This document shows positions 1 to 64,000 of a stretch of 64,000 nucleotides of DNA, piece after piece. Position 1 is the stretch's first letter. Every line of letters begins with the position of its first letter. A model generated the notes under the pieces. The model saw only the letters and a program-made list of their open reading frames with translations. It did not search any database and had not been told where the DNA came from. The translations under genes were made by a program, and so were the position numbers. Source of the DNA: Pseudomonas sp. MYb118 (GTDB lineage Bacteria; Pseudomonadota; Gammaproteobacteria; Pseudomonadales; Pseudomonadaceae); assembly GCF_040947875.1 (NCBI RefSeq), contig NZ_JBFRXN010000002.1, positions 434,001 through 498,000 on the forward strand. Reading direction: 5' to 3'.

Positions 1-54
1 CCGAACCGGTTGTTGCGGGGGCGTGAGGATAAGGTCAGGTAGACCGGGGCGCGC

Positions 55-134
55 CTATCGCGAGCAGGCTCGCTCCCACAGAAGATCGCCAGTGTTCATA
101 AATCCAATGTGGGAGCGAGCCTGCTCGCGATGGG
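55..134. repeat. REP pair, tail-to-tail
   Basis: Two inverted copies of the Pseudomonas REP core (GCGAGCAGGCTCGCTCCCACA at the left, its reverse complement at the right) separated by about 25 bp. The GCGAT ends point outward, the reverse of the usual REPIN here. It lies just downstream of the Cache gene and could end or stabilise its transcript. Confidence 0.85.
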
Positions 135-146
135 CACACCTCGGTT

Positions 147-1001
147 TCAAGGACTGTAATACCCCACAGCCACCAGGAAATGCCCGACCTTTTTCAGGTA
201 GGCATGTTTGTCCTCGACCTTGCCGGTCACCGGGTTTTTCCACTTGTAGCTGTATTCGCCGTATTCCTGCTGGCCGATCAGAGCCAGGATCGGTTCACCC
301 ACCGGCTTGCCTTCCGGGTCCTTGATCTTGCCGAAATCGGTGTTGACCAGGCGCAGGTTGGTGCCATGGGCGACGTAGCGCTGGGTGTCGAGGTCGACGA
401 CGAACACGTACAGGTCGTCCTGCAGGTAACCGCCCTTGAGCGAGTTGATCGCGCTCAGCGTGCCCTTCTCGTCTTTGCCAAGGTCGGTGGCCGCCTTGTT
501 CAGCAGTGCCATGGCCTGCTCCGCCGAGGCACGTGGCAGGTAGTAGCCCACCGCGAGGATGCGCTGGCCGATTCGCTGGTAATACACGTGCTTGCGCTCG
601 ACCTTGCCATCGCTCCAGTTCTGCCAGCGGTACTCGGCTTCCTGGATGCCGTTGCCTTCCGGCACTTTCAGCGCGTTCTTGAAGGCTTTCTGCAGATCCG
701 GCCCGAGCACCTGGGAGACATCACGGCCGATCAGCGCCGAGGATGGCCCGCCGCTGGCGAGCATCACGCCCTGGGTATCGACCACGAACACATAGCGGTC
801 CTTGTCGACGAATTCGCCTTGCCGGCTGAACGCGGCAAACGCCTTGTCGCCGTTGTCGTGGTAGTAGGCCAGGGCCTTTTCCAGCAGGGCGATGGCTGCC
901 TTGCTGTCATCCTTTTCGGTCGCGGCCGCCTGTGCCTGTAGCGGTCCCAGGCAAAACAACAGCATGCCCCCCAGCAGGGCCAACCTGTGCAAAAACCCCA
1001 T
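147..1001 (-). CDS. secreted tandem Cache-domain protein
   Basis: A 284-residue exported protein. Residues 1-27 form a typical signal peptide ending near AQA-AA. The mature part holds two similar units (about 28-150 and 155-284), each with the Cache pattern of an N-terminal helix, a '(D)xYVFVVD' strand, a YxWxN segment and a C-terminal 'ILAVGYY' or 'FLVAVGYY' strand. Cache domains normally form the periplasmic ligand-binding part of chemoreceptors and sensor kinases. Here there is no membrane helix after the signal peptide and no signalling domain, so it is inferred to be a free periplasmic small-molecule binder. The ligand is unknown. It is single-gene, with a REP pair after its stop. Confidence 0.85.
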   Translation of the reverse strand: MGFLHRLALLGGMLLFCLGPLQAQAAATEKDDSKAAIALLEKALAYYHDNGDKAFAAFSRQGEFVDKDRYVFVVDTQGVMLASGGPSSALIGRDVSQVLGPDLQKAFKNALKVPEGNGIQEAEYRWQNWSDGKVERKHVYYQRIGQRILAVGYYLPRASAEQAMALLNKAATDLGKDEKGTLSAINSLKGGYLQDDLYVFVVDLDTQRYVAHGTNLRLVNTDFGKIKDPEGKPVGEPILALIGQQEYGEYSYKWKNPVTGKVEDKHAYLKKVGHFLVAVGYYSP

Positions 1002-1092
1002 TGCGCATCCCTCGTTCTGTCAGTGTTTCAAGAGCGTAGACGGCAATGGGGCATGTATGGATATTCAGCAAACCGCAGTAACAACCCTGTGC

Positions 1093-1968
1093 TTACGGCT
1101 TGGCGCGCAACTGCTGCTGCAGGTTCTGGATCTGCGCCTGGAGGGTATTGATGTTACGGGTGATCTGGCCACGGAAGGCGTCGAACTCGGCGGTGCTGGA
1201 GACGCCGGGGGCAACGGCCGGACGATTGTCCTGCTCGCTCTTGAGCACGATGATGTCCTGTTCCAGGCGCTCGATGGCGGCGCTCGGGTTGCCCTGTTTT
1301 TTCAGGGCGGCGATGTCGGCACCCAGGCTTTTCAACTGGGCGTCGATTTTGTCGGACTCCGCTGGCGCACTTTTCAGCGCCGCCAGTTCACCGCTCAGGG
1401 CTTTGACCTGGGCCTGCAATTGCGTATTGGCCGCCTGCTGCTCGGTGTTCTGGGCGCTGGCCTGCGCCAGGCGCTTGTCCAGCTCGGCGGTTTGCGCGGT
1501 CATCTGCGCCAGTCGTTTGTCGAGGTCCGAGGCCTGACCGGCCACACCCTGTTGCTGCTTGCCCTGATCCTGCAGGCGGCTTTCCAACTGGCGGATCTGC
1601 AACTTCAGCGCTTCGCTGTCGGTGGTGACGTTGGTCTGGCTGGCGACCACCTTGCCGGAAATGTCCTGCAGGCGCCCCGCCGCTTCCTCACTGATGCGCG
1701 CGAAGCTTTCCTGGGTCGCCACCAGTTGCTGCTCCATCAGCGAGATCTGCTGGAAACTCCACCAGGCCAGGCCGACGAACGCGAAGAACAGTGCGCCGAC
1801 CAGCGCCCACAACGGGCCGGTGCTCGCCGCCCTGACCTTGACCACCGGTGGCGTGCGCGAATGCACCGTGGTGCGCGCAGTCGTTGGAAAATCATCGTCA
1901 TCGAGAACGTCGGCCCGCAGGCTCGGCACGTCGTCGAAGTCGTCGTTGGCATCGTTACGCATGGACAT
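1093..1968 (-). CDS. membrane-anchored coiled-coil protein, function unknown
   Basis: A 291-residue protein starting MSMRNDAND. Residues 1-55 are acidic then basic and probably cytoplasmic. One membrane helix follows (about 56-80, GPLWALVGALFFAFVGLAWW). The rest is a long coiled coil rich in Q, A, E and L, with heptad-like repeats such as LDKRLAQ, then a C-terminal helix ending NLQQQLRAKP. I chose the ATG at 1968 because AAAGG lies upstream of it; an ATG two codons later and a longer upstream start are possible. I recognise no catalytic motif. The layout resembles proteins that scaffold envelope or division complexes, but that is only a resemblance. Confidence 0.7.
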   Translation of the reverse strand: MSMRNDANDDFDDVPSLRADVLDDDDFPTTARTTVHSRTPPVVKVRAASTGPLWALVGALFFAFVGLAWWSFQQISLMEQQLVATQESFARISEEAAGRLQDISGKVVASQTNVTTDSEALKLQIRQLESRLQDQGKQQQGVAGQASDLDKRLAQMTAQTAELDKRLAQASAQNTEQQAANTQLQAQVKALSGELAALKSAPAESDKIDAQLKSLGADIAALKKQGNPSAAIERLEQDIIVLKSEQDNRPAVAPGVSSTAEFDAFRGQITRNINTLQAQIQNLQQQLRAKP

Positions 1969-2084
1969 TGAGGCAACCTTTATGGAACGCGGTGATGGCA
2001 TTATGGGGCCAAGTATAAACCCGTCAGCCGCATGGATTGACCCTTGATTCCCTGGCTCGGTTCAGTATCGGCCCGGCTTGTGTT

Positions 2085-3077
2085 TCAACGAATGTCCTGC
2101 GCCTTCCACCAGCTGCAGAACTCGTCGAGGGCGGCCCACAGGCTGACCTTCGGATCGTAGTCCAGATAATGCCGCGCGCGGCTGATGTCCAGGGTGAAAC
2201 TTTTGTTCATCACTTGCATGGCCAGGCGCGACAGGGTCGGCTCGGGACGACCGGGCCAGAGCTTGCAAGCGCCTTCGTTGAGCGCCGCCACCGTGTAGGC
2301 CAGGCCGTAGGAGCGGTAGCGCGTCACCTGTGGGACATCCATCTGGCGCATCACGTAATTGACCACGTCCCACAGCGGAATCGGCGTGCCGTTACTGATG
2401 TTGTAGGCCTTGCCCAGCGCCGAGCCGGTGGCCAGCAAACTGCTGAGCATCACCTCGTTGAGGTTTTGCACACTGGTGAAGTCGACCTTGTTCAAGCCGT
2501 TGCCGACGATGGCCAGGCGACCTCTGCGCTGCATCTTCAACAAGCGCGGGAAGATGCTCATGTCGCCGGCACCGGTGACGAAACGCGGGCGCAGGGCCAG
2601 GGTTTCGAGGCCGAATTCCTGGGCGCCGAAGACCTTCTGCTCGGCCAGGTATTTGGTGGCGGCATAAGGATGTTTGAAGCGTTTGGGCACCTGTTCCTCG
2701 GTCAAACCCAGATGGTCGCGGCCATCGAAGTAGATGGACGGCGAAGACAGGTGCACCAGGCGCCGCACCCGCTGCTTGAGGCAGGCTTCGACCACGTTTT
2801 CGGTGACCTGCACATTGCCCTGATGGAAGTCCTGGTAACGTCCCCACACCCCGACCGCCCCGGCGCAATGCACCACGGCCTCGACATCGCGGCACAGTTC
2901 ACGCGCCAGATCGGGGTCGCTCAAGTCCCCCGGCACGAACTCGGCGCCACGACGCACCAGGTGTTCGACGCTTTCGGCCCGGCGACCGTTGACCCGCACA
3001 TCCAGGCCCTGCTCCAGGGCGAAACGCGCAAAGCGCCCGCCAATGAAGCCGCTTGCGCCGGTGACCAGAATCTTCAT
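2085..3077 (-). CDS. NAD(P)-dependent epimerase/dehydratase, 3-beta-HSD-like SDR
   Basis: An extended short-chain dehydrogenase of 330 residues. The N-terminus MKILVTGASGFIGG is the Rossmann TGxxGxxG motif. The catalytic pair is seen as YAATK (YxxxK) near residues 148-152, preceded by HLSSPSIYF carrying the active-site Ser/Thr. The C-terminal half binds the substrate. The pattern suits sterol/3-beta-hydroxysteroid or NDP-sugar type enzymes; the substrate cannot be read from the sequence. The start at 3077 has GGAA upstream. It is followed by a short gap before the end of the coiled-coil gene, and preceded by a direct-repeat stretch separating it from argP. Confidence 0.85.
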   Translation of the reverse strand: MKILVTGASGFIGGRFARFALEQGLDVRVNGRRAESVEHLVRRGAEFVPGDLSDPDLARELCRDVEAVVHCAGAVGVWGRYQDFHQGNVQVTENVVEACLKQRVRRLVHLSSPSIYFDGRDHLGLTEEQVPKRFKHPYAATKYLAEQKVFGAQEFGLETLALRPRFVTGAGDMSIFPRLLKMQRRGRLAIVGNGLNKVDFTSVQNLNEVMLSSLLATGSALGKAYNISNGTPIPLWDVVNYVMRQMDVPQVTRYRSYGLAYTVAALNEGACKLWPGRPEPTLSRLAMQVMNKSFTLDISRARHYLDYDPKVSLWAALDEFCSWWKAQDIR

Positions 3078-3085
3078 GAGGTTTC

Positions 3086-3171
3086 CTTCGGAAACAGCTT
3101 CAAGCTGCAAGCTTCAAGCTGATGGTTAAAACAGTTCGCAAGCGCTTCACTTGCCGCTTGGAGCTTGACGC
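3086..3171. repeat. short 'CAGCTTCAAGCTG' direct/inverted repeat stretch
   Basis: The segment contains two copies of (A)AGCTTCAAGCTG in tandem plus related GCTTGGAGCTTGA sequence further on. Such AGCTT-rich intergenic repeats are common in pseudomonads. It lies between two genes read in the same direction (argP then the epimerase) and may act as a processing or termination signal. Confidence 0.45.
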
Positions 3172-4071
3172 TCAGGGTTGCTCCAGAGGCACCAACCAAT
3201 GCTTCGACGCGCGCACCAATTGCTCCGTGAGCAAGCCCAGCAACTGACCGCCATTGCGCCAATGATGCCAGTACAACGGCACGTCGATGGGCTTATCTGG
3301 CAAAAGCTCGCGCAAGAGCCCGCGTTGCAACTGGTCACGAACCTGCAACTCGGGCACCAGTCCCCAGCCCAGGCCGGCTTCGGCCAGGCGCAGGAAACCT
3401 TCGGACGACGGACATAAATGATGTTCGAAACCGCCGTCGACACCCAGGGACGCAAGGTAGCGATGCTGGAGGAAATCGTCCGGGCCGAACACCAGCGCCG
3501 GCGTTTTCGCCAACCGCTCGGCACGCACGCCGTCTGGAAAATGCCGGGCGATGAACTCGGGGCTGGCCAAGGCGCGGTAACGCATGGCCCCCAGCAACAC
3601 GCTGCGACCACCCGCCACCGGGCGCTCGCTGGCGCACAGGCAGGCGGCCACTTCGCCGGCCTTCATGCGTTTGAGGCCGACGGTCTGGTCTTCGACCACC
3701 AGATCGAGCAAGACATGCTGCTCGGCGCAGAAATCCCCCACCGCCCCGGCCCACCAGGTGGCCAGACTGTCGGCGTTGAGGGCGATACGCAGGCGTTCCG
3801 GCAGGCCTTCTTCATCCAGCGCCGGCACCAGGCTTTGCAGGTCGCGCTCGAGCAGGCGCACCTGCTGCACATGGTTGAGCAGGCGCCGGCCGATGTCGGT
3901 CGGCGCCGGTGGCGTGGCGCGCACCAGCACCGGCTGGCCGACCCGTGCCTCGAGCAACTTGATGCGCTGCGAGATGGCCGATTGCGACAGGCCGAGCACC
4001 TGGGCGGCGCGTTCGAAACCGGCCTGCTCGATCACCGCCGCCAGGGCCGAAAGCAGTTTGTAGTCGAACAT
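3172..4071 (-). CDS. argP: LysR-type regulator ArgP
   Basis: A 299-residue LysR-family regulator. Residues 1-60 form the winged helix-turn-helix (AAQVLGLSQSAISQRIKLLEARVG) and the rest is the effector-binding domain. In E. coli ArgP (IciA) senses lysine and arginine and activates the arginine exporter gene argO. Here it is divergent from an ACT-domain gene and a LysE/ArgO exporter, the same arrangement as P. aeruginosa PA4363-PA4365, which supports the call. The start MFDYKLLSAL at 4071 matches the family; the frame stays open far upstream, but that part is antisense to the ACT gene and not coding. The 96-bp divergent gap is the expected binding region. Confidence 0.9.
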   Translation of the reverse strand: MFDYKLLSALAAVIEQAGFERAAQVLGLSQSAISQRIKLLEARVGQPVLVRATPPAPTDIGRRLLNHVQQVRLLERDLQSLVPALDEEGLPERLRIALNADSLATWWAGAVGDFCAEQHVLLDLVVEDQTVGLKRMKAGEVAACLCASERPVAGGRSVLLGAMRYRALASPEFIARHFPDGVRAERLAKTPALVFGPDDFLQHRYLASLGVDGGFEHHLCPSSEGFLRLAEAGLGWGLVPELQVRDQLQRGLLRELLPDKPIDVPLYWHHWRNGGQLLGLLTEQLVRASKHWLVPLEQP

Positions 4072-4167
4072 CAGTTTTCCTAATGAGCGATCAGTAAGAT
4101 TGGTTTTTCTTATACAACCTCGGGACGGACAATAGCCAGCAAGAACTCTTCGACAAGGATCACCCCG

Positions 4168-4569
4168 ATGGCTGGCGAAACCTCCCTGGCAACCCTGCTG
4201 CGCAGCATGAGCCCGCAGCTCAATGACGGCGAATACGTGTTCTGCACGCTGCCCGATGGTCAGTTGCCCCACGGCCTGGACGTCGTCGGCAGCTTTCGCG
4301 AACAGGAAGGCCTGACCGTGATCCTGCCACGCGCCCACGCGCAGCAGGCCGGCTTGAATTTCGACTACGTCGCGGCCTGGATCACCCTCAACGTGCACTC
4401 GGCCCTCGAAGCCGTCGGCCTGACCGCCGCCTTCGCCACGGCGCTGGGCCAGGCCGGCATCAGCTGCAACGTGATCGCCGGCTACTACCACGACCATTTG
4501 TTCGTCGGCCAGGCCGATGCCGAGCGTGCCATGCAGGTGCTGCGCGAACTGGCAGCCAACGCGGAGTAA
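4168..4569 (+). CDS. ACT-domain protein
   Basis: A 133-residue soluble protein with two ACT-like halves. The C-terminal part (VHSALEAVGLTAAFATALGQAGISCNVIAGYYHDHLFV) is a clear ACT fold signature of the CASTOR/ACT_3 type. ACT domains bind amino acids. AAGGA lies eight bases before the ATG. The gene is six bases upstream of the LysE/ArgO exporter, so an amino-acid-sensing role tied to lysine/arginine export is inferred. The pair corresponds to P. aeruginosa PA4364-PA4365. Confidence 0.8.
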   Translation: MAGETSLATLLRSMSPQLNDGEYVFCTLPDGQLPHGLDVVGSFREQEGLTVILPRAHAQQAGLNFDYVAAWITLNVHSALEAVGLTAAFATALGQAGISCNVIAGYYHDHLFVGQADAERAMQVLRELAANAE

Positions 4570-4575
4570 GCAGTC

Positions 4576-5178
4576 ATGTGGCAAAGCTATGTAAACGGCC
4601 TGTTGGTCGCCGCCGGGCTGATCATGGCGATCGGCACCCAGAACGCCTTCGTCCTGGCCCAGAGCCTGCGGCGCGAACATCACCTGCCGGTGGCCGCGCT
4701 GTGCGTGACCTGCGACGCGCTGCTGGTGGCCGCCGGGGTGTTCGGCCTGGCCACCGTGCTGGCACAGAACCCGACCTTGCTGGCCATCGCCCGCTGGGGC
4801 GGCGCGGCGTTCCTTTTATGGTATGGCAGCCTGGCGCTGCGCCGCGCCTGCTCGAAACAAAGCCTGCAACAGGGGGAAAACCAGACCGTGCGCTCGTTGC
4901 GCGCCGTCATGCTCAGCGCCCTGGCCGTGACGTTGCTCAACCCGCATGTCTACCTGGATACCGTATTGCTGATCGGCTCGCTGGGCGCTCAGCAGACTGA
5001 ACCGGGCGCCTATGTGGTCGGCGCGGCCAGTGCTTCGCTGCTGTGGTTCTTCACCCTGGCACTGGGGGCCGCGTGGCTGGCCCCGTGGCTGGCACGCCCG
5101 AGCACCTGGCGGATTCTCGACCTGCTGGTGGCGGTGATGATGTTCACCGTGGCCACGCAATTGATCACCAGCGCCTGA
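4576..5178 (+). CDS. LysE/ArgO-family amino acid exporter
   Basis: A 200-residue inner-membrane protein with about six hydrophobic helices. The N-terminal IMAIGTQNAFVLAQSLRREH and the LLNPHVYLDTVLLIG segment are diagnostic for the LysE/ArgO family, which exports lysine or arginine with proton exchange. It is coupled to the ACT gene and divergent from argP, so ArgP control is likely. Arginine, lysine or toxic analogues are the expected cargo; the choice between them is not visible. Confidence 0.9.
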   Translation: MWQSYVNGLLVAAGLIMAIGTQNAFVLAQSLRREHHLPVAALCVTCDALLVAAGVFGLATVLAQNPTLLAIARWGGAAFLLWYGSLALRRACSKQSLQQGENQTVRSLRAVMLSALAVTLLNPHVYLDTVLLIGSLGAQQTEPGAYVVGAASASLLWFFTLALGAAWLAPWLARPSTWRILDLLVAVMMFTVATQLITSA

Positions 5179-5244
5179 TTTATTCCAAAAGGCTCTGGAA
5201 CCTCTATTCCACACAGTTGTTGCGTGGTTATGCCGCACCCCCGG

Positions 5245-5253
5245 TGCTATGAT
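5245..5253 (+). promoter_or_regulatory. possible extended -10 of the sodB promoter
   Basis: TGCTATGAT matches an extended sigma-70 -10 element (TGnTATnAT) about 105 bp before the sodB start. No good -35 is seen at the normal distance, so this is tentative. Confidence 0.35.
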
Positions 5254-5357
5254 CCGGTTCGATGCGCCGCAAAGAGTATAAACTCCCCGGCGCTTTGTCT
5301 GGCCGCCCGTGATCGGCCTTGCGACCACCGCAAACTGACCTGATTAGGAGAATGATC

Positions 5358-5954
5358 ATGGCTTTCGAATTGCCGCCGCTGCCTTACGCCCACGATGCCC
5401 TGCAGCCGCACATTTCCAAGGAAACCCTGGAATACCACCACGACAAGCACCACAACACCTACGTCGTGAACCTGAACAACCTGGTGCCTGGCACCGAGTT
5501 CGAAGGCAAGACCCTGGAAGAAATCGTCAAGACTTCCTCGGGCGGTATCTTCAACAACGCCGCTCAGGTCTGGAACCACACTTTCTACTGGAACTGCCTG
5601 GCGCCAAACGCCGGCGGTCAACCAACCGGCGCACTGGCTGAAGCCATCAACGCGGCTTTCGGTTCGTTCGACAAGTTCAAGGAAGAGTTCAGCAAGACTT
5701 CCATCGGCACCTTCGGTTCCGGCTGGGGCTGGCTGGTGAAAAAAGCTGACGGTTCCCTGGCCCTGGCCAGCACCATCGGCGCCGGCAACCCGCTGACCAA
5801 CGGCGACACCCCGCTGCTGACCTGCGACGTCTGGGAACACGCCTACTACATCGACTACCGCAACGTTCGTCCGAAATACGTCGAAGCGTTCTGGAACCTG
5901 GTCAACTGGAAATTCGTGGCTGAGCAGTTCGAAGGCAAAACCTTCACCGCTTAA
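5358..5954 (+). CDS. sodB: iron superoxide dismutase SodB
   Basis: A 198-residue Fe/Mn-family superoxide dismutase, converting superoxide to H2O2 and O2 in the cytoplasm. Metal ligands are visible: His27 in [10 protein letters not shown], the His in VWNHTFYW, and Asp/His in [22 protein letters not shown] and GSGWGWLV are typical of the iron form. The ATG at 5358 has TAGGAG eight bases upstream. It is a single gene between two intergenic regions, with a strong terminator 14 bases after the stop. Its placement next to bifA matches P. aeruginosa PA4366-PA4367. Confidence 0.97.
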
Positions 5955-5968
5955 GCTCGATGCCAGAC

Positions 5969-5998
5969 AAAAAACCCGGCCTTGGCCGGGTTTTTTTA
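5969..5998 (+). terminator. rho-independent terminator of sodB
   Basis: Perfect stem AAACCCGGCC/GGCCGGGTTT with a two-base loop, followed by a run of seven T. Confidence 0.92.
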
Positions 5999-6012
5999 TG
6001 CCTTCGCCATGC

Positions 6013-6085
6013 ACCCAGGCACCGCAGGCATCCAGATCGCCCGCATTATCGTTGACGCCCATCGCGAGCAGGCTCGCTCCCACAG
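6013..6085. repeat. partial REPIN (right half)
   Basis: REPIN spacer sequence (CCCAGGCACCGCAGGCATCC...ATTATCGTTGACGCCC) ending in a REP core CATCGCGAGCAGGCTCGCTC. The left REP that usually opens the unit is absent. Confidence 0.75.
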
Positions 6086-6114
6086 AAGATCAAGATCAAA
6101 AGCGAACCGGGTTC

Positions 6115-6234
6115 CCCTGTAGGAGCGAGCTTGTCGAGGCGTCGAACCGTCGCGATGGTAGCCCAGGCACCGCGGGCATCCAGACATCCCGCGTTATCGT
6201 TAACGACCATCGCGAGCAAGCCCGCTCCCACAGG
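6115..6234. repeat. REPIN with an enlarged left hairpin
   Basis: The left REP is a longer variant, GAGCGAGCTTGTCGAGGCG then TCGAACCGTCGCGATGG, in place of GAGCGAGCTTGCTCGCGATGG. The spacer has the shared GCGTTATCGTTAACGACC block. The right REP is CATCGCGAGCAAGCCCGCTC. The same enlarged form recurs inverted near 10667-10707. Confidence 0.8.
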
Positions 6235-6235
6235 T

Positions 6236-6535
6236 AGAGCAGCAGCTTTTGATCCTGCTTTTGATCTTGCTTTTGATCCACCCGCCCCTTCGGCAGGCTG
6301 AGTGGAGGCATTCATCCGGGGAATAGGCGCGCAGCGCCGTGCGGCGCAGCCGCACACATCGAGAGGAGGTGCAGCGAAGCAAACCGGAGGCGATGTCCCC
6401 GGATGGATGCCGGAGCGAAGGAACCCCGAGCGTCAGCGAGGGGCCGTACGCTGGGGCGAGCGTTTTTGGTTACTTTTGGCGCGCTTGCCAAAAGGGACTC
6501 GCCGTAAGGGCGAAACCATCAGCGGCCGTTACCGC
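6236..6535. repeat. probable dispersed intergenic repeat, about 300 bp, no gene
   Basis: A stretch starting with three TTTTGATC(C/T)TGC-type copies and running through CGCAGCGCCGTGCGGCGCAG, GAGAGGAGGTGCAGCGAAGC and a segment ending CGCCGTAAGGGCGAAACC. It holds several internal palindromes. From memory, nearly identical blocks occur between genes in P. fluorescens-group genomes and are often misannotated as small proteins. The open frames inside it look non-coding: biased composition, no plausible start site and no protein-like pattern. With the flanking REPs it fills the 0.9 kb gap between sodB and bifA. Confidence 0.6.
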
Positions 6536-6562
6536 AGAAACGGATATGTACACCGTCAGGCC

Positions 6563-6592
6563 GCCATCGCGAGCAAGCTCGCTCCTACAGGG
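6563..6592. repeat. single REP element
   Basis: CCATCGCGAGCAAGCTCGCT followed by CCTACAGG, one REP core between the dispersed repeat and bifA. The following 6593-6873 shows no gene or clear site except the bifA ribosome binding site. Confidence 0.8.
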
Positions 6593-6873
6593 GGTCAGCG
6601 CCCAGCCGCAAAAATGAAACCCACCCCCACTCCCCTTGCCCCCACGCCAGACCCGTCTACCATCAACCTGAAGGAATTTTCTCCCCGCCCCCCTCAAGTT
6701 GAAGGACTCGACTACCGAAACAGTACTAATTAGCGCAATTACTCCAGAGAACAGCATTTCGGCCAACCCGCAGGTAAATAATCCTGTGTTCGATTGTCCC
6801 TTTGACTGCCATCACGGGATTGCCAATACTCATGGCTACTTGATGCTACCTGCACGGAACAAGGAATGACTCT

Positions 6874-8925
6874 TTGAAGCTGGAACTCAAGAACAGCTTG
6901 TCGGTGAAGTTGCTCCGGGTCGTGCTCCTGTCGGCATTGATCGTCGGCGTGGTCTTGAGCTGCGCGCAGATCGTTTTCGATGCCTATAAAACACACCAGG
7001 CCGTGGCCAACGATGCCCAGCGCATCCTCGACATGTTTCGCGATCCCTCGACCCAGGCCGTCTACAGCCTGGACCGGGAGATGGGCATGCAGGTTATCGA
7101 AGGCCTTTTTCAGGATGATGCGGTGCGCCAGGCGTCCATCGGTCATCCCAATGAAGCCATGCTCGCGCAAAAGTCCCGCGACTTGCAGGTATCGAGCAGC
7201 CGCTGGCTGACCGACCTTATCCTCGGCCAGGAACGCACCTTCACCACTCAACTGGTCGGCCGCGGTCCCTACAGCGAGTACTACGGCGACCTGAGCATCA
7301 CCCTCGACACCGCCACCTACGGCCAGGGCTTTATCGTCAGTTCGGTGATCATCTTCATTTCCGGCGTGCTGCGCGCCCTGGCCATGGGCCTGGTGCTGTA
7401 CCTGGTCTATCACTGGCTGCTGACCAAACCGCTGTCGCGGATCATCGAGCACCTGACCGAAATCAACCCCGACCGTCCCAGCGAGCACAAAATCCCGCAG
7501 CTCAAGGGCCACGAAAAAAACGAACTGGGGATCTGGATCAACACCGCCAACCAGTTGCTCGAGTCCATCGAGCGCAACACGCACCTGCGCCATGAGGCGG
7601 AAAACAGCCTGCTGCGCATGGCCCAGTACGACTTCCTCACCGGCCTGCCCAACCGCCAGCAATTGCAGACGCAACTGGACAAGATCCTGGTCGACGCCGG
7701 CAAGTTGCAGCGTCGGGTCGCGGTGCTGTGTGTAGGCCTGGATGACTTCAAGGGCATCAACGAACAGTTCAGCTACCAGACCGGCGACCAGTTGCTGCTG
7801 GCCCTGGCCGACCGCCTGCGCGGTCACAGCGGACGTCTGGGTGCCCTCGCCCGCCTGGGCGGCGACCAGTTCGCCCTGGTCCAGGCCGATATCGAACAAC
7901 CCTACGAAGCGGCGGAACTGGCGCAGAGCATCCTCGACGACCTGGAAGCGCCCTTCGCCCTCGATCACCAGGAAATTCGCCTGCGGGCTACCATCGGCAT
8001 CACCCTGTTCCCCGAAGACGGCGACAGCACCGAGAAGCTGCTGCAAAAGGCCGAGCAGACCATGACCCTGGCCAAGACCCGCTCGCGCAACCGCTACCAG
8101 TTCTACATCGCCAGCGTCGACACCGAGATGCGCCGCCGTCGCGAGCTGGAAAAAGACCTGCGCGACGCCCTGACCCGGGATCAGTTCTACCTCGTCTACC
8201 AACCGCAGATCAGCTACCGCGACCAGCGCGTGGTGGGGGTAGAGGCGCTGATTCGCTGGCAGCACCCCGAGCACGGGCTGGTGCCGCCGGACCTGTTCAT
8301 CCCGCTGGCCGAACAGAACGGCACCATCATCGCCATCGGCGAATGGGTGCTGGACCAGTCGTGTAAACAACTGCGCGACTGGCACGACCAGGGCTTCACC
8401 GAACTGCGCATGGCGGTCAACCTGTCGACCGTGCAACTGCACCACGCCGAGCTGCCGCGGGTGGTCAACAACCTGTTGCAGATGTACCGCCTTCCACCGC
8501 GCAGCCTGGAACTGGAAGTCACCGAAACCGGCCTGATGGAAGACATCAGCACCGCCGCCCAGCACCTGCTGAGCCTGCGCCGCTCCGGCGCGCTGATCGC
8601 CATCGACGACTTCGGTACCGGCTATTCCTCGTTGAGTTACTTGAAGAGCCTGCCGCTGGACAAGATCAAGATCGACAAGAGCTTCGTGCAGGACCTGCTC
8701 GACGACGATGACGACGCCACCATCGTTCGCGCCATCATCCAGCTGGGCAAGAGCCTGGGCATGCAGGTGATCGCCGAGGGTGTGGAAACCGCCGAGCAGG
8801 AGGCTTACATCATTTCCGAAGGCTGCCATGAAGGCCAGGGCTACTTCTACAGCAAACCCCTGCCGGCACGGGAACTGGGCGCCTACATGAAGCAGGCCCA
8901 ACGCAGTAACGCGGCGATCCTCTGA
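6874..8925 (+). CDS. bifA: c-di-GMP phosphodiesterase BifA
   Basis: A 683-residue inner-membrane GGDEF-EAL protein. Two membrane helices (about 10-32 and 150-175) bracket a periplasmic sensor region, followed by a HAMP-like linker. The GGDEF domain is degenerate (GGDQF, residues 329-333), so cyclase activity is not expected. The EAL domain is intact: EAL at 457-459, NLS, the DDFGTGYSS loop and EGVE. BifA of P. aeruginosa (PA4367) has the same GGDQF/EAL pair, size and position beside sodB, and hydrolyses c-di-GMP to favour swarming over biofilm. The start is TTG at 6874 with AAGGA eight bases upstream; the nearby ATG at 6866 is out of frame and stops at once. Confidence 0.93.
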   Translation: MKLELKNSLSVKLLRVVLLSALIVGVVLSCAQIVFDAYKTHQAVANDAQRILDMFRDPSTQAVYSLDREMGMQVIEGLFQDDAVRQASIGHPNEAMLAQKSRDLQVSSSRWLTDLILGQERTFTTQLVGRGPYSEYYGDLSITLDTATYGQGFIVSSVIIFISGVLRALAMGLVLYLVYHWLLTKPLSRIIEHLTEINPDRPSEHKIPQLKGHEKNELGIWINTANQLLESIERNTHLRHEAENSLLRMAQYDFLTGLPNRQQLQTQLDKILVDAGKLQRRVAVLCVGLDDFKGINEQFSYQTGDQLLLALADRLRGHSGRLGALARLGGDQFALVQADIEQPYEAAELAQSILDDLEAPFALDHQEIRLRATIGITLFPEDGDSTEKLLQKAEQTMTLAKTRSRNRYQFYIASVDTEMRRRRELEKDLRDALTRDQFYLVYQPQISYRDQRVVGVEALIRWQHPEHGLVPPDLFIPLAEQNGTIIAIGEWVLDQSCKQLRDWHDQGFTELRMAVNLSTVQLHHAELPRVVNNLLQMYRLPPRSLELEVTETGLMEDISTAAQHLLSLRRSGALIAIDDFGTGYSSLSYLKSLPLDKIKIDKSFVQDLLDDDDDATIVRAIIQLGKSLGMQVIAEGVETAEQEAYIISEGCHEGQGYFYSKPLPARELGAYMKQAQRSNAAIL

Positions 8926-8933
8926 TCCCCCCA

Positions 8934-9030
8934 CCCCTGTAGGAGCGAGCTTGCTCGCGATAGCGATCTGCCAGGCACACCACCGGCAACTGACCCATCG
9001 CGATCGCGAGCAAGCTCGCTCCTACAGGGG
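8934..9030. repeat. REPIN
   Basis: Inverted REP pair, CCCCTGTAGGAGCGAGCTTG at the left and CAAGCTCGCTCCTACAGGGG at the right, around a short spacer. Confidence 0.88.
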
Positions 9031-9076
9031 AGCAAGTCTCTTCCGAACAGGAAATATTTCCAGCCACAACCCTTTA

Positions 9077-9105
9077 CACATAATGCGAAAGATTTGCATT
9101 ATGTG
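9077..9105 (+). promoter_or_regulatory. palindromic operator, Fur-box-like, before the imelysin operon
   Basis: A perfect inverted repeat CACATAATGC-N9-GCATTATGTG. The inner 19 bp at 9082-9100 (AATGCGAAAGATTTGCATT) matches the Fur 7-1-7 consensus TGATAATnATTATCA at 10 of 14 positions. It sits 56 bp before the first start codon. The downstream imelysin genes belong to families linked to iron uptake, which fits control by Fur. Another palindrome-binding repressor is possible. Confidence 0.55.
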
Positions 9106-9160
9106 GCAGTTTTGCGCGCCGAGTGCGCGACTCCACCCCTCTCGAAGCAGGATGTTCGCC

Positions 9161-10507
9161 ATGATTCGTATGCCTCTGGCTACCGCCAGTCTGTTGGCCA
9201 TCGCTATTTCCCTCGCCGGTTGCGGCGAAGGCAAAGACAAAGAAAAAGCCGCCGCCCCTGCGCCGGCCGCCAGCACCGCTGCCGCTCCAGCCGCCGCGCC
9301 TGCCGCTGCCGGTAAAGTCGACGAAGCCGCGGCCAAGGCCGTTGTCGCTCACTACGCCGACATCGTCTACGCCGTCTACAGCGATGCCGAATCCACTGCG
9401 AAAACCCTGCAGACCGCGATCGACGCCTTCCTCGCCAAGCCGAATGCCGACACCCTGAAAGCCGCCAAGGCTGCCTGGGTCGCGTCCCGCGTTCCTTACC
9501 TGCAGAGCGAAGCGTTCCGTTTCGGCAACACCATCATCGACGACTGGGAAGGTCAGGTGAACGCCTGGCCACTGGACGAAGGCCTGATCGACTACGTCGA
9601 CAAATCCTACGAACACGCATTGGGTAACCCGGGCGCCACGGCCAACATCATCGCCAACACCGAGATCCAGGTCGGCGAAGACAAGATCGACGTCAAGGAA
9701 ATCACTCCGGAAAAACTCGCCAGCCTCAACGAGCTGGGCGGTTCGGAAGCCAACGTCGCCACCGGCTACCATGCCATCGAATTCCTGCTCTGGGGCCAGG
9801 ACCTGAACGGCACCGGCCCTGGCGCCGGCAACCGTCCGGCTTCGGACTACCTGGAAGGCACCGGCGCCACTGGCGGCCACAACGATCGTCGTCGCGCCTA
9901 CCTCAAGGCCGTGACCCAACTGCTGGTCAGCGACCTGGAAGAAATGGTCGGTAACTGGAAGCCGAACGTGGCCGACAACTACCGCGCCACCCTGGAAGCG
10001 GAACCAGGCGACATCGGCCTGCGCAAAATGCTGTTCGGCATGGGCAGCCTGTCCCTGGGCGAACTGGCGGGCGAGCGCATGAAGGTTTCCCTGGAAGCCA
10101 ACTCCCCTGAAGACGAACACGACTGCTTCAGCGACAACACCCACTACTCGCAGTTCTACGATGCCAAAGGCATCCGTAACGTGTACCTGGGCGAATACAC
10201 CCGCGTCGACGGCACCAAAATGACCGGCGCCAGCCTGTCGTCCCTGGTGGCCAAGGCCGACCCGGCCGCCGACACCGCGTTGAAAGCGGACCTGGAAGCC
10301 ACCGAAGCGAAGATGCAGGTCATCGTCGATCACGCCCTCAAGGGTGAGCACTACGACCAGCTGATCGCCGCGGGCAACACCGCAGGTAACCAGATCGTGC
10401 GAGACGCCATCGCCTCCCTGGTCAAGCAGACCGGTTCGATCGAAGCCGCCGCTGGCAAGCTGGGCATCACCGACCTGAACCCGGACAACGCTGATCACGA
10501 GTTCTGA
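9161..10507 (+). CDS. icmP: imelysin-family (peptidase M75-like) lipoprotein, IcmP-like
   Basis: A 448-residue lipoprotein. The signal sequence ends in a lipobox (SLAGC), followed by an Ala/Pro-rich linker. The imelysin domain carries the family GxHxxE motif as GYHAIE with His204 and Glu207. P. aeruginosa PA4370 (IcmP, described as an insulin-cleaving outer-membrane protein) is the same size and position. Structural work on imelysins instead points to iron or heme binding without protease activity, so the role is uncertain; an iron-related function is favoured. The ATG at 9161 has AGG nine bases upstream. It is followed by a terminator, so the next genes may have their own promoter. Confidence 0.85.
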   Translation: MIRMPLATASLLAIAISLAGCGEGKDKEKAAAPAPAASTAAAPAAAPAAAGKVDEAAAKAVVAHYADIVYAVYSDAESTAKTLQTAIDAFLAKPNADTLKAAKAAWVASRVPYLQSEAFRFGNTIIDDWEGQVNAWPLDEGLIDYVDKSYEHALGNPGATANIIANTEIQVGEDKIDVKEITPEKLASLNELGGSEANVATGYHAIEFLLWGQDLNGTGPGAGNRPASDYLEGTGATGGHNDRRRAYLKAVTQLLVSDLEEMVGNWKPNVADNYRATLEAEPGDIGLRKMLFGMGSLSLGELAGERMKVSLEANSPEDEHDCFSDNTHYSQFYDAKGIRNVYLGEYTRVDGTKMTGASLSSLVAKADPAADTALKADLEATEAKMQVIVDHALKGEHYDQLIAAGNTAGNQIVRDAIASLVKQTGSIEAAAGKLGITDLNPDNADHEF

Positions 10508-10524
10508 TCAACGCTCGTTGCCTG

Positions 10525-10555
10525 AAAAAAGCCCCGACTCGTCGGGGCTTTTTTA
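10525..10555 (+). terminator. rho-independent terminator after icmP
   Basis: Stem AGCCCCGAC/GTCGGGGCT with a short loop, flanked by six A and six T. Confidence 0.92.
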
Positions 10556-10590
10556 TACCTCCCACTTCGCGCTTCCCTCTTCCCTCTTCC

Positions 10591-10707
10591 CTGTAGGAGC
10601 GAGCTTGCTCGCGATGGACGCAAGAACACCGCGGGGCATCAGGTAACCAGCGTCATCGTTAACGACCATCGCGACGGTTCGACGCCTCGACAAGCTCGCT
10701 CCTACAG
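10591..10707. repeat. REPIN with an enlarged right hairpin
   Basis: The left REP is standard (CTGTAGGAGCGAGCTTGCTC). The spacer has TCATCGTTAACGACC. The right REP is the long variant CGCGACGGTTCGACGCCTCG then ACAAGCTCGCTCC. The 312-bp gap between genes holds only this, the terminator and upstream sequence of the di-heme gene. Confidence 0.82.
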
Positions 10708-10820
10708 AGGCGGGGTGAGGGGGGGTGCTGTGGATCAATCAAACGATAATTCCTCTTATTCAAACTCCCCCGCCCTGTTAGACTTTGCGCCCTTGTTTTG
10801 CTCGTCTTGCAGGATGTCTG

Positions 10821-12248
10821 ATGCCCCCGCTGCCTCTTCGCTTGTCCGCACTGGTTCTGGCCCTGGGCCTGAGTGCCTGCGATGACGCCCCGCGTTTCAC
10901 CAAGGCCGAACCCGGCGAAGCCCGCTCCGGCGGCAAGACGACCGTGCGCAAGACCGATCAGAACGCCTTTTCCCTGCCTTCCGCCAACCTGCCACCGTCA
11001 CGGCGCGTGGACTTCAGCGTCGGCAACAGTTTTTTCCGCAATCCCTGGGTGATCGCCCCGTCGACCACCACCGCCCGTGACGGCCTGGGCCCGTTGTTCA
11101 ACACCAACGCCTGCCAGAACTGCCACATCAAGGACGGTCGCGGCCATCCGCCCGAGCCCGATGCCAACAATGCCGTGTCGATGCTGGTGCGCCTGTCGAT
11201 CCCCGATGCACCGGCGTATGCGCAGGTCATCGAACGCCTGGGCGTGGTGCCGGAGCCAGTCTACGGCGGGCAATTCCAGGACATGGCCATCCCCGGCGTG
11301 GTGCCGGAAGGCAAGGTGCGAGTCGACTACACGCCCGTGATGGTGCGCTTCAAGGACGGCACCGAAGTCGAGTTGCGCAAGCCGAGCCTGAACATCACGC
11401 AACTGGGCTACGGCCCGATGCACCCCGACACGCGTTTTTCCGCGCGGGTGGCGCCGCCGATGATCGGCCTGGGCCTGCTCGAAGCCATTCCCGAAGAGGC
11501 GATCCTGGCCAATGCCCAGGCGCAGGCCAAGGAAAACAAGGGCATCGCCGGCCGGCCGAACCAGGTCTGGGACGACGCCCTGCAAAAGACCGTCCTCGGC
11601 CGATTTGGCTGGAAAGCCGGGCAACCGAACCTCAATCAACAAAACGTTCACGCGTTTTCTGGTGATATGGGCCTCACGACCAGCCTGAGACCCATTGATG
11701 ACTGCACCGACACGCAAACCGCCTGCAAACAGGCGCCGAACGGCAATGGCGCCGACGGCGAACCGGAAGTCAGCGACAACATCCTGCGCCTGGTGCTGTT
11801 CTACAGCCGCAACCTCGCCGTACCGGCGCGCCGCGATGTCGGCGCACCTGACGTACTGGCCGGCAAGAACCTGTTCTTCCAGGCCGGTTGCCAGTCGTGC
11901 CACACCCCCCAATACACCACCGCCGCCAACGCCGCCGAACCTGAACTGGCCAATCAAGTGATTCGCCCCTACAGCGATCTGCTGCTGCATGACATGGGCG
12001 ACGGCCTGGCCGACAACCGCACTGAATTCAAGGCCGGTGGCCGCGACTGGCGCACGCCGCCGTTGTGGGGCATCGGCCTGACCCAGGCGGTCAGTGGCCA
12101 CACCCAGTTCCTGCATGACGGCCGCGCCCGCAACCTGCTCGAAGCCGTGCTCTGGCATGGCGGCGAAGCACAGGCGGCGCAGCAACAGGTGTTGTCTTTT
12201 AACGCCGAGCAGCGCAGCGCGTTGCTGGCCTTTTTGAATTCTCTTTAA
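10821..12248 (+). CDS. di-heme oxidoreductase-like lipoprotein (DUF1111 family)
   Basis: A 475-residue lipoprotein with lipobox LSAC near residues 16-19. Two c-type heme sites are seen: CQNCH at 98-102 and CQSCH at 357-361. A conserved WRTPPLWGIGLT block and a His-containing segment (GHTQFLHDGRA) near the C-terminus are typical of the DUF1111 'di-heme/thiol oxidoreductase' family, distantly related to MauG-type peroxidases. It acts in the periplasm or at the outer membrane; its redox partner is unknown. ATG 10821 has AGG seven bases upstream. It is 21 bases before the second imelysin gene, in the order of PA4371-PA4373, suggesting a joint role in iron handling. Confidence 0.85.
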   Translation: MPPLPLRLSALVLALGLSACDDAPRFTKAEPGEARSGGKTTVRKTDQNAFSLPSANLPPSRRVDFSVGNSFFRNPWVIAPSTTTARDGLGPLFNTNACQNCHIKDGRGHPPEPDANNAVSMLVRLSIPDAPAYAQVIERLGVVPEPVYGGQFQDMAIPGVVPEGKVRVDYTPVMVRFKDGTEVELRKPSLNITQLGYGPMHPDTRFSARVAPPMIGLGLLEAIPEEAILANAQAQAKENKGIAGRPNQVWDDALQKTVLGRFGWKAGQPNLNQQNVHAFSGDMGLTTSLRPIDDCTDTQTACKQAPNGNGADGEPEVSDNILRLVLFYSRNLAVPARRDVGAPDVLAGKNLFFQAGCQSCHTPQYTTAANAAEPELANQVIRPYSDLLLHDMGDGLADNRTEFKAGGRDWRTPPLWGIGLTQAVSGHTQFLHDGRARNLLEAVLWHGGEAQAAQQQVLSFNAEQRSALLAFLNSL

Positions 12249-12269
12249 ATCCAGAATAGGGAGCCCGAC

Positions 12270-13334
12270 ATGTTCCGCCCCAAATTGCTGTTCACCAGCC
12301 TTGCCGCTATCGCCCTCGGCGCCTGCTCCCCCCAGGACCCGCAAGCCGTCACCTCGGCGGCCATCGCCAAGTCGGTGATCCTGCCGACCTACACCCGTTG
12401 GGTCGAGGCTGATCGCCAGTTGGCCGTGAGCGCCCTGGCCTACTGCGAAGGCAAGGAAAACCTGGACACCGCCCGTGCCGATTTCCTCCATGCGCAAAAA
12501 GCCTGGGCTGAGCTGCAACCGCTGCTGATCGGCCCGCTGGCCGAGGGCAATCGCTCCTGGCAGGTGCAGTTCTGGCCGGACAAGAAAAACCTCGTCGGCC
12601 GTCAGGTCGAGCAACTGGTCACTGCACAACCGCAGATCGACGCAGCAGCCCTGGCCAAGTCCAGCGTGGTGGTGCAAGGCCTGTCCGCCTACGAATACAT
12701 CCTCTTCGACAGCAAGCCCGACGTGGCCAGCGCCGAACAGAAAGCCAAGTACTGCCCGCTGCTGGTCGCCATCGGCGAGCGCCAGAAGCAACTGGCTGAA
12801 GAGATCCTCAAGGGCTGGAACAACACCGACGGCATGCTCGCGCAGATGAGCAAATTCCCGAACCAGCGCTACGCCGATTCCCACGAAGCCATCGCTGATC
12901 TTTTGCGCGTACAAGTGACCGCCCTCGACACCCTGAAGAAAAAACTCGGCACTCCGATGGGCCGCCAGACCAAGGGCGTGCCGCAGCCGTTCCAGGCCGA
13001 TGCCTGGCGCAGCAAATCGTCGCTGACCGGCCTGGAAGCCAGCCTCGCCGCCGCCAAGACCGTCTGGGAAGGCGTCGACAACAAAGGCCTGCGCGGCCTG
13101 CTGCCGAGCGAACAGAAACCCCTGGCCGACAAGATTGATGCCGCGTACGCAGCCTCGCTGAAGCTGTTCGCCAGCAACCAGCGCTCGCTCACCGAAATGC
13201 TCGAAGACGACGCCGGCCGCCAGCAACTCAACGATCTCTACGACAGCCTCAACGTCGTCCATCGCCTGCACGAAGGCGAACTGGCCAAGGCGCTGGGCAT
13301 CCAACTGGGCTTCAATGCCAACGACGGTGACTGA
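12270..13334 (+). CDS. second imelysin-family lipoprotein
   Basis: A 354-residue lipoprotein (lipobox LGAC near residue 19) of the imelysin fold, smaller than the upstream IcmP-like protein. Where the family has GxHxxE, this protein has GLSAYE: Ser139 replaces the histidine while Glu142 is kept. It therefore probably differs in metal binding from its neighbour. GGGAG lies before the ATG. Its stop overlaps the next start (TGATG), so translation is coupled to the DUF1513 gene. It corresponds to P. aeruginosa PA4372. Confidence 0.85.
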   Translation: MFRPKLLFTSLAAIALGACSPQDPQAVTSAAIAKSVILPTYTRWVEADRQLAVSALAYCEGKENLDTARADFLHAQKAWAELQPLLIGPLAEGNRSWQVQFWPDKKNLVGRQVEQLVTAQPQIDAAALAKSSVVVQGLSAYEYILFDSKPDVASAEQKAKYCPLLVAIGERQKQLAEEILKGWNNTDGMLAQMSKFPNQRYADSHEAIADLLRVQVTALDTLKKKLGTPMGRQTKGVPQPFQADAWRSKSSLTGLEASLAAAKTVWEGVDNKGLRGLLPSEQKPLADKIDAAYAASLKLFASNQRSLTEMLEDDAGRQQLNDLYDSLNVVHRLHEGELAKALGIQLGFNANDGD

Positions 13335-14449
13335 TGAGGGCGAGTGCCATGCTGCGACGACAGGCTCTGACGTTAGGTAGTTTGCTGCTGGGAGCAGTGA
13401 CACTGGGCGGCTGGAAGCTGTTCAAGCAAAAGGACCAGAGCCCGTTGCTGCTGTCGGCGCGGGACGATGGCGATGGCAAGCATTACGCCGTCGGTTATCG
13501 GCTGGACGGCACCCGGGTGTTCGCCACCCAGGTCGGCCAGCGCTGCCACGACATCATCAATCACCCGACGTTGCCGATCGCCCTGTTCGTCGCACGGCGC
13601 CCCGGTACTGAAAGCTACCTGGTCGATTTGCGCGACGGTACGTTGTTGCAGACCGTGGTGTCGCAGCCGAACCGGCATTTCTATGGGCACGCGGTGATCC
13701 ATCAAAGCGGCGACTGGCTGTACGCCACCGAGAACGACACCTCCGACCCGGGTCGTGGCCTGCTCGGGGTGTACAAGTTCGAAGGCGAGCGCCTGGTGCA
13801 CAGCGGCGAGATTTCGACCCACGGCATCGGCCCGCATCAGGTGTCGTGGCTGCCCGATGGCGAAACCCTGGTGGTGGCCAACGGCGGCATTCGCACCGAG
13901 GCCGAAAGCCGGGTCGAGATGAACCTCGACGCCATGGAACCGAGCCTGGTGCTGATGCAACGCGACGGCACTCTGCTGAGCAAGGAAACCCTCGCACAAC
14001 AGATGAACAGCGTGCGGCACCTGGGGATTGCCAGCGACGGCACCATCGTCGCCGGCCAGCAGTTCATGGGCCCGTCCCACGAGTCCTCGGAGCTGTTGGC
14101 GATCAAGCGTCCCGGCCAACCGTTCGTGGCGTTCCCGGTGCCTGAGCACCAGTTGCAAGCCATGGGGCATTACACCGCCAGCGTCGCCGTACACAGCGAC
14201 TTACGCCTGGTGGCCTTGACCGCGCCCCGCGGCAACCGCTTTTTCATCTGGGACCTGGACAGCGGCGAAGTGCGCCTGGATGCGCCATTGCCAGACTGCG
14301 CCGGGGTCGGTGCGGTGGCCGACGGTTTTGTCGTGACCTCGGGCCAGGGTCGCTGCCGCTACTACGATTGTCGCCAGACAAACCTTGTAGCAAAACCGCT
14401 GGAATTGCCGGCGGGGCTCTGGGACAACCATCTTCACCTGATGGCGTGA
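13334..14449 (+). CDS. DUF1513 protein with Tat signal, probable beta-propeller
   Basis: A 371-residue protein. The N-terminus MLRRQALTLGSLLLG looks like a twin-arginine signal, so it is probably exported folded. The body has repeated strands such as VSWLPDGETLVVANGG and HLGIASDGTIVAGQQF, consistent with a seven-bladed propeller. Two starts are possible: ATG 13334, overlapping the previous stop, or ATG 13349, which has AGGG eight bases upstream and gives the better Tat signal. It is the last gene of the imelysin/di-heme operon (PA4373 equivalent). No enzymatic motif is recognised. Confidence 0.8.
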   Translation: MRASAMLRRQALTLGSLLLGAVTLGGWKLFKQKDQSPLLLSARDDGDGKHYAVGYRLDGTRVFATQVGQRCHDIINHPTLPIALFVARRPGTESYLVDLRDGTLLQTVVSQPNRHFYGHAVIHQSGDWLYATENDTSDPGRGLLGVYKFEGERLVHSGEISTHGIGPHQVSWLPDGETLVVANGGIRTEAESRVEMNLDAMEPSLVLMQRDGTLLSKETLAQQMNSVRHLGIASDGTIVAGQQFMGPSHESSELLAIKRPGQPFVAFPVPEHQLQAMGHYTASVAVHSDLRLVALTAPRGNRFFIWDLDSGEVRLDAPLPDCAGVGAVADGFVVTSGQGRCRYYDCRQTNLVAKPLELPAGLWDNHLHLMA

Positions 14450-14458
14450 CTCACCTGT

Positions 14459-14486
14459 AGCCACTGGCGCGCCTGCGCCGGTGGCT
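14459..14486 (+). terminator. stem-loop after the DUF1513 gene
   Basis: AGCCACTGGCGC/GCGCCGGTGGCT forms a strong stem ten bases after the stop. There is no T run, so it may stabilise the mRNA end or be a weak terminator. Confidence 0.5.
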
Positions 14487-14582
14487 GCGGGGGCTGCCGT
14501 GATTTCTATCAGGTGCAATCCCCTCCCCACTCGCGGTAATGTGCCGGTCTGTCTCGCCTGATTTATCCAAGGAACTGGAAAT

Positions 14583-15731
14583 ATGCTGCGTCGCCGCATG
14601 CTGATCATGTTGGGTGTTGTTCTGTTGATCGTGCTGATCCTGGCCGGCTACAAGGCCTGGTCCATCTACACGATGATCCAGGCCTTCTCCGCGCCGAAAC
14701 CACCGATCAGCGTCGCAGTGGCCACGGCCAGCGAACAGCCATGGCAGGCGCGCCTGCCCAGCGTCGGCACACTCAAGGCCCTGCAGGGCGTTGACCTGAG
14801 CCTGGAGACCGACGGCACCGTGATCGACTTGCAGTTCGAGTCCGGGCAGAAGGTCAAGGTCGGCCAGCCACTGCTGCGTCTGGACAGCAAGGTGGAAAGC
14901 GCCCTGCTCGAAACCGCCGAGGCCGACCTCGGGCTGGCCCAGCTCGACTACGGTCGCGGCAGCCAACTGGTGGGCAGCCAGGCGATTTCCAAAGGTGAAT
15001 TCGACCGCCTCTCGGCGGTACTGAAAAAGAGCAAGGCCACGGTCAACCAACTCAAGGCCGCCCTGGCCAAGAAGAGCATTGCCGCGCCGTTCACCGGCAC
15101 CATCGGCATTCGCCAGGTGGATGTCGGTGACTACCTGGCCAGCGGTACCGTGATCGCCACCCTGCAAGACCTCAGCAGCCTCTACGTCGACTTCTTCGTG
15201 CCCGAGCAGTCGGTGCCGAAGATCGCCCTCGGCCAGCCGGTGGAGATCCTCGTCGCGGCGTACCCCGCGCAGACGTTCCCCGGCCGGATCAGCGCGATCA
15301 ACCCGAAACTCGAGAACAGCACGCGCAACATGCAGGTTCGCGCGACCCTGGCCAACCCCGACGGCAAGCTGCTGCCGGGCATGTTCGCCAACCTGCAGGT
15401 GATGCTGCCCGATCCGCAGCCGCGCATCGTCGTACCGGAAAGCGCGGTGACCTACACGCTGTACGGCAATTCGCTGTACATCGTCGCGCAGAAGAAGAAC
15501 GAAAAAGGCGAGGTGGAAAAAGACGACAAGGGTAAGCCGATCCTGATCGCCGAACGGCGCTTCATCGAAACCGGCGAACGCCGCGAAGGCGCGGTGATGA
15601 TTACCAAAGGTGTGAACGACGGCGAAAAAGTGGTGACCGCCGGCCAGATCAAACTGGACAACGGCGCACACATTGCCATCAGCGACGACAAGACCCTAGG
15701 CGAGAAGAACAGCCCGCCGCGTGCGGACTGA
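14583..15731 (+). CDS. mexV: RND efflux periplasmic adaptor, MexV-like
   Basis: A 382-residue membrane-fusion protein. An N-terminal membrane anchor (about 8-30) is followed by a beta-barrel/lipoyl half-motif (VDLSLETDGTVIDLQFESGQKVKVGQPLLRLD), a helical hairpin and the second lipoyl half (IAAPFTGTIGIRQVDVGDYL). It joins the inner-membrane pump to an outer-membrane channel. AAGGAA precedes the ATG. Position after the imelysin operon matches PA4374 (MexV). No outer-membrane factor gene follows, so a channel encoded elsewhere (OprM-like) is needed. Confidence 0.88.
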   Translation: MLRRRMLIMLGVVLLIVLILAGYKAWSIYTMIQAFSAPKPPISVAVATASEQPWQARLPSVGTLKALQGVDLSLETDGTVIDLQFESGQKVKVGQPLLRLDSKVESALLETAEADLGLAQLDYGRGSQLVGSQAISKGEFDRLSAVLKKSKATVNQLKAALAKKSIAAPFTGTIGIRQVDVGDYLASGTVIATLQDLSSLYVDFFVPEQSVPKIALGQPVEILVAAYPAQTFPGRISAINPKLENSTRNMQVRATLANPDGKLLPGMFANLQVMLPDPQPRIVVPESAVTYTLYGNSLYIVAQKKNEKGEVEKDDKGKPILIAERRFIETGERREGAVMITKGVNDGEKVVTAGQIKLDNGAHIAISDDKTLGEKNSPPRAD

Positions 15732-15744
15732 TCAAGGAATCCCC

Positions 15745-18700
15745 ATGGCTTTTACCGACCCGTTCATCCGCCGCCCGGTGCTCGCCTCCGTGGTCAGCCT
15801 GCTGATTGTGCTGCTGGGTTTCCAGGCCTGGAGCAAGCTGCCGCTGCGCCAGTACCCGCAAATGGAAAACGCCCTGATCACGGTGACCACCGCCTACCCC
15901 GGCGCCAACGCCGAGACCATCCAGGGCTACATTACCCAACCCATGCAGCAGAGCCTGGCCAGTGCCGAAGGCATCGACTACATGACCTCGGTGAGCCGGC
16001 AGAATTTCTCGATCATTTCCATCTACGCGCGCATCGGCTCCAACAGCGACCGCCTGTTCACCGAGCTGTTGGCCAAGGCCAACGAGGTGAAGAACCAGTT
16101 GCCCCAGGACGCCGAAGACCCGGTGCTGAGCAAGGAAGCCGCCGACGCCTCGGCGCTGATGTACATCAGTTTCTTCAGCAAGGAACTGAGCAACCCGCAG
16201 ATCACCGATTACCTGTCACGGGTCATCCAGCCGAAGCTGGCGACGCTGCCGGGCATGGCCGAAGCGGAGATTCTCGGCAACCAGGTGTTTGCCATGCGCC
16301 TGTGGCTCGACCCGGTCAAGCTGGCCGGTTTCGGCCTGAGCGCCAGCGACGTGACCAACGCGGTGCGCCAGTACAACTTCCTGTCCGCCGCCGGCGAGGT
16401 GAAAGGCGAGTACGTGGTCACCAGCATCAACGCCAGCACCGAACTGAAATCCGCCGAGGCCTTCGCGGCGATTCCGGTCAAGGTCGACGGTGACAGCCGC
16501 GTACTGCTCAGCGACGTCGCACGGGTGGAGATGGGTGCGGAAAACTACGACAGCATCAGCTCCTTTGGCGGTACGCCGTCGGTGTACATCGGCATCAAGG
16601 CCACACCCGGCGCCAACCCGCTGGACGTGATCAAGGAAGTGCGCAAGATCATGCCGGACCTCGAGGCCCAGTTGCCGCCCAACCTCAAGGGGGAAATCGC
16701 CTACGACGCCACACTATTCATCCAGGCGTCCATCGACGAGGTGGTGAAAACCCTGTTCGAAGCCGTGCTGATCGTGATTGTCGTGGTGTTCCTGTTCCTC
16801 GGGGCGCTGCGTTCGGTGGTGATCCCGGTGGTGACCATCCCGCTGTCGATGATTGGCGTGATGTTCTTCATGCAGATGATGGGGTACTCGATCAACCTGC
16901 TGACGTTGCTGGCGATGGTGCTGGCCATCGGCCTGGTGGTGGACGACGCCATTGTCGTGGTGGAAAACATCCACCGGCACATCGAGGAAGGCAAGACGCC
17001 GCTGGACGCAGCCCTCGAGGGTGCCCGGGAAATCGCCATGCCGGTGGTGTCGATGACCATCACCCTAGCGGCGGTGTATGCCCCCATCGGGTTCCTCACC
17101 GGCCTGACCGGCGCGCTGTTCAAGGAATTCGCCCTGACCCTGGCCGGTGCGGTGGTGATCTCCGGCATCGTCGCCCTGACCCTGTCGCCAATGATGTGCG
17201 CGGTGCTGCTGCGCCACGATGAAAACCCCACGGGCCTGGCCCATCGCCTTGACCTGATTTTCGAAAGCCTCAAGCGCCGCTACCAGCGCCTGCTGCACGG
17301 CACATTGAACACCCGGCCGGTGGTGCTGGTGTTCGCCGTCATCGTGCTGTGCCTGATTCCGGCATTGCTGACCTTCACCAAATCGGAACTGGCCCCGGAC
17401 GAAGACCAGGGCATCATCTTCATGCTGGCCAACGCCCCGCAGCCGACCAACCTCGATTACCTGAACACTTACACGAACGAGTTCATCGACATCTTCAAGG
17501 CGTTCCCCGAGTACTACTCGTCGTTCCAGATCAACGGCTTCAACGGCGTGCAATCGGGGGTCGGCGGCTTCCTGCTCAAACCGTGGAACGAGCGTGACCG
17601 CACGCAGATGGAAATCCTCCCCGAGGTGCAGGGCAAACTCGAGGGCATTGCCGGCTTGCAGGTGTTCGGCTTCAACCTGCCGTCCCTGCCGGGTACGGGT
17701 GAGGGGTTGCCGTTTCAATTCGTGATCAACACCGCCAACGATTACGAGTCGCTGCTGCAAGTGATGGACCGGGTGAAGAAACGGGCGATGGAGTCCGGCA
17801 AGTTTGCGTTCGTCGACGTCGATCTGGCGTTCGACAAACCGGAAGTGGTGGTCGACATCGACCGCGCCAAGGCGGCGCAGATGGGCGTGTCCATGCAGGA
17901 CCTCGGTGGCACCCTGGCCACCTTGCTGGGCGAGGCGGAAATCAACCGTTTCACCATTGAAGGCCGCAGCTACAAGGTCATCGCGCAGGTCGAACGGCCC
18001 TTCCGCGACAACCCCGACTGGCTGAACAATTATTACGTGAAGAACACCAAGGGCGAGCTGTTGGCCCTGTCGACCCTGATCACCGTCAGCGACCGCGCAC
18101 GACCGCGTCAGTTGAACCAGTTCCAGCAGCTCAACTCGGCGATCCTTTCCGGGGTGCCGCTGGTGAGCATGGGCGAAGCCCTCGAAGCGGTGCGGCAGAT
18201 CGCCCGGGAAGAGGCGCCGGCGGGTTTCGCCGTTGACTACGCCGGGGCGTCGCGCCAGTACGTGCAGGAAGGCAGTGCGCTGTGGGTGACGTTCGCCCTG
18301 GCCCTGGCGATCATCTTCCTGGTGCTGGCGGCCCAGTTCGAGAGCTTCCGCGACCCACTGGTGATATTGGTGACGGTGCCGCTGTCGATCTGTGGGGCGT
18401 TGATCCCACTGTTCCTCGGCTGGTCGAGCATGAACATCTACACCCAGGTCGGGTTGGTGACGCTGATCGGATTGATCAGCAAGCACGGGATCCTGATCGT
18501 CGAATTCGCCAACCAGCTGCGCAAGGACAAGGGCCTGACACCCCGCGAAGCCGTCGAGGAAGCCGCCTCCATCCGCCTGCGCCCGGTGCTGATGACCACC
18601 GCCGCCATGGTCTTCGGCATGGTCCCGCTGATCATCGCCACGGGCGCCGGCGCCGTCAGCCGCTTCGACATCGGCACCGTCATCGCCACCGGCATGTCGA

Positions 18701-18771
18701 TCGGCACCCTGTTCACCCTGTTCGTGTTGCCATGCGTGTACACAGTCCTGGCCAAACCGGACAAACCCTGA
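15745..18771 (+). CDS. mexW: RND multidrug efflux permease, MexW-like
   Basis: A 1008-residue inner-membrane proton/drug antiporter of the AcrB superfamily. The N-terminus MAFTDPFIRRPVLASVVSLL is typical of the MexW/MexK group. The proton-relay aspartate pair is in AIGLVVDDAIVVVENIHRH (TM4), and the two large periplasmic loops and twelve hydrophobic helices are in the expected places. The start 13 bases after mexV has AAGGAAT upstream. With the adaptor it should export several drug classes, as MexVW does in P. aeruginosa (PA4374-PA4375). REPINs and a terminator follow. Confidence 0.9.
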   Translation: MAFTDPFIRRPVLASVVSLLIVLLGFQAWSKLPLRQYPQMENALITVTTAYPGANAETIQGYITQPMQQSLASAEGIDYMTSVSRQNFSIISIYARIGSNSDRLFTELLAKANEVKNQLPQDAEDPVLSKEAADASALMYISFFSKELSNPQITDYLSRVIQPKLATLPGMAEAEILGNQVFAMRLWLDPVKLAGFGLSASDVTNAVRQYNFLSAAGEVKGEYVVTSINASTELKSAEAFAAIPVKVDGDSRVLLSDVARVEMGAENYDSISSFGGTPSVYIGIKATPGANPLDVIKEVRKIMPDLEAQLPPNLKGEIAYDATLFIQASIDEVVKTLFEAVLIVIVVVFLFLGALRSVVIPVVTIPLSMIGVMFFMQMMGYSINLLTLLAMVLAIGLVVDDAIVVVENIHRHIEEGKTPLDAALEGAREIAMPVVSMTITLAAVYAPIGFLTGLTGALFKEFALTLAGAVVISGIVALTLSPMMCAVLLRHDENPTGLAHRLDLIFESLKRRYQRLLHGTLNTRPVVLVFAVIVLCLIPALLTFTKSELAPDEDQGIIFMLANAPQPTNLDYLNTYTNEFIDIFKAFPEYYSSFQINGFNGVQSGVGGFLLKPWNERDRTQMEILPEVQGKLEGIAGLQVFGFNLPSLPGTGEGLPFQFVINTANDYESLLQVMDRVKKRAMESGKFAFVDVDLAFDKPEVVVDIDRAKAAQMGVSMQDLGGTLATLLGEAEINRFTIEGRSYKVIAQVERPFRDNPDWLNNYYVKNTKGELLALSTLITVSDRARPRQLNQFQQLNSAILSGVPLVSMGEALEAVRQIAREEAPAGFAVDYAGASRQYVQEGSALWVTFALALAIIFLVLAAQFESFRDPLVILVTVPLSICGALIPLFLGWSSMNIYTQVGLVTLIGLISKHGILIVEFANQLRKDKGLTPREAVEEAASIRLRPVLMTTAAMVFGMVPLIIATGAGAVSRFDIGTVIATGMSIGTLFTLFVLPCVYTVLAKPDKP

Positions 18772-18784
18772 CCACCCTGATCAA

Positions 18785-18886
18785 CTGTAGGAGCGAGCTT
18801 GCTCGCGATGATGGCCCAAACACCGCGGACATTCAGACGACCAGCATTATCGTTAACGACCATCGCGAGCAGGCTCGCTCCCACAG
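18785..18886. repeat. REPIN
   Basis: A complete REPIN: left CTGTAGGAGCGAGCTTGCTC, spacer with CATTATCGTTAACGACC, right CATCGCGAGCAGGCTCGCTC. Confidence 0.9.
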
Positions 18887-18910
18887 AAGATCAAAAGCGA
18901 ACTGCGACCC

Positions 18911-19022
18911 CCTGTAGGAGCGAGCTTGCTCGCGATGGTGGCCCAAACAACGCGGACATTCAGCCAGCCAGCGTTATCGTTAACGACCATCGCGGGCAAG
19001 CCCGCTCCCACCGCTCCTACAG
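18911..19022. repeat. REPIN
   Basis: A second complete REPIN directly after the first, with the same spacer family (CGCGGACATTCAGCCAGCCA, GTTATCGTTAACGACC). Its right REP is the GGGC variant followed by a duplicated CCGCTCCTACAGG end. Confidence 0.9.
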
Positions 19023-19041
19023 GTGAAAGCGTTTCTACAGC

Positions 19042-19082
19042 ACAAAAAAAGGCCTCGCATCTGGCGAGGCCTTTTTCGGGGG
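19042..19082. terminator. bidirectional terminator between mexW and the InaA operon
   Basis: AAAAAGGCCTCGC...GCGAGGCCTTTTT hairpin with A and T tracts on both sides. It serves the convergent mexVW and small-protein/inaA transcripts. Confidence 0.88.
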
Positions 19083-19094
19083 GGTTGAATGGGG

Positions 19095-19322
19095 TCAACT
19101 CTGTGGCCTCAGTCCTTGAGAGAGTCCGAACATGAACAGCAGCAAATCATGATCGGGTTGTGCGGCGACCGATGCCTTGGCGACCCTCGGCATCGGGCAT
19201 TGTTCGTCCCCGTTCACTGAACTGAGAACCTGTGTGCGCGGCTGCTCCCAAGCCGCCACCGCCAGTGAAGCAACTGCCAAGGCTCCAACCAGGAACAAAC
19301 CTCGTGCAATTTCGAGTTTCAT
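19095..19322 (-). CDS. small secreted protein, unknown
   Basis: A 75-residue protein with an N-terminal signal peptide (MKLEIARGLFLVGALAVASLA), then a short mature part with one Cys and the C-terminal HDLLLFMFGLSQGLRPQ. Its start is two bases after the inaA stop, so it is the third gene of the methyltransferase-inaA operon and probably shares its regulation. No known family is recognised. Confidence 0.6.
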   Translation of the reverse strand: MKLEIARGLFLVGALAVASLAVAAWEQPRTQVLSSVNGDEQCPMPRVAKASVAAQPDHDLLLFMFGLSQGLRPQS

Positions 19323-19324
19323 CG

Positions 19325-20038
19325 CTATAAACCTTTGATAGCGCTGCCAAACGCCGTCTCATAAAAGTAGACGAGTTTCTTCCACTCCGCCGCGCTGAAC
19401 GACGAATGGCGACGCAGCTGCTTCAGGTCATGGGAGGCGGCGCGATAGGCGGTCAAGCGCTGACGGCATTTCTCCAGGTCGATCACGGCCGTTTCAACCT
19501 GGGCCGCCTCACCCTCGCCAGTCACCCGGACGAAAATATGCTTCATGTACAGGCAACTGTGCTGCCAGCGACCCATGTGCATGAGCGCCAGGTTGTCCGC
19601 CACATCCTTGAGCACGCGATCATGCACGGCCTCACCGTGACGTTCACGGCCACCGCCGGCATACCAGTGGGCAATTTCCTCGAAGCCATCCAGCGACTTG
19701 GTCACCAGCAACGCGCGCCACTGGTGAACAGGGTCGCGCTGTGCGCCGCAGAACACCATTTCGGGCACACGCACGCCAATCCGGCTGACGCCAATCAGTG
19801 CATCACGTTCACGCAGGACCGTCGGTCGACCGAACGGGTGCAGCCAGCTGCGGTAGATATGCCCCGTCTGACGCTTGGCGTAGTACAGCTGCCCGTCGCT
19901 GTCTTTCACGCGCTGCACACCACTTTCGCCGCCACGACGGACATTGGGTTCTTCAACCCACTCGCCTTTCTGATTCCAGTAATAATCGAAACGATCTTCG
20001 CCAGCGACTGCTGCTTCTGCTGCGTACTGCACTGCCAT
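19325..20038 (-). CDS. inaA: lipopolysaccharide kinase InaA family protein
   Basis: A 237-residue cytoplasmic protein of the InaA/WaaP (Kdo/RIO kinase-like) family. The pattern includes YYAKRQTGHIYRSWLHPFG (possible ATP-binding Lys), then ALMHMGRWQHSCLYMKHIFV with the kinase-like catalytic loop region, and TAVIDLEKCR in the place of the metal-binding DFG/IDxxK segment. Such proteins phosphorylate LPS core sugars or act in envelope stress. AAGAGGT precedes ATG 20038. It lies four bases after the methyltransferase stop. Equivalent to PA4378; in P. putida the matching operon beside colRS is ColR-controlled, as I recall. Confidence 0.85.
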   Translation of the reverse strand: MAVQYAAEAAVAGEDRFDYYWNQKGEWVEEPNVRRGGESGVQRVKDSDGQLYYAKRQTGHIYRSWLHPFGRPTVLRERDALIGVSRIGVRVPEMVFCGAQRDPVHQWRALLVTKSLDGFEEIAHWYAGGGRERHGEAVHDRVLKDVADNLALMHMGRWQHSCLYMKHIFVRVTGEGEAAQVETAVIDLEKCRQRLTAYRAASHDLKQLRRHSSFSAAEWKKLVYFYETAFGSAIKGL

Positions 20039-20042
20039 TTTG

Positions 20043-20711
20043 TTACCTCTTGCGTAATACGTAGACCCGCCACATGGCATAGAACGGTAGAAAGTCCAAT
20101 CGTTCCTGGATCCGGAAACCCGCCTGCTCAAATTCCTGTTCAACCGTAGCAGCCGGTAACACAAACCGATTTTGGTAACCTTCCTGCTCACGTTTAAGCT
20201 CGGAACGCTTGCGCTTCCACGCCTTGAAATTGCCGTCGACCCACAACGACAAGATCACGCTGTCACGGCTGACGCGCTCGAATTCACGCAGAATGGCCAG
20301 TCGATGCTCGGCTTCACCGATGTGGTGCAACAAGCGCATGCAAAAAATGCTATCGACGGCGTTATCAGGCAAGGCGATGTCGAACGCAGAAGTGTGCAAG
20401 GGTTGTACCCGTTTCACCACTTCGGCCGGTTGAGCCGCCATTGCGGTCTTGATCATCGACTCGGAGTTATCCGCACCGATGATCACCCGGTTGGGTTTTT
20501 CCGCGAGCATGGGCCAGAAACGCCCGGCACCACAGGGTAGATCAAGCACCAGGCCGGGCTCACCGACCAGGGTCAATGCTTTGCGCGCAAGTTGCACATC
20601 ACGCCAGTGAGACAACCGTCGCCCCACGCCGTCCTGATGTTTTTGCAGGTATTTCTGCGCGTGTTTATCGTCGTACTTTTCGGAAAAATCGAGTTTTATC
20701 GGGCCGGCCAT
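20043..20711 (-). CDS. class I SAM-dependent methyltransferase
   Basis: A 222-residue soluble methyltransferase. Motif I is VLDLPCGAGRFWPML, motif II contains GADNSESMI, and LPDNAVDSIFCMRLLHHI is the typical post-I/IV region. The substrate is not visible; the link with inaA and colRS suggests LPS or another envelope component. I chose ATG 20711 with AAGGAG ten bases upstream; two TTG codons just before are alternatives. First gene of the operon MTase-inaA-small protein; matches PA4379. Confidence 0.85.
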   Translation of the reverse strand: MAGPIKLDFSEKYDDKHAQKYLQKHQDGVGRRLSHWRDVQLARKALTLVGEPGLVLDLPCGAGRFWPMLAEKPNRVIIGADNSESMIKTAMAAQPAEVVKRVQPLHTSAFDIALPDNAVDSIFCMRLLHHIGEAEHRLAILREFERVSRDSVILSLWVDGNFKAWKRKRSELKREQEGYQNRFVLPAATVEQEFEQAGFRIQERLDFLPFYAMWRVYVLRKR

Positions 20712-20785
20712 CAACAAGGCACTCCTTAACGTCTGATGGCAACCACGTTAAGTTCAGCCATGTCAGCGTCAGGTCATGCCTTTGT

Positions 20786-20799
20786 GAAAAAATTGTCAT
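20786..20799 (-). promoter_or_regulatory. ColR-box-like site before the methyltransferase-inaA operon
   Basis: On the minus strand ATGACAATTTTTTC fits the P. putida ColR consensus, as I recall it, (T/C)(T/C)NA(C/G)NN(T/C)TTTTT(C/G), with one mismatch at the first base. It lies about 75 bp before the methyltransferase start, next to colRS. Confidence 0.5.
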
Positions 20800-20830
20800 G
20801 TAAAACCCTTTACTATTTCAAGGTTTTACA
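20799..20830. promoter_or_regulatory. inverted repeat TGTAAAACC/GGTTTTACA
   Basis: Perfect 9-bp arms 14 bp apart between the colS stop and the methyltransferase operon. It could be an operator overlapping the promoter or a weak stem-loop after colS. There is no T run. Confidence 0.4.
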
Positions 20831-20860
20831 GTTCGAAAATGATGGCCAAGGGCCTCAGAT

Positions 20861-22138
20861 TTAGCCAGCCGGGTTCAGGTCAACCTGAAAACGACAGCCG
20901 TTAGGCTCCATGTGCGTCAGGCTGACCGTCCATCCCTGGTTCTCGCAGATACGCTGCACCAGAGACAGACCCAACCCCAGGCCGTCCCCCCGCTTCTCGT
21001 CGCCCCGCACGAATGGCTCGAACATCGCTTCACGCTTTTCTTCGGGAATCCCGACACCACTGTCTTCGACCCGGAACCCCGTGGCCGAAAGGGTCAAGCG
21101 GATGAAACCCCGCTCGGTGTAATGCAGGGCATTGCGCAGCAGGTTACCCATGACCGCGTGCAGCAAGGTGGCGTTGTAACACGTACTGGCCGGCTCACCC
21201 GGTTCGACGATCAACGACAGGCCCTTGGCCTCGATCGGCTCGCGCCAGAGGTTGAGCAGTTCGTCGCTGACCTGTTTGAGCGATTGCTGCGGCGCCATGC
21301 TGGCATCTTCCCGTTGGGCACGGGCGAGCATCAGGAAGGTTTGCACCAGCTCACGCATTTCTTCGCTGGCACGGGCAATGCGTTCAACCTGCGCTCGGCC
21401 ACGCTGATCAATGCCGGGATTTTCCAGCAGCAGCTCACACGAAGTCGCCAGCACCATCAACGGTGTACGCAATTCATGACTGACGTCGCTGGTGAACAGC
21501 CGCTCGCGGGTCAACGCCTGACGCAGGCGGCCCAGCGTGGCGTCAAAAGCCACCGCCAGCTCACCCACTTCGTCGGCGGCGTAATCCGGAGCCAGCGGTG
21601 GCGCCAGGCCGAGCAACTGGTCCCGGTGGCGAACCTGGCGGGCCAGCCGCACCACCGGGGCCATGACTTTGCGCGCCAGTATCCAACCGAGAAACACCGC
21701 CAGCGCCAGGCTCAGGACGAAGCCCACCAGTACCACGGCGAACAACACGCGCTCGCGTTCCTCGAAATCACTCTGGTCCTGCAACAGCACGTAGTGCCGG
21801 CCGTCGATGACTTCGACCATCGCGTGGTAGGACAGCTGCTCGCGAAACACCTCGTGAAACCCCGGATCGAGATGGCGCAAATCTTTGGGCAGCTCGAAAT
21901 CACCCGGGCCGCCGCTGAAGTAGAACAGTTGATCCGGCTCGGGACGATGGCTCCAGTCCGAGACGTTGTCCATCAGCAACAGGCGCTGCAAGTCCCCGCC
22001 CAGGCCCGCCGAAATCAGCTTTTCCTCCACCAGGTGCACGGTCGCGACAATGCCCATGGCGAAAGCCCCGGCGACCAGTGCGCTCATCAGCGCAAAGGCG
22101 ATGATGATCCGTTGAGCGAGGCTCTGCTTAAACTCCAT
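20861..22138 (-). CDS. colS: sensor histidine kinase ColS
   Basis: A 425-residue membrane kinase: TM1 about 9-35, periplasmic domain about 36-131, TM2 about 132-152, HAMP, HisKA with phospho-His in SDVSHELRTPLMVL, and HATPase with NLLRNALHY and GDGLGLGLSLV. The periplasmic segment contains FEERE, giving an ExxE at Glu126/Glu129, the metal-sensing motif reported for P. putida ColS (excess Zn, Fe(III) and other metals). ATG 22138 overlaps the colR stop by 11 bases, so the two are translationally coupled. A longer upstream start within colR is possible but adds no domain. Confidence 0.93.
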   Translation of the reverse strand: MEFKQSLAQRIIIAFALMSALVAGAFAMGIVATVHLVEEKLISAGLGGDLQRLLLMDNVSDWSHRPEPDQLFYFSGGPGDFELPKDLRHLDPGFHEVFREQLSYHAMVEVIDGRHYVLLQDQSDFEERERVLFAVVLVGFVLSLALAVFLGWILARKVMAPVVRLARQVRHRDQLLGLAPPLAPDYAADEVGELAVAFDATLGRLRQALTRERLFTSDVSHELRTPLMVLATSCELLLENPGIDQRGRAQVERIARASEEMRELVQTFLMLARAQREDASMAPQQSLKQVSDELLNLWREPIEAKGLSLIVEPGEPASTCYNATLLHAVMGNLLRNALHYTERGFIRLTLSATGFRVEDSGVGIPEEKREAMFEPFVRGDEKRGDGLGLGLSLVQRICENQGWTVSLTHMEPNGCRFQVDLNPAG

Positions 22139-22811
22139 CACGGCCCTCGGCCAAGCGGTAACCCACACCGTGCACGGTGTGCAGCAACGGTTTGGCGAAC
22201 GGCTTGTCGATCACCTGGCGCAATTGGTGGACATGGCTGCGCAGGCTGTCGCTGTCCGGGCAATCATCGCCCCACAGGGCCTCTTCGAGGATTTCCCGGC
22301 GCAGCACATGCGGGCTTTTCTGCATCAGGACGGCCAGCAATTTGAGGCCGACCGGGTTGAGCTTCAGCAAGCGACCTTCACGGCTGACTTCCAGGGTATC
22401 GAGGTCGTAGCTGAGGTCACCGACCTCCAGGGTACGCCGACCGCCGCCCTGGGTGCGACGCATCACGGCTTCGATCCGCGCCGCCAGCTCGGACAGGGCA
22501 AACGGTTTGATCAGGTAGTCATCGGCGCCGGACTTGAAGCCTTGCAGCCGATCGTCCAGTTGATCGCGGGCGGTGAGCATGATCACCGGGGTGTCGCGAC
22601 GGGCGTCTTCGCGCAGACGTTTGCACAGCGTGTAACCGTCGATGCCTGGGAGCATGATGTCGAGCACGATCAGGTCGTAGTGCTCGGTGGCCGCCAGATG
22701 AAGGCCCGACAAACCGTCCTGCGCACAGTCCACGGTGTAGCCTTTGAGCCCCAGGTAATCGGCCAGATTGGCCAGGATATCGCGGTTGTCTTCAACCAGT
22801 AGAATTCGCAT
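22128..22811 (-). CDS. colR: response regulator ColR
   Basis: A 227-residue OmpR/PhoB-type regulator. The receiver domain has the acidic pocket VED and phospho-acceptor Asp51 in LIVLDIMLPGIDGY; the C-terminal winged helix includes LRSHVHQLRQVIDKP and HTVHGVGYRL. Length and sequence pattern match ColR of P. putida (227 aa), which with ColS protects the membrane against metals and phenol and controls envelope genes. ATG 22811 has AGAAGGTG upstream. It is divergent from a PAP2 phosphatase gene with a ColR-box-like site between them. Confidence 0.93.
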   Translation of the reverse strand: MRILLVEDNRDILANLADYLGLKGYTVDCAQDGLSGLHLAATEHYDLIVLDIMLPGIDGYTLCKRLREDARRDTPVIMLTARDQLDDRLQGFKSGADDYLIKPFALSELAARIEAVMRRTQGGGRRTLEVGDLSYDLDTLEVSREGRLLKLNPVGLKLLAVLMQKSPHVLRREILEEALWGDDCPDSDSLRSHVHQLRQVIDKPFAKPLLHTVHGVGYRLAEGRDGV

Positions 22812-22928
22812 GGGCACCTTCTCCGTACACAGTAACGGCCGTCTTGGCCCGCGCAGCTTAAGGCCAAGTGTGGCTCAGGGCTAGGACCACGTGCAGAACA
22901 AATCCCGCCTTTTCGACACTTTCAGTGC

Positions 22929-22942
22929 TTAACGACTTTTTC
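22929..22942 (+). promoter_or_regulatory. ColR-box-like site before the PAP2 gene
   Basis: TTAACGACTTTTTC fits every position of the recalled ColR consensus (T/C)(T/C)NA(C/G)NN(T/C)TTTTT(C/G). It is 88 bp before the PAP2 start and in the gap divergent from colR, so it may serve either gene. Confidence 0.55.
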
Positions 22943-23030
22943 ACCCTCGGTTCACGAACAGGCGACAGCGACCGGTGCAGACTGCGCGCGGCTGCGCTTT
23001 CAAGACCTTTCAACCGACCAAGGAACTGCC

Positions 23031-23774
23031 ATGGTTTCGACCACTGCCCGCCCCGCTTCTCGCCCGCTCAATCTGTGGGTGTGCCTGGGTGTTCCCGCCG
23101 TTGCGGCGATCATTCTGGTGTTGCTCGAACTCACGTCCCTGGACATGGATCTGGCCACACTGTTCTACGACCCGGCTGCCGGAGATTTCATCGGACGCCA
23201 CAGTTACTTCCTCGAAAACATCCTGCATGACCGCGCCAAGCAAGTGGTCATCGCCTTTTCGGTATTCGCCATCCTCGGCTTCATCGGCGCATTTTTCATC
23301 GCCAGGCTCAAACCGTTCAAACGCGAACTGGGCTGCCTGGTGCTGTCGCTTGGCCTGGCCACGTCCTTTGTTACGCCGGTGAAAGTGGTCACGGCGGTGC
23401 AGTGTCCGTGGAGCCTGGAACAGTTCGGCGGTCATGAGACCTACAGCGAACTGCTGAGCCCCCGCCCACCGACCGACAAACCCGGCCGCTGCTGGCCAGG
23501 CGGCCACGCCGCCACCGGCTTCACCCTGTTTGCGCTGTTCTTCGTGCTGCGCGACCGCCGCCCACGCCTGGCCCGCGCGGCCTTCATCTTCGCGTTCAGC
23601 CTGGGCACGGTGTTTTCCGTGGGGCGAATGCTGCAAGGCGCGCACTTTTTCTCGCACAACGTATGGACGGCGGTGTTCTGCTGGCTGATTTGCCTGGGGT
23701 CGTATTACTGGATTCTGTATCGCCCGGCCAGAAAGGCTGAGCGCGTGGGCAAGGCACAACCAGCCAGCGCCTGA
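23031..23774 (+). CDS. PAP2-family membrane phosphatase
   Basis: A 247-residue inner-membrane protein with about six hydrophobic helices. The PAP2 signature is present in variant form: KVVTAVQCPW (motif 1, with Cys-Pro instead of Arg-Pro), PGGHAATGF (motif 2, usually PSGH) and SVGRMLQGAHFFSHNVW (motif 3, SRxxxxxHxxxD-like with catalytic His). Members dephosphorylate lipid A, undecaprenyl pyrophosphate or phosphatidic acid on the periplasmic face. The position beside colRS suggests envelope remodelling, perhaps lipid A. The substrate is not determined. Confidence 0.85.
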   Translation: MVSTTARPASRPLNLWVCLGVPAVAAIILVLLELTSLDMDLATLFYDPAAGDFIGRHSYFLENILHDRAKQVVIAFSVFAILGFIGAFFIARLKPFKRELGCLVLSLGLATSFVTPVKVVTAVQCPWSLEQFGGHETYSELLSPRPPTDKPGRCWPGGHAATGFTLFALFFVLRDRRPRLARAAFIFAFSLGTVFSVGRMLQGAHFFSHNVWTAVFCWLICLGSYYWILYRPARKAERVGKAQPASA

Positions 23775-23789
23775 CACCGAACCCTGCCC

Positions 23790-23892
23790 CCTGTAGGAGC
23801 GAGCTTGCTCGCGATGGCAGATCAGGCACCGCGGATTGCCAGATTGTCAGCGTTATCGTTGACGCCCCATCGCGAGCAGGCTCGCTCCCACA
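23790..23892. repeat. REPIN
   Basis: Left CTGTAGGAGCGAGCTTGCTC, spacer with GCGTTATCGTTGACGCCC, right CATCGCGAGCAGGCTCGCTC. Confidence 0.9.
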
Positions 23893-23938
23893 AAAGATCA
23901 AAAGCGAACCGCGATCCCCTGTAGAAGGAATGACAGGC

Positions 23939-23978
23939 AATAAAAAACCCCGCAGGCTTTCGCCGGCGGGGTTTTTCG
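23939..23978 (-). terminator. terminator after groEL (probably bidirectional)
   Basis: AAAAACCCCGC...GCGGGGTTTTT stem between the convergent PAP2 and groEL genes; T-rich on the minus strand after groEL. Confidence 0.88.
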
Positions 23979-23997
23979 TTACAGGGGTAAGGCCGGC

Positions 23998-25656
<1,659 letters not shown>

Positions 25657-25693
25657 TTAAATACTTTGAAGTAGCGGGAAAATGAGCGGGGAA

Positions 25694-25987
25694 TCAGCCT
25701 TCGATTACAGCGAGAATCTCGTTCTCAGCCATTACCAGCAGGTCTTCGCCGTCGACTTTCACAGTGTTGCTGCCGGAGTAAGGACCGAACACAACCTTGT
25801 CGCCCACTTTTACGGACAGTGCACGCACTTCACCGTTGTCCAGTACGCGGCCAGTGCCAACAGCTACAATTTCACCACTGTTGACTTTTTCGGCAGCCGA
25901 ACCAGGCAGATAGATACCGCCAGCGGTTTTACTTTCTTCTTCGCTGCGACGGATTACGACGCGGTCATGCAGAGGACGAAGCTTCAT
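25694..25987 (-). CDS. groES: co-chaperonin GroES
   Basis: A 97-residue 10-kDa lid protein for Gro[16 protein letters not shown], the mobile-loop sequence [11 protein letters not shown] and the [18 protein letters not shown]-terminus are typical. First gene of groES-groEL. AGGAG is close to the ATG. Confidence 0.98.
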
Positions 25988-26132
25988 TGTCGATCTCTCC
26001 TAATTGTGGTTTTCATCGGCCGGTGTAGTCCCGGCGGGTTTAACAAAAGTCCGGCGGTGCCGGGTGCGGTTCGGCAAGCGAACCGCTGAAGTCTGTCTGG
26101 CGTAACGCGCCAGAAACCTTGCGGTGACCGTT

Positions 26133-26160
26133 ACATAGGGGCGCATAAGCTTATTACAAG
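26133..26160 (-). promoter_or_regulatory. sigma-32 (heat shock) promoter of groES-groEL
   Basis: On the minus strand CTTGTAA, a 12-bp spacer, then CCCCTATGT closely match the sigma-32 consensus (CTTGAAA, 11-16 bp, CCCCATnT). It ends about 145 bp before groES. No CIRCE element is seen, which agrees with RpoH control in gammaproteobacteria. Confidence 0.75.
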
Positions 26161-26194
26161 GGCGGCCATCGAATTTTTTTAATCGACAGGCCGA

Positions 26195-26224
26195 AAACGA
26201 GCACGGCACCCGAAGGTGCCGTGC
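26195..26224 (-). terminator. hairpin terminator after fxsA
   Basis: Perfect 10-bp stem GCACGGCACC/GGTGCCGTGC with a CGAA tetraloop, followed on the minus strand by TCGTTTT. It separates fxsA from the groES promoter. Confidence 0.8.
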
Positions 26225-26236
26225 AGGTGAAACGTT

Positions 26237-26713
26237 TTACTTGTTGTCGCGGTGTTCGAACTCGCCTTCGATCACGTTCGGCTCACGGCCCAGTGGCTCG
26301 CGCGGCGCAGGGCCGCCACGTGGCTGCAGGTCGTCGGCAAAAGCGCGTTGGCGCATCGCCGCCTCTTCGGCACGCTGGCGCATCTTGTTGGCCAGCAGTC
26401 GGCGAGAGAACGGCAACAGCAGAATCAGGCCCAGCACGTCGGTGACGAAGCCCGGCAGGATCAACAGGCCACCAGCCAGGGCCAGCATCAGGCCTTCAAG
26501 CATGGTCTGCGCGGGCATCTCGCCGCGGTTCAGGCTTTCACGGGCACGCAGCGCCGTGGCCAGCCCGGCGATACGCAGCACGAACACGCCGAACATCGAG
26601 CCGAGAATGACCAGCAGCAGCGCCGGGAAAAACCCGATCGCACCGCTGACCTTGACGAATACGAACAGCTCCAACACCGGGAACAGTACAAAGAGCAACA
26701 AAAAAGGGCGCAT
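26237..26713 (-). CDS. fxsA: FxsA-family membrane protein
   Basis: A 158-residue inner-membrane protein with an N-terminal FxsA domain: about four hydrophobic stretches (MRPFLLLFVLFPVLELFVFV, then AIGFFPALLLVILGS, and LALAGGLLILPGFVTDVLG) and the conserved LILPGFVTDVLGLLLLLP-type segment. E. coli FxsA overproduction blocks phage T7 exclusion by F; its normal role is unclear. ATG 26713 has GAGGAA nine bases upstream. The tail after residue 120 is charged and disordered. Location beside groES is the same as PA4387. Confidence 0.9.
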   Translation of the reverse strand: MRPFLLLFVLFPVLELFVFVKVSGAIGFFPALLLVILGSMFGVFVLRIAGLATALRARESLNRGEMPAQTMLEGLMLALAGGLLILPGFVTDVLGLILLLPFSRRLLANKMRQRAEEAAMRQRAFADDLQPRGGPAPREPLGREPNVIEGEFEHRDNK

Positions 26714-26779
26714 CAAATGGTTCCTCAACGCAAGAATTCCTTGCCAGTGTTCCTTAGATGACGTCGCCGATTCGTGAAT

Positions 26780-27511
26780 TCAAGCGCCGGCCAGCGCATT
26801 TTTCGGCCATTGCTCGGCGTGAGCCAGGAAAACCAAGGCTTCGCGCACTTGTGTCGGCGTGTTACATGGCGCTTGAAACGGCAACCAGAAGAGCCCCTGG
26901 CCGATGCGCAGGTGCATGCCTTCGGTATCGATACCGGCCAGTTGTGCCGGCTCGCTCTTCGGCAAGCCGGCAAGCTCGACGTAGTGGGCGATGGCCTTGG
27001 CGTGATCGGCGTTCATGTGCTCGACCATGCTGATTTCCGCCTTGCCGGCGAAGGGGTTGGCCAGGGTCAACTGGTCGACCCAGTGAATCGCGCCGAAACC
27101 GCCGATGTAGCGATGACGTACAGGCTTGAGCACCCAGAAATCGAAGTCATGGGCCTTGTGGTAGTTCTGCGAATCCGGGAAATAGCGGTAGTAACGCTCG
27201 GCAGCGGCGTCGATCTCGGCGACTTCGTGCAACTGCTGCGCCTCGGCGAGGTAGGTCAGGCGTCCGACCGCCTGCACATCTTCGGCACCGCGCTCGCCGA
27301 CGAACAGCGAGCATTTCGGGTCTTTCTGCAGGTTATGCGTGTGCTGGGCGATGCGGCTGATCAGGATCAGCGGGCGGCCCTGCTCGTCCAGGCAATACGG
27401 CACCACGGAGCCGAACGGGAAACCGGGCATGGCCTTGGAGTGGGTGGAAAGCACCCCACGGTATTCCTTGAGAAGTAATTCTCGGGCATTCTTGGCCGCT
27501 TCAACGCTCAA
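26780..27511 (-). CDS. HugZ-like heme-binding/pyridoxamine 5'-phosphate oxidase-fold protein
   Basis: A 243-residue protein with an N-terminal split-barrel (PNPOx-like) domain (HSKAMPGFPFGSVVPYCLDEQ) and a C-terminal DUF2470/HugZ domain (MVEHMNADHAKAIAHYVEL). HugZ proteins bind or degrade heme. I chose TTG 27511 as start: AAGGAG lies seven bases upstream, and the frame begins SVEAAKNARELLLKEYRGVL as in homologues. There is no ATG nearby. It corresponds to PA4388. Heme oxygenase activity is an inference from the family. Confidence 0.82.
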   Translation of the reverse strand: MSVEAAKNARELLLKEYRGVLSTHSKAMPGFPFGSVVPYCLDEQGRPLILISRIAQHTHNLQKDPKCSLFVGERGAEDVQAVGRLTYLAEAQQLHEVAEIDAAAERYYRYFPDSQNYHKAHDFDFWVLKPVRHRYIGGFGAIHWVDQLTLANPFAGKAEISMVEHMNADHAKAIAHYVELAGLPKSEPAQLAGIDTEGMHLRIGQGLFWLPFQAPCNTPTQVREALVFLAHAEQWPKNALAGA

Positions 27512-27674
27512 TTTATGACTCCTTATCAAGAATCCGTCGAAAAAACGGACAGGCGACTGATGAAAGTTTCAGTGCGCCATCGGGACAATTCTCATGTGCA
27601 GCCAGGCCACGTCGGGCGCAGATCGAGAGACGCCCGAAAAGGAAGACCACTCCATCTGCTACCGGGGCCCGCAC

Positions 27675-28433
27675 ATGCAACTTAACGACAAAGTAATCAT
27701 TATCACTGGCGGTTGCCAGGGTTTGGGCCGTTCGATGGCCGAGTATTTCGCCGGCAAGGGCGCGCGCCTGGCGCTGGTCGACCTCAACCAGGAAAAGCTC
27801 GATGAAGCCGTCGCGGCCTGCAAGGCCAAGGGCGTAGAGGCCCGCGCCTACCTGTGCAATGTTGCCAATGAAGAGCAGGTGACGCACATGGTCGCCCAGG
27901 TGGCCGAAGACTTCGGCGCGATCCATGGCCTGATCAACAATGCCGGCATCCTGCGCGACGGCCTGCTGCTCAAGGTCAAGGATGGCGAGATGACGAAAAT
28001 GAGCCTGGCCCAATGGCAGGCGGTGATCGACGTCAACCTGACCGGCGTGTTCCTGTGCACCCGTGAAGTCGCGGCGAAAATGGTCGAGCTGAACAACAGC
28101 GGTGCGATCATCAACATCTCGTCGATTTCCCGCGCCGGCAACATCGGCCAGACCAACTACTCCGCCGCCAAGGCCGGGGTCGCCGCGGCCACCGTGACCT
28201 GGGCCAAGGAACTGGCGCGCTACGGCATCCGCGTGGCCGGCATTGCACCGGGCTTCATCGAAACCGAGATGACCCTGGGCATGAAACCCGAGGCCCTGGA
28301 GAAAATGACCGCCGGGATCCCGCTCAAGCGTATGGGCAAGCCGGAAGAAATCGCCCATTCGGCGGCGTATATCTTTGAGAACGACTACTACACCGGGCGG
28401 ATTCTGGAGATGGATGGTGGGTTGCGCATTTAA
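27675..28433 (+). CDS. short-chain dehydrogenase/reductase, FabG-like
   Basis: A 252-residue classical [18 protein letters not shown] is the cofactor TGxxxGxG motif, NNAG is present, the catalytic tetrad is seen as Ser in ISSISRAG and YSAAK (YxxxK), and the C-terminus EMDGGLRI closes the fold. The Asp after strand 2 (LVDLNQ) suggests NAD(H) preference. It probably reduces or oxidises a hydroxyacyl or related substrate; which one is not visible. Matches PA4389. Divergent from the HugZ-like gene. Confidence 0.88.
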
Positions 28434-28448
28434 GCCCACCACAAACCA

Positions 28449-28541
28449 ATGTGGGAGCGAGCCTGCTCGCGATGGCGGTCATTCAGTCAACGAATCTGTT
28501 GAATGTTATTCCGTCATCGCGAGCAGGCTCGCTCCCACAGG
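28449..28541. repeat. REPIN between convergent SDR and apbC
   Basis: ATGTGGGAGCGAGCCTGCTC at the left and its reverse complement at the right, with a short spacer GCGGTCATTCAGTCAACGAA. It probably closes both transcripts. Confidence 0.88.
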
Positions 28542-28559
28542 GTTATGCGTTTCAGGCCA

Positions 28560-29654
28560 TCAATCGTCGCTGATGCTGATGTTCGGCATCGCCGGCGTCG
28601 CCGCCTCTTGCAACACGATCCGCGCGCCAACGTGGCGGGCCAGTTCCTGATAGACCATGGCGATCTGGCTTTCAGGCTCGGCAATCACCGTGGGCTTGCC
28701 GCCATCGGCCTGCTCGCGGATGACCATCGACAGCGGCAACGACGCCAGCAGCTCGACGCCGTACTGCTCAGCCAGCTTCACGCCGCCGCCCTCGCCGAAC
28801 AGGTGCTCGGCATGCCCGCAGTTGGAGCAGATGTGCACGGCCATGTTTTCCACCACGCCCAGCACCGGGATGTTGACCTTGCGGAACATCTCGACGCCCT
28901 TGCGTGCGTCCAGCAGCGCCAGGTCCTGGGGGGTGGTGACGATCACCGCGCCAGCCACCGGGACTTTCTGCGCCAGGGTCAATTGAATGTCACCGGTGCC
29001 CGGAGGCATGTCGATGACCAGGTAATCCAGGTCGCCCCACGCAGTTTGTGTCACCAGTTGCAACAGCGCACCGGAAACCATCGGCCCGCGCCAGACCATC
29101 GGCGTGTTGTCGTCGGTCAGGAAGGCCATGGACATCACTTCAACACCATGGGACTCGATCGGCACAAACCACTTCTGGTCCTTGACCTTGGGCCGGGTGC
29201 CTTCGGCAATGCCGAACATGATGCCCTGGCTCGGACCGTAGATGTCCGCGTCCAGAATCCCGACCTTGGCGCCTTCACGGGCCAGGGCCAGGGCCAGGTT
29301 GGCGGCGGTGGTGGACTTGCCCACCCCGCCCTTGCCGGAGGCCACGGCCACGACGTTCTTGACGTTGGCCAGGCCCGGAATCTGCGCCTGGGCCTTGTGC
29401 GCGGCAATCACGCTGGTGATGTCGACGCGGGCACTGGCGACGCCGTCGAGGGCTTCGATGGCCATTTGCAGCATCTGCGACCAGCCGCTCTTGAACAGAC
29501 CGGCGGCGTAACCCAGCACCAACTGGACGCTGACGCGATCGCCCTGGATGTCGATGCTGCGCACGCACCCGGCGCTGACCGGGTCCTGGTTCAAATAAGG
29601 GTCGGTGTATTGACGAAGGACGGCTTCCACCGCTGCGCGATTGACGGCGCTCAT
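28560..29654 (-). CDS. apbC: iron-sulfur cluster carrier ATPase ApbC (Mrp/NBP35 family)
   Basis: A 364-residue P-loop protein. Residues 1-95 form a MIP18/DUF59-like domain. The ATPase domain has the deviant Walker A SGKGGVGKSTTAANLAL, DADIYGPSQ and PPGTGDIQLTL. The bridging cluster ligands are in HICSNCGH (CxxC). It transfers [4Fe-4S] clusters to apoproteins such as aconitase. The MSAVNRAAVEAVL start at 29654 is preceded by TTGGAG. Divergent from metG, as in PA3481-PA3482. Confidence 0.94.
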   Translation of the reverse strand: MSAVNRAAVEAVLRQYTDPYLNQDPVSAGCVRSIDIQGDRVSVQLVLGYAAGLFKSGWSQMLQMAIEALDGVASARVDITSVIAAHKAQAQIPGLANVKNVVAVASGKGGVGKSTTAANLALALAREGAKVGILDADIYGPSQGIMFGIAEGTRPKVKDQKWFVPIESHGVEVMSMAFLTDDNTPMVWRGPMVSGALLQLVTQTAWGDLDYLVIDMPPGTGDIQLTLAQKVPVAGAVIVTTPQDLALLDARKGVEMFRKVNIPVLGVVENMAVHICSNCGHAEHLFGEGGGVKLAEQYGVELLASLPLSMVIREQADGGKPTVIAEPESQIAMVYQELARHVGARIVLQEAATPAMPNISISDD

Positions 29655-29839
29655 GGGCAACTCCAATAGCAAGACTGGAAAATCAGGCAGCTATCCTACC
29701 CGTTCTCTCGCCCCGGCGGCACGCTTTCAGGAGGTGACGAACACCTGCCAGCGGTCCATGCAGCCCCGTGCCGGGGGTGAAAAATATGCGACGGCGCTTT
29801 ATAGTGGCCGACCTCCGTTTCATCAAGTAGCCGAGCCCC

Positions 29840-31891
29840 ATGTCCGAGCCACGCCAGATCCTCGTCACCAGCGCCCTGCCCTATGCCAATGGTTCGATCC
29901 ACCTTGGCCACATGCTGGAATACATCCAGACCGATATGTGGGTGCGTTTCCAGAAGCACCGCGGCAATCAATGTATTTATGTCTGTGCCGACGACGCCCA
30001 CGGTTCGGCGATCATGCTGCGCGCGGAAAAGGAAGGCATCACGCCGGAACAGCTGATCGCCAACGTCCAGGCTGAACACAGCGCCGACTTTGCCGACTTC
30101 CTGGTCGATTTCGACAATTTCCACTCCACTCACGCCGAAGAAAACCGTGAGCTGTCGAGCCAGATCTACCTGAAGCTGCGTGACGCCGGGCACATTGCCA
30201 CGCGTTCGATCACCCAGTATTTCGACCCGGAAAAGAAAATGTTCCTGGCCGACCGCTTCATCAAGGGCACCTGCCCGAAATGCGGCACCGAAGACCAGTA
30301 CGGCGACAACTGCGAAAAATGCGGTGCGACCTACGCGCCAACCGACCTGAAGGATCCGAAGTCGGCGATCTCCGGCGCCACCCCGGTGCTCAAGGATTCC
30401 CAGCACTTCTTCTTCAAGTTGCCGGACTTCCAGGAAATGCTGCAGACCTGGACCCGCAGCGGCACCCTGCAGGACGCCGTGGCCAACAAGATCGCCGAAT
30501 GGCTGGATGCCGGCCTGCAACAGTGGGACATTTCCCGCGACGCACCGTACTTCGGTTTCGAGATCCCGGACGAGCCAGGCAAGTATTTCTACGTGTGGCT
30601 GGATGCGCCGATCGGCTACATGGCCAGTTTCAAGAACCTGTGCAACCGCACGCCGGAGCTGGACTTCGACGCGTTCTGGGGCAAGGATTCCACCGCCGAG
30701 CTGTATCACTTCATCGGCAAGGACATCGTCAACTTCCACGCGCTGTTCTGGCCAGCGATGCTCGAAGGCGCGGGCTACCGCAAGCCGACCGGCATCAACG
30801 TGCACGGCTACCTGACCGTCAACGGCCAGAAAATGTCCAAGTCCCGTGGCACCTTCATCAAGGCCCGGACCTACCTGGATCACCTGTCGCCGGAATACCT
30901 GCGCTACTACTACGCCTCCAAGCTGAGCCGTGGCGTCGATGACCTCGACCTGAACCTCGAAGACTTCGTGCAGAAGGTCAATTCCGACCTGGTCGGCAAA
31001 GTCGTCAACATCGCCAGCCGTTGCGCCGGTTTCATCCACAAGGGCAATGCCGGCCTGATGGTCGACACCAACGCCTCTCCGGAACTGACCGAGGCTTTCC
31101 TGGCCGCCGCGCCGGGCATCGCCGACGCCTACGAGGCACGTGATTTCGCCCGCGCCATGCGCGAAATCATGGCCCTGGCCGACCGCGCCAACGCCTGGAT
31201 CGCCGACAAGGCCCCGTGGTCGTTGAACAAACAGGAAGGCAAGCAGGATGAAGTCCAGGCCATCTGCGCCACCGGCGTCAACCTGTTCCGCCAGCTGGTG
31301 ATCTTCCTCAAGCCGGTGCTGCCGCTGCTGGCCGCCGATGCCGAGGCGTTCCTCAACGTCGCGCCATTGACCTGGAACGATCACACCACGTTGCTGGCCA
31401 ACCACAAGCTCAACGAGTTCAAGGCGTTGATGACCCGTATCGACCCGGTGAAAGTGCAAGCCATGACCGACGCTTCGAAAGAAGACCTGACCGCCAGCCA
31501 GACCGACACCGGCGCAGCCGCGCCTGCCGGCAATGGCGAGCTGGCCAAGGATCCACTGTCGCCGGAAATCGACTTCGACACCTTTGCCGCCGTCGACTTG
31601 CGCGTCGCCCTGATCGTCAAGGCCGAAGCCGTGGAGGGTGCTGACAAGCTGCTGCGCCTGACCCTCGACATCGGCGACGAGCAACGCAACGTGTTCTCCG
31701 GGATCAAGAGCGCCTACCCGGATCCGTCCAAGCTCGATGGTCGCCTGACCATGATGATCGCCAACCTCAAGCCACGGAAAATGAAGTTCGGCATTTCCGA
31801 AGGCATGGTGATGGCGGCCGGCCCTGGCGGTGAAGAGATCTACCTGCTCAGCCCCGACAGCGGCGCCAAGCCAGGCCAGCGCATCAAGTAA
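29840..31891 (+). CDS. metG: methionyl-tRNA synthetase
   Basis: A 683-residue class I aminoacyl-tRNA synthetase charging tRNA-Met. The HIGH motif is HLGH (residues 21-24), the KMSKS motif is at 331-335, and the zinc knuckle is CPKCG...CEKCG. After residue about 570 a C-terminal tRNA-binding (EMAP/OB-fold) domain follows ([20 protein letters not shown]), allowing dimerisation. Start at 29840 by homology; the divergent partner is apbC. A hairpin terminator follows. Confidence 0.97.
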
Positions 31892-31908
31892 GTCTTCGCG
31901 CTGAACCG

Positions 31909-31946
31909 ATCCCACAGTCGTGCCTGGCGCGCCTGTGGGATTTTCA
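31909..31946 (+). terminator. terminator after metG
   Basis: ATCCCACAG/CTGTGGGAT stem with a 15-base loop, followed by TTTTC. Confidence 0.7.
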
Positions 31947-32022
31947 TATCTGGCTGTCCTTGTCGGATAATGCCTAAGCTTTTCAGACCAGCCCGTCAGA
32001 AAGCCCCTGTTCCGGCACGATC

Positions 32023-32592
32023 ATGACCGAGATTGTTCTTGTAATCATCAGCACTGCCCTGATCAACAACCTGGTGTTGCACTGGCCCCTGGGCGTCGAT
32101 TCGCTTGTGGCCACCCAGCGACAGCAGGTTCACGCACTGGGTATCGCCACAACGTGCCTGATGCTGATCGTTGGCGTGCTCAGCCACGTACTCTATTACT
32201 GGCTGCTGGTGCCGCTGGGGCTGGATTCGCTGCGCCTGTTCGTGTTCCTGCCGCTGAGCGTGCTGTTGATCGCGCCGCTGCTACGGGTGCTGGCCAGGGT
32301 GTTTTCGACGCTGTCGTTCCAGGGCCTCTGGCCGCTGTTGCTGGGCAACGCCGGCATTCTCGGGCTGGCCTTGATCAACGCCCGCGACGATCACGGTGTG
32401 TTCTTCGCGGCAGCGCTGAGTCTCGGTGCAGGGCTGGGTTTCTGGCTGGTGCTCAGCCTGTTCTGCGACTTGCGCCAGCGCACCCTCGATAACGATGTTC
32501 CCCTGCCCTTTCGCGGCCTGCCGATCGACCTGATCGGCGCCGGATTGATCGCAGTGGCTTTTCTCGGTTTCAACGGACTGATCAAAACATGA
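32023..32592 (+). CDS. rnfA: divergent RnfA/RsxA-like membrane subunit
   Basis: A 189-residue inner-membrane protein with six hydrophobic helices and the RnfA signature start ([14 protein letters not shown]). In E. coli RsxA the same region reads VNNFVLVKFLGLCPF; here Asp26 stands where that cysteine (Cys26) is expected. In the second half, GNAGILG at about 108-114 replaces VNCAILG, so Ala110 takes the place of the other cysteine. Those cysteines help hold a membrane [2Fe-2S] cluster. The protein is therefore recognisable by fold and by synteny (rnf-nth) but probably lacks its cluster. Overlaps rnfB by four bases. Confidence 0.8.
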
Positions 32593-33803
32593 GTCTGATT
32601 CAACGCATCGACGCCCTGCTGCCGCAGACCCAATGCGGCAAGTGTGGCCACGCCGGATGCAAACCCTACGCCGAAGGCATGGCCAGCGGCGAACCGATCA
32701 ACAAGTGCCCGCCAGGTGGCAGCGAAACCATCACGGCCCTGGCCGAGCTGTTGAAAGTGCCGGTAGTGGAACTGGACGTGAGTCGCGGCTCGGCCCCGGC
32801 GCAAGTGGCGTACATCCGCGAGGCCGAGTGCATCGGCTGCACCAAGTGCATCCAGGCCTGCCCGGTCGATGCCATCGTCGGCGCGGCCAAATGGATGCAC
32901 ACGGTGATCGTCGACGAGTGCACCGGTTGCGACCTGTGCGTAGCGCCCTGCCCGGTGGACTGCATCGAAATGCGCCCATTGCCGGCCGCCACGGTCGTGC
33001 CCATCGTCGGTGGCCTGGCGTTCAGTGCCGAAGCGCGACAGGCGCGAACCGCCAAACGCAATCACGCGCGCCAGCGCTTCGAACGGCGCAACGCCCGCTT
33101 GCAACGCGAGGAACAACACAAGCTCGCCGAGCGTCAGGCGCGGGCCAATCGCGCAGCAGAGCATACCGAAGCGGCGGCGCTCAACCCGGTGCAGGCCGCA
33201 CTGGAACGGGTTCGTGCGCAAAAGGCGGCGAGCGCCGATGCCGCGTTGAAAAAAGCCAAGGTCGACCTGGCGATGAGTCGCGCACAACTGCACAAATCGC
33301 TCAAGGCGTTCGGCCATCCGCCAACGTTCGAGCAACAGTCGCAACTGATCATCCTGCAACAGCAATTCGAAGCCGCCGAACAGGCCTTGTCGCAGTTGGA
33401 GAACACCATGCCGCCCGCACCGAAACCTGCTGCCCCCGCCAAGGACGCCGAGCTGAAACGGGCGAAAATCCAATTGGCCACGCGCCGCGCCGAGCTCAAG
33501 AAAGCCCAGGCCAGCGATGCGCCCGCCGAACAGATCGAGGTCCTGGAACGCGCCCTGGCCGACGCCGAACGGGCCCTGCACGCGACAGAGGACGCCAGCG
33601 GCCAGCCGCTGCCCGACCTGGTGCGCATCGAAAAGCGCCCCATCGACAGCCAGCTTCGTCAGTTGAAAACCGAATTGGCCTACGCCCGTGCCGACGTCAG
33701 CAAACTTGAACGACGCACCGACACGTCCGCCGAACAGATGGACAAGGCGCGAGCTCGCCTGCAGGAAGCCGAGCGCCGGGTGGACGCCTATGTCGCCCCT
33801 TGA
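32589..33803 (+). CDS. rnfB: RnfB-like ferredoxin subunit with RnfC-like C-terminal tail
   Basis: A 404-residue protein, about twice the usual RnfB length (near 190). It starts directly with the Fe-S domain (Cys16, 19, 24, 40) and has no N-terminal membrane anchor, which normal RnfB has. Two [4Fe-4S] ferredoxin motifs follow ([12 protein letters not shown] at 81-92; [12 protein letters not shown] at 111-122). From about 135 to the end it is charged and helical: [34 protein letters not shown], then Lys/Ala/Glu coiled coil. That tail resembles the C-terminal tail of RnfC, whose gene should come next in the cluster but is missing. A fusion by in-frame loss of most of rnfC is inferred. Confidence 0.82.
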
Positions 33804-34779
33804 ACCGGTCGACGAACGCCTTCAGCAGGCCATGAAGCTGGTTTTGCTGGCCACCGTGCCGGGGGTGCTGGCGTTGGTCTGGTGGCAGGGCTGGGGCGTA
33901 TTGATCAACCTGGTGCTGGCCGGCACGACCGCGCTGGCCGTTGAGGCCGTGGTGCTGAAGCTGCGCCAGCGGCCGCTTCGCTCGACCTTGAGCGACGGCA
34001 GTGCGTTGGTCAGCGCGACACTGCTGGCCGTGGCCCTGCCGCCGTATTGCCCGTGGTGGCTGACGGTGTGCGCCGTGGCGTTCGCCCTGCTGGGTAAACA
34101 CCTGTATGGCGGCGTCGGCAAGAATCCGTTCAACCCGGCCATGCTCGGCCTGGCCGTGGTCCTGGTGAGCTTTCCCCAGCAGATGGCGCAATGGCCGGCA
34201 TCCCATGGCATTGATCTGCTGGCCGGTTTGCAGCATGTGTTCGGCTTCAGCCTGGAGCCGACGCCGGACGCCTGGGCCCAGGCCACCGCACTGGACAGTT
34301 TGCGCATCAACAGAAGCCTGACCATCGACGAACTGTTCGCCCGCCACCCGGCATTCGGTCATTTCGGTGCCCGCGGTGTGGAATGGGCCAACCTGGCGTT
34401 CCTGGCCGGCGGCCTGTTTCTCCTGCAACGACGGGTGTTCAGTTGGCACGCACCGGTCGGCATGCTGGCCAGCCTGTTCGTGATCAGCCTGTTGTGCTGG
34501 AACGGTTCGGGCTCCGACTCCCACGGCTCGCCGCTGTTTCATCTGCTCAGCGGTGCGAGCATGCTGGGGGCATTCTTCATCGTCACGGAACCGGTGTCCG
34601 GCGCCCGGAACCCCGGCGCACGCCTGCTCTTCGGTGCGGGCGTCGGTTTGCTGACCTACCTGATTCGCACCTGGGGTGGCTACCCGGACGGCGTGGCGTT
34701 CGCGGTGCTGTTGATGAACCTGTGCGTACCGGCACTGGACCGGTTCGTCGCCTCCCGGCAGGAGCGAGTGGCATCATGA
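33790..34779 (+). CDS. rnfD: RnfD-like flavoprotein subunit
   Basis: A 329-residue inner-membrane protein. Ten or so hydrophobic helices, the [20 protein letters not shown] motif and the C-terminal [17 protein letters not shown] and [16 protein letters not shown] blocks are those of RnfD/NqrB. The covalent FMN site is kept: Thr166 in [10 protein letters not shown], equivalent to the (S/A)TxL threonine modified by ApbE. The start ATG 33790 lies inside the end of rnfB (14-base overlap); the stop overlaps rnfG by four bases, so the operon is tightly coupled. Confidence 0.85.
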
Positions 34780-35381
34780 ACCGAGCGACCAGCGTGGTGA
34801 TTATCGCAGTGCTGGCCATGCTCGGCGTCGGCGCGACGTACCTGGTGCAGCAGGTCAGCGCGTCACGCATCGCCGCCGAACAGCGCCAGATCGACAGCCG
34901 CAACCTGTTGGACCTGCTGCCGGCCGAGCGTTACGACAATCAACCGCTGGAACATCCCCTGACGCTCAACGACCGCGTGCTGAGCAACAGCCGACTGCTG
35001 GGCGGCTACCTGGCGACCCGGGCGGGCCAACCCAGCGCCGTTTTATTGCGCAGCCAGACCATCGGCTATGTGGGCAGCATCGACTTGCTGATCGCCATCG
35101 ACGCAGATGGCAAGCTGGTCGGGGTCAAAACCCTCCGGCAAACCGAGACACCGGGGCTCGGAGCTCGCATCGCCGAGTGGCCCAATGCCTGGTTGATGAG
35201 CTTTGCCGGCAAATCCCGCAACGAACCCGCCGACTGGGCGCTGAAACAGGATCAGGGCTCGTTCGACCAGATCGCCGGCGCGACCATCACGTCAAGAGCC
35301 GTGATCAATGCCCTCCACGACGCCTTGCGCTACTTCGATGAACACCGGCAACAATTGATCGGGGACGCGCCCCATGAATAA
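34776..35381 (+). CDS. rnfG: RnfG-like flavoprotein subunit
   Basis: A 201-residue protein with an N-terminal membrane helix (VVIIAVLAMLGVGATYLV) and a periplasmic FMN-binding domain. The covalent flavin site GATITS is intact, with Thr170 in QIAGATITSRAVINAL. VGVKTLRQTETPGLGARI is the conserved pattern before it. CAGGAG precedes the ATG, which overlaps the rnfD stop. Keeping the flavin site in both RnfD and RnfG suggests the complex still works in electron transfer. Confidence 0.87.
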   Translation: MNRATSVVIIAVLAMLGVGATYLVQQVSASRIAAEQRQIDSRNLLDLLPAERYDNQPLEHPLTLNDRVLSNSRLLGGYLATRAGQPSAVLLRSQTIGYVGSIDLLIAIDADGKLVGVKTLRQTETPGLGARIAEWPNAWLMSFAGKSRNEPADWALKQDQGSFDQIAGATITSRAVINALHDALRYFDEHRQQLIGDAPHE

Positions 35382-35877
35382 ATCGCTGCAACACTCGCTG
35401 ATGCTCCCTCCGCTAATCGGCGCGACCGGTTCGTGGCTGACGGCGCTGGGCCTCTGGGTGATGTTTGTCGTGATCATCCATGCCTACGGCGCAGGCATGG
35501 CGCTGCTGCGCCTCAGACTCGTCCCGACGGCACGGCTGATTGCCAGCACCCTGCTCGCGGCCACGCTGACCAGTTGCGCGCTCATGGCGGCGCAGGCCTG
35601 GTCAATTCAGTGGTATCAGCACGCAGGAATCTACACCGCATTGATCGCCTTGCAGTGTGTCGTGCTGGAGCACACAGGCTTTTTCCACAGCGCATGGCGT
35701 GATCGCCTGCGCCTGTGCGCCCTGTTTGGTGGATTGCTGCTGGGTTTGAGCGCATTGCGCGAGCTCATCGGCTACAGCGGGCTGCACCTGGCCACACTGG
35801 TGCCCGGCGGTTTCATCCTGCTGGGATTGCTGATTGCCGCCTGGCAAGCCTGGTCCCGCGCGACCCCTTCACATTGA
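35374..35877 (+). CDS. rnfE: short, divergent RnfE-like membrane subunit
   Basis: A 167-residue inner-membrane protein, well below the usual 200-230 for RnfE. The C-terminal part (GGLLLGLSALRELIG and LVPGGFILLGLLIA) matches RnfE. The N-terminal LLGLCPLLAVT motif is replaced by LMLPPLIGATG, so its cysteine is missing; the second cysteine is kept in ALQCVVLEH. The periplasmic insertion near the C-terminus is absent. Together with RnfA, three of four expected [2Fe-2S] ligands are gone. Starts inside the rnfG stop region; nth follows 25 bases later. Confidence 0.75.
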   Translation: MNKSLQHSLMLPPLIGATGSWLTALGLWVMFVVIIHAYGAGMALLRLRLVPTARLIASTLLAATLTSCALMAAQAWSIQWYQHAGIYTALIALQCVVLEHTGFFHSAWRDRLRLCALFGGLLLGLSALRELIGYSGLHLATLVPGGFILLGLLIAAWQAWSRATPSH

Positions 35878-35902
35878 ACGCTTTCGAGGAAACTCACTGT
35901 CC

Positions 35903-36541
35903 ATGAATGCTGCAAAACGCCTGGAAATTTTCCGCCGGTTGCATGAAGACAACCCGGAGCCGAAGACCGAGCTGGCCTATTCAACGCCGTTCGAATTGCT
36001 GATCTCGGTGATTCTCTCGGCACAATCGACCGATGTCGGCGTCAACAAGGCCACGGCCAAACTGTACCCGGTGGCCAATACTCCGGCAGCCATTCATGCG
36101 CTGGGCGTGGAAGGCCTGTCGGAGTACATCAAGACCATCGGCCTGTTCAACAGCAAGGCGAAAAACGTGATCGAGACCTGTCGCCTGCTGGTGGAGCGCC
36201 ATGGCGGCGAAGTCCCGCAGACCCGCGAAGAGCTCGAAGCCCTGCCTGGCGTGGGCCGCAAGACCGCCAACGTGGTGCTCAACACGGCATTCCGCCAACT
36301 GGCCATGGCCGTGGACACGCACATTTTCCGCGTCAGCAACCGTACCGGCATTGCCCCCGGCAAGAATGTGGTGGAAGTGGAAAACAAGCTGATGAAGTTT
36401 GTGCCCCGGCAATACCTGCTCGACTCCCATCATTGGCTGATACTTCACGGACGTTACGTTTGCCTGGCGCGCAAGCCTCGCTGCGGCAGCTGCCGGATCG
36501 AGGACCTGTGCGAATACAAGCACAAGACATCGGACGATTGA
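35903..36541 (+). CDS. nth: endonuclease III (Nth)
   Basis: A 212-residue DNA glycosylase/AP lyase that removes oxidised pyrimidines. The helix-hairpin-helix LPGVGRKTANVVL contains the catalytic Lys, VDTHIFRVSNR holds the catalytic Asp, and a C-terminal [4Fe-4S] loop is CLARKPRCGSCRIEDLC. ATG 35903 has CGAGGA upstream. Last main gene of the rnf-nth cluster, as in many gammaproteobacteria. Confidence 0.96.
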   Translation: MNAAKRLEIFRRLHEDNPEPKTELAYSTPFELLISVILSAQSTDVGVNKATAKLYPVANTPAAIHALGVEGLSEYIKTIGLFNSKAKNVIETCRLLVERHGGEVPQTREELEALPGVGRKTANVVLNTAFRQLAMAVDTHIFRVSNRTGIAPGKNVVEVENKLMKFVPRQYLLDSHHWLILHGRYVCLARKPRCGSCRIEDLCEYKHKTSDD

Positions 36542-36648
36542 AGCGCTATTGGTTTTATTGATTTACCGATTGAAAAAATCTTTTTTACCCGGCATGAGAT
36601 TGTCGATATAAGGGGCGCCAAAGGCAGTCTAAGCCTGGAGTTAACCTT

Positions 36649-36828
36649 ATGAGTACTGGTAAAGAGCAATTGGACGTAGAAGACGACTTCGCACCCGCTG
36701 AAGCCGACGAAGCGGAACCGGTGGTTGAAGTAGCGAAGACCAACCTGAGCAAACGCCGCACCATCGACAACCTGCTGGAGGAGCGCCGACTGCAAAAGCA
36801 ATTGGCCGATTACGATTTTGATCTATGA
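36649..36828 (+). CDS. PA3496-type small putative envelope-integrity protein
   Basis: A 59-residue acidic protein, MSTGKEQLDVEDDF..., ending RRLQKQLADYDFDL. GGAG lies nine bases before the ATG and a terminator follows at once. The pattern and its position after nth match the Pseudomonas PA3496 family, named as a putative envelope integrity protein; the real function is unknown. It has no signal peptide or membrane helix. The middle TNLSKRRTIDNLLEERRLQ is predicted to be helical. Confidence 0.8.
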   Translation: MSTGKEQLDVEDDFAPAEADEAEPVVEVAKTNLSKRRTIDNLLEERRLQKQLADYDFDL

Positions 36829-36832
36829 CATC

Positions 36833-36862
36833 TGAAAGCCTCCCTGAACGGAGGCTTTTTCA
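36833..36862 (+). terminator. terminator after the PA3496-type gene
   Basis: AAGCCTCC/GGAGGCTT stem with a six-base loop, ending in TTTTT. Confidence 0.88.
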
Positions 36863-36915
36863 TGTGCGAAGACTGCAAGCGCCTGCCTGGCAAACGCCCC
36901 TACCTGCCAGCAGCG

Positions 36916-37542
36916 TCACACCAATCCATTGCGTTGCGCCAACTCGATCAGGTCCACCAGGGAACGCGCATTGAGTTTCAACAATAAGCGAGTCTTGTAA
37001 GTACTCACGGTTTTATTGCTGAGAAACATGCCATCGGCAATTTCCTTGTTGGTCTTTCCCCTGGCCAACTGTTGCAACACCATCATTTCCCGCCCGGACA
37101 AACGATCCACCATATCGGCTTCACTGGCATTGCCCAGACTGGAGCGCACGGTATGCAATGCCTGATTGGGGAAATAACTGTAGCCGGACAACACGGCTTT
37201 TATCGCACTGAGTAATTCAGTGAGATCTTGCTGTTTGCAAACATACCCGGCCGCCCCCGACTGCATGCAACGCATCGAAAAATGTCCCGGTGCCTGGGAG
37301 GTCAATATCAGCACTTTCATCGGCAGGGCCGCCGATACCAGCCGTGCGATGACTTCCAGTCCATCCAGCTTCGGTATTCCTATATCCAGAATGACGATAT
37401 CCGGCATATGTTCACGAGCCAGTTGCAATGCATCAACGCCGTTGTCCGTTTCGGCAATGACTTCATAGCCATGACGCTCCATCAGCATACGTACCGCAAG
37501 ACGAATGACGGGATGATCATCCACGATCAGCACTTTATTCAT
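36916..37542 (-). CDS. NarL/FixJ-type response regulator
   Basis: A 208-residue two-component regulator. The receiver has VDDHPVIRLAVRMLMERHGY and phospho-Asp in DIVILDIGIPKLDGLEV; the LuxR-type helix-turn-helix is LSGREMMVLQQLARGKTNKEIADGMF. The pattern is close to RocA/EvgA-like regulators that act with unorthodox kinases, but no kinase gene is present here, so it is an orphan. It may control the surrounding accessory gene or fimbrial or envelope genes elsewhere. Confidence 0.88.
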   Translation of the reverse strand: MNKVLIVDDHPVIRLAVRMLMERHGYEVIAETDNGVDALQLAREHMPDIVILDIGIPKLDGLEVIARLVSAALPMKVLILTSQAPGHFSMRCMQSGAAGYVCKQQDLTELLSAIKAVLSGYSYFPNQALHTVRSSLGNASEADMVDRLSGREMMVLQQLARGKTNKEIADGMFLSNKTVSTYKTRLLLKLNARSLVDLIELAQRNGLV

Positions 37543-37988
37543 GGGCAGGTCCAGTTTTCGCTGTTCGAATTTTTAGAGCCCGCACAATAGCCTAGTCATT
37601 TCACCCATGGCATGCCGTCACCCCCAGCCACCCGCAGCGAGAGACATCCCCTACAAATAACGCGGAAAATTCTTACAGGAAATCTTGGAAATCTGCGCAC
37701 CGGTAACTTTATGCGACTTTTATCGCCCCTCGGCCGCACATTTTTGTATCAGGTTACAAAAAACAAAAGCAAATAATTAATAGATTAACCGCTTGCGACG
37801 CCACAGGATAGCTGGGCTACTCTTTCACGATAAGACCCTCCCGTCAGCTGGCACTTGCCCCACGCCACCACAGATGAAAACCAAAAATAAAAAACAAACT
37901 AAAAAAACAACGCTGTACCCAGTTACAGCCAATCGCTAATATAAATTTCGACCCTATTCCCATAAACCAAACGAGAAGACTATTTGAT
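37543..37988. other. AT-rich intergenic region, no gene
   Basis: About 450 bp with clearly lower GC than its surroundings, especially 37740-37990 (runs such as CAAATAATTAATAG and AAAAATAAAAAACAAAC). No credible coding frame is present. It holds the promoter of the LuxR-type regulator on one side and of the membrane protein at 38002 on the other. The base composition suggests acquired or strongly regulated DNA. No repeat or integration site is recognised. Confidence 0.6.
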
Positions 37989-38001
37989 ATGAGTAATCAT
38001 T

Positions 38002-38646
38002 ATGATGAGATCAAAGAAAAAATTATCGACACCCATGACCGTCATCACCATATTCGCAACACTGTCTGAAACTTCGGCAGCCGTCTCCTTGCCCTTCCTC
38101 GATAATGAAGAGCGCGCGATGTATATATGGTTTTTGATTTGTTTCCCTTTTTATTTGCTGTTTCTGTTTTTCGCCACACTAAACTTCAACTATCGCTCGC
38201 TGTATGCGCCTTCCGATTATGAGAAGGGTGAGCACTTCATCAATGCGCTGGATGCAGCCCAGACAATCCAGGGCACGCCAAGCCAGATCCGCGTCTGGAA
38301 GAACCTTTGCGTGCGCCACCGGATCGAACTGCCGGAGCGCCTGGATGACCTGCACATCGTCGATGCACGCAACCTGAACAGAAAACTCGATGTCCGCGAG
38401 CTTCTGAGCAGGACTCGGCCAGTCACCGACGCAGGTTCGGCGCAAGTTGTGGTGTTTCTGATCAACAACGAGTCGGAGAATGTGTTGAAAGAGATCGCCG
38501 GAAAGTATTTCAGGCAAGCCAGAAAACACAACGGCTCACCGATTTGCATGGCTTACAACTTGAGCTCTCATGAACTGACGCTCATTGATCAACCCGGCCA
38601 ATCTGACGCGCAACGGTCAGTGACGTTCCAGGATCAACGGCAATGA
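38002..38646 (+). CDS. membrane protein of unknown function, possible conflict/signalling type
   Basis: A 214-residue protein. Residues about 11-60 hold two hydrophobic stretches with LSETSAAVSLPFLDNEER between or around them and YIWFLICFPFYLLFLFFATL as the main helix, followed by NFNYRSLYAPSDYEKGEHF. This N-terminal module (helix, then xxLYAPSDY) resembles, from memory, the anchor of small proteins in bacterial conflict or pYEATS-type genes. Residues about 80-214 are soluble alpha/beta (AQVVVFLINNESENVLKEIA) and not recognised. There is no strong ribosome binding site before ATG 38002. AT-rich upstream DNA suggests transfer. Confidence 0.6.
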   Translation: MMRSKKKLSTPMTVITIFATLSETSAAVSLPFLDNEERAMYIWFLICFPFYLLFLFFATLNFNYRSLYAPSDYEKGEHFINALDAAQTIQGTPSQIRVWKNLCVRHRIELPERLDDLHIVDARNLNRKLDVRELLSRTRPVTDAGSAQVVVFLINNESENVLKEIAGKYFRQARKHNGSPICMAYNLSSHELTLIDQPGQSDAQRSVTFQDQRQ

Positions 38647-38721
38647 AGCAGGTGGGAGTAATGCTGAAACGACAAGAAAGATGAATCGCAATGTCCGAGA
38701 TAAAACCCCTATGTTCAGATT

Positions 38722-38748
38722 TGGGGCCTTGTCGAACACAAGGCCCCA
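38722..38748. terminator. hairpin between the 38-kb membrane protein and argG
   Basis: Perfect TGGGGCCTTGT/ACAAGGCCCCA stem with a five-base loop between convergent genes. No strong T tract on either side, so termination is likely but not certain. Confidence 0.6.
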
Positions 38749-38772
38749 GATCGTACTACCGAGTCAAAAACT

Positions 38773-39990
38773 TCAGAAAAGCTTGCGACCCTTGTTCGCC
38801 GCGATACGCATGCGCAGGGCGTTGAGCTTGATGAAGCCCGCCGCGTCGGCCTGGTTGTAAGCGCCGCCATCTTCCTCGAATGTCGCAATGTTGGCGTCGA
38901 ACAGCGATTCGTCGGACTTGCGGCCAGTGACGATCACATTACCCTTGTACAGCTTCAGGCGGACGACGCCGTTAACGTTGACCTGGGACGCGTCGATCAT
39001 CTGTTGCAACATCACACGCTCAGGGCTCCACCAGTAACCGGTGTAGATCAGGCTGGCGTATTTCGGCATCAGCTCGTCCTTGAGGTGAGCCACTTCGCGG
39101 TCCAGGGTGATCGACTCGATCGCACGGTGAGCGCGCAGCATGATGGTGCCGCCCGGGGTTTCGTAGCAGCCACGGGACTTCATGCCCACGTAACGGTTTT
39201 CCACGATGTCCAGACGACCGATGCCGTGTTCGCCACCGATACGGTTCAGGGTCGCCAGCACGGTGGCCGGGGTCATTTCGACGCCGTCCAGTGCCACGAT
39301 GTCGCCGTTGCGGTAGGTCAGTTCCAGGTACTGCGGCTTGTCCGGGGCCTTCTCCGGGGAGACGGTCCAGCGCCACATGTCTTCTTCGTGCTCGGTCCAG
39401 GTGTCTTCCAGCACGCCGCCTTCATAGGAGATGTGCAGCAGGTTGGCGTCCATCGAGTACGGCGATTTTTTCTTGCCGTGGCGCTCGATCGGGATCGCAT
39501 GCTTTTCTGCGTAGTCCATCAGCTTCTCGCGGGACAGCAGGTCCCACTCGCGCCATGGAGCAATCACTTTCACGCCTGGCTTCAAGGCATAGGCGCCCAG
39601 TTCGAAACGAACCTGGTCGTTACCCTTGCCGGTGGCGCCGTGGGAAATGGCGTCGGCGCCGGTTTCGTTGGCGATTTCGATCAGGCGCTTGGCGATCAAC
39701 GGACGAGCGATGGAAGTACCCAGCAGGTACTCGCCTTCGTAAACAGTGTTGGCGCGGAACATCGGGAACACGAAATCTCGCACGAACTCTTCGCGCAGAT
39801 CGTCGATGTAGATTTCTTTTACGCCCATGGCCTGCGCCTTGGCGCGAGCAGGTTCGACCTCTTCACCCTGACCCAGGTCAGCGGTAAAGGTCACCACTTC
39901 ACAGTTATAAGTATCCTGCAGCCACTTGAGGATCACCGAAGTGTCCAGGCCGCCGGAATACGCCAGAACGACCTTGTTTACGTCCGCCAT
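38773..39990 (-). CDS. argG: argininosuccinate synthase
   Basis: A 405-residue enzyme joining citrulline and aspartate with ATP in arginine synthesis. The PP-loop is [11 protein letters not shown] at the N-terminus; [15 protein letters not shown] and SIDRE-type blocks are also seen. The [14 protein letters not shown] start at 39990 fits the family. Beside motY as in PA3525-PA3526. The other arginine gene, argF, lies 9 kb away. Confidence 0.96.
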
Positions 39991-40119
39991 GCCATCACTC
40001 CACGGGGTTCTACGGAAAGCCGTCAAGTCTACCGGTCATGCAGAATAATTTACAGTGGCGCGACAGCTTATGACGACGAAGCGACAGATTATGTCGAGCG
40101 CGCGACGATCCGTCGCGGC

Positions 40120-41028
40120 TCAGGAAGTCTTCGCCGCGCTCGCCGATGCCGTGGCCGGGGGTGCCGGCGTTTCGACTGGCGCAACGCGGGCGAGATGGAC
40201 GTTTACCCGGCGATTTTTCGCCCGGTTGGCCGCCGAGGTATTGGGCGCCAGCGGATAACGCTCGCCATGGAAACGCACGGTGATCTGCGATTCCTGGATA
40301 CCGTTGGCCTTGAAGTATTCCATGACCGCCAGTGCACGACGGCGCGACAGTTCACGGTTGGTCAGGCGATTGCCGCTGTTGTCCGAGTGGCCGTCGAGCT
40401 CGATATGGTTGACCGTCGGGTCGGCTTTCATGAAGTCCAGCATCACCTGCAACTGGGCCTTGGCCTGTGCGTCGAGTTCGATGCCTTCGCCGGGGAAGCC
40501 GATCTGCGATTGCTTGACCTGTTCGAAGTTCTTCGGCAGCAGCTTTGCCACGCAACCCTGGTAATCGTTGAACGCCTTGCTGAACTTGACGGGCAGCAGG
40601 CGCACTTCCGACACCCGGCCATCGCTCGAGTAGTGCCGCACGACCGGGCTGCGCCCGTCCATCAGACCGCTGATCAGGCGTCCGGCCTGGACTTGCGAAC
40701 TGTTGAACAGCACGTTGCCACTGCCGATCCTCACCGAGCCGAGATTGATGTCGCCCCGCCCCGGTTGCCACGGCGCAGCCGCCGCCAACAGGGTCGCCGA
40801 GCCGCCACCGACCATCGAGTTGTAGGCTTTCAGACGAAATGTCGCCTGCTCGCCAGCGCGACGCACGAACTCGCCCGAACCGAAATCGGTGATCGGCTGG
40901 GTCAGGCGACACTCGAACTTGTCCCCTTCGACCGTCCACTCGATGCTCTCCAGGCGAGTCTGGAAAGTGAGCGCCATCGCGGGAAGGCTGGCAAACACAC
41001 TGAGCAAGGCTAGATAACGCTGGCGCAC
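40120..41028 (-). CDS. motY: MotY-like OmpA-family flagellar stator-associated protein
   Basis: A 302-residue exported protein. A signal peptide (MRQRYLALLSVFASLPAMA) precedes the MotY N-terminal domain (LTFQTRLESIEWTVEGDKFECRL) and an OmpA/MotB peptidoglycan-binding domain (HIELDGHSDNSGNRLTNRELSRRRALAVMEYF). In P. aeruginosa MotY (PA3526) is needed for the MotAB/CD stator around the flagellar motor. The tail ends in an Ala/Pro-rich stretch. I chose GTG 41028, with TGGAG seven bases upstream; a GTG at 41040 is the alternative. Same order as PA3525-PA3528. Confidence 0.9.
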   Translation of the reverse strand: MRQRYLALLSVFASLPAMALTFQTRLESIEWTVEGDKFECRLTQPITDFGSGEFVRRAGEQATFRLKAYNSMVGGGSATLLAAAAPWQPGRGDINLGSVRIGSGNVLFNSSQVQAGRLISGLMDGRSPVVRHYSSDGRVSEVRLLPVKFSKAFNDYQGCVAKLLPKNFEQVKQSQIGFPGEGIELDAQAKAQLQVMLDFMKADPTVNHIELDGHSDNSGNRLTNRELSRRRALAVMEYFKANGIQESQITVRFHGERYPLAPNTSAANRAKNRRVNVHLARVAPVETPAPPATASASAAKTS

Positions 41029-41185
41029 GGGCGGCTCCACTGGCTTCTACAACAAAAAGACACACACATATTTTTACGGCATACCAGTTGGGTATCGGAC
41101 GCTTCCCACAAAACTTGATAGCGGGTGCCCCAGAGAGTCTTTTCCGGTAGCATTCCCCAGAGTTTGACCCGCCTGGAATCCCCTC

Positions 41186-42232
41186 ATGTCCGACCGCCTG
41201 ACCCTGCTGCGTCCCGACGACTGGCATATTCATCTTCGCGATGGTGCCGTGTTGACCAATACCGTTGCGGATGTCGCGCGCACCTTTGGTCGCGCCATCA
41301 TCATGCCCAACCTGGTACCGCCAGTGCGCAACGCCGCTGAAGCCGACGGCTATCGTCAGCGCATCCTCGCGGCGCGTCCGGCCGGCAGCCGTTTCGAACC
41401 GTTGATGGTCCTGTACCTCACCGACCGCACCCAGCCTGAAGAAATTCGCGCGGCCAAGGCCACCGGCTTCGTGCACGCCGCCAAGTTGTACCCGGCTGGC
41501 GCGACCACCAACTCGGATTCTGGCGTGACCAGCATCGACAAGATCTTTCCGGCGCTCGAGGCCATGGCCGAAGTCGGCATGCCGCTGCTGATCCACGGGG
41601 AAGTCACCCGTGGCGATGTCGACGTGTTCGACCGCGAGAAAATCTTCATCGACGAGCACATGCGCCGCGTGGTCGAGCGCTTCCCGACGCTCAAGGTGGT
41701 GTTCGAGCACATCACCACCGGCGACGCCGTGCAGTTCGTCAACGAGGCTTCGGCCAACGTCGGCGCGACCATCACCGCGCACCACTTGCTGTACAACCGC
41801 AACCACATGCTGGTTGGCGGGATCCGCCCGCACTTCTATTGCCTGCCGATCCTCAAGCGCAACACCCACCAGGAAGCCCTGCTCGACGCCGCCACCAGCG
41901 GCAGCGCCAAGTTCTTCCTCGGCACCGACTCGGCGCCGCATGCCCAGCATGCCAAGGAAGCCGCCTGCGGGTGTGCCGGTTGCTATACCGCTTATGCGGC
42001 CATCGAGCTGTACGCCGAAGCGTTCGAGCAACGCAACGCGCTGGACAAGCTCGAAGCCTTCGCCAGCCTCAACGGCCCGCGTTTCTACGGCCTGCCGGTG
42101 AACACCGATCGCATCACCCTGGTCCGTGAAGAGTGGACCGCCCCTGCCAGCCTGCCGTTTGGCGAGCTGAACGTCATCCCGCTGCGCGCCGGTGAAAAAC
42201 TGCGCTGGCGCCTGCTGGAGGAACACGCGTGA
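41186..42232 (+). CDS. pyrC: dihydroorotase PyrC (class II)
   Basis: A 348-residue zinc enzyme of pyrimidine synthesis, forming dihydroorotate from carbamoyl-aspartate. Metal ligands are in [10 protein letters not shown]; the carboxylated Lys is in [20 protein letters not shown]; further His in [10 protein letters not shown] and [10 protein letters not shown]; the catalytic Asp in [11 protein letters not shown]. Length fits E. coli PyrC (348). The stop overlaps rnt by four bases. Confidence 0.96.
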
Positions 42233-42903
42233 GTGAAGACCATTTCGACGACGAACAGGACGGTTCGAGTTCAGGTGGTTCGCGCCATCCGATGGCGGCC
42301 CGGTTTCGTGGTTACCTGCCGGTTGTCGTCGACGTAGAAACCGGTGGTTTCAATTCGGCGACTGACGCCCTGCTGGAAATCGCGGCGACCACCATCGCCA
42401 TGGATGAAAAGGGTTTCGTTTACCCTGATCACACCTACTTCTTCCGCGTCGAGCCTTTCGAAGGCGCGAACATCGAAGCGGCGGCGCTGGAGTTCACCGG
42501 GATCAAGCTCGATCACCCACTGCGCATGGCCGTGAGCGAAGAGACGGCCCTGAACGACATCTTCCGTGGCGTGCGCAAGGCGCTCAAGGCCAACGGCTGC
42601 AAGCGGGCGATCCTGGTCGGCCACAACAGCAGCTTCGACCTGGGCTTCCTCAATGCCGCCGTGGCGCGCCTGGACATGAAGCGCAACCCGTTCCACCCGT
42701 TCTCCAGCTTCGACACCGCCACCCTGGCCGGCCTGGCGTATGGCCAGACCGTGCTGGCGAAGGCCTGCCAGGCCGCGGACATCGACTTCGACGGTCGCGA
42801 AGCCCACTCGGCCCGCTACGACACCGAGAAGACCGCCGAGCTGTTCTGCGGCATCGTCAATCGCTGGAAGCAAATGGGCGGCTGGGAAGACTTCGACGAT
42901 TGA
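42229..42903 (+). CDS. rnt: ribonuclease T
   Basis: A 224-residue DEDD-type 3'-5' exoribonuclease that trims tRNA and other small RNA ends. [21 protein letters not shown] contains the first Asp/Glu, [14 protein letters not shown] the second, and [15 protein letters not shown] the third with the catalytic His. The start is GTG 42229 with GGAGG eight bases upstream, overlapping the pyrC stop. A terminator follows. Confidence 0.96.
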
Positions 42904-42924
42904 GTCGTCTGCCCTTTCGAGCAT

Positions 42925-42956
42925 AAAAAAACCGGCCATGATGGCCGGTTTTTTTG
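42925..42956. terminator. bidirectional terminator between rnt and the peroxiredoxin gene
   Basis: AAACCGGCCAT/ATGGCCGGTTT perfect stem with A and T runs on both sides. Confidence 0.93.
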
Positions 42957-42971
42957 TACCTCGAACGCGCC

Positions 42972-43574
42972 TTACAGGGCAGCCGCGTGCTCGGTCAGGT
43001 AAGCCGCAACGCCTTCTGGCGAAGCGTTCATGCCTTTGTCGCCTTTCTTCCAGTTGGCAGGGCAGACTTCGCCGTGCTCTTCGTGGAATTGCAGGGCGTC
43101 GACCAGACGGATCAGCTCTTCCATGTTACGGCCCAGCGGCAGGTCGTTGATGATCTGCGAACGGACAATGCCTTTGTCGTCGATCAGGAACGCGCCACGG
43201 AAAGCCACGCCGCCTTCGGACTCAACGTCGTAGGCCTTGGCAATTTCGTGCTTCATGTCGGCAGCCATGGTGTAACGGACTTCACCGATACCGCCGCTGT
43301 TGACCGGGGTGTTGCGCCAGGCGTTGTGGGTGAAGTGCGAGTCGATCGAAACGGCGATCACTTCCACGTTGCGTGCCTTGAAGTCAGACATGCGGTTGTC
43401 CAGAGCGATCAGCTCCGATGGGCATACGAAGGTGAAGTCCAGCGGGTAGAAGAACACCAGACCGTATTTGCCTTTGATGGCCGAGGACAGGGTGAAGCTG
43501 TCGACGATTTCGCCATTGCCCAGAACGGCCGGTACGGTGAAATCAGGGGCTTGCTTGCCTACGAGTACGCTCAT
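42972..43574 (-). CDS. 2-Cys peroxiredoxin (AhpC/Tsa family)
   Basis: A 200-residue thiol peroxidase reducing H2O2 and alkyl peroxides. The peroxidatic Cys51 lies in FTFVCPSELIALDN and the resolving Cys in GEVCPANWKKG; PLDFTF and the C-terminal EYL-type tail fit typical 2-Cys enzymes (Prx1/AhpC-like). Start MSVLVGKQAPDF at 43574, with CAGGAGATATTCA upstream. Equivalent to PA3529. Divergent from bfd, linking it to iron and peroxide control. Confidence 0.94.
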   Translation of the reverse strand: MSVLVGKQAPDFTVPAVLGNGEIVDSFTLSSAIKGKYGLVFFYPLDFTFVCPSELIALDNRMSDFKARNVEVIAVSIDSHFTHNAWRNTPVNSGGIGEVRYTMAADMKHEIAKAYDVESEGGVAFRGAFLIDDKGIVRSQIINDLPLGRNMEELIRLVDALQFHEEHGEVCPANWKKGDKGMNASPEGVAAYLTEHAAAL

Positions 43575-43820
43575 TGAATATCTCCTGGTGTAAAAACGTG
43601 AAGTTCCGGGTTTGCGCCAGCCTGTCACCCTCAGGCGACAGCCCTGTGACACTCACCCCCTTCATAAGGACCGGCCATCATACACTGCGTTTTTCACCTG
43701 TCCTCCATGGATTTTCACCGGAGCGCTGAATGGGCGCCGTAACGGTTACTGGCAGATTGCCCAGAAGAAAACCGTTCGTCAGCGATGGCGCGAATTCAGG
43801 CAAAGCTGTCAGAAACCACT

Positions 43821-43845
43821 TTGACAATCATTCTCGTTAACATTA
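43821..43845 (+). promoter_or_regulatory. Fur-box-like site before bfd
   Basis: TGACAATCATTCTCG matches the 7-1-7 Fur consensus TGATAATCATTATCA at 12 of 15 positions. It lies 44 bp before the bfd start in the 314-bp gap shared with the peroxiredoxin gene. This gap shows no gene. bfd of P. aeruginosa is induced by iron limitation, which agrees. Confidence 0.65.
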
Positions 43846-43888
43846 AGATCCATCGCAATTGAGTCACAACCAGCGACGGTTTTCACTT

Positions 43889-44107
43889 ATGTATGTCTGC
43901 CTCTGCACTGGCGTCACCGACGGTCAAATCCGCGATGCAATCTATGAAGGATGCTGCAGCTACAAGGAAGTCCGTCAGGCTACTGGCGTAGCCAGCCAAT
44001 GCGGTAAATGCGCCTGCCTGGCCAAGGAAGTGGTGCGTGAAACCCTGACCAAGTTGCAAACAGCCCAGGCTGCGATTCCTTTTCCTGTAGAATTTAATGC
44101 GGCGTAA
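43889..44107 (+). CDS. bfd: bacterioferritin-associated ferredoxin
   Basis: A 72-residue [2Fe-2S] protein. The cluster ligands follow the Bfd pattern: CLC at residues 4-6 and CGKC at 38-41. It donates electrons to bacterioferritin to release stored iron; bfr is 200 bases downstream. ATG 43889. A terminator follows and separates it from bfr. Confidence 0.95.
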   Translation: MYVCLCTGVTDGQIRDAIYEGCCSYKEVRQATGVASQCGKCACLAKEVVRETLTKLQTAQAAIPFPVEFNAA

Positions 44108-44123
44108 CTAACTGCATTTCAAA

Positions 44124-44153
44124 GAACCGGACTTAATGTCCGGTTTTTTTATG
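44124..44153 (+). terminator. terminator after bfd
   Basis: ACCGGAC/GTCCGGT stem with a TTAAT loop and a run of seven T. Confidence 0.9.
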
Positions 44154-44307
44154 CCTGAAAATCAATTGCTTACGCTCAAGACGCGGAACACAAACATTCT
44201 TATTCCGATTAATTTTCATTTATTATTCAATAACTTAGGTTTGACACCCCGAATTATGCGGCTCAAACTCTGCCCTATAGACAGCTAACTCAGGGCAGGA
44301 CCCCATC

Positions 44308-44784
44308 ATGAAAGGCGACGTTACAGTCATCCAGCATCTCAACAAGATCCTTGCCAATGAGCTGGTCGCGATCAACCAATATTTCCTGCATGCGCGCATG
44401 TATGAAGATTGGGGCCTGAACAAGCTGGGCAAGCACGAGTACCACGAATCCATCGACGAGATGAAACACGCGGACAAGCTGATCAAGCGCATCCTGTTCC
44501 TGGAAGGCCTGCCGAACGTGCAGGACCTGGGCAAGCTGCACATCGGCGAGCACACCAAGGAAATGCTGGAGTGCGACCTGCGTATCGAGAAGACCGGCCA
44601 CGCTGACCTCAAGGTCGCGATCGCCCATTGCGAAACCGTTGGCGATTTCGGCAGCCGTGAACTGCTCGAAGACATTCTCGAGTCGGAAGAAGAACACATC
44701 GACTGGCTGGAAACCCAGCTGGGCCTGATCGACAAGATCGGTATCGAGAACTACCTGCAATCGCAGATGGGCGACGACGAGTAA
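44308..44784 (+). CDS. bfr: bacterioferritin
   Basis: A 158-residue ferritin-like protein forming a 24-mer that stores iron as ferric mineral. The heme-binding Met52 is in [14 protein letters not shown]. Ferroxidase ligands are seen in [29 protein letters not shown] and EEEHIDWLE. It resembles P. aeruginosa BfrB (158 aa, PA3531), the partner of Bfd. About 200 bases separate it from bfd; it probably has its own promoter. Confidence 0.95.
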
Positions 44785-44798
44785 CATTCTCGACCCGC

Positions 44799-44840
44799 AA
44801 AAAAATGCCCCGCTCTCTCCCAGAGGCGGGGCATTTTTTA
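44799..44840 (+). terminator. terminator after bfr
   Basis: ATGCCCCGC...GCGGGGCAT stem with A and T tracts. Confidence 0.88.
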
Positions 44841-44849
44841 TGCGCCCCC

Positions 44850-44957
44850 GCCCCTGTAGGAGCGGGCTTGCCCGCGATGGAGGCCCAGACAACGCGGATT
44901 ACCTGATGTCCCGCGTAATCGTTGACGACCATCGCGAGCAAGCTCGCTCCTACAGGG
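44850..44957. repeat. REPIN
   Basis: Left REP with the GGGC variant (GTAGGAGCGGGCTTGCCCGC), spacer with GCGTAATCGTTGACGACC, right CATCGCGAGCAAGCTCGCTC. Confidence 0.9.
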
Positions 44958-44963
44958 GGATAT

Positions 44964-44998
44964 AAAAAAGCCCCGCTCTCAAGAGGCGGGGCTTTTTG
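44964..44998. terminator. terminator after grxD
   Basis: AAAAAAGCCCCGC...GCGGGGCTTTTT stem, 18 bases before the grxD stop on the minus strand; also able to act on the plus strand. Confidence 0.88.
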
Positions 44999-45016
44999 TG
45001 CTTGCGCGGGCGGTAA

Positions 45017-45349
45017 TCAGGCCTTCGCAGCAGCCGCTTCAACAGCCGACTTGATGGTGGTCTGCAGCGAACCGTCTGCAGCCATCTCGATCATGATGTC
45101 GCTGCCGCCGACCAGCTCACCGGCCACCCACAGTTGTGGGAAGGTTGGCCAGTTGGCGTATTTCGGCAGGTTGGCGCGGATTTCCGGGTTCTGCAGGATG
45201 TCCACGTACGCAAACTTTTCACCACATGCCATCACGGCCTGCGCAGCTTTTGCGGAGAAGCCGCACTGCGGGGCATTCGGCGAGCCTTTCATGTAAAGCA
45301 GAACGGTGTTGTTGGCAATCTGCTCTTTAATCGTTTCGATGATATCCAT
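45017..45349 (-). CDS. grxD: monothiol glutaredoxin GrxD
   Basis: A 110-residue CGFS glutaredoxin. Cys29 is in NAPQCGFSAKAAQ; TFPQLWVAGELVGGSDI is the glutathione-binding region. These proteins bridge a [2Fe-2S] cluster between two molecules and deliver it, working with ApbC-type carriers and BolA. Equivalent to PA3533. Confidence 0.95.
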   Translation of the reverse strand: MDIIETIKEQIANNTVLLYMKGSPNAPQCGFSAKAAQAVMACGEKFAYVDILQNPEIRANLPKYANWPTFPQLWVAGELVGGSDIMIEMAADGSLQTTIKSAVEAAAAKA

Positions 45350-45446
45350 GGAGCACCTCAGCTGAACTTTCCGACCCCGGGGTCGGCACGGTGACGCATT
45401 GTAACGGAAAGCCGAGCGCCATGCTCGGTCTCCCCGACAGAGCCGT

Positions 45447-47552
45447 TCACGCCGCCGCTACCGTCACCGGTACGCCGTTCAACGCCGCGTTACCCGACAG
45501 CTCGTCGAGCTGACATTCGTCGGTCAGGTCGTTGGCACTCGAACCCGGCTGGCCGCTGGCAATGGTCATCTGCACGCCCGGTCGCGCATGCCCCCAACCG
45601 TGCGGCAGGCTGACCACGCCCTTCATCATTTCCAGGCTGCCCAGCACTTCCACCTCGATCACGCCAACCCGCGAGCTGACCTTCACCCGCTGCCCGTCAT
45701 TAAGCCCGCGGCTGGCCAGGTCATCAGGGTGCATCAGCAATTGATGGCGCGGCTTGCCCTTCACCAGTCGGTGATAGTTGTGCATCCAGGAGTTATTGCT
45801 GCGCACATGACGCCGGCCAATCATCAGCAGCTCATCGGCGTGGGGTGCCTGCAACGCCGCGAAGCGAGCGAGGTCGGCGAGCATCACGGCGGGCGCCGCC
45901 TGGACGCGCTGCTCGGCGGTCTTGAGTCGCCCGGCCAGGTTGGATTTCAGTGCCCCCAGATCAACGCCATGGGGATGGTCGAACAGCGTCGCCAGCGACA
46001 ACTTGTGCGAGGAAGCATCGCCATAGGCGCCCATGCGCAGGCCCATGTCGATCATCTTCGCCGGCGGCATCGTCGGCTTCAGCTCCTTGCCGGTCCTGGC
46101 GGCAAACGCCTTGGCCAGCCCGACGAAAATCTCCCAGTCGTGCAAGGCGCCTTCCGGCTTGGCCAGGATCGCGCGGTTGAAGCGGGTGACGTTACGCACC
46201 GCGAACAGGTTGAACGTGGTGTCGTAGTGATCGTTTTCCAGAGCGGAGGTCGATGGCAGGATGAGGTCGGCATACCGCGTGGTTTCGTTGATGTACAGAT
46301 CGACGCTGACCATGAACTCCAGGCCGTCCAGTGCCTGCTCCAGTTGCCGGCCATTGGGGGTCGACAGCACCGGGTTGCCCGCCACGGTAATCAACGCGCG
46401 CACTTGCCCTTCGCCACCGGTGAGCATTTCTTCGGCCAGTGCCGACACCGGCAGCTCGCCGGCATATTCCGGGCGCCCGGAAACGCGGCTCTGCCACAGG
46501 TTGAAGTGCCCGCCCGAGGTGGTCGCCACCAGGTCCACGGCAGGTTCGGTGCACAACGCACCGCCCACGCGGTCGAGGTTGCCGGTGACCAGGTTGATCA
46601 ACTGCACCAGCCAGTGACAGAGCGTGCCGAAAGCCTGGGTCGAGACGCCCATGCGCCCGTAGCAGACCGCCGTCGGCGCTGCCGCGAAGTCGCGGGCCAG
46701 TTGGCGGATCTGCTCTGCCGGCACCGCGCACAAGGGGCTCATGGCCTCGGCGGTGAACCCTGCGATCGCCTCGCGCACCTGCTCCAGGCCGTCCACCGGC
46801 AAATGACTGTCGCGGGTCAGGCCTTCACCAAACAGAGTGTTGAGCAGGCCGAACAGCAGCGCCGCGTCACCACCCGGGCGCACGAACAGGTGCTGATCGG
46901 CCATCGCCGCGGTTTCGCTGCGCCGTGGATCGACCACCACGACCTTGCCGCCGCGGCCCTGGATGGCCTTCAGGCGTTTCTCCACGTCCGGCACGGTCAT
47001 GATGCTGCCGTTGGACGCCAGCGGATTGCCGCCCAGGATCAGCATGAAATCGGTGTGGTCGATGTCCGGGATCGGCAACAGCAAACCGTGGCCGTACATC
47101 AGATGGCTGGTCAGGTGGTGCGGCAACTGGTCGACCGAGGTCGCGGAGTACCGGTTGCGGGTCTTGAGCAGGCCCAGGAAGTAGTTGCTGTGGGTCATCA
47201 GCCCATAGTTGTGCACGCTGGGGTTGCCCTGGTACACCGCCACCGCATTCTGGCCGTGGCGCGCCTGGATATCGGCCAGGCGTTCGGCGACCAGGTTGAA
47301 CGCCGCGTCCCACTCGATGGGCTGCCACTCGCTGCCGACCCGCAGCATCGGTTGGCGCAGGCGGTCCGGATCGTTCTGGATGTCTTGCAAGGCCACAGCC
47401 TTGGGGCAAATGTGCCCGCGGCTGAAGGTGTCCAGGGCATCGCCCTTGATCGAGGTGATCTGCACGGCGCCATCGGTTTCGGTGGTCTCGATGGTCAGGC
47501 CGCAAATGGCTTCACACAGATGGCAGGCACGGTGATGGAGAGTCTTGGTCAT
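45447..47552 (-). CDS. molybdopterin oxidoreductase (formate dehydrogenase/nitrate reductase-like)
   Basis: A 701-residue protein of the DMSO reductase family. The N-terminus carries a [4Fe-4S] site (CHLCEAIC, and CPKAVAL near residue 49). Molybdopterin-binding blocks follow (LILGGNPLASNG, VVVDPRRSETA, YINETTRYADLILPSTSALE) and a C-terminal cofactor domain (LLMIGRRHVRSNNSWMHNYHRL). It has no signal peptide, so is cytoplasmic. No electron-transfer subunit gene lies beside it. The ligand residue to Mo is not clear. Substrate unknown; formate, nitrate or another compound is possible. Confidence 0.87.
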   Translation of the reverse strand: MTKTLHHRACHLCEAICGLTIETTETDGAVQITSIKGDALDTFSRGHICPKAVALQDIQNDPDRLRQPMLRVGSEWQPIEWDAAFNLVAERLADIQARHGQNAVAVYQGNPSVHNYGLMTHSNYFLGLLKTRNRYSATSVDQLPHHLTSHLMYGHGLLLPIPDIDHTDFMLILGGNPLASNGSIMTVPDVEKRLKAIQGRGGKVVVVDPRRSETAAMADQHLFVRPGGDAALLFGLLNTLFGEGLTRDSHLPVDGLEQVREAIAGFTAEAMSPLCAVPAEQIRQLARDFAAAPTAVCYGRMGVSTQAFGTLCHWLVQLINLVTGNLDRVGGALCTEPAVDLVATTSGGHFNLWQSRVSGRPEYAGELPVSALAEEMLTGGEGQVRALITVAGNPVLSTPNGRQLEQALDGLEFMVSVDLYINETTRYADLILPSTSALENDHYDTTFNLFAVRNVTRFNRAILAKPEGALHDWEIFVGLAKAFAARTGKELKPTMPPAKMIDMGLRMGAYGDASSHKLSLATLFDHPHGVDLGALKSNLAGRLKTAEQRVQAAPAVMLADLARFAALQAPHADELLMIGRRHVRSNNSWMHNYHRLVKGKPRHQLLMHPDDLASRGLNDGQRVKVSSRVGVIEVEVLGSLEMMKGVVSLPHGWGHARPGVQMTIASGQPGSSANDLTDECQLDELSGNAALNGVPVTVAAA

Positions 47553-47686
47553 GGCCAGTCTCTTTCTTGTACGGGGCGGGCAGCGGCAGCCGCGGGAACA
47601 AAACTATGGCCCGCACCCGTTCCCGGCGCCAGCGATGTTCGAATCGTGAATCGGCCCCCATCAGCCCAGCCGATGGCCGCAGCGAG

Positions 47687-47977
47687 TCAGTTCGACGGCA
47701 GCCGCGGCGGCGCCTGCATCTGGATTTCCTGGATGGTTTCGATCTGCTCGTGGGCCAGGGGCACGCCCGTGAGCTCACCGATGAGGCGCCAGTGTTCGTC
47801 GAGACCGGCGCTGATGGTGGCCATGCGGTCGATCATTCGCCGGCCGGCGGCCTTGGTGACCTCGTCGTTGCTACGCAAGAGTTCGAAGGACATCGACGTC
47901 ATGGAAGCGGTGAGGTGTGTCAACGCCCGCGCCGTGAGGCCGAGCAATTCCATGAGTTGCTGTTCTTTCGATTCCAT
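47687..47977 (-). CDS. conserved hypothetical helical protein
   Basis: A 96-residue protein beginning MESKEQQLMELLGLTARAL. It appears all-helical with no signal or membrane segment. The C-terminus is Pro-rich (QMQAPPRLPSN). It precedes the molybdopterin oxidoreductase on the same strand, 134 bases away. A longer upstream start is open but lacks a good site. No family recognised. Confidence 0.65.
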   Translation of the reverse strand: MESKEQQLMELLGLTARALTHLTASMTSMSFELLRSNDEVTKAAGRRMIDRMATISAGLDEHWRLIGELTGVPLAHEQIETIQEIQMQAPPRLPSN

Positions 47978-48242
47978 TCCAGAGGCTTCCTGCGTCAATC
48001 GTGACTTAGTTATAACCCAGCACATTGCATTAGCAAGTGTTTCAGACGAAGCACATTGCCATTAACGATGAGAGGTCACGGATCGTAAACCGACAACCAC
48101 CGCGCCATCCCCGCCCTGCTTGATTGCCAAGGCCCGCAAGGCCAGTGTACAAATGACGGGCTGCTGTCAGGAAAACACTTCAAACGCGCCACGACGGTCA
48201 CCGTCCCGGCCCCTCTGAAATCCGCATACACCGTAGCCTATT

Positions 48243-48256
48243 GGAAAAACGCGACA
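48243..48256 (-). promoter_or_regulatory. possible ArgR half-site before argF
   Basis: On the minus strand TGTCGC, eight bases, then AA fits the Pseudomonas ArgR consensus TGTCGC-N8-AA as I recall it. It is about 125 bp before argF. A second full copy at the usual spacing is not seen. The rest of the 400-bp gap (47978-48379) holds no gene. Confidence 0.35.
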
Positions 48257-48379
48257 TTTAGTGTCAAGATCGCGCCTTCCCTATTTCGTCGCCCCCGTGC
48301 GGCTTACGCCGCAGGTCTCGCCCGTTGTTCCGTAAAACAAGGCTTTGAGTATCTGCGGTCTGTTGCAAAAAGGTAGTCA

Positions 48380-49303
48380 ATGATGAGCGCTAGGCACTTT
48401 CTCTCCCTGATGGACTGCACGCCCGACGAACTGGTCAGCGTGATCCGTCGAGGCGTGGAGCTCAAAGACCTGCGTAACCGCGGCGTACTGTTCGAGCCAC
48501 TGAAAAACCGCGTGCTCGGGATGATTTTCGAGAAGTCCTCGACCCGCACCCGTATTTCATTCGAAGCCGGCATGATCCAGCTGGGCGGCCAGGCGATCTT
48601 CCTGTCGCCGCGCGACACGCAACTGGGCCGTGGCGAGCCGATCGGCGACGCCGCCATCGTCATGTCGAGCATGCTCGATGCAGTGATGATCCGTACCTTC
48701 GCCCACAGCACCCTGACCGAATTCGCCGCCAACTCCCGCGTGCCCGTGATCAACGGCCTGTCCGACGACCTGCACCCTTGCCAGTTGCTAGCCGACATGC
48801 AGACCTTCCTCGAACATCGCGGCTCGATTCAGGGCAAGACCGTGGCCTGGATCGGCGACGGCAACAACATGTGCAACAGCTATATAGAAGCGGCGATCCA
48901 GTTCGACTTCCAGTTGCGCGTGGCCTGCCCGCAAGGCTACGAGCCCAATCCTGAATTCGTGGCCAGGGCCGGCGATCGCGTGACCATCGTCCGCGACCCG
49001 CAGGAAGCCGTGCGCGGCGCTCACCTGGTGAGCACCGACGTCTGGACCTCCATGGGCCAGGAAGAAGAAACCGCCAAGCGCCTGCAACTGTTCGCGCCCT
49101 ACCAGGTCAATCGCGCACTGCTGGACCTGGCCGCCGAGGACGTGCTGTTCATGCATTGCCTGCCCGCCCACCGCGGCGAAGAAATCAGCCTCGACCTGCT
49201 CGATGACCCGCGCTCCGTCGCCTGGGATCAGGCCGAGAACCGACTCCACGCACAAAAGGCCCTGCTCGAATTCCTCGTCGAGCCGGCGTACCACCACGCA
49301 TGA
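48380..49303 (+). CDS. argF: ornithine carbamoyltransferase
   Basis: A 307-residue anabolic enzyme forming citrulline from ornithine and carbamoyl phosphate. Carbamoyl phosphate binds at [20 protein letters not shown] is the ornithine motif with the catalytic Cys; [11 protein letters not shown] is also conserved. ATG 48380 or 48383 are both possible starts. The stop overlaps the ABC ATPase start by four bases. Confidence 0.94.
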
Positions 49304-50409
49304 GCCAGCCATTACTGCTTAACCTGCGCAACCTCGCCTGCGGCTACCGAGACCAGCGCGTGGTGCAAAACCTCAACCTGCATTTGAATGCCGGCGACAT
49401 CGGTTGCCTGCTCGGTTCGTCGGGTTGCGGCAAAACCACCACGCTGCGGGCGATTGCCGGTTTCGAACCGGTGCACGAAGGGGAAATCACCCTGGCCGGC
49501 GAAACGATTTCCAGCGCCGGGTTCACCCTGGCCCCGGAAAAGCGCCGCATCGGCATGGTGTTCCAGGACTACGCCCTGTTCCCGCACCTGAGCGTGGCCG
49601 AGAACATCGCCTTTGGCATTCGCAAGCATCCGAACAAGGACCGCGTCGTCGAAGAACTGCTCGAACTGGTCAACCTGAAGAACCTCGGCAAACGCTTCGT
49701 GCATGAGCTGTCCGGCGGCCAGCAACAGCGTGTGGCCCTAGCCCGCGCCCTGGCGCCCGAGCCGCAACTGCTGCTGCTCGACGAGCCCTTCTCCAACCTC
49801 GATGGTGAACTGCGCCGCAAGCTCAGCCACGAAGTGCGCGACATTCTCAAGGCCCGTGGCACCAGCGCGATTCTGGTGACCCACGACCAGGAAGAAGCCT
49901 TTGCGGTCAGCGATCACATCGGCGTGTTCAAAGAGGGTCGCCTGGAACAGTGGGACACCCCCTACAACCTGTACCACGAACCGCAGACGCCCTATGTCGC
50001 CAGCTTCATTGGCCAGGGTTATTTCATTCGCGGCCAGTTGAGCAGCCCGGAATCGGTGCAGACCGAACTCGGTGAACTGCGCGGCAACCGTGCCTACACC
50101 TGGCCCACCGGCGGCGCCGTGGACGTGCTGCTGCGCCCGGACGACATCGTCTATGCCCCGGACAGCGCATTGAAGGCGCGGATTGTCGGCAAATCCTTCC
50201 AGGGCGCATCAACCCTGTATCGCTTGCAGATGCCGACCGGCGCGCAACTGGAGTCGATTTTCCCGAGCCACGTCGATCATCAGGTCGGCGCCGATGTCGG
50301 GATTCGCGTGGCGGCCGATCACCTGGTGCTGTTCCAGGCGTCGGGCAGCACCGCGGCGCAGATCCCGGCGGTGGAATCGGGCGTGCGGCGCTACAGCACG
50401 GCAGGCTGA
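49300..50409 (+). CDS. ABC transporter ATPase of the Fe3+/polyamine type
   Basis: A 369-residue nucleotide-binding subunit. Walker A is [17 protein letters not shown], the Q-loop [11 protein letters not shown], the signature [15 protein letters not shown], Walker [13 protein letters not shown] and the H-loop [18 protein letters not shown]-like domain occupies about 240-369. It resembles FbpC/PotA-type ATPases for iron or polyamines. No permease or binding protein gene is present here, so it is an orphan whose partners are encoded elsewhere. Translation is coupled to argF. Confidence 0.88.
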
Positions 50410-50421
50410 ATGCAATATCAA

Positions 50422-50448
50422 TGTGGGAGCAGGCTCGCTCCCACAGGT
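50422..50448. repeat. short single REP
   Basis: ATGTGGGAGCAGGCTCGCTC followed by CCACAG, a compact REP hairpin with the inner part shortened. Confidence 0.7.
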
Positions 50449-50484
50449 TTTTGTGTCGCACACAAATCATCTGATTGACGCCAG

Positions 50485-50580
50485 ACCTGTAGGAGCGAGC
50501 TTGCTCGCGATGGGGTGTGTCAGTCGAATCAAGTATCAACTGACACACCGCCATCGCGAGCAAGCTCGCTCCTACAGGTT
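50485..50580. repeat. REPIN with long near-perfect inverted repeat
   Basis: ACCTGTAGGAGCGAGCTTGC...GGTGTGTCAG and its near-perfect reverse complement (one base inserted) form arms of about 39 bp. It lies only seven bases beyond the stop of the PhzF-family gene and after the ABC gene. Confidence 0.88.
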
Positions 50581-50586
50581 CATCGC

Positions 50587-51369
50587 TTAGCCCAGCATCA
50601 GCGTGCCACTGGCCACCAGCGTAGCGTTCCCGCCGATCTTCACCCGATCCCCTTCCAGCCGGCAGAACAACTCGCCGCCGCGTTTCGAGCACTGGTACGC
50701 CGTCAGGCTCGACTTGCCCAGGCGTTTGGACCAGTACGGAATCAGGCTGCAATGGGTCGAGCCGGTCACTGGATCTTCATTGATACCAATAGCAGGCGCG
50801 AAGTAGCGTGACACGAAATCATGCTTGCTGCCCTTGGCAGTGACGATGGCGCCCAGCCACGGCAATTTGGCCAGGGCGATCATGTCTGGCTGGCAATCGA
50901 GCACCGCCTGCTCGGACTCGAGCACCACGAACAACTCATTCGAACCGCGCACATCGACCGCTTCCACACCCAATGCGCGCTCGACATCCAGGGTCACCCC
51001 CACTTCCGAGGGAGTGATGGCCGGGAAGTCCAGCCACAGCCGATCACCTTCACGGCTCACGCTCAGCGGGCCGGATTTGCAGATGAAATCCAGGCGCTCG
51101 GCCGGCTCCTTGTAGATCTCGAACAGGACATAGGCACTGGCCAGGGTGGCGTGCCCGCACAGGGGCACCTCGGTGGTCGGGGTGAACCAGCGAATGCGCC
51201 AGCCCTGCCCTTCACGCACCACGAAGGCGGTTTCGGCGAGGTTGTGCTCGCCGGCAATCTTCTGCATCAACTCGTCGGCCAGCCAGGCGTCGAGCCGGTA
51301 GACCATCGCCGGGTTGCCACTGAACGGCTTGTCGCTGAACGCATCTACCTGGTGAAACTCAAGCTGCAT
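50587..51369 (-). CDS. PhzF-family isomerase/epimerase
   Basis: A 260-residue protein of the PhzF fold. MQLEFHQVDAFSDKPFSGNPA with the conserved active-site Glu in NLAETAFV, and CGHATLASAYVLFE, and DPVTGSTHCSLIPYW are diagnostic. PhzF itself isomerises DHHA in phenazine synthesis, but this is the housekeeping type (YddE-like), with no phz genes nearby. GGGAGAAG precedes ATG 51369. Substrate unknown. Confidence 0.9.
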   Translation of the reverse strand: MQLEFHQVDAFSDKPFSGNPAMVYRLDAWLADELMQKIAGEHNLAETAFVVREGQGWRIRWFTPTTEVPLCGHATLASAYVLFEIYKEPAERLDFICKSGPLSVSREGDRLWLDFPAITPSEVGVTLDVERALGVEAVDVRGSNELFVVLESEQAVLDCQPDMIALAKLPWLGAIVTAKGSKHDFVSRYFAPAIGINEDPVTGSTHCSLIPYWSKRLGKSSLTAYQCSKRGGELFCRLEGDRVKIGGNATLVASGTLMLG

Positions 51370-51385
51370 AAATCTTCTCCCTGAT

Positions 51386-51856
51386 TCAGGCGCGGCCAAT
51401 ATCGGCGAACGTGGCCTGAGTATGTTCGGCCAGCACCGCTGGCGCCAACTCCACTTCGAGACCGCGACGACCGGCGCTGACAAAAATGCTCGCAAACGGC
51501 TGAGCCGAATTGTCGATAAAGGTGCGCAGGCGCTTTTTCTGCCCCAGCGGACTGATGCCGCCCAGCAGATAACCAGTGGATCGTTGCGCGGCGGCCGGGT
51601 CGGCCATTTCGACTTTCTTGACCTTGGCGGCGTGCGCCAGGCCTTTCAGATCCAGGGTTCCGGCTACTGGCACCACGGCCACCAGCAGTTCGCCTTTCTC
51701 ACTGGCGGCCAGCAGCGTCTTGAATACTTGCGCCGGGTCCAGGCCGAGTTTCTCTGCAGCCTCGAGCCCGTAGGACGCTGCCTTCGGATCATGTTCGTAA
51801 CTGTGCACCTGATGTTCGGCACGAACCTTCTTCAACAAATCCAATGCGGGGGTCAT
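51386..51856 (-). CDS. ybaK: Cys-tRNA(Pro) deacylase YbaK
   Basis: A 156-residue YbaK/EbsC-type editing protein that hydrolyses mis-charged Cys-tRNA-Pro. [18 protein letters not shown] holds the family lysine, and [21 protein letters not shown] is the conserved GGxSPxG loop. Located just upstream of the PhzF-family gene on the same strand. The 370-bp gap to glpF on the other side holds only regulatory sequence. Confidence 0.93.
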
Positions 51857-52080
51857 GACAGCTCCAGACTGGGCAGCAGAGAAAAAATACTGCGCCCGAT
51901 TCTAGGTCATTGCCGGGCAAAACGCTCTATCCCGGCAACGCTTCCAGGGCGCACGAACGCCTCTTACCGTTCGTCAGTGCTTCAGGCTCCCGGCAAACAA
52001 AATGATCATTCACCTGACTAATAGTTCGGAACTGACTGACCGTTCACTTTCGATCTTTGACAGTTATGTTTCCTGACTAT

Positions 52081-52101
52081 ATTTTTTCGATTACGAATAC
52101 C
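52081..52101 (+). promoter_or_regulatory. possible GlpR operator before glpF
   Basis: TTTTTTCGATTACGAATAC has the TCG-WWWW-CGA core of the E. coli GlpR operator (WATKYTCGWWWWCGAMAWTW), with weaker matches outside. It lies about 130 bp before glpF in a 370-bp non-coding gap. Confidence 0.5.
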
Positions 52102-52226
52102 GTATAACGCGACAACGCATCCCCCAGCAGTAAACCGGGGCTCAGGGTGGGGACCCTCCCGGTGAAAATCGCGCCTTGATCAGGATCAAGAAAGGCGCTG
52201 AAAGAAAAAAAACAAAGAGGTTTTCG

Positions 52227-53078
52227 ATGACAACTGCTTTACAACAACCGTCGCTCTCCAGCCAATGCCTGGCTGAGTTTCTGGGCACGGCGCTGCTGAT
52301 CTTTTTTGGTACCGGTTGCGTTGCCGCGCTCAAGGTCGCGGGTGCCAGCTTTGGCTTGTGGGAAATCAGCATCATCTGGGGCGTGGGCGTCAGCATGGCG
52401 ATTTACCTGACCGCCGGAGTGTCCGGGGCCCATCTGAACCCCGCCGTCAGTATCGCCCTGTGCATTTTCACCGACTTCGAAAAGCGCAAACTGCCGCTCT
52501 ATATTCTTTCCCAGGTGGCTGGCGCGTTCTGCGGCGCCTTGTTGGTTTACACGCTGTACAGCAATCTCTTCTTCGATTACGAACAAGCCCACCAACTGGT
52601 TCGTGGCACCGAGGCCAGCCTTGAACTGGCGTCGGTATTCTCCACCTTCCCCAACCCGTCACTGTCCACCGCCCAGGCATTCCTGGTGGAGGTGGTGATC
52701 ACGGCGATCCTGATGGGCGTGATCATGGCCCTGACCGACGACAACAATGGCTTGCCGAACGGACCGATGGCACCGCTGCTGATTGGTTTGCTGATCGCGG
52801 TGATCGGCAGTTCGATGGGACCGCTGACCGGCTTTGCGATGAACCCGGCGCGGGATTTCGGCCCCAAACTGATGACCTTCTTCGCCGGCTGGGGTGAAGT
52901 CTCCCTCACTGGCGCACGTGATATTCCGTATTTCCTGATCCCGATCTTTGCGCCGATTGTCGGTGCCTGCCTCGGTGCCGCGGCCTATCGCGGGCTGATT
53001 GCCCGTCATCTGCCGGCCACCGAACCTGCTACAAAGGACACAACACCGGCCATTGACGGCAAACCCAGAACTTCCTGA
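52227..53078 (+). CDS. glpF: glycerol facilitator GlpF
   Basis: A 283-residue aquaglyceroporin. Two half-helix NPA motifs form the pore: AHLNPAVS and AMNPARD. Six membrane helices; the Asp after the second NPA region (NPARDFGP) is typical of glycerol channels. ATG 52227 has AAAGAGG six bases upstream. First gene of glpF-glpK-glpR-glpD. Confidence 0.96.
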   Translation: MTTALQQPSLSSQCLAEFLGTALLIFFGTGCVAALKVAGASFGLWEISIIWGVGVSMAIYLTAGVSGAHLNPAVSIALCIFTDFEKRKLPLYILSQVAGAFCGALLVYTLYSNLFFDYEQAHQLVRGTEASLELASVFSTFPNPSLSTAQAFLVEVVITAILMGVIMALTDDNNGLPNGPMAPLLIGLLIAVIGSSMGPLTGFAMNPARDFGPKLMTFFAGWGEVSLTGARDIPYFLIPIFAPIVGACLGAAAYRGLIARHLPATEPATKDTTPAIDGKPRTS

Positions 53079-53101
53079 TACCTTTGGCGCGACGCGCCTG
53101 A

Positions 53102-54640
<1,539 letters not shown>

Positions 54641-54734
54641 GCCAACCTGCATACCGCTTCAGTATGTAACTGGCAGGGAGCAGATTCCTGCGGCATCATG
54701 GGCAAATTTTGCACGGCAGCCCAAAGGAAGCCCC

Positions 54735-55490
54735 ATGAATCTGCCTCCCCGTCAGCAGCAAATCCTCGAACTGGTTCGCGAACGCGGCTACGTCAGTATC
54801 GAGGAAATGGCCTCGCTGTTCGTCGTGACACCCCAGACCATCCGCCGCGACATCAACCAGCTCGCCGAAGCCAATCTGCTGCGTCGCTATCACGGCGGCG
54901 CCGCCTACGATTCCAGTGTCGAAAACACCGCCTACGCCATGCGCGCCGACCAGATGCGCGATGAAAAGCAGCGTATCGGCGAAGCCGTTGCCGCGCAGAT
55001 CCCCGATCACGCCTCGCTGTTCATCAATATCGGTACCACCACCGAGTCGATTGCCCGTGCGCTGCTCAACCACAGCCATTTGAAGATCATCACCAACAAC
55101 CTGCATGTCGCCTCGATGCTCAGCGCCAAGGATGACTTCGACGTGCTGCTGACCGGCGGCAATGTGCGCCGTGACGGCGGTGTGGTCGGCCAGGCGAGCG
55201 TTGATTTCATCAACCAGTTCAAGGTCGACTTCGCCCTGGTCGGCATCAGTGGTATCGACGAAGACGGCAGCCTGCTGGACTTCGATTACCAGGAAGTGCG
55301 GGTGTCACAGGCGATCATCGCCAATGCGCGGCAGGTCATCCTGGCGGCGGACTCCAGCAAGTTCGGGCGCAACGCCATGATTCGCCTGGGCCCGATCAGC
55401 CTGATCGACTGCCTGGTGACCGACCAGCAGCCGGTGCCGGCGCTGGCGCAGTTGCTCAGCCAGCACAAGATTCGGTTGGAAGTGGTTTGA
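54735..55490 (+). CDS. glpR: glycerol-3-phosphate regulon repressor GlpR
   Basis: A 251-residue DeoR-family repressor. The helix-turn-helix is [25 protein letters not shown] at the N-terminus (residues about 20-40); the sugar-phosphate sensor domain has [15 protein letters not shown] and [18 protein letters not shown]. Glycerol 3-phosphate is the expected inducer. It sits between glpK and glpD. Confidence 0.95.
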
Positions 55491-55522
55491 TCAGTTCAGA
55501 TCATTTGTAGGCTGTACCGACC

Positions 55523-55590
55523 CCATCGCGAGCAGGCTCGCTCCCACAGTTTTTGCATGCAACCTGTGGGAGCGAGCCTGCTCGCGATAA
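55523..55590. repeat. REP pair, tail-to-tail
   Basis: CATCGCGAGCAGGCTCGCTC and its inverted copy with a 14-bp gap (TTTTTGCATGCAAC). Orientation is like the pair at 55-134, opposite to the common REPIN. Confidence 0.88.
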
Positions 55591-55625
55591 GATCACCTCG
55601 TTCTTCGCGCTAAAACGCACCCTCG

Positions 55626-55641
55626 CATGTTCGAAAATTTT
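55626..55641 (+). promoter_or_regulatory. possible distal GlpR half-operator
   Basis: CATGTTCGAAAATTTT carries the WATKYTCGWW half-site of GlpR. About 150 bp before glpD. Confidence 0.4.
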
Positions 55642-55722
55642 CCTTTCCCCACCCTTCGATCAGTTTTTTCAATCGAAGCACACTGGCTGTGCGCCGCTTA
55701 TTGGGCTACCATTTTCGCAAAT

Positions 55723-55750
55723 GAACATTCATGTTCGAATTCAAATAGCG
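55723..55750 (+). promoter_or_regulatory. possible GlpR operator before glpD
   Basis: CATGTTCGAATTCAAATA fits the GlpR consensus half-site, with the same ATGTTCGAA as the distal site 104 bp upstream. It overlaps the palindrome GAACATTCATGTTC (55723-55736). It ends 29 bp before the glpD start. Confidence 0.5.
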
Positions 55751-55778
55751 AAAATCAAAAAAAGCCCGAGGCCATGCG

Positions 55779-57317
55779 ATGCCCAACACTACCTTGCCCA
55801 CGCCCCCTATCGCTGAGGTCTACGACATTGCCGTCATCGGTGGCGGGATCAATGGCGTAGGCATCGCAGCGGATGCCGCCGGTCGCGGTCTGTCAGTGTT
55901 CCTTTGCGAAAAGGACGACCTGGCCAGCCATACCTCGTCGGCCAGCAGCAAGCTGATCCACGGTGGCCTGCGCTACCTCGAACATTACGAATTCCGCCTG
56001 GTGCGTGAAGCCCTTGCCGAACGCGAAGTGCTGCTGGCCAAGGCGCCGCACATCGTCAAGCAGATGCGCTTCGTGTTGCCGCATCGCCCGCACCTGCGCC
56101 CGGCCTGGATGATCCGCGCCGGCCTGTTCCTCTATGACAACCTGGGCAAGCGGGAAAAACTGCAAGGCTCCAACAGCCTCAAGTTCGGCCCGGACAGCCC
56201 GTTGAAGAGCGAAATCACCAAGGGTTTCGAATACTCCGATTGCTGGGTCGACGACGCCCGCCTGGTGGTCCTCAACGCCATGGCCGCCCGCGAAAAAGGC
56301 GCGCACATTCACACCCAGACCCGTTGTGTCAGCGCCCGACGCACCAAGGGCCTGTGGCACCTGCATCTGGAGCGCGCCGACGGCAGCCTGTTTTCGATCC
56401 GCAGCAAGGCACTGGTGAATGCGGCCGGCCCATGGGTCGCCAAGTTCATTCGCGATGACCTGAAGATGGAATCGCCCTATGGCATCCGCCTCATTCAAGG
56501 CAGCCACCTGATCGTGCCGAAACTGTATGAAGGCGACCACGCGCACATTCTGCAAAATGAAGATCAGCGCATCGTGTTCACCATTCCGTACCTGAACCAG
56601 TTCACCCTGATCGGCACCACCGACCGCGAATACACCGGCGACCCGGCCAGCGTGGCGATCACCGATGGCGAAACCGACTACCTGTTGAACGTGGTCAACG
56701 CCCACTTCAAAAAGCAGATCAGCCGCGACGACATCCTGCACAGCTACTCCGGCGTACGCCCGTTGTGCAACGACGAATCCGACAACCCCTCGGCCGTCAC
56801 CCGCGACTACACCCTGGCGCTGTCGGGCTCCGGCGAAGAAGCACCGCTGCTGTCGGTGTTCGGCGGCAAGCTGACCACCTACCGCAAGCTGGCCGAGTCG
56901 GCCCTGGCGCAACTGGCCCCGTACTTCTCGCATATCAAACCAAGCTGGACCGCCAACGAAACCTTGCCGGGCGGTGAAGACATGACCACCCCGCAAGCCC
57001 TGAGCTCACGGATTCGCGATCAGTTCGACTGGGTGCCGAGCGAAATTGCCCGCCGCTGGTCCACCACCTACGGCAACCGCACCTGGCGCATGCTCGAAGG
57101 TGTGCAGAACCTCAGTGACCTGGGCGAACACATCGGCGGTGGCCTCTACACCCGCGAAGTCGATTACCTGTGCAGCGAAGAATGGGCGACCACCGCACAG
57201 GACATCCTCTGGCGGCGCAGCAAGCTGGGCCTGTTCACCACAGCGGCTGAGCAGCAGAAGCTCGCGGACTACCTGAGCAAAGTCGAGCAGAACCGCCGCA
57301 AGATCGAAGCGGCCTGA
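55779..57317 (+). CDS. glpD: aerobic glycerol-3-phosphate dehydrogenase
   Basis: A 512-residue FAD enzyme at the inner membrane. It oxidises glycerol 3-phosphate to dihydroxyacetone phosphate and passes electrons to ubiquinone. IAVIGGGINGVGIAADAAGRG is the FAD-binding GxGxxG motif; SASSKLIHGGLRYLEHYEF and SVFGGKLTTYRKLAE are family blocks. A strong terminator and REPIN follow. Confidence 0.97.
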   Translation: MPNTTLPTPPIAEVYDIAVIGGGINGVGIAADAAGRGLSVFLCEKDDLASHTSSASSKLIHGGLRYLEHYEFRLVREALAEREVLLAKAPHIVKQMRFVLPHRPHLRPAWMIRAGLFLYDNLGKREKLQGSNSLKFGPDSPLKSEITKGFEYSDCWVDDARLVVLNAMAAREKGAHIHTQTRCVSARRTKGLWHLHLERADGSLFSIRSKALVNAAGPWVAKFIRDDLKMESPYGIRLIQGSHLIVPKLYEGDHAHILQNEDQRIVFTIPYLNQFTLIGTTDREYTGDPASVAITDGETDYLLNVVNAHFKKQISRDDILHSYSGVRPLCNDESDNPSAVTRDYTLALSGSGEEAPLLSVFGGKLTTYRKLAESALAQLAPYFSHIKPSWTANETLPGGEDMTTPQALSSRIRDQFDWVPSEIARRWSTTYGNRTWRMLEGVQNLSDLGEHIGGGLYTREVDYLCSEEWATTAQDILWRRSKLGLFTTAAEQQKLADYLSKVEQNRRKIEAA

Positions 57318-57337
57318 TTGCCCGCCTGCTGAACCCG

Positions 57338-57372
57338 AAGCCCCTGGATCTCGCGATTCAGGGGCTTTTGCG
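57338..57372 (+). terminator. terminator after glpD
   Basis: AAGCCCCTG...CAGGGGCTT stem followed by TTGCG; 21 bases after the stop. The hairpin arms pair over at least nine bases. Confidence 0.8.
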
Positions 57373-57392
57373 TTCTGTCGCACACCTCATCC

Positions 57393-57490
57393 CCCCTGTG
57401 GGAGCGGGCTTGCTCGCGAAGGCGGTGGGTCAGTCGACTGAGATGCAGGCTGACCCACCGCCTTCGCGAGCAAGCCCGCTCCCACAGGGG
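57393..57490. repeat. REPIN with perfect 41-bp inverted repeat
   Basis: The left arm (57393-57433) and the right arm (57450-57490) are perfect reverse complements over 41 bp, separated by 16 bp. The arms start CCCCTGTGGGAGCGGGCTTG and include GGCGGTGGGTCAG as the inner part. This is the most symmetrical REPIN in the window. Confidence 0.93.
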
Positions 57491-57512
57491 ACAGCCACCC
57501 GCCAGAAACGCA

Positions 57513-57557
57513 TTCGGTTTTCCGAACGCGACCTGCCCGTCGATTCGGTTAACCGGA
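57513..57557 (+). promoter_or_regulatory. two AauR-type upstream activating sites
   Basis: TTCGGTTTTCCGAA at 57513-57526 is a perfect inverted repeat and fits TTCGGNNNNCCGAA, which I recall as the AauR site of P. putida. TTCGGTTAACCGGA at 57544-57557 is a second copy with one change. Their centres are 31 bp apart (about three turns). They lie about 80-120 bp before a sigma-54 promoter. Confidence 0.65.
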
Positions 57558-57633
57558 TTATCTGATATCAAAAAAACATCAGATAAATTTAATAATCCTT
57601 ATAAATCAATAAATTACCTAGGTTCGCCTGGCC

Positions 57634-57649
57634 TGGCACGACTCATGCT
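57634..57649 (+). promoter_or_regulatory. sigma-54 promoter of aatJ
   Basis: TGGCACGACTCATGCT matches the -24/-12 consensus TGGCACG-N4-TTGCT with one mismatch. It lies 115 bp before the aatJ start, downstream of the two AauR-type sites. AauR is a sigma-54 activator, so this is coherent. Confidence 0.75.
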
Positions 57650-57763
57650 CTACACTTTTCGACGAATGCTTTGCTGCGCGGAACCTTGAAAGCCAGCAAA
57701 CGCTCGAAGCTCAAAGGGCCGATTAACCGGCTTCATAAAAAAAACAATGTCGAGGACAATTTG

Positions 57764-58678
57764 ATGCGTATCGTTCCCCACATCCTGGGCGCAGCCATCG
57801 CTGCCGCTCTGATCAGCACTCCAGTTTTCGCCGCCGAACTGACCGGCACCCTGAAGAAGATCAAAGACTCCGGCACGATCACCCTCGGCCACCGTGACGC
57901 TTCCATTCCGTTCTCCTACATCGCGGACGCCACCGGCAAGCCGATCGGCTACTCCCACGACCTGCAACTGCAAGTCGTCGAAGCCCTGAAGAAAGAGCTG
58001 GACCTGCCTAACCTTCAGGTCAAGTACAACCTGGTGACCTCGCAGACCCGCATCCCGCTGGTACAGAACGGCACCGTGGACCTGGAATGCGGTTCGACCA
58101 CCAACAACGTCGAGCGTCAGCAACAGGTTGACTTCTCCGTGGGCATCTTCGAAGTCGGCACCCGTCTGCTGTCCAAGAAAGATTCGTCCTACAAGGATTT
58201 CGACGACCTCAAAGGCAAGAACGTCGTGACCACCGCCGGCACCACGTCCGAGCGCATCCTCAAGGCGATGAATGCCGACAAGCAAATGGGCATGAACGTC
58301 ATCTCCGCCAAAGACCACGGCGAGTCCTTCCAGATGCTGGAAACCGGCCGCGCCGTTGCCTTCATGATGGACGACGTCCTGCTGGCCGGCGAAATGGCCA
58401 AGGCCAAGAAGCCTGCTGACTGGGCCGTAACCGGCACGCCACAGTCGTACGAAATCTACGGCTGCATGGTGCGCAAGGGCGATGCGCCATTCAAGAAGGT
58501 CGTGGACGACGCCATCAAGGCCACCTACGCATCGGGCGAGATCAACAAGATCTACGACAAGTGGTTCCAGCAGCCAGTGCCGCCAAAAGGCGTGAACCTG
58601 GAATTCCCGATGAGCAACGAGCTCAAGGCCCTGATCGCCACTCCAACCGATAAAGCGGCTGACGACAAGAAATCCTGA
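57764..58678 (+). CDS. aatJ: glutamate/aspartate ABC binding protein
   Basis: A 304-residue periplasmic binding protein. A signal peptide (MRIVPHILGAAIAAALISTP) precedes the SBP family 3 fold; GHRDASIPFSYIAD, DLECGSTTNNVER and SYEIYGCMVRKGDAPF are those of GltI/AatJ proteins, which bind acidic amino acids. GAGGA precedes ATG 57764. First gene of aatJQMP; matches PA1342 and the P. putida aat operon. Confidence 0.95.
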   Translation: MRIVPHILGAAIAAALISTPVFAAELTGTLKKIKDSGTITLGHRDASIPFSYIADATGKPIGYSHDLQLQVVEALKKELDLPNLQVKYNLVTSQTRIPLVQNGTVDLECGSTTNNVERQQQVDFSVGIFEVGTRLLSKKDSSYKDFDDLKGKNVVTTAGTTSERILKAMNADKQMGMNVISAKDHGESFQMLETGRAVAFMMDDVLLAGEMAKAKKPADWAVTGTPQSYEIYGCMVRKGDAPFKKVVDDAIKATYASGEINKIYDKWFQQPVPPKGVNLEFPMSNELKALIATPTDKAADDKKS

Positions 58679-58695
58679 TTTCTGTCTAACCTTAA

Positions 58696-58725
58696 CTCCT
58701 GAGAGGGCCATTGCCCTTTCAGGAG
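58696..58725 (+). promoter_or_regulatory. stem-loop between aatJ and aatQ
   Basis: CTCCTGAGAGGGC/GCCCTTTCAGGAG forms a strong hairpin 18 bases after aatJ with no T run. Such intercistronic hairpins often protect the binding-protein mRNA, giving more binding protein than permease. The 190-bp gap shows no gene. Confidence 0.6.
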
Positions 58726-58868
58726 CTACTCCCTGCTGGCATTTTCTGGAAACACTCGAACCGGTGGCTGTCGAGCCGCTCGTGTGTGTCCGACCATCGA
58801 GGTCGGGGTGGGAACGGAGTTCCCCAAGCGGGCATTAGTACATCGATAGAATCCGAGGGGAGACCCTG

Positions 58869-59615
58869 ATGAATTACAACTGGGACTGGGGCGTATTCTT
58901 CAGATCCACCGGCGTGGGCAGCGAGACCTATCTCGACTGGTTCATTTCCGGCCTGGGCTGGACCATCGCCATCGCCATCGTGGCCTGGATCATTGCCCTG
59001 ACACTGGGCTCGATCCTGGGCGTCATGCGCACCGTACCGAATCGCATCGTATCGGGCATCGCGACCTGCTACGTCGAACTCTTCCGTAATGTGCCACTGC
59101 TGGTGCAGCTGTTCATCTGGTACTTCCTGGTGCCCGATCTGCTGCCGGAAAACCTGCAGGAGTGGTACAAACAGGACCTGAACCCGACCACGTCGGCGTT
59201 CCTCAGCGTCATCGTGTGCCTGGGCCTGTTCACCGCCGCCCGCGTTTGCGAACAGGTGCGCACCGGTATCCAGGCGCTGCCCAAGGGCCAGGAATCCGCC
59301 GCTCGCGCCATGGGCTTCAAGCTGCCGCAGATCTATTGGAACGTGCTGCTGCCCCAGGCTTACCGGATCATCATTCCGCCGCTCACGTCGGAATTCCTCA
59401 ACGTCTTCAAGAACTCGTCGGTGGCGTCGCTGATCGGCCTGATGGAGCTGCTCGCGCAGACCAAACAGACCGCCGAATTCTCGGCCAACCTGTTCGAAGC
59501 CTTCACCCTGGCCACGCTGATCTACTTCACCCTGAACATGAGCCTGATGCTGCTGATGCGCATGGTCGAGAAGAAAGTCGCCGTACCGGGCCTGATCTCC
59601 GCAGGGGGTAAATGA
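58869..59615 (+). CDS. aatQ: glutamate/aspartate ABC permease 1
   Basis: A 248-residue inner-membrane permease of the HisMQ type, similar to GltJ. Five or so membrane helices; EEx-like loop GIQALPKGQESAARAMGFKL is the conserved cytoplasmic EAA motif contacting the ATPase. GGGGAG lies upstream of the ATG. Confidence 0.94.
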   Translation: MNYNWDWGVFFRSTGVGSETYLDWFISGLGWTIAIAIVAWIIALTLGSILGVMRTVPNRIVSGIATCYVELFRNVPLLVQLFIWYFLVPDLLPENLQEWYKQDLNPTTSAFLSVIVCLGLFTAARVCEQVRTGIQALPKGQESAARAMGFKLPQIYWNVLLPQAYRIIIPPLTSEFLNVFKNSSVASLIGLMELLAQTKQTAEFSANLFEAFTLATLIYFTLNMSLMLLMRMVEKKVAVPGLISAGGK

Positions 59616-60286
59616 TGGAATTCGACTTCTCGGGTATCGTCCCGGCCCTGCCAGGCCTGTGGAACGGCATGGTCATGACCCTGAAACTGATGGCCATGGG
59701 CGTCATCGGCGGGATCATCCTTGGCACCATCCTGGCGCTGATGCGCCTGTCCCACAACAAACTGCTTTCGAACCTGGCTGGCGCCTACGTCAACTACTTC
59801 CGTTCGATCCCGCTGCTGCTGGTCATCACCTGGTTCTACCTGGCGGTGCCGTTCGTGCTGCGCTGGATCACCGGCGAAGACACGCCGATCGGCGCGTTCA
59901 CCTCGTGCATCGTGGCGTTCATGATGTTCGAAGCGGCCTACTTCTGTGAAATCGTGCGGGCCGGCGTGCAGTCGATTCCCAAGGGCCAGATGGGCGCCGC
60001 GCAGGCACTGGGCATGACTTACGGCCAGATGATGCGCCTGATCATCCTGCCGCAGGCGTTCCGCAAGATGACGCCGTTGCTGCTGCAACAGAGCATCATC
60101 CTGTTCCAGGACACCTCGCTGGTCTACGCCGTCGGCCTGGTGGACTTCCTCAACGCCTCGCGCGCCAGTGGCGACATCATCGGTCGCGCCAATGAGTTCC
60201 TGATCTTCGCAGGTCTCGTTTACTTCATCATCAGCTTTGCCGCCTCGCAGCTGGTCAAGCGTCTGCAAAAAAGGTTCGCCGTATGA
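59615..60286 (+). CDS. aatM: glutamate/aspartate ABC permease 2
   Basis: A 223-residue HisMQ-type permease, GltK-like. [20 protein letters not shown] at the start; the EAA loop is [23 protein letters not shown] 59615 has AGGGGG six bases upstream; ATG 59612 overlapping the aatQ stop is the alternative. Overlaps aatP by four bases. Confidence 0.94.
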
Positions 60287-61017
60287 TCTCTATCAAGAAC
60301 ATCAACAAGTGGTATGGGGACTTCCAGGTGCTGACCGACTGCAGCACCGAGGTCAAGAAAGGCGAAGTGATCGTGGTGTGCGGGCCGTCCGGCTCGGGCA
60401 AATCGACCCTGATCAAATGCGTCAACGCCCTGGAACCGTTCCAGAAGGGTGACATCGTGGTCGATGGCACCTCCATCGCCAACCCGAAAACCGACCTGCC
60501 CAAGCTGCGTTCGCGCGTGGGTATGGTGTTCCAGCATTTCGAGCTGTTCCCGCACCTGACCATCACCGAGAACCTGACCATCGCGCAGATCAAGGTGTTG
60601 GGCCGCAGCAAGGAAGAAGCCACCAAGAAAGGCCTGGCCCTGCTCGACCGCGTCGGCCTCTCGGCCCACGCCCACAAGCACCCCGGCCAATTGTCCGGTG
60701 GCCAGCAGCAGCGTGTGGCGATTGCCCGTGCGCTGGCGATGGACCCGATCGTCATGCTGTTCGACGAACCGACCTCGGCGCTGGACCCGGAAATGGTCAA
60801 CGAAGTGCTCGACGTGATGGTGCAACTGGCCCATGAAGGCATGACCATGATGTGCGTGACCCACGAAATGGGCTTCGCCCGCAAAGTGGCCGACCGCGTG
60901 ATCTTCATGGACGCCGGCAAGATCATCGAAGACTGCCCGAAAGAGGAGTTCTTCGGCGACATCAGCCACCGTGCCGAGCGTACCCAGCACTTCCTCAACA
61001 AGATCTTGCAGCACTAA
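60283..61017 (+). CDS. aatP: glutamate/aspartate ABC ATPase
   Basis: A 244-residue ATPase, GltL-like. Walker [15 protein letters not shown], signature [15 protein letters not shown], Walker [16 protein letters not shown] and H-loop VTHEMGFA are all present. It powers the AatJQM transporter. Confidence 0.96.
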
Positions 61018-61036
61018 AAGCGCGCTCCCTCCCCTT

Positions 61037-61140
61037 CCTGTGGGAGCGAGCCTGCTCGCGATGGTCGTTAACGATGACGCGTATATACCGAATGTACGCG
61101 GCGATTTCGAGTCCATCGCGAGCAGGCTCGCTCCCACAGT
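61037..61140. repeat. REPIN
   Basis: CCTGTGGGAGCGAGCCTGCT at the left and its complement at the right; the spacer carries GGTCGTTAACGATGACGCG, the shared TCGTTAAC block in the opposite orientation. Confidence 0.88.
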
Positions 61141-61183
61141 TGGGGGAAGGACGGCAAGCGCTGGTTGACCCAAGGCATCTGTG

Positions 61184-63085
61184 ATGAAATGCGACCCCAA
61201 TCTTTATCGCGCCGCGCCGCCATCACTCGCCGTGAAACCCCGTCTGATTCGTCACCTGCTGCTGCCACCGCTGATCATCGCCCTGATGGTCGGGCTGGGT
61301 TATCTGGGCTTCTGGCTCAGTGAGCACTACGGCATTCGCAGCCTCAGCGAGAATGGCCAGCGTCAGCTCGAGCTGCACGCCCGTGCCGTCGAAAGCGAAA
61401 TCAGCAAATACACCTACCTGCCCAGCCTGCTGGAACTCGAATCGAGTGTTTCCACGCTGCTGGCCGATCCGACGCCGGAGCACCGGCAAGTGGTCAACGA
61501 TTACCTCGAAGGCCTGAACCGGCGCAGCCGCAGCCGGGCCATTTATGTGATGGACACCACCGGCCGCGTCATGGCCACCAGCAACTGGCGCGACGTCGAC
61601 AGTTACCTCGGTGAAGATTTGTCCTTCCGCGCCTATTTCCAGAACGCCGTTCGCGGTCAGCCGGGCCGTTTCTACGGCATCGGCAGCACCAATGGCGAGC
61701 CGGGTTACTACCTGGCCCACGGCCTGGAAGAACACGGCAAGATCATCGGCGTGGCAGTGGTCAAGGTCCGTCTGGAAGCCATGGAAGAACGCTGGCAACG
61801 GGCGCGCCTGGAAGCCTTCGTCAGCGACGAGAATGGCATCATCATTCTCTCCAGTGACCCGTCGCGACGCTTGAAATCCGTGGTGCCGCTCAGCGAAGAT
61901 ACCAAGGAAAAACTCGCCCGCAGCCTTCAGTACTACTGGTTCCCGTTGAATGAGCTGCAACCCCTGGCCCGGGAGAAGCTGGCCGAAGGCGAGGAAAAGC
62001 TGACCTTCCCCGCCAACAGCGAGGTCGAGTCCGACGAAGAGGACATCAGCTACCTGTCGCAGACCCGCCAGTTGAGCGACACGCCATGGAATTTCACCCT
62101 GCTCACGCCCTTGCAGGACCTGCGTCGCCAGGCCATCAATCAGGGGATTCTGGTGGCCGTGGCTTTTGCCCTCGTGGCGTTCCTGCTGATCGCCTGGAAC
62201 GAGCGGCGCAAGGTGATTGCCACCCGTCTCGCCGCGCGCGAGGCCCTGGAAGAAGCCAACAATCAACTGGAGCGTCGGATTACCGAACGCACCAGCGACC
62301 TGCGCGCCAGTAACGAACGCCTCAAGGGCCAGATCCGCGAACGCCGGCACGCCGAAGAGACCCTGCGCCACGCCCAGGACGAACTGGTGCAGGCCGGCAA
62401 ACTCGCGGCCATCGGTCAGATGTCCACCAGCATCGCCCACGAACTGAACCAGCCACTGGCGGCGCTGCGTACCCTGTCAGGCAATACCGTGCGCTTCATG
62501 GAGCGTGGCCAGCTGGACGTGGCCAGCACCAATCTCAAGACCATCAACGATCTGATCGACCGCATGGGCCGCATCACCGCCAGCCTGCGCTCGTTCGCCC
62601 GGCGCGGTGACGACAAGGGCCAGGCCTGCCTGGGCAAGGGCGTGGATGCCGCCCTGCAACTACTCGGCTCGCGGGTCGAAAGCGCTCACTTGCAGGTGCA
62701 TCGGCGCTTCGAAGAGGTGCAGGTCCAAATCGACCAGACTCGCCTGGAGCAGATTCTGGTCAACCTGATCGGTAACGCCCTCGATGCCATGCAGGCCCAG
62801 CCGCTGCCGGAGCTGTGGCTGGAAGGTGAAGCGCTGGACGGCAAATATCGCCTGCGGGTGCGCGACAACGGCCACGGCATCGACATTGATGCGCGCAAGC
62901 ACCTGTTCGAACCCTTCTTCACCACCAAACCGGGCGAACAGGGCCTGGGACTTGGCCTGACCCTGTCCGCCAGCCTGGCCGCCGCCACGGGCGGGCACCT
63001 GGGTGTCGAACACCCGGCCAGCGGTGGCACCAGCTTCGTCCTCAGTTTACCGTTGGTAAGCCCTACTCCTGCCGAGCCAATATGA
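61184..63085 (+). CDS. aauS: sensor histidine kinase AauS
   Basis: A 633-residue kinase for acidic amino acids. TM1 (about 20-45), a periplasmic double-Cache-like domain (AIYVMDTTGRVMATSNWRD; VSDENGIIILSSDPS), TM2 near 325-345, a coiled coil, HisKA with SIAHELNQPLAALR and HATPase with NLIGNALDAMQAQ and GLGLGLTLSASL. This is the DctB-like class. ATG 61184 has AAGG eight bases upstream; GTG 61181 is equally close. The stop overlaps aauR. Confidence 0.93.
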   Translation: MKCDPNLYRAAPPSLAVKPRLIRHLLLPPLIIALMVGLGYLGFWLSEHYGIRSLSENGQRQLELHARAVESEISKYTYLPSLLELESSVSTLLADPTPEHRQVVNDYLEGLNRRSRSRAIYVMDTTGRVMATSNWRDVDSYLGEDLSFRAYFQNAVRGQPGRFYGIGSTNGEPGYYLAHGLEEHGKIIGVAVVKVRLEAMEERWQRARLEAFVSDENGIIILSSDPSRRLKSVVPLSEDTKEKLARSLQYYWFPLNELQPLAREKLAEGEEKLTFPANSEVESDEEDISYLSQTRQLSDTPWNFTLLTPLQDLRRQAINQGILVAVAFALVAFLLIAWNERRKVIATRLAAREALEEANNQLERRITERTSDLRASNERLKGQIRERRHAEETLRHAQDELVQAGKLAAIGQMSTSIAHELNQPLAALRTLSGNTVRFMERGQLDVASTNLKTINDLIDRMGRITASLRSFARRGDDKGQACLGKGVDAALQLLGSRVESAHLQVHRRFEEVQVQIDQTRLEQILVNLIGNALDAMQAQPLPELWLEGEALDGKYRLRVRDNGHGIDIDARKHLFEPFFTTKPGEQGLGLGLTLSASLAAATGGHLGVEHPASGGTSFVLSLPLVSPTPAEPI

Positions 63086-64000
63086 ACAACGACCTTAGTG
63101 TGCTGATCGTCGAAGACGACCCCCATGTGCTGCTGGGCTGCCAACAGGCATTGGCCCTGGAGGACATTCCCTGCATCGGCGTGACCTGCGCCGAAGACGC
63201 GCTGGAAAAGGTCGGCGACAACTTTGCCGGGATCGTCATCAGCGACATTCGCCTGCCGGGTATCGACGGCCTCGAACTGCTGACCCGTCTCAAGGCCCGC
63301 GATCGCAGCCTGCCAGTGGTGCTGATCACCGGCCACGGCGACATCTCCATGGCGGTCGGCGCAATGCAGAAAGGCGCCTACGACTTCATGGAGAAACCGT
63401 TCTCCCCGGAACGCCTGGTGGACGTGGCCCGGCGCGCGCTGGAACAGCGCAGCCTGGCGCGGGAGGTGTCTTCCCTGCGCCGGCAACTGGCCGAGCGCGA
63501 TTCCCTGGAAGGCCGGATCATCGGCCGCTCACCGGCGATGCAGAACCTGCGCGAGCTGATCGCCAACGTCGCCGACACCTCGGCCAACGTGCTGATCGAA
63601 GGCGAGACCGGCACGGGCAAGGAACTGGTCGCGCGGTGCCTGCATGATTTCAGTCGCCGCCACACCAAGGCATTCGTCGCGCTGAACTGTGGCGGCCTGC
63701 CGGAGAATCTGTTCGAAAGCGAAATCTTCGGCCATGAAGCCAACGCCTTCACCGGCGCCGGCAAACGCCGGATCGGCAAGATCGAGCACGCTGACGGCGG
63801 CACGCTGTTCCTGGATGAAGTGGAAAGCATGCCGTTGCCATTACAGATCAAGCTGCTGCGGGTGTTGCAGGAACGCACCCTGGAACGCCTCGGCTCGAAC
63901 CAGAGCGTGGCGGTGGATTGCCGGGTGATTGCGGCGACCAAGTCCGACCTCGACGACTTGAGCCGCGCGGGCGATTTTCGCAGCGACCTGTACTACCGCC
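63082..64000 (+). CDS. aauR: sigma-54-dependent response regulator AauR (incomplete)
   Basis: The first 306 residues of a DctD/NtrC-type regulator; the gene runs past the window edge. The receiver has phospho-Asp55 in IVISDIRLPGIDGL. The AAA+ domain has Walker A GETGTGKE (174-181), and LFLDEVESMP as Walker B. The loop that contacts sigma-54, normally GAFTGA, reads NAFTGA, with Asn221 in the first position. It should activate aatJQMP at the predicted sites upstream. Confidence 0.93.
   Translation, partial: MNNDLSVLIVEDDPHVLLGCQQALALEDIPCIGVTCAEDALEKVGDNFAGIVISDIRLPGIDGLELLTRLKARDRSLPVVLITGHGDISMAVGAMQKGAYDFMEKPFSPERLVDVARRALEQRSLAREVSSLRRQLAERDSLEGRIIGRSPAMQNLRELIANVADTSANVLIEGETGTGKELVARCLHDFSRRHTKAFVALNCGGLPENLFESEIFGHEANAFTGAGKRRIGKIEHADGGTLFLDEVESMPLPLQIKLLRVLQERTLERLGSNQSVAVDCRVIAATKSDLDDLSRAGDFRSDLYYR

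Follow-up and report, generated by a model that had tools for sequence, protein, structure and literature searches.

An rnf cluster without a gene for the RnfC subunit, in which RnfB continues into the C-terminal tail of RnfC, is encoded in the window, the 64,000-nucleotide stretch of Pseudomonas sp. MYb118 analysed here (contig NZ_JBFRXN010000002.1, positions 434,001 to 498,000). Its membrane subunits lack three of the four cysteines expected to hold the [2Fe-2S] cluster and keep their flavin attachment motifs. Probably RNF has come apart into two units, both under selection, one a tailed ferredoxin that is soluble and the other a membrane module that works with flavins only; the soluble half of this reading rests on sequence, and the membrane half on conserved motifs and co-occurrence. 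The arrangement is not peculiar to one strain, as comparison of the cluster across the genus detected the fused RnfB in 111 of 149 genomes.

The genes lie on the plus strand in the order rnfA-rnfB-rnfD-rnfG-rnfE-nth, assigned by Pfam and NCBIfam, with overlaps or a short gap between neighbours. The rnfA gene (32023..32592) encodes 189 aa with Asp at residue 26 and Ala at residue 110 in place of both [2Fe-2S] cysteines, and its product scores 104.3 bits against TIGR01943 (cut-off 229.3) in a profile search. Its stop codon is overlapped by the ATG of the fused rnfB-rnfC' gene (32589..33803), whose 404-aa product, without a membrane anchor, comprises an RnfB ferredoxin core (residues 1-134; 32589..32990) and, from about residue 149, an RnfC-derived helical tail (33033..33800). 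The product of rnfD (33790..34779; 329 aa) carries the flavinylation motif SGAS (canonically [ST]GAT), and that of rnfG (34776..35381), whose ATG at 34776 overlaps the rnfD stop, retains the FMN attachment motif GATIT. A shortened rnfE (35374..35877; 167 aa, canonical frames having mostly 235-237) is followed by nth, encoding endonuclease III (35903..36541), which also stands 3' of rnfE in the canonical clusters of the genus. The ORFs, Pfam and NCBIfam all failed to reveal a gene for RnfC between rnfA and nth, confirming the report in the initial annotation of a cluster in the usual order with rnfC missing. Compared with canonical RnfE, the window RnfE falls short by about 70 residues, and the missing stretch is present in some relatives (e.g., L066 and L104). 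Upstream, as context only, lies a 683-aa ORF on the plus strand (29840..31891), which we take to be metG by its sequence. No match to this rnf cluster was found in plasmid records.

Residues 2-134 of the fused protein match TIGR01944 at 213.9 bits (cut-off 68.7) with the [4Fe-4S] motifs present, and the core cysteines are invariant in all 54 aligned fused or solo RnfB proteins. Against NF005415, the RnfB/RsxB equivalog, the protein scores 247.7 bits, under the cut-off of 281. The initial annotation had set its 404 residues against an expected size of about 190 and had remarked on the absence of the N-terminal membrane anchor; both points were borne out. Of the 19 canonical RnfB frames of the same genus, 13 have 191 aa and one has 196 aa, the remaining five being over-long at the start and cut to 191 aa. 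A hydrophobic helix precedes the core in 19/19 canonical loci but in 0/60 fused loci, and the window protein has no N-terminal membrane helix.

The part following the ferredoxin motifs had been likened to the C-terminal tail of RnfC, and a search against 39 RnfC tails corroborated this likeness. All 60 fused tails (59 loci and the window; L108, with a cysteine pattern unlike the motif used, was left out) matched at E below 1e-5, the best donor came from the same genus for 57 of them, and none of 800 shuffled tails scored above 0 bits. The window tail reached 251.6 bits against a same-genus RnfC tail, and the best of 200 shuffles in a separate phmmer test reached 8.8 bits. Composition-adjusted BLASTP aligned the window tail with one same-genus RnfC at 46% identity over 226 residues (E 9e-35). 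As a query, the whole protein gave two matches in 18 of the 19 canonical-cluster genomes, one to the short rnfB (residues 4 to 129-170 of the query) and one to the C-terminal end of rnfC (query 179-217 to 398-403, 45-54% identity, E 4e-40 to 2e-32). The RnfC core of canonical genomes, positions 1-433 of TIGR01945, is absent from the fused protein. The tail matches and the absent core together argue strongly for a fusion of the RnfB core with the RnfC tail, with loss of the RnfC core. That the tail resembles RnfC only through an Ala/Arg/Lys/Glu-rich helical composition deserves hardly any credence: the composition is biased, the general profile match of the tail alone is weak (RsxC model NF003454, C-terminal positions 437-556, 21.9 bits, E 5e-5) and an SMC model gives 13.8 bits, but the 251.6-bit match, the shuffled controls, the same-genus donors and the composition-adjusted alignment all speak against it. 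The tail is as short as 88 residues in some fused proteins.

In the predicted structure of the window protein, a 52-residue helix occupies residues 147-198; the model (pLDDT 79.9, pTM 0.48, block means of 46-65 over residues 1-70) was used for helices only. Arginines 161, 163, and 170 of the tail are invariant in the 54 aligned fused or solo proteins. According to a 2025 review (PMC12174285), RnfC of A. vinelandii has a C-terminal helix of more than 50 residues that interacts with RnfB and RnfH, and the function of this helix is not yet understood. A canonical Pseudomonas RnfC (query 9-490) aligns with A. vinelandii RnfC (8AHX chain C) into the first part of the tail, although the alignment is weak there and the score comes mostly from the core. 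On this alignment, the predicted helix would sit where A. vinelandii RnfC has its RnfB/RnfH-contacting helix, which in that protein belongs to a full RnfC of an intact complex. The window tail alone matched no chain among PDB sequences. From the A. vinelandii structure as summarised in the review (PMC12174285) and the alignment, we infer that an RnfB-RnfC contact survives in the fusion: the tail would have been retained because the RnfC helix binds RnfB (and RnfH) in canonical RNF, and fusion would turn an inter-subunit contact into an intra-chain one. The rnfC-less clusters also suggest that the RnfC tail helix has a role.

The loss of cysteines in RnfA and RnfE is an addition to the first description of the locus. 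In the scheme outlined in the review, these two subunits give four cysteines to a [2Fe-2S] cluster that conducts electrons from RnfB on to RnfG (PMC12174285). The four expected ligand cysteines are present in 19/19 canonical clusters; three of the four are absent in all 51 related rnfC-less clusters (40 fused and 11 without RnfB) and in the window, counted separately. The residues that we take to be the ligands were picked out by their position, using the conserved LCP and TNC motifs. Those lost are both in RnfA (window residues 26 and 110; the absence is an alignment gap in one RnfA row of the 51) and RnfE residue 12, and the fourth, Cys at RnfE residue 95, persists in the window as well as in 49 of the 51 clusters. 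The RnfG FMN motif reads GAT-x-T in 49 clusters and GAS-x-T in the other two. The RnfD motif xG[AS][ST], where x is S, T, A or N, occurs in 50 of 51, the exception being a broken ORF (L089); in 19 of 51, Ser replaces the third-position Ala, a departure from the [S/T]GA[S/T]-like flavinylation motif as given in a preprint (PMC10979944). Judged by motifs, the window cluster has the FMN attachment sites of both RnfG and RnfD, and these subunits may be flavinylated in rnfC-less clusters.

The survey of the genus covered 149 genomes, the window genome included, with thresholds of E 1e-60 for RnfC, 1e-30 for RnfB and 1e-60 for RnfD. Nineteen genomes were canonical, 77 had fused RnfB and RnfD, 34 fused RnfB only, 11 RnfD only, and eight neither. 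All 11 RnfD-only genomes carry rnfA-D-G-E-nth in the loci examined, and no RnfB was found in them. Besides the window genome, 110 genomes have fused RnfB; of 60 loci fetched from these, a non-random choice meant to cover a wide spread, 40 contain RnfADGE, whereas the other 20 contain RnfB and nth only. RnfB and RnfD were present independently of each other in the 130 genomes without canonical rnfC (Fisher p 0.43, kinship ignored), although their joint presence in 77 of these makes an interaction between the two possible. ApbE was detected in 88/88 genomes with RnfD and without canonical rnfC versus 10/42 without RnfD (Fisher 6e-22, kinship ignored), as well as in 19/19 canonical genomes, and its presence showed no relation to that of RnfB (p 0.25). 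Of the 88 RnfD genomes, 69 gave just one PF04205 (FMN_bind) match at E 1e-6. The window genome carries one ApbE and falls outside the 69, having two PF04205 matches, the second in a 751-aa frame, so its ApbE could serve that second protein. On the best Nth tree, the presence of RnfADGE changes 12 times, that of RnfB six times and that of ApbE 10 times; only three RnfADGE-presence contrasts are well supported, and ApbE goes the same way in 0-2 of the three and never the opposite way. As the genomes are related and only these three contrasts are supported, neither the ApbE link nor the independence of RnfB and RnfD is significant with kinship allowed for.

When related loci were compared in 18 pairs, no gene of any pair, those of RnfB-less clusters included, had a dN/dS as high as 1. 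The ratio ranged over 0.13-0.38 for RnfA, 0.03-0.15 for the RnfB core, 0.07-0.27 for the RnfB tail, 0.07-0.34 for RnfD, 0.10-0.72 for RnfG, 0.13-0.57 for RnfE and 0.01-0.20 for Nth, RnfB being covered in 14 of the 18 pairs and some values being inflated by over-long ORF starts. In one genome (G034; L089/L221), the rnfB and rnfD frames are broken, by sequencing error in the one-contig assembly or by true decay. SoxR was rejected as an obligatory target of soluble RnfB: only 19 of 53 genomes selected for fused or long RnfB have it above the cut-off, so it cannot be the shared function, although the window genome itself has SoxR.

In a tree of RnfD made by a quick method, the rnfC-less clusters group together in a single clade (SH-aLRT 100) next to canonical Pseudomonadaceae. 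Its members are 11 RnfB-less rows and 40 rows of fused clusters (the window plus 39 loci, L089 being omitted), and within it no fewer than three changes are required to account for the RnfB-less state. The single clade suggests that the loss of the RnfC core and the fusion were probably a one-time change within this genus, made in place. The RNF beside nth would have lost the RnfC core, about 430 residues with the FMN, NADH, and two [4Fe-4S] sites, in the ancestor of a large Pseudomonas clade. Comparison indicates that rnfB was joined to the C-terminal-tail part of rnfC and that the membrane anchor of RnfB was lost. This much agrees with the initial annotation, whereas the single in-frame deletion that it gave as the cause of the joining is plausible by inference. 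In the membrane subunits, three of the four [2Fe-2S] cysteines would have been lost and the FMN sites of RnfG and RnfD kept, with ApbE co-occurring. One product would be a soluble ferredoxin that has several [4Fe-4S] clusters and a helical arm taken from RnfC, exchanging electrons with cytosolic partners; the other would be a flavin-only RnfADGE, moving electrons between the RnfD flavins and the periplasmic FMN of RnfG. Neither module would still be a ferredoxin:NAD+ oxidoreductase.

Another reading is that the fused RnfB and RnfADGE make up one ion-pumping complex with a donor or acceptor other than NADH. The initial annotation likewise envisaged a complex fed by something other than NADH. 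Such a complex would fit the finding of RnfB together with RnfD in 77 of the 130 genomes that lack canonical rnfC, as well as the purifying selection on all cluster genes. It is nevertheless unlikely, for three of the four cysteines on the electron route from RnfB through RnfA/E, as the review describes that route (PMC12174285), are absent in 51/51 clusters and in the window, the RnfB anchor is lost, and the halves are kept separately, RnfB alone in 34 and RnfD alone in 11 of the 130 genomes; the annotation's view of the complex is not supported, given this loss of cysteines and separate retention. An RnfC supplied from elsewhere, either a second rnfC or a NuoF-like protein, would leave those cysteine losses as they are and is very improbable. 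The window genome (G000; 6.58 Mb in 4 contigs, 100% complete) gave weak TIGR01945 matches of 56 and 32 bits, which we take to be NuoF-like and formate-dehydrogenase-like, respectively. With the best whole-genome match at 56 bits against a cut-off of 245.95, this possibility is nearly refuted for the window genome, and the fusion came through this search for another rnfC as it had through the profile search of the tail. Another rnfC does occur in six of the 130 genomes without canonical rnfC, but the other 124 show none at E 1e-60. This rnfC is of another type (frames of 480-551 aa) and lies outside the nth locus in 8 of the 149 genomes (L028-L035, L145, L217-L219), six of which have no canonical rnfC; in the three of these six that were examined, it sits in separate clusters. 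In one genome (G022; L145), it is part of an additional rnf cluster that has all four cysteines.

Decay of the cluster after the loss of RnfC, leaving a relic with little or no function, might account for the repeated losses on the best Nth tree (12 changes for RnfADGE, six for RnfB), the eight of 149 genomes with neither half, the broken frames in G034 (L089/L221) and tails as short as 88 residues. We regard it as improbable, since dN/dS is under 1 in 18/18 pairs for every gene, RnfB-less pairs included, the FMN motifs, the RnfB cysteines and tail arginines 161, 163, and 170 are conserved, and ApbE is retained alongside RnfADGE.

The RNF complex RnfABCDGE (RsxABCDGE; PDB 8AHX and others) resembles the window cluster in locus, in gene order apart from rnfC, in the RnfB core and in the flavin sites of RnfD and RnfG. 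The window cluster differs from it in having no RnfC core, an unanchored RnfB fused to the RnfC tail, only one of the four [2Fe-2S] ligands and a shortened RnfE. NQR/RNF-like two-subunit systems, described in a paper and a preprint (PMC8238504; PMC10979944), are likewise partial RNFs with RnfD- and RnfG-like subunits, for which one-way electron flow is proposed. As described there, their RnfD is fused to a PF00175 NAD-binding domain, whereas the window RnfD is PF03116 only and the window cluster retains RnfA and RnfE. NqrA, proposed in the part of the literature covered as a cofactor-less relic of RnfC (PMC4014512), is, like the fused tail, a part of RnfC that has outlasted its redox role, but NqrA keeps the RnfC body and loses the cofactors, while in the window fusion the body is gone and the tail kept. 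In the literature searched, mostly open-access main texts (including PMC4521836, PMC10974088 and PMC1779556), no description appeared of an rnfC-less Pseudomonas cluster, an RnfB-RnfC fusion or the RnfA/E cysteine loss.

Tailed RnfB also occurs outside the genus, under the NCBIfam model NF005415 / PRK06991 'RsxB', which hit 243 of 398 genomes of the phylum at E 1e-30. In 38 of 40 non-genus genomes picked from these, mostly for long matches, neither rnfC (E 1e-60) nor rnfD (over cut-off) was present. The 20 loci examined encode an unanchored RnfB core with a tail of 78-205 residues; no other rnf genes lie beside it within 7.6-9.8 kb, and nth is near in 16 of 20. The tails match RnfC tails at E 4e-5 or better in 19 of 20 (none for L204, against the same 39 RnfC tails). 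Tails of families f20 and f23, where the best matches to the model occur, are closest to the RnfC of f27, another lineage, in 6/6 cases, and those of f3 are closest to that family's own RnfC (3/3). A tree of RnfB cores requires at least two changes between tailed and canonical states, and a single clade of tailed RnfBs was rejected (AU test, p 0.0016), a result obtained on 124 columns with long branches and a group defined after the tree was seen. Because the tree requires at least two changes and regain of RnfC is unlikely, we read these data as two or more fusions, by which the tailed solo RnfB would have arisen separately outside the genus. The Pseudomonas clade also takes in six tailed RnfBs of other genera, by a shared fusion or by convergence. 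In G241 and further f13 genomes, RnfB frames have about 147-189 aa and matches end near the core; with G241 lacking rnfC, a tail is not kept in every case. A MAG titled Klebsiella pneumoniae (L318), perhaps a mislabelled bin, has a tailed RnfB beside nth, with no other rnf genes in the stretch examined.

A more specific picture, which we put forward tentatively and at somewhat less than even odds, is that an Fe-S-free, flavin-only RnfADGE uses ApbE-attached FMN to carry electrons between the membrane and the periplasm, beside a free soluble RnfB whose RnfC arm shapes it or recruits partners, and that this RnfB device evolved at least twice. The partners could perhaps be RnfH or the adjacently encoded [4Fe-4S] enzyme Nth. 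A link between RnfB and Nth was not adopted, as it draws on gene neighbourhood, which ancestral gene order explains equally well. If the picture holds, the independent origin of such fusions, each to a local RnfC tail, would imply for the RnfB-tail unit an old RNF function that requires neither NADH nor ions nor the membrane. RNF has been described as a machine coupling ferredoxin, flavins and ions via the membrane [2Fe-2S] cluster; in the rnfC-less clusters it has been dissected by nature, and there the action of RnfADGE in the absence of Fe-S input can readily be tested. The finding may also bear on the roles of RNF subunits in aerobes, of which SoxR reduction is an example. Caution is advised with family models that label such genes 'electron transport complex subunit RsxB', as if the pump existed.

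Named genomes gave 80 loci, of which 29 have fused RnfB and RnfADGE, 22 RnfB only and 29 an RnfC match. Pseudomonas protegens, P. chlororaphis, P. cichorii, P. otitidis, P. alcaligenes and Stutzerimonas urumqiensis are among the records with fused RnfB and RnfADGE, and the RnfA cysteine motifs were found in 0/29 of these fused clusters. A motif failed in 5 of the 29 RnfC-bearing loci; the cysteines were present on inspection in three (L304, L316 and L326) but not in the other two, both Pseudohongiella MAGs (L317 and L325), and one locus (L324) is without RnfA. The two Pseudohongiella clusters, each beside nth and with no RnfG found, appear to be declining separately. In L325 (4279-7594), RnfA is without the first cysteine and RnfC has 177 residues, consisting only of the 2x[4Fe-4S] ferredoxin part and the tail, which makes it look like the intermediate that the fusion would need. 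In L317 (2061-7440), RnfC is whole and RnfA and RnfE have no ligand cysteines at all, showing that cysteine loss can precede the loss of RnfC.
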